Below are positions 1 to 7,077 of a stretch of 7,077 nucleotides of DNA, piece by piece (position 1 is the stretch's first letter; each line of letters opens with the position of its first letter). This stretch comes from Candidatus Bathyarchaeota archaeon. Its GTDB lineage: Archaea > Thermoproteota > Bathyarchaeia > TCS64. The notes beneath the pieces are model-generated. The model was not told the origin of the DNA, did not search any database, and was given only the letters and a program-made list of their open reading frames with translations. A program made the translations under genes and the position numbers. The stretch spans positions 1 to 7,077 of the forward strand of contig JABXKY010000171.1 in NCBI GenBank assembly GCA_013619005.1. The letters are read 5' to 3'.

Positions 1-3
1 AGC

Positions 4-1152
4 TTACGCATCCCGTTTGTACGCCGTTGAGCCCTCGACGATTGTCTCAATGACGTTGAAGCTTTCGTCCATGATCACGATATCTGCATCGAACCCGGGC
101 TCCAGCCTCCCTTTTGATTCTAATCCAAGAACTCTTGCGGGAGTGGTTGTCGCCATCTGCACGGCAACGGGTAGACTAACCCCTACCTTTTCCACCAAGT
201 TACGCACCGCCTTATCGAGGCCAACTGAGCTACCGGCAATCACCCCAGATGGCAACTTGATAAGACCATCATCCAACAGGAAGATTCTACCATCAAGGAC
301 GTGCTCACCATTTGGAAGCCCAGCCGGTTTGATGAGGTCCGAGATGAGTACCGCTTTTTCAGGTCCCTTGACCCTGACTGTGAGCCCTAGGAGCGTTGGA
401 TGGACGTGCAGGCAATCCGCTATTAGCTCAACGGTTACGTTTTCATCCTCAAGCCCCGCGCCAACGACGCCGGGGTCCCTGTGATGGACTCCGCGCATCC
501 CGTTCCAAAAGTGACCTAGATGAGATACCCCGGCATCAAACGCCTGACGAGTCTCATGATAAGCGGCATCCGTGTGACCAGCCGAGACCACTATGTTGCG
601 TTCTCTCAGAAACTTAACGGCGTCAAGACCACCCTTGACCTCTGGCGCCAGTGTAACGATTTTAAGGGTGTCACCGGCTGCCTCATGAATCTCCTCAAGC
701 TGACGCTGGGTTGGCTCTCTAGCAAAGTTTTGCTGAGCCCCTATCCTGTTTGGGCTGATAAAGGGGCCTTCAAGGTGAGTTCCAAGAACCTTTGCCCCGG
801 ATACACTCCCTCTCATCTCACGTTTCACTCGCACTAGGGCTTCCAGGAGTTCTTTCTGTGGGGCTGTCTGCAACGTTGCAAGAAAACCTGTGACGCCTTT
901 GGAGGCTAGGCTTTGTGAGATATGTTGGAGGCTGCCAGTCTCCGGGTCCATTGCGTCGTGCCCAGCAATCCCGTGGACGTGTATATCTATGAACCCGGGC
1001 GCTATCACCGCGTCCCCGTGATCAACAACGCCATTACAAGGTCTCCGTGGCCCTACGTACATTATCTTGGAGTCCTTAACTTCGATCTGTCCCTGTTCTA
1101 TCGTTCGAAACGGGGTTACCAAGTTTCCTCTCAGAGCCATCAATGTTTTCAC
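4..1152 (-). CDS. nagA: N-acetylglucosamine-6-phosphate deacetylase (NagA)
   Basis: Hydrolyses GlcNAc-6-P to GlcN-6-P and acetate in the cytoplasm. It is an amidohydrolase-superfamily protein of 382 residues, the usual length for NagA. Visible motifs are the metal pair HVH at 58-60 after GFID, HLEGP at 126-130 (metal-ligand Glu128), SAGHTDA at 190-196 (His193), HFWNGM at 214-219 (His214, aligning with the usual HLFNAM), HHRDPG at 223-228, DCLHVHP at 246-252 and the catalytic Asp272 in ISDLIKPAG. The C-terminal ADIVIMD closes the small beta-sandwich domain. The longest reading starts at a GTG that overlaps the namZ stop (GTGA). The ATG at 1138-1140 (residue 5) is the likelier start because a GGGGGAG motif lies 11 bases before it and MALRGN gives a normal N-terminus. 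It is the last operon gene in the window, and its TAA stop lies at the left edge. The family call is very secure. Confidence 0.96.
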   Translation of the reverse strand: MKTLMALRGNLVTPFRTIEQGQIEVKDSKIMYVGPRRPCNGVVDHGDAVIAPGFIDIHVHGIAGHDAMDPETGSLQHISQSLASKGVTGFLATLQTAPQKELLEALVRVKREMRGSVSGAKVLGTHLEGPFISPNRIGAQQNFAREPTQRQLEEIHEAAGDTLKIVTLAPEVKGGLDAVKFLRERNIVVSAGHTDAAYHETRQAFDAGVSHLGHFWNGMRGVHHRDPGVVGAGLEDENVTVELIADCLHVHPTLLGLTVRVKGPEKAVLISDLIKPAGLPNGEHVLDGRIFLLDDGLIKLPSGVIAGSSVGLDKAVRNLVEKVGVSLPVAVQMATTTPARVLGLESKGRLEPGFDADIVIMDESFNVIETIVEGSTAYKRDA

Positions 1153-2312
1153 TCCCCCACGTCATAGAGAAGATGCCTTTCCCTTTTTTTGAGATACCGT
1201 TTGGTCTCGGCTTCCCAGGACCCAACTATGTTATCAACAGGCGTATTCTGTTTCAGGTGTTCTCTGAGTTTATCTGTTCCCGCCAATAGGTCGAAGTGGC
1301 GCCGTGGTTCATAGGATGGTTCATTGAACTTGAACTCGTCTGGGTGCTGTTGCCTCAATGTTGATAGAAGATGTACCCCGGTCTCCACGGGCTTGAACAG
1401 GTCCCGGTCAATTACGTGGACCTGAACCCCGTTACATCTGGTGTCCTTGAACCGCCAGAAAGCCGGGGTAAAGTGGCACCCGCGGAACTTTACGCCAGGC
1501 AGCCCAAGCCCGTTCATAGACCCCGCCCATTTTTTCTCATCGATCCAGGGCGCTCCAAGGTATTCGAACGGTCTGGTTGTCCCTCTCCCCTCAGAGGCAT
1601 TTACCCCCTCGAAAAAACAGGTCCCCGGGTACACCGTGGCTGTATCAATCGAGGGCAGGTTAGGGCTAGGCTGGACCCATGGAAGTCCCGTCTCGTCGAA
1701 CCAGTGCTCCCTCCGCCAGCCCTTCAATGGGATGATGCTGAGTTCGCATTGAATCACGCCGTTGATGAGAGACGCCAGCTCGCCCGTTGTCAGACCATGC
1801 CTTATGGGAATCGGGTGAAGCCCCACAAAGGACTCGTACCCCTGTTCCAGGATGTTTCCCTCGACGTTTACCCCGTTTATAGGGTTGGGCCGATCCAGCA
1901 CCACCACTTTTACGCCGTGCCTAGCGGCGGACTCCATGCAATGGGTCAGTGTTGACACATAGGTATAGAACCTTGACCCGCAGTCCTGAATGTCAAAGAC
2001 AAGGGTATCAACGCCCTCCAACATCTTCTCCGTTGGCGCCCTGTGGTCACCGTACAGACTGTAAACTGGAAGCCCTGTGTATGGGTCCCTGTGACTTGGC
2101 ACATCCAGGGCGTCCTGTATGTCCCCCCTTGCCCCGTGCTCCGGGCCGAAGACGGCTGTTAGCTTGATTTCCTCGTGTTTATGGAAGGCATCTAAAGTTG
2201 ATTCAAGTTGGGCTGTTACACCGGTTGGGTTGGTCACAAGGCCGATCCCATCAAACCCAAGGCAAGCCCTGGGCTCGTCGAGGAGAACATCTACCCCGGG
2301 TAATACCTTCAA
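1149..2312 (-). CDS. namZ: DUF1343 / GH171 exo-beta-N-acetylmuramidase (NamZ-like)
   Basis: Members of this family (DUF1343, CAZy GH171; Bacillus subtilis NamZ) remove MurNAc from the non-reducing end of peptidoglycan fragments. The 387-residue protein carries the family signatures in order: GLVTNPTG at 24-31, FGPEHGARGD at 55-64, SLYGD at 85-89, FDIQDCGSRFYTYVSTL at 106-122, VLDRPNPING at 138-147, RHGLTTGELA at 171-180, QPSPNLPS at 214-221, EGVNASEGRGTTRPFE at 235-250. Glu58 in the PEHG motif is a good candidate active-site acid (inference). Many bacterial relatives are exported, but this one starts directly at the domain (MKVLPGVDVLL) with no signal peptide, so it should act on imported fragments in the cytoplasm. 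The TTG start is supported by a perfect AGGAGG eight bases upstream, and TTGA overlaps the stop of the preceding gene. The family is certain; substrate specificity is inferred from the family and from neighbouring murQ. Confidence 0.93.
   Translation of the reverse strand: MKVLPGVDVLLDEPRACLGFDGIGLVTNPTGVTAQLESTLDAFHKHEEIKLTAVFGPEHGARGDIQDALDVPSHRDPYTGLPVYSLYGDHRAPTEKMLEGVDTLVFDIQDCGSRFYTYVSTLTHCMESAARHGVKVVVLDRPNPINGVNVEGNILEQGYESFVGLHPIPIRHGLTTGELASLINGVIQCELSIIPLKGWRREHWFDETGLPWVQPSPNLPSIDTATVYPGTCFFEGVNASEGRGTTRPFEYLGAPWIDEKKWAGSMNGLGLPGVKFRGCHFTPAFWRFKDTRCNGVQVHVIDRDLFKPVETGVHLLSTLRQQHPDEFKFNEPSYEPRRHFDLLAGTDKLREHLKQNTPVDNIVGSWEAETKRYLKKRERHLLYDVGE
1152..1158 (-). promoter_or_regulatory. 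Shine-Dalgarno-like site favouring the ATG start of nagA
   Basis: On the minus strand this reads GGGGGAG, followed by TGA. It sits 11 bases before the ATG at 1138-1140 but overlaps the upstream GTG, so it can only serve the ATG. This favours a NagA protein four residues shorter than the longest reading. Confidence 0.5.
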
Positions 2313-3307
2313 ACAGAGTGCCTCCTATATGCCTGTCCGATCGTCTCCCATACCTTTCTCGGGTTGGCTGAAGCCATGTAGCTTCCCTCGGCTCCCCTAT
2401 AGGGCCAGGCGAACAAAGAGTCCGTTCCCAGCTCCGCCGCTATCTCAGCGGCCTCAGAGAGCTCCTTTTCTCTACCCTCAGGTACCTTGAACGCCATCAA
2501 CCAGAGCTGGGACCTTTTATTGTACTTATCAGCGAGAGAAAGGCAGTGCTGACCCTGTTCACGGAAGAACCTCAGCCCTTCCTCCCTGTTCATCTCCGTG
2601 TGGAAATAGTAGGGGTCTGTTCCCAGTACATCGATCTCGGGTATCGCCGCGATCTTCTCCCAATCAGTGATTCCGATAAGGGGGCTCTTGGTGGGTAACA
2701 GACAAGTGATGACATCGACGCTTGGGTCGACCTGTTTGACCTTCACACTTAGGTCCCTCAGGAAACCCACTGCGCGGTCTTCCCTGAAACCGATAACCTC
2801 CCCGGTGAGCTCAGAGGGCATATCTCCCCCGTGTTCCTCCTTGAAGAGACCGTCACATATTGGGCATGTGCATGCCCAGTCGGGGTCATGCCAGTTGGCG
2901 TAATGGGGCTCGTCCCAGAACAAGCCCTCAAGCTCCGTCTCACAGATCATGGCCTCGATACTTGTCTTCAAGTGGTCCCTAAACGCCTGGGAGTTGAGGC
3001 ACATGGCCGCGTATGGCTTACCCGACGCCCCCCGTTGTCTGCCCTCAAGGGAGCGCATGAGAAACAGGCTGGGGGGCTCACCAGCCAACGTTTTTCCCCA
3101 CCCCCATAGATCCACGTAGGGCTTCAGCCCTGCATCCTTGGCGGTCTTGATCAGATCCACGGTGTTGCCATGCCAAAACCACCAGTCAAACTCAGAGACC
3201 GCCAGCAGCACCGCGTTACAACCGTGGTCAACCATCTCGTTGAAGTCGAGAATAGCCCTGTCAGGGTACGCTACCCCATAATATGATACCCCTCGCTCAT
3301 TGATCAT
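2309..3307 (-). CDS. uncharacterised TIM-barrel glycoside-hydrolase-like protein
   Basis: A 332-residue protein that I cannot assign to a named enzyme. It has the rhythm of a (beta/alpha)8 glycosidase: RGVSYYGVAY (5-14) as strand 1, NAVLLAVSEFDWWFWHG (31-47), LKPYVDLWGWG (61-71), LEGLFWDEPHY (126-136), VDVITCLLP (197-205), IDVLGTDPYYFH (225-236), SQLWLMAF (266-273) and DSLFAWPYRG (296-305). The WDEP motif (Asp132-Glu133) at a strand end is the best catalytic candidate. It is followed by Cys147-x-Cys149-x-x-Cys152 and then F, resembling the CxCxxC..F insert seen in several uncharacterised family-10/42-like glycosidases and perhaps binding a metal. There is no signal peptide. It sits between murQ and namZ with overlaps of 11 and 4 bases, so a role in cleaving cell-wall sugars is likely. 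Because NagZ is absent, an exo-N-acetylglucosaminidase is the leading guess. The ATG start has AGAGG eight bases upstream. Confidence 0.7.
   Translation of the reverse strand: MINERGVSYYGVAYPDRAILDFNEMVDHGCNAVLLAVSEFDWWFWHGNTVDLIKTAKDAGLKPYVDLWGWGKTLAGEPPSLFLMRSLEGRQRGASGKPYAAMCLNSQAFRDHLKTSIEAMICETELEGLFWDEPHYANWHDPDWACTCPICDGLFKEEHGGDMPSELTGEVIGFREDRAVGFLRDLSVKVKQVDPSVDVITCLLPTKSPLIGITDWEKIAAIPEIDVLGTDPYYFHTEMNREEGLRFFREQGQHCLSLADKYNKRSQLWLMAFKVPEGREKELSEAAEIAAELGTDSLFAWPYRGAEGSYMASANPRKVWETIGQAYRRHSV
2321..2326 (-). promoter_or_regulatory. strong Shine-Dalgarno site for the TTG start of namZ
   Basis: On the minus strand this is a perfect AGGAGG, eight bases before the TTG at 2312. It lies inside the last codons of the glycosidase-like gene (the two Arg codons near its end). 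It decides the TTG start of namZ and suggests coupled translation. Confidence 0.75.
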
Positions 3308-4199
3308 CGTTCTCGCCTCTTGTCTCCAGTAACTGCCTCAGGGTACGGGGCCCCAGTTCCCTTGCCGCCTTTTCTGGGCTCATGTCGGTCATGGTCAGGA
3401 GTATGGCTACTCGGACATCCCATTCAGCGGCCTCAAGCGCTCTCTCCGCCTCCTTAACGGGTGCCCCCGTAATATCTGCCACTATACCTTTGCTCCTTTC
3501 TCTGAGCTTGATGTTTGTCGACTGAACCCCCACCATGTACCCGTCATACACGTAGCCGAGCCTGATCATCGCCGTTGTCGTCATCATGTTCAGCACCATC
3601 TTCTGGGCTGTCCCTGCCTTCATCCTTGTAGAACCGGCGACCACCTCGGGTCCGACAACCACCTCGATGGCGGTGTCGACCAGCTGGGACAACGGTGTGC
3701 CGTTGTTACATGAAAGGCCAACGGTGGTCACTCCAAGCTGCCGCGCTTTCACGATCGAGCCCAGCACGAAAGGCGTGGACCCGGACGCGGCTACCCCGAT
3801 GACTATGTCCTTTTCTTTTAACCCGAGTTTCTCCATCTCCTGCACGCCGTTTAATGAGTCATCCTCGGCGGCCTCAACCGAGGTGTAGATGGCTTTCACG
3901 CCGCCTGCTATCACGGCTGATATCTTTTCTGGTGGAAGGCCGAAGGTTGGAGGTATCTCTGATGCCTCTAAAACGCAGAGCCTTCCACTGGAGCCTGCCC
4001 CCACCAAGTAGACGCTTCCCCCGGCTTTGATAGCTTTTACAATACCCTCTACGGCTGCCTCAATCTGTGATAGTTGAGAGTGAATTGCCTGAGATATTTT
4101 TTGATCCTCCTTGTTGATGATCTCAAGAATCTCTCTGATAGGTCTCTCATCTATCCCCTTCGAAGCTATGTTCCTTTTCTCCGTTACCCTACTCATCAA
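3297..4199 (-). CDS. murQ: N-acetylmuramic acid 6-phosphate etherase (MurQ)
   Basis: Cleaves the D-lactyl ether of MurNAc-6-P to give GlcNAc-6-P and D-lactate; it is the signature enzyme of MurNAc catabolism. The 300-residue length matches the family. Visible features are the N-terminal TEKRN..S..ID segment (6-17), EIINKED (26-32), the SIS-domain sugar-phosphate loop GAGSSGR (67-73), LEASEIPPTFG (78-88) with Glu81 aligning to E. coli Glu83, VEAAEDD (108-114) with Glu112 aligning to E. coli Glu114, the GVAASGSTPFV stretch (135-145), GSTRMKAGTAQK (189-200) and a C-terminal helical region with TGAPVKEAERAL (244-255). Both catalytic glutamates are therefore present and the enzyme should be active. 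The longest reading begins at TTG, but the next codon, ATG at 4194-4196, is the likelier start. It overlaps the kinase stop as ATGAGTAG. GGTGG lies only four bases upstream, so translation may depend on coupling to the kinase gene. Confidence 0.96.
   Translation of the reverse strand: MMSRVTEKRNIASKGIDERPIREILEIINKEDQKISQAIHSQLSQIEAAVEGIVKAIKAGGSVYLVGAGSSGRLCVLEASEIPPTFGLPPEKISAVIAGGVKAIYTSVEAAEDDSLNGVQEMEKLGLKEKDIVIGVAASGSTPFVLGSIVKARQLGVTTVGLSCNNGTPLSQLVDTAIEVVVGPEVVAGSTRMKAGTAQKMVLNMMTTTAMIRLGYVYDGYMVGVQSTNIKLRERSKGIVADITGAPVKEAERALEAAEWDVRVAILLTMTDMSPEKAARELGPRTLRQLLETRGENDDQ
3316..3320 (-). promoter_or_regulatory. Shine-Dalgarno site of the glycosidase-like gene
   Basis: AGAGG on the minus strand lies eight bases before the ATG at 3307, inside the 3' end of murQ. 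It supports that start despite the 11-base overlap between the two genes. Confidence 0.55.
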
Positions 4200-5160
4200 A
4201 CCACCGAATACTCTTCCCCACGTTTACCTGTAAACCGTCGCTGATTTCTACGTCAAGTGAATTCAAGGCCAGTAAGGCCGAGCCAACTGTTGGAGTGAAC
4301 AATGGCTCAATAAACTCGCACGTCTGCGCCACCTCTCGCACGGTCTCCTCAAACGCGCGGTTATACCTGTTAGGCTGCTTGAACACACCGCCGCTGCAGG
4401 CAACGGGGAAACCTCCATCTATTTGAAGCCTCTTTATCACTGCCTGGGCTACCAGCCCTAACTGAGTGCCCGCGTTTTCCATGATGAAGGAAGCCACGCT
4501 GTCCCCGCGGTTCTCCGCCTCTTTCACGAGTGGCACTATCGAGGCAAAGTGACTCGCCTCACGTTCTGGGCTATAGGCCCAGTCAATAATCTCCTCCATG
4601 TCACTGAGCCCCAGATGACCCATTACCATCTCCTTCAGTTTTGTCGGAGCCCCAGATTGATCATGGTCTTTGAGGGCAGCTATTATCGCGTTCTTGCCAA
4701 TGGCGTAGCCACTCCCAACATCCCCGAGTCGCCAGCCCCACCCTCCAGCCCTGGCCTCCTCACCTTTCTTATTCATTCCGTAGGCTATTGACCCGGTGCC
4801 AGCGATGACGACAACGCCGGGTCTGCATCCTGTTGCCCCAGCTAAAGCTGAATGTGCATCAGAGACTATCTTGGTGACCCCATAACTGTTTGGAAGTCTA
4901 TCATAGATCTCCTCTCCTAGATGTGATCGAGTTGCCCCGGCTAGACCAAGCGTACTAGCCTTAAACTCCTCTACACCAGATGCCTGTCCTGCACTATTCA
5001 CCGCCTCGATGATGTTACTCAGGGCTTGTTCAACGCCATTGGTGATAGGGTTGGAGGGCCCGGCTTGTCCCCTTCCTACAACTGTGCCATCGAGTCTCAT
5101 GATTACGGCTCTGGTCCACGTTCCGCCGCCATCCACACCTAAAACATGGTCATCGGGCAA
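4189..5160 (-). CDS. BadF/BcrA-type amino-sugar kinase (GlcNAc and/or MurNAc kinase)
   Basis: An ASKHA-fold kinase that phosphorylates GlcNAc or MurNAc at O6 with ATP. Motifs in its 323 residues: phosphate-1 loop GVDGGGTWTRAV (8-19), GPSNP (34-38), LGLAGA (71-76), SDAHSALAGATG (100-111) with the probable catalytic base Asp101, phosphate-2 GTGSIAYG (121-128), GGWGWRLGDVGSGYAIG (139-155), adenosine-site SGGVF (256-260) and the C-terminal PTVGSALLA (290-298). The family usually reads GDEGS, so Val148 replaces a common Glu, while Asp147 is kept. The start is TTG: an in-frame TAA lies two codons upstream, and beginning later would cut into the phosphate-1 loop. It has no Shine-Dalgarno sequence and is the first gene of the operon. 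Directly preceding murQ, it most sensibly makes MurNAc-6-P, like clostridial MurK, with GlcNAc as a possible second substrate. The family is secure; sugar preference is not resolved from sequence. Confidence 0.9.
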   Translation of the reverse strand: MPDDHVLGVDGGGTWTRAVIMRLDGTVVGRGQAGPSNPITNGVEQALSNIIEAVNSAGQASGVEEFKASTLGLAGATRSHLGEEIYDRLPNSYGVTKIVSDAHSALAGATGCRPGVVVIAGTGSIAYGMNKKGEEARAGGWGWRLGDVGSGYAIGKNAIIAALKDHDQSGAPTKLKEMVMGHLGLSDMEEIIDWAYSPEREASHFASIVPLVKEAENRGDSVASFIMENAGTQLGLVAQAVIKRLQIDGGFPVACSGGVFKQPNRYNRAFEETVREVAQTCEFIEPLFTPTVGSALLALNSLDVEISDGLQVNVGKSIRWFDE

Positions 5161-5200
5161 GTTTTACACAAATATGCTCAATACTTCGGGCTTTTAACGT
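5161..5200 (-). promoter_or_regulatory. candidate archaeal promoter of the kinase-murQ-nagA operon
   Basis: Reading the minus strand, a TATA-like TTAAAAG (5191-5197) is centred about 34 bases before the TTG start of the kinase gene. With the usual archaeal spacing of about 26 bases from TATA box to start site, transcription would begin near 5168, leaving a leader of only about eight bases and no room for a Shine-Dalgarno sequence, which is indeed absent. No convincing bacterial -35/-10 pair was found. The assignment is inferred from position and composition. Confidence 0.45.
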
Positions 5201-5203
5201 CTA

Positions 5204-5221
5204 TCATGCTTCAAGTCATGA
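5204..5221. promoter_or_regulatory. small inverted repeat midway between the divergent promoters (possible operator)
   Basis: TCATG (5204-5208) and CATGA (5217-5221) form an inverted repeat with 5-base arms and an 8-base spacer. It lies almost exactly midway between the two candidate TATA elements, the position expected for a regulator controlling both directions. Arms this short occur often by chance, so it is only a candidate. Confidence 0.25.
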
Positions 5222-5230
5222 GACCATAGT

Positions 5231-5270
5231 TCTAAAAAACATGTGGCTGGTTACTCTATGTAGATAGTTT
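5231..5270 (+). promoter_or_regulatory. candidate archaeal promoter of the D-aminoacylase gene
   Basis: TCTAAAAA (5231-5238) is centred about 36 bases before the ATG at 5271, predicting a start site near 5261 and a leader of roughly ten bases. There is no Shine-Dalgarno motif before the ATG (the preceding bases read GTAGATAGTTT). The arrangement mirrors the one facing the kinase gene, which strengthens both calls. Confidence 0.45.
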
Positions 5271-6908
5271 ATGTTCGATCTGGTAATTAAAAACGGAAAG
5301 GTTTTCACGGGTGCGGGGAACCCTTGGTTTGTCTCTGATATCGCGGTAAAAAACGGAGTAATAACTGAAATAGGGAAAATCAGTAAAGACGCTAAAACTG
5401 TAATCGAGGCGAAGGGCCTCGCTGTGGCTCCTGGAGTCATTGATCTCCACGATCATAGCGACTACACGATACTTGCTAACCGTGAAGCCGTCTCAAAGGT
5501 CCATATGGGCGTAAGCACCACTGTTTTCGCCAGCTGCGGATCCGGTGCAGCTCCGTTAAACGAGGAGATGCGGGACGAGATAAAGCGACACTCACCATTC
5601 CTGAAGGCATCAGGAGTTGATGTAACGTGGTCATCCATGGAGGAGTACCTGTCTTTCCTTGGATCAGATGGTTTATCCATTAACGTCGCGCCCCTGGTGG
5701 GCTTCGGCACCGTTAGAAAATACGTCATGGGTATGGAGATGAGGGCCCCAACTCCCCAAGAGTTGGATTCAATGAAACATCAGATAGGTCTCGCCATGAA
5801 GGCTGGTTGCAGGGGAATCACCACAGGCCTCAGATATGATCCGCAGAGCTATGCCACAACTGAGGAAGTCATTGAACTAAGCAAGGTAGCTGCTCAATAC
5901 GGTGGATTCTATACTAGCCATGTAAGAGATGAGGGCGACCGGGGAGCCCCCGTGGCCGCTATCGAGGAAATCATCAGGATCTCCCGTGAGGCGAATATTC
6001 CCGTCAATATAAGCCACTTTAAGATTCTGTCAAAGCGGTTCATGGATCTCTGCCCCGAACTCATCAAGATGGTTAACGACGCAAGGGACGAGGGGCTTCA
6101 AGTTACCGCGGACCAGTACCCATACAACGCAAGCGGCACCGGCCTTGGGGCATGGATCCCCAAGTGGGCTAATGAGGGCGGCTCCGAGAAGTTAGTGAAA
6201 CGCCTGAACACCCCCGAGGTTTACGAGAAGATCAAGGAAGGCTTGGCGGTTTCAATGGAGGACAGGGGGGGTCCTGAGGCTGCACTGATTAGTAGCTTCC
6301 CTCTTGACGGCAGCCTGGTGGGGCTGAACCTCGCCCAGGTAGCGGATATGCGAAAACAGGAGCCATTGGAATGCTCCCTTGAGCTACTCAAGGAACACGT
6401 GGAGGCGGTCCTATCTGGCAGGATAAAAGGCGGGTTTAGCATCGTTAACTTCAACCAGACCGAGGAAAACATCCAGCTGATTATGAGACAGCCCTGGGTT
6501 GCCTTTGGGACAGATGGTAGAGCACATAGCCCCACGGGTGTCTTAAATAAAGACATCCCGGCCCCCCACCCCCGGTTCTACGGGACATTCCCCCGTGTAC
6601 TAGGCAGGTATGTTCGAGAAAAGAACGTGATTACCCTCGAAGACGCGGTGAGAAAGATGACCAGCCTCCCAGCCCAGATACTGAGCCTGCGTGACAGGGG
6701 GATTCTTGTTCCAGGAAACCAGGCTGACATCGTTGTATTCGACCATGACACAGTTATTGACAGGTCTGATTTCGTGCCACCTGAGTCAACGAAACTTTTC
6801 CCAGAGGGCATACTTCACCTGGTGGTGAACGGGGAGATTACACTGTACGACAAAGAGCACACTGGGGCACGGGCCGGAAAAGTGCTTAGAAACCCGGTTG
6901 CCTCATGA
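5271..6908 (+). CDS. N-acyl-D-amino-acid deacylase (D-aminoacylase family amidohydrolase)
   Basis: A cytoplasmic zinc amidohydrolase whose characterised relatives remove acyl groups from N-acyl-D-amino acids. The 545-residue length fits the family. The small beta domain (MFDLVIKNGKVFTGAG, 1-16) leads to APGVIDLHDHSD (53-64) with metal ligands His60 and His62. Next come FASCGSGAAP (86-95) with Cys89 at the site of the bridging cysteine of Alcaligenes D-aminoacylase, YTSHVRDEG (214-222) with His217, ISHFK (247-251) with His249, and AFGTDG (411-416) with catalytic Asp415. The C-terminus has the family ending NQADIVVFD (483-491), HLVVNGE (516-522) and TGARAGKVLR (531-540). An in-frame TAG two codons before the ATG fixes the start. 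It is divergent from the amino-sugar operon and shares its 110-base control region, so it may handle D-Ala- or D-Glu-containing products of wall peptides. Related enzymes also act on other N-acyl or dipeptide substrates, so the exact substrate is uncertain. Confidence 0.9.
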   Translation: MFDLVIKNGKVFTGAGNPWFVSDIAVKNGVITEIGKISKDAKTVIEAKGLAVAPGVIDLHDHSDYTILANREAVSKVHMGVSTTVFASCGSGAAPLNEEMRDEIKRHSPFLKASGVDVTWSSMEEYLSFLGSDGLSINVAPLVGFGTVRKYVMGMEMRAPTPQELDSMKHQIGLAMKAGCRGITTGLRYDPQSYATTEEVIELSKVAAQYGGFYTSHVRDEGDRGAPVAAIEEIIRISREANIPVNISHFKILSKRFMDLCPELIKMVNDARDEGLQVTADQYPYNASGTGLGAWIPKWANEGGSEKLVKRLNTPEVYEKIKEGLAVSMEDRGGPEAALISSFPLDGSLVGLNLAQVADMRKQEPLECSLELLKEHVEAVLSGRIKGGFSIVNFNQTEENIQLIMRQPWVAFGTDGRAHSPTGVLNKDIPAPHPRFYGTFPRVLGRYVREKNVITLEDAVRKMTSLPAQILSLRDRGILVPGNQADIVVFDHDTVIDRSDFVPPESTKLFPEGILHLVVNGEITLYDKEHTGARAGKVLRNPVAS

Positions 6909-6932
6909 GGGTACCCCCTCCTCTTATTTATT
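6907..6932 (+). terminator. candidate weak terminator after the D-aminoacylase gene
   Basis: GAGGG (6907-6911) can pair with CCCTC (6916-6920) around a TACC loop. The hairpin overlaps the stop codon and is followed by a pyrimidine-rich, T-rich tract (CTCTTATTTATT). The T-rich tract alone would fit an archaeal terminator. The stem is only five pairs, so this is tentative. Confidence 0.35.
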
Positions 6933-7077
6933 CAACGCTTGCCCATTTTCCCGTACAGAAAGGCCCCAACGATTGAGCCGCCAATTAGGGCTACCAACGT
7001 GTACGGGTCTCCGATGACCCCAGCACCGAAGAATATGAAAAATATGATCTGATGAAAGACGTATGCTAACAGACCTG
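6932..7077 (-). CDS. C-terminal end of a membrane protein (partial, 5' end outside the window)
   Basis: Reading the minus strand, one open frame runs from the window edge for 47 residues to a TGA at 6932-6934. It is strongly hydrophobic, with one membrane segment (LLAYVFHQIIFFIFFGAGV), a short GDPY turn, a second segment (TLVALIGGSIVGAFLYG) and a positively charged tail GKMGKR, typical of an integral membrane protein whose C-terminus is cytoplasmic. No family can be named from this fragment. It converges on the D-aminoacylase gene, with 23 bases between the two stops, so it is probably not part of the same transcript. Whether it is a transporter linked to the pathway cannot be told. Confidence 0.6.
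   Translation of the reverse strand, partial: GLLAYVFHQIIFFIFFGAGVIGDPYTLVALIGGSIVGAFLYGKMGKR

Follow-up and report, generated by a model that had tools for sequence, protein, structure and literature searches.

The stretch of DNA analysed here (the window; 7,077 nucleotides) is a contig wholly occupied by five minus-strand genes and a divergent D-aminoacylase homologue (Table 1). The open-reading-frame positions in a preliminary description were all borne out when the coordinates were checked. That description saw the genes as fused into one overlapping operon. The frames do overlap, by 4, 4, 11 and 11 bases from NagA through NamZ, P3 and MurQ to the kinase, the operon's first gene, but they are separate reading frames and not a fusion. 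To judge from gene order in relatives, the contig stops where AnmK is due next, and AnmK starts another contig (C315) of the same genome. The cluster called complete-looking is therefore most of an operon: AnmK is cut off, NagB is missing, and neither an importer nor an amidase was found within the window.

Table 1. Features of the window, with positions, strand and supporting matches or remarks.
Feature	Positions	Strand	Matches and remarks
NagA, predicted N-acetylglucosamine-6-phosphate deacetylase	4-1152	-	TIGR00221, 2vhl; stop codon at contig edge
NamZ, predicted exo-beta-N-acetylmuramidase	1149-2312	-	PF07075, PF20732, 4k05
P3, single-domain (beta/alpha)8 barrel, candidate glycosidase	2309-3307	-	no family match
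MurQ, predicted N-acetylmuramic acid 6-phosphate etherase	3297-4199	-	NF003915, TIGR00274; further ATG at 4196
BadF/BadG (NagK/MurK) family sugar kinase, predicted MurNAc/GlcNAc 6-kinase	4189-5160	-	PF01869, 8zo3; TTG start
Divergent intergenic region including operon start	5161-5270	.	A/T-rich TATA-like stretches by eye, consensus resemblance only
D-aminoacylase / N-acyl-D-glutamate deacylase homologue	5271-6908	+	1m7j, 3gip; divergent to operon

The layout of promoters and ribosome sites had been read as archaeal. A/T-rich TATA-like stretches, resembling a consensus, are seen by eye, and the first genes do lack Shine-Dalgarno sequences; within the last 18 bases before the start codon we find no ribosome-site motif for the kinase, the D-aminoacylase homologue or NagA. 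The claim that several internal genes carry a Shine-Dalgarno sequence is overstated, because the motif is clear at NamZ, a weak GAGG at P3 and just GGTG at MurQ. Set beside the remaining evidence, this layout is a weak pointer to an archaeal host.

The core enzymes of the operon can be named with some precision. MurQ, a predicted MurNAc-6P etherase, lies above the curated cut-offs of NF003915 (356.6 bits; cut-off 168) and TIGR00274 (304.9 bits; cut-off 302). Its E81 and E112, which we take to be the catalytic glutamates, align with Glu in both 4s12 and 4lzj, and NagA Asp272, in an LISD motif, aligns with Asp in 2vhl and 1o12, so these active-site residues are present as first described. NagA itself exceeds the TIGR00221 equivalog cut-off (320.1 against 225.65 bits) and matches 2vhl at E 1e-65. 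In NamZ both domains are recognised, NamZ_N (PF07075; E 5e-87, 290.9 bits, cut-off 26.9) and NamZ_C (PF20732; E 2e-55, 188.4 bits, cut-off 25), and the protein matches 4k05 at E 2e-89. It is predicted to be an exo-beta-N-acetylmuramidase; no NCBIfam model named it in a scan of the window proteins, and no signal peptide was seen by eye. On contig C315, the anhydro-MurNAc kinase AnmK reaches 429 bits against a cut-off of 387 for NF007148 even though the contig edge removes its N-terminus; among the AnmK models listed this is the sole one over its cut-off, with twelve or more of the other 13 below theirs. The D-aminoacylase homologue matches 1m7j (E 4e-66) and 3gip (E 1e-63) and falls below the subfamily cut-off of NF006560 (207.7 against 340 bits). 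The kinase belongs to the BadF/BadG family (PF01869; E 3e-41, 142.1 bits, cut-off 31.5). Its best solved relative is the N-acetylmuramic acid/N-acetylglucosamine kinase 8zo3 (E 3e-41), and it scores under the NagK equivalog cut-off NF046058 (133.8 against 370 bits). In Tannerella MurK, T94, I69 and S133-P134-L135 give space for the lactyl group (PMC10465942); mapped by eye, the corresponding residues here are S100, T77 and G139-G140-W141, small save for W141. The protein is a predicted MurNAc/GlcNAc 6-kinase.

P3 was left without a match in Pfam and NCBIfam at E <= 0.001, and in Pfam the window protein matches nothing even at E <= 0.1; we therefore set aside its assignment to a known family of either collection. 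Its 332 residues are modelled well as a GH42-like barrel. E133, invariant in 66 aligned rows, directly follows the strand at 128-132 and is thus a Glu at the end of strand 4. We take that to be the place of the acid/base in GH42, where the nucleophile is presumably a Glu at strand 7. On the structure model, E133 is accordingly a candidate acid. Strand 7, taken from the model as residues 265-271, holds invariant Q267 and W269 and no conserved acid in the same 66 rows. P3 thus differs from the GH42 beta-galactosidases 1kwg and 6lvw in its 332-residue length, in lacking a conserved strand-7 acid and in having no Pfam match. The GH42 model PF02449 does not match the window protein and matches 16 of the 66 relatives weakly (best 3.3e-4); GHL10 (PF02638) likewise misses the window protein and finds 13 of the 66, again weakly (best 4e-6). 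GH156, GH20 and GH123 are absent among the fold matches listed, which excludes none of them.

Because no GH3 (the NagZ family) was found in the host genome, which is 85% complete, release of GlcNAc in the pathway rests on P3, and we infer that P3 may serve as a hexosaminidase in place of NagZ. A different role, which we regard as unlikely, is that P3 is a Cwp19-related (GHL10) lytic-transglycosylase-like enzyme that makes anhydroMurNAc for AnmK. Relatives of P3 occur in Asgard archaea, Bacteroidota, Planctomycetota and Clostridia. In 50 P3-bearing genomes, drawn from 75 P3 loci outside Bathyarchaeia, MurQ exceeds its cut-off in 21, including 1 of 10 archaea (G256) and none of 8 Asgard genomes, which rules out P3 as a murein-catabolism gene everywhere. 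Among MurQ genomes, GH3 is present in 1 of the 6 that have P3 and in 2 of the 5 that lack it, leaving out G240, which is cut at MurQ. We dropped the idea that P3 and GH3 are mutually exclusive, these numbers being too few to judge.

The host is an archaeon by its rRNA and a member of Bathyarchaeia by its relatives. Its metagenome-assembled genome carries archaeal SSU and LSU rRNA, as the archaeal reading in the preliminary description would have it, and is estimated at 6.6% contamination. The 7 kb contig bears no universal marker and every enzyme on it is of a bacterial kind, and one could envision a bacterial contaminant in an archaeal bin. The window's tetranucleotide usage correlates at 0.59 with that of 20 pooled contigs, also lower than the values for seven contigs of at least 5 kb from the genome itself (0.64-0.79); 1 of 60 bacterial pieces exceeds the window's value. 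However, GC content agrees (53.7% in the window, 53.6% pooled), and for P3, MurQ and NamZ the closest homologues with a named organism are from Bathyarchaeota. Relatives in the genus and family carry the genes in identical order, G246 on an 82 kb contig and G237 on one of 111 kb, and G241 has them rearranged on a 126 kb contig. The continuation of the operon is in the same genome, where AnmK has an M28 peptidase neighbour, as it does in G247. In another genome (G029), ribosomal S9 and an RNA polymerase subunit bearing Fe-S motifs, presumably of the archaeal type, are encoded 8-10 kb away from AnmK and a MurQ with a broken frame, and a 1.08 Mb contig of G359, from the same phylum, comes close to a chromosome-embedded operon. 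Weighing composition, synteny and sister contigs, we rejected contamination as the explanation; its probability is very small.

The order kinase-MurQ-(P3)-NamZ-NagA-AnmK recurs across the host family, on contigs of up to 111 kb. MurQ is patchy: it exceeds its cut-off in 12 of the family's 27 genomes and 6 of the genus's 8, the window's own included, and does not do so in the other 15, two of them in the genus. Near MurQ in 11 relatives' loci, several of which are cut by contig ends, we find the kinase and NamZ in 9 each, AnmK in 8, NagA in 7 and P3 in 5. A D-aminoacylase match lies near the operon in only 2 of 12 relatives' loci, at 32-33% identity; the homologue in the window is thus a divergent neighbour, as described, and not a member of the conserved operon.

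Across a set of 256 genomes, MurQ presence was defined by the 13 matches over cut-off. A threshold of E <= 0.001 (237 of the 256) was dropped as a measure of presence, since most of these score low and are of the SIS type, many of them sitting in frames some 600 codons long, a length that suggests GlmS. In Thermoproteota, 29 of 398 genomes have MurQ at E <= 1e-30, with 26 above the strict cut-off. The kinase lies within 2.5 kb in 14 of 20 loci examined and NamZ also in 14, a count that misses the adjacent kinase of one locus (L232), where the best kinase match is another copy. At that locus a LysA-type gene (diaminopimelate decarboxylase; 391/298 bits) stands in line with kinase-MurQ-NamZ, beside oligopeptide ABC importer-like genes whose permeases and binding protein are below NCBIfam cut-offs. 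Elsewhere (L233), on a contig of 1.08 Mb, NamZ has a GH3/NagZ-like gene beside it. Proteins of the beta-lactamase fold form a cluster, of which two members were scanned, in 10 of 28 loci; PBP4B has the same fold, which AmiE presumably shares.

In the MurQ tree, archaeal rows group strongly amid bacterial rows. A single archaeal clade is not rejected (p-AU 0.091). The tree omits L010 and L216 (the window itself), L158, which is the same record as L197, and L013 and L014, which are partial. Also left out are L175 and L217-L219, either partial or under the cut-off, and L015-L031 and L176-L183, all weak SIS matches; 9 plasmid matches were retrieved among 30 listed (121 records).

Taken together, the sequence evidence suggests that the window carries the greater part of an operon turning imported bacterial wall amino sugars into glucosamine 6-phosphate, for feeding and not for recycling, a reading to which we give a probability of roughly 85%. 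Inside the cell, NamZ would free MurNAc from short glycans, acting at their non-reducing ends, and P3 would remove GlcNAc, as NagZ (GH3) does elsewhere. Phosphorylation of MurNAc (and GlcNAc) at C6 would fall to the MurK-like kinase, and AnmK, encoded on C315, would act on 1,6-anhydroMurNAc, opening and phosphorylating it. MurQ would then split MurNAc-6P at its D-lactyl ether into GlcNAc-6P and D-lactate, with NagA deacetylating the GlcNAc-6P. NagB (PF01182) was found in none of the 27 family genomes and the classical exit to fructose 6-phosphate is therefore missing; glucosamine 6-phosphate may enter amino-sugar synthesis or be deaminated by a non-NagB enzyme. D-lactate may be oxidised by a GlcD-type oxidase, a family present in the host genome (FAD-oxidase_C matches 22 of 27 family genomes, the host's among them). 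The window has no amidase, and host matches to PF00144 are weak or partial. What the sequences show directly is the genes with their order and conservation, the domain of the host and the lack of MurB matches; we infer each catalytic step, the import and the source of the sugar.

MurB_C, the sole murein-synthesis marker used, has no match in the 27 family genomes or in 29 further MurQ-bearing Thermoproteota; the same search matched 10 of 14 control genomes, all bacteria. Since MurB was found in none of the family's 27 genomes, the use of foreign peptidoglycan as food is more probable than wall recycling, as first proposed, though necromass and prey cannot be told apart. The preliminary description held that the substrate must be bacterial peptidoglycan. 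It probably is, but not of necessity. The enzymes could instead act on an archaeal glycan belonging to the cell itself and containing a lactyl-ether or anhydro sugar, and an endpoint at glucosamine 6-phosphate without NagB would suit amino-sugar turnover equally well. This is improbable, as the kinase, AnmK, MurQ and NamZ together would read MurNAc and anhydroMurNAc, the host gave no MurB match, and some archaeal versions of the operon include a LysA-type gene and an oligopeptide-type importer, which would be expected for muropeptides. MurNAc is not known from archaea. Feeding on bacterial walls thus remains the preferred reading, and it is likely, on the gene content, that this archaeon lives partly on bacterial remains or prey by means of the operon.

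Muramic acid is a sugar typical of the walls of bacteria, and MurNAc catabolism has been described as bacterial and mostly as recycling of the cell's own wall. In Escherichia coli, AnmK, MurQ and NagA act in series, as proposed here, from genes that lie apart, on sugar from the cell's own wall and with NagB next. We take ybbC of Bacillus subtilis to be namZ. The B. subtilis recycling cluster is murQ-murR-murP-amiE-nagZ-ybbC in a study that also treats the E. coli murQ operon (PMC5061867). It shares with the archaeal operon the pairing of MurQ with NamZ/YbbC and the conversion of MurNAc to GlcNAc-6P via MurQ. B. subtilis uses PTS transport, whereas the archaeal operon has a MurK-like ATP kinase and AnmK, includes NagA and P3, and in the window lacks murP, murR, amiE and nagZ; the archaeal host, in contrast to B. 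subtilis, gave no MurB match. Closer in its source of sugar is Tannerella forsythia, in which MurNAc comes from other bacteria and a MurNAc kinase likewise adjoins MurQ, in murT-murK-murQ (PMC10465942). Unlike that operon, the archaeal one has NamZ, NagA and AnmK, and T. forsythia keeps a murein wall whereas the archaeal host has no MurB match. Archaeal peptidoglycan hydrolases that kill bacteria also set archaea against bacterial peptidoglycan, but they are aimed at live bacteria and the operon is a predicted intracellular amino-sugar pathway; in a term search of the main text of that report, MurQ, NamZ and Bathyarchae- were all absent (PMC12352652). Our literature search found no paper on archaeal MurQ.

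Clustered, conserved MurNAc enzymes in archaea without a MurB match point to peptidoglycan as a food of Bathyarchaeia, which are widespread in anoxic sediments, and such feeding is suggested for other Thermoproteota too. More tentatively, and with the odds somewhat against it, one could envision a guild of archaea in about a dozen Thermoproteota families that draws part of its living from bacterial walls by means of an ancient archaeal module of kinase, MurQ and NamZ, which Bathyarchaeia would have built up into a six-gene operon that includes AnmK. P3 would then found a glycoside hydrolase family of its own, a barrel like that of GH42 but with the strand-7 nucleophile lost, and would replace NagZ in archaea by substrate-assisted catalysis. 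With its well-modelled barrel and relatives in several phyla, P3 is a tractable protein. The operon genes are targets for metatranscriptomes and may offer a testable route of bacterial necromass turnover.

The window spans the entire contig C259 and derives from a 1.75 Mb MAG in 370 contigs (completeness 85%, contamination 6.6%). Its five minus-strand genes, neighbours of which overlap by 4-11 bases, encode in order of transcription a BadF-type sugar kinase, MurQ, the candidate glycosidase P3, NamZ and NagA. MurQ, NamZ and NagA exceed their curated cut-offs, and P3 matched no Pfam or NCBIfam family at E <= 0.001. The divergent sixth gene encodes a D-aminoacylase homologue that resembles 1m7j and N-acyl-D-glutamate deacylase. 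The preliminary description had placed this protein in the salvage cluster. Despite the tempting link to D-amino acids, we do not count it as part of the pathway: a D-aminoacylase match lies near the operon in only 2 of 12 relatives' loci, at 32-33% identity, several of the loci being cut short by contig ends.

An archaeal host, as proposed from the sequence, is borne out. The same genome carries archaeal rRNA (SSU full-length, LSU partial); the archaeal SSU model alone also matches bacterial controls, and the clan-resolved result is the one to rely on. In protein searches, where most matches lack an organism name, the closest organism-named homologues of P3, MurQ and NamZ are from Bathyarchaeota, with remoter ones of P3 in Thermoprotei, Thermofilum, Freyarchaeota and bacteria. 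A 7506-base contig is common to the genus mate G247 and Candidatus Bathyarchaeota isolate CSMAG_2367 (L064). GC content is 53.7% in the window and 53.6% in 20 pooled contigs of its genome. Tetranucleotide correlation with that pool is 0.59, while seven own contigs of >=5 kb score 0.64-0.79 and 1 of 60 bacterial pieces scores above the window. Base composition is thus compatible with the Bathyarchaeia genome, short of proof, and we assign the window to this host because its operon is syntenic in relatives.

MurQ exceeds the cut-off in 13 of 256 genomes of the class: 12 of 27 in the host's family, including 6 of 8 in the genus (window's genome counted), and one outside the family, G029, in which the gene lies in two frames. 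A looser tally of 237/256 was discarded as inflated by other SIS-type matches. In twelve loci read around the class MurQ matches, the order kinase-MurQ-(P3)-NamZ-NagA-AnmK is repeated wherever contigs extend far enough; G241 has MurQ, AnmK, NamZ and the kinase, differently arranged. P3 is present in 5 of 11 family loci counted, plus the window, and an M20 peptidase gene lies close by in five loci. In six Bathyarchaeia loci, L032-L037, the kinase adjoins a helicase, which is DEAD_2/XPD-like in the single case scanned; five of these loci have a branched-chain-type permease gene (one scanned) on that side too. In G029, MurQ and AnmK lie ~8-10 kb from ribosomal S9 and from a subunit of RNA polymerase that carries Fe-S motifs.

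AnmK (PF03702), the anhydro-MurNAc kinase, occurs in 10 of 27 family genomes, once as a fragment. In the window's genome it is the first gene of another contig, C315, lacks ~27 N-terminal residues, and is followed by an M28 peptidase, as in G247. It is thus very likely that the operon runs on from the window into C315, interrupted by the contig break.

The closest solved structure to the operon kinase is 8zo3, named a MurNAc/GlcNAc kinase. In Tannerella MurK, T94, I69 and S133-P134-L135 are described as affecting the space for the lactyl group (PMC10465942). Mapped by eye, their equivalents are S100, T77 and G139-G140-W141, residues that would allow MurNAc as a substrate.

Relatives of P3 also occur in other settings. 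Among 65 bacterial loci (L076-L143 without L079, L090 and L093), a SIS protein directly follows P3 in 45 (PRK02947 type in the one scanned), and GH20-, Gfo/Idh- and LacI-like genes lie nearby; together they make up a sugar locus found in gut Clostridia, Bacteroidota and Planctomycetota. In Jord-, Frey- and Sigynarchaeota (L071, L072, L074, L075), P3 has its own conserved neighbourhood without MurQ.

A survey of 398 Thermoproteota genomes (TIGR00274, E <= 1e-30) found MurQ in 29, the window's included, 26 of them above the strict cut-off. The other 28 genomes belong to 13 families other than the host's, and in 11 of these families MurQ exceeds that cut-off. We fetched loci from 20 of these 28, one being Thermoprotei archaeon B15_G2. 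Judged by best matches within 2.5 kb of MurQ, 14 loci have a kinase and 14 have NamZ; the two occur together in 10, or 11 if the second kinase copy of L232 is counted. Across 28 loci (these 20 and eight of the class), beta-lactamase-fold proteins recur in 10 (two scanned, PF00144; top NCBIfam match PBP4B, below its cut-off) and PIG-L deacetylases in 7 (one scanned). A LysA-type decarboxylase occurs in L229, L230 and L232 (in L232 with 391 bits against a cut-off of 298), followed in the latter two by importer binding-protein and permease genes whose NCBIfam matches fall below the cut-offs. L233 lies on a contig of 1.08 Mb from a 99% complete genome, and its GH3 gene adjoining NamZ is NagZ-related (204.8 bits, slightly below the cut-off of 207).

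Selected MurQ loci outside the host's family
Locus	Coordinates	Features
L042 (G029)	7157-8001	MurQ in two frames, the gene being either broken or misassembled; adjoins AnmK
L232	7131-16000	kinase-MurQ-NamZ, then LysA-type diaminopimelate decarboxylase and oligopeptide-type ABC importer
L230	1070-9238	kinase-MurQ-NamZ, then LysA-type diaminopimelate decarboxylase and oligopeptide-type ABC importer
L233 (G359)	5696-9355	GH3 gene convergent with NamZ-MurQ; AnmK ~7 kb from NamZ

These neighbours (beta-lactamase-fold, PIG-L, LysA-type, importer and GH3) are what muropeptide uptake and breakdown would need, and L232 and L230 look like loci for muropeptide uptake and use in other Thermoproteota. B. 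subtilis is described as keeping amiE, nagZ and ybbC beside murQ, and E. coli as keeping PBP4B there (PMC5061867); a muropeptide ABC importer is known in Agrobacterium (PMC9790009).

The preliminary description suggested looking for an archaeal MurQ clade derived from bacteria. In a tree of 65 rows (64 different; 36 archaeal, 29 bacterial), archaeal rows cluster: the archaeal label changes 3 times against 21.4 in shuffles, with at least 2 changes forced by starred branches. Even so, neither a single archaeal clade (p-AU 0.091) nor one clade of the 11 host-family rows (p-AU 0.126) is rejected. The donor cannot be named because the bacterial rows come from P3-bearing genomes and plasmids. In verrucomicrobial L168 and L170, the open frames that contain MurQ are 634 and 684 codons long and may encode a fusion protein.

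Judged by title and abstract start, our searches of an open-access collection found no paper on archaeal MurQ, AnmK or MurNAc use. The nearest precedent found is one Bathyarchaeia group described as encoding carbohydrate esterases connected with the breakdown of peptidoglycan (PMC13288992).

Among the 27 family genomes, 22, the window's included, contain FAD-oxidase_C, the family to which GlcD-type D-lactate oxidases belong. PF00144 is found in 26, with weak or partial matches in the window's genome; GH3 is found in 5, and a search of the window's genome returned none. NagB (Glucosamine_iso) is found in 0/27 although the operon is predicted to make GlcN-6P, so the cell may use this product to make amino sugars of its own, or a different enzyme may deaminate it.

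Does the pathway recycle a wall or feed on the walls of others? The murein-synthesis marker MurB (MurB_C domain) matched 0/27 family genomes and 0/29 other MurQ-bearing genomes (28 of the phylum survey and G029), and 10 of 14 control genomes, all bacteria. MurB is the one murein marker searched, in MAGs 58-99% complete, and gaps do not readily account for its lack in so many genomes at once. As anticipated in the preliminary description, these archaea are therefore likely to obtain MurNAc from other organisms, feeding on murein rather than recycling a wall of their own.
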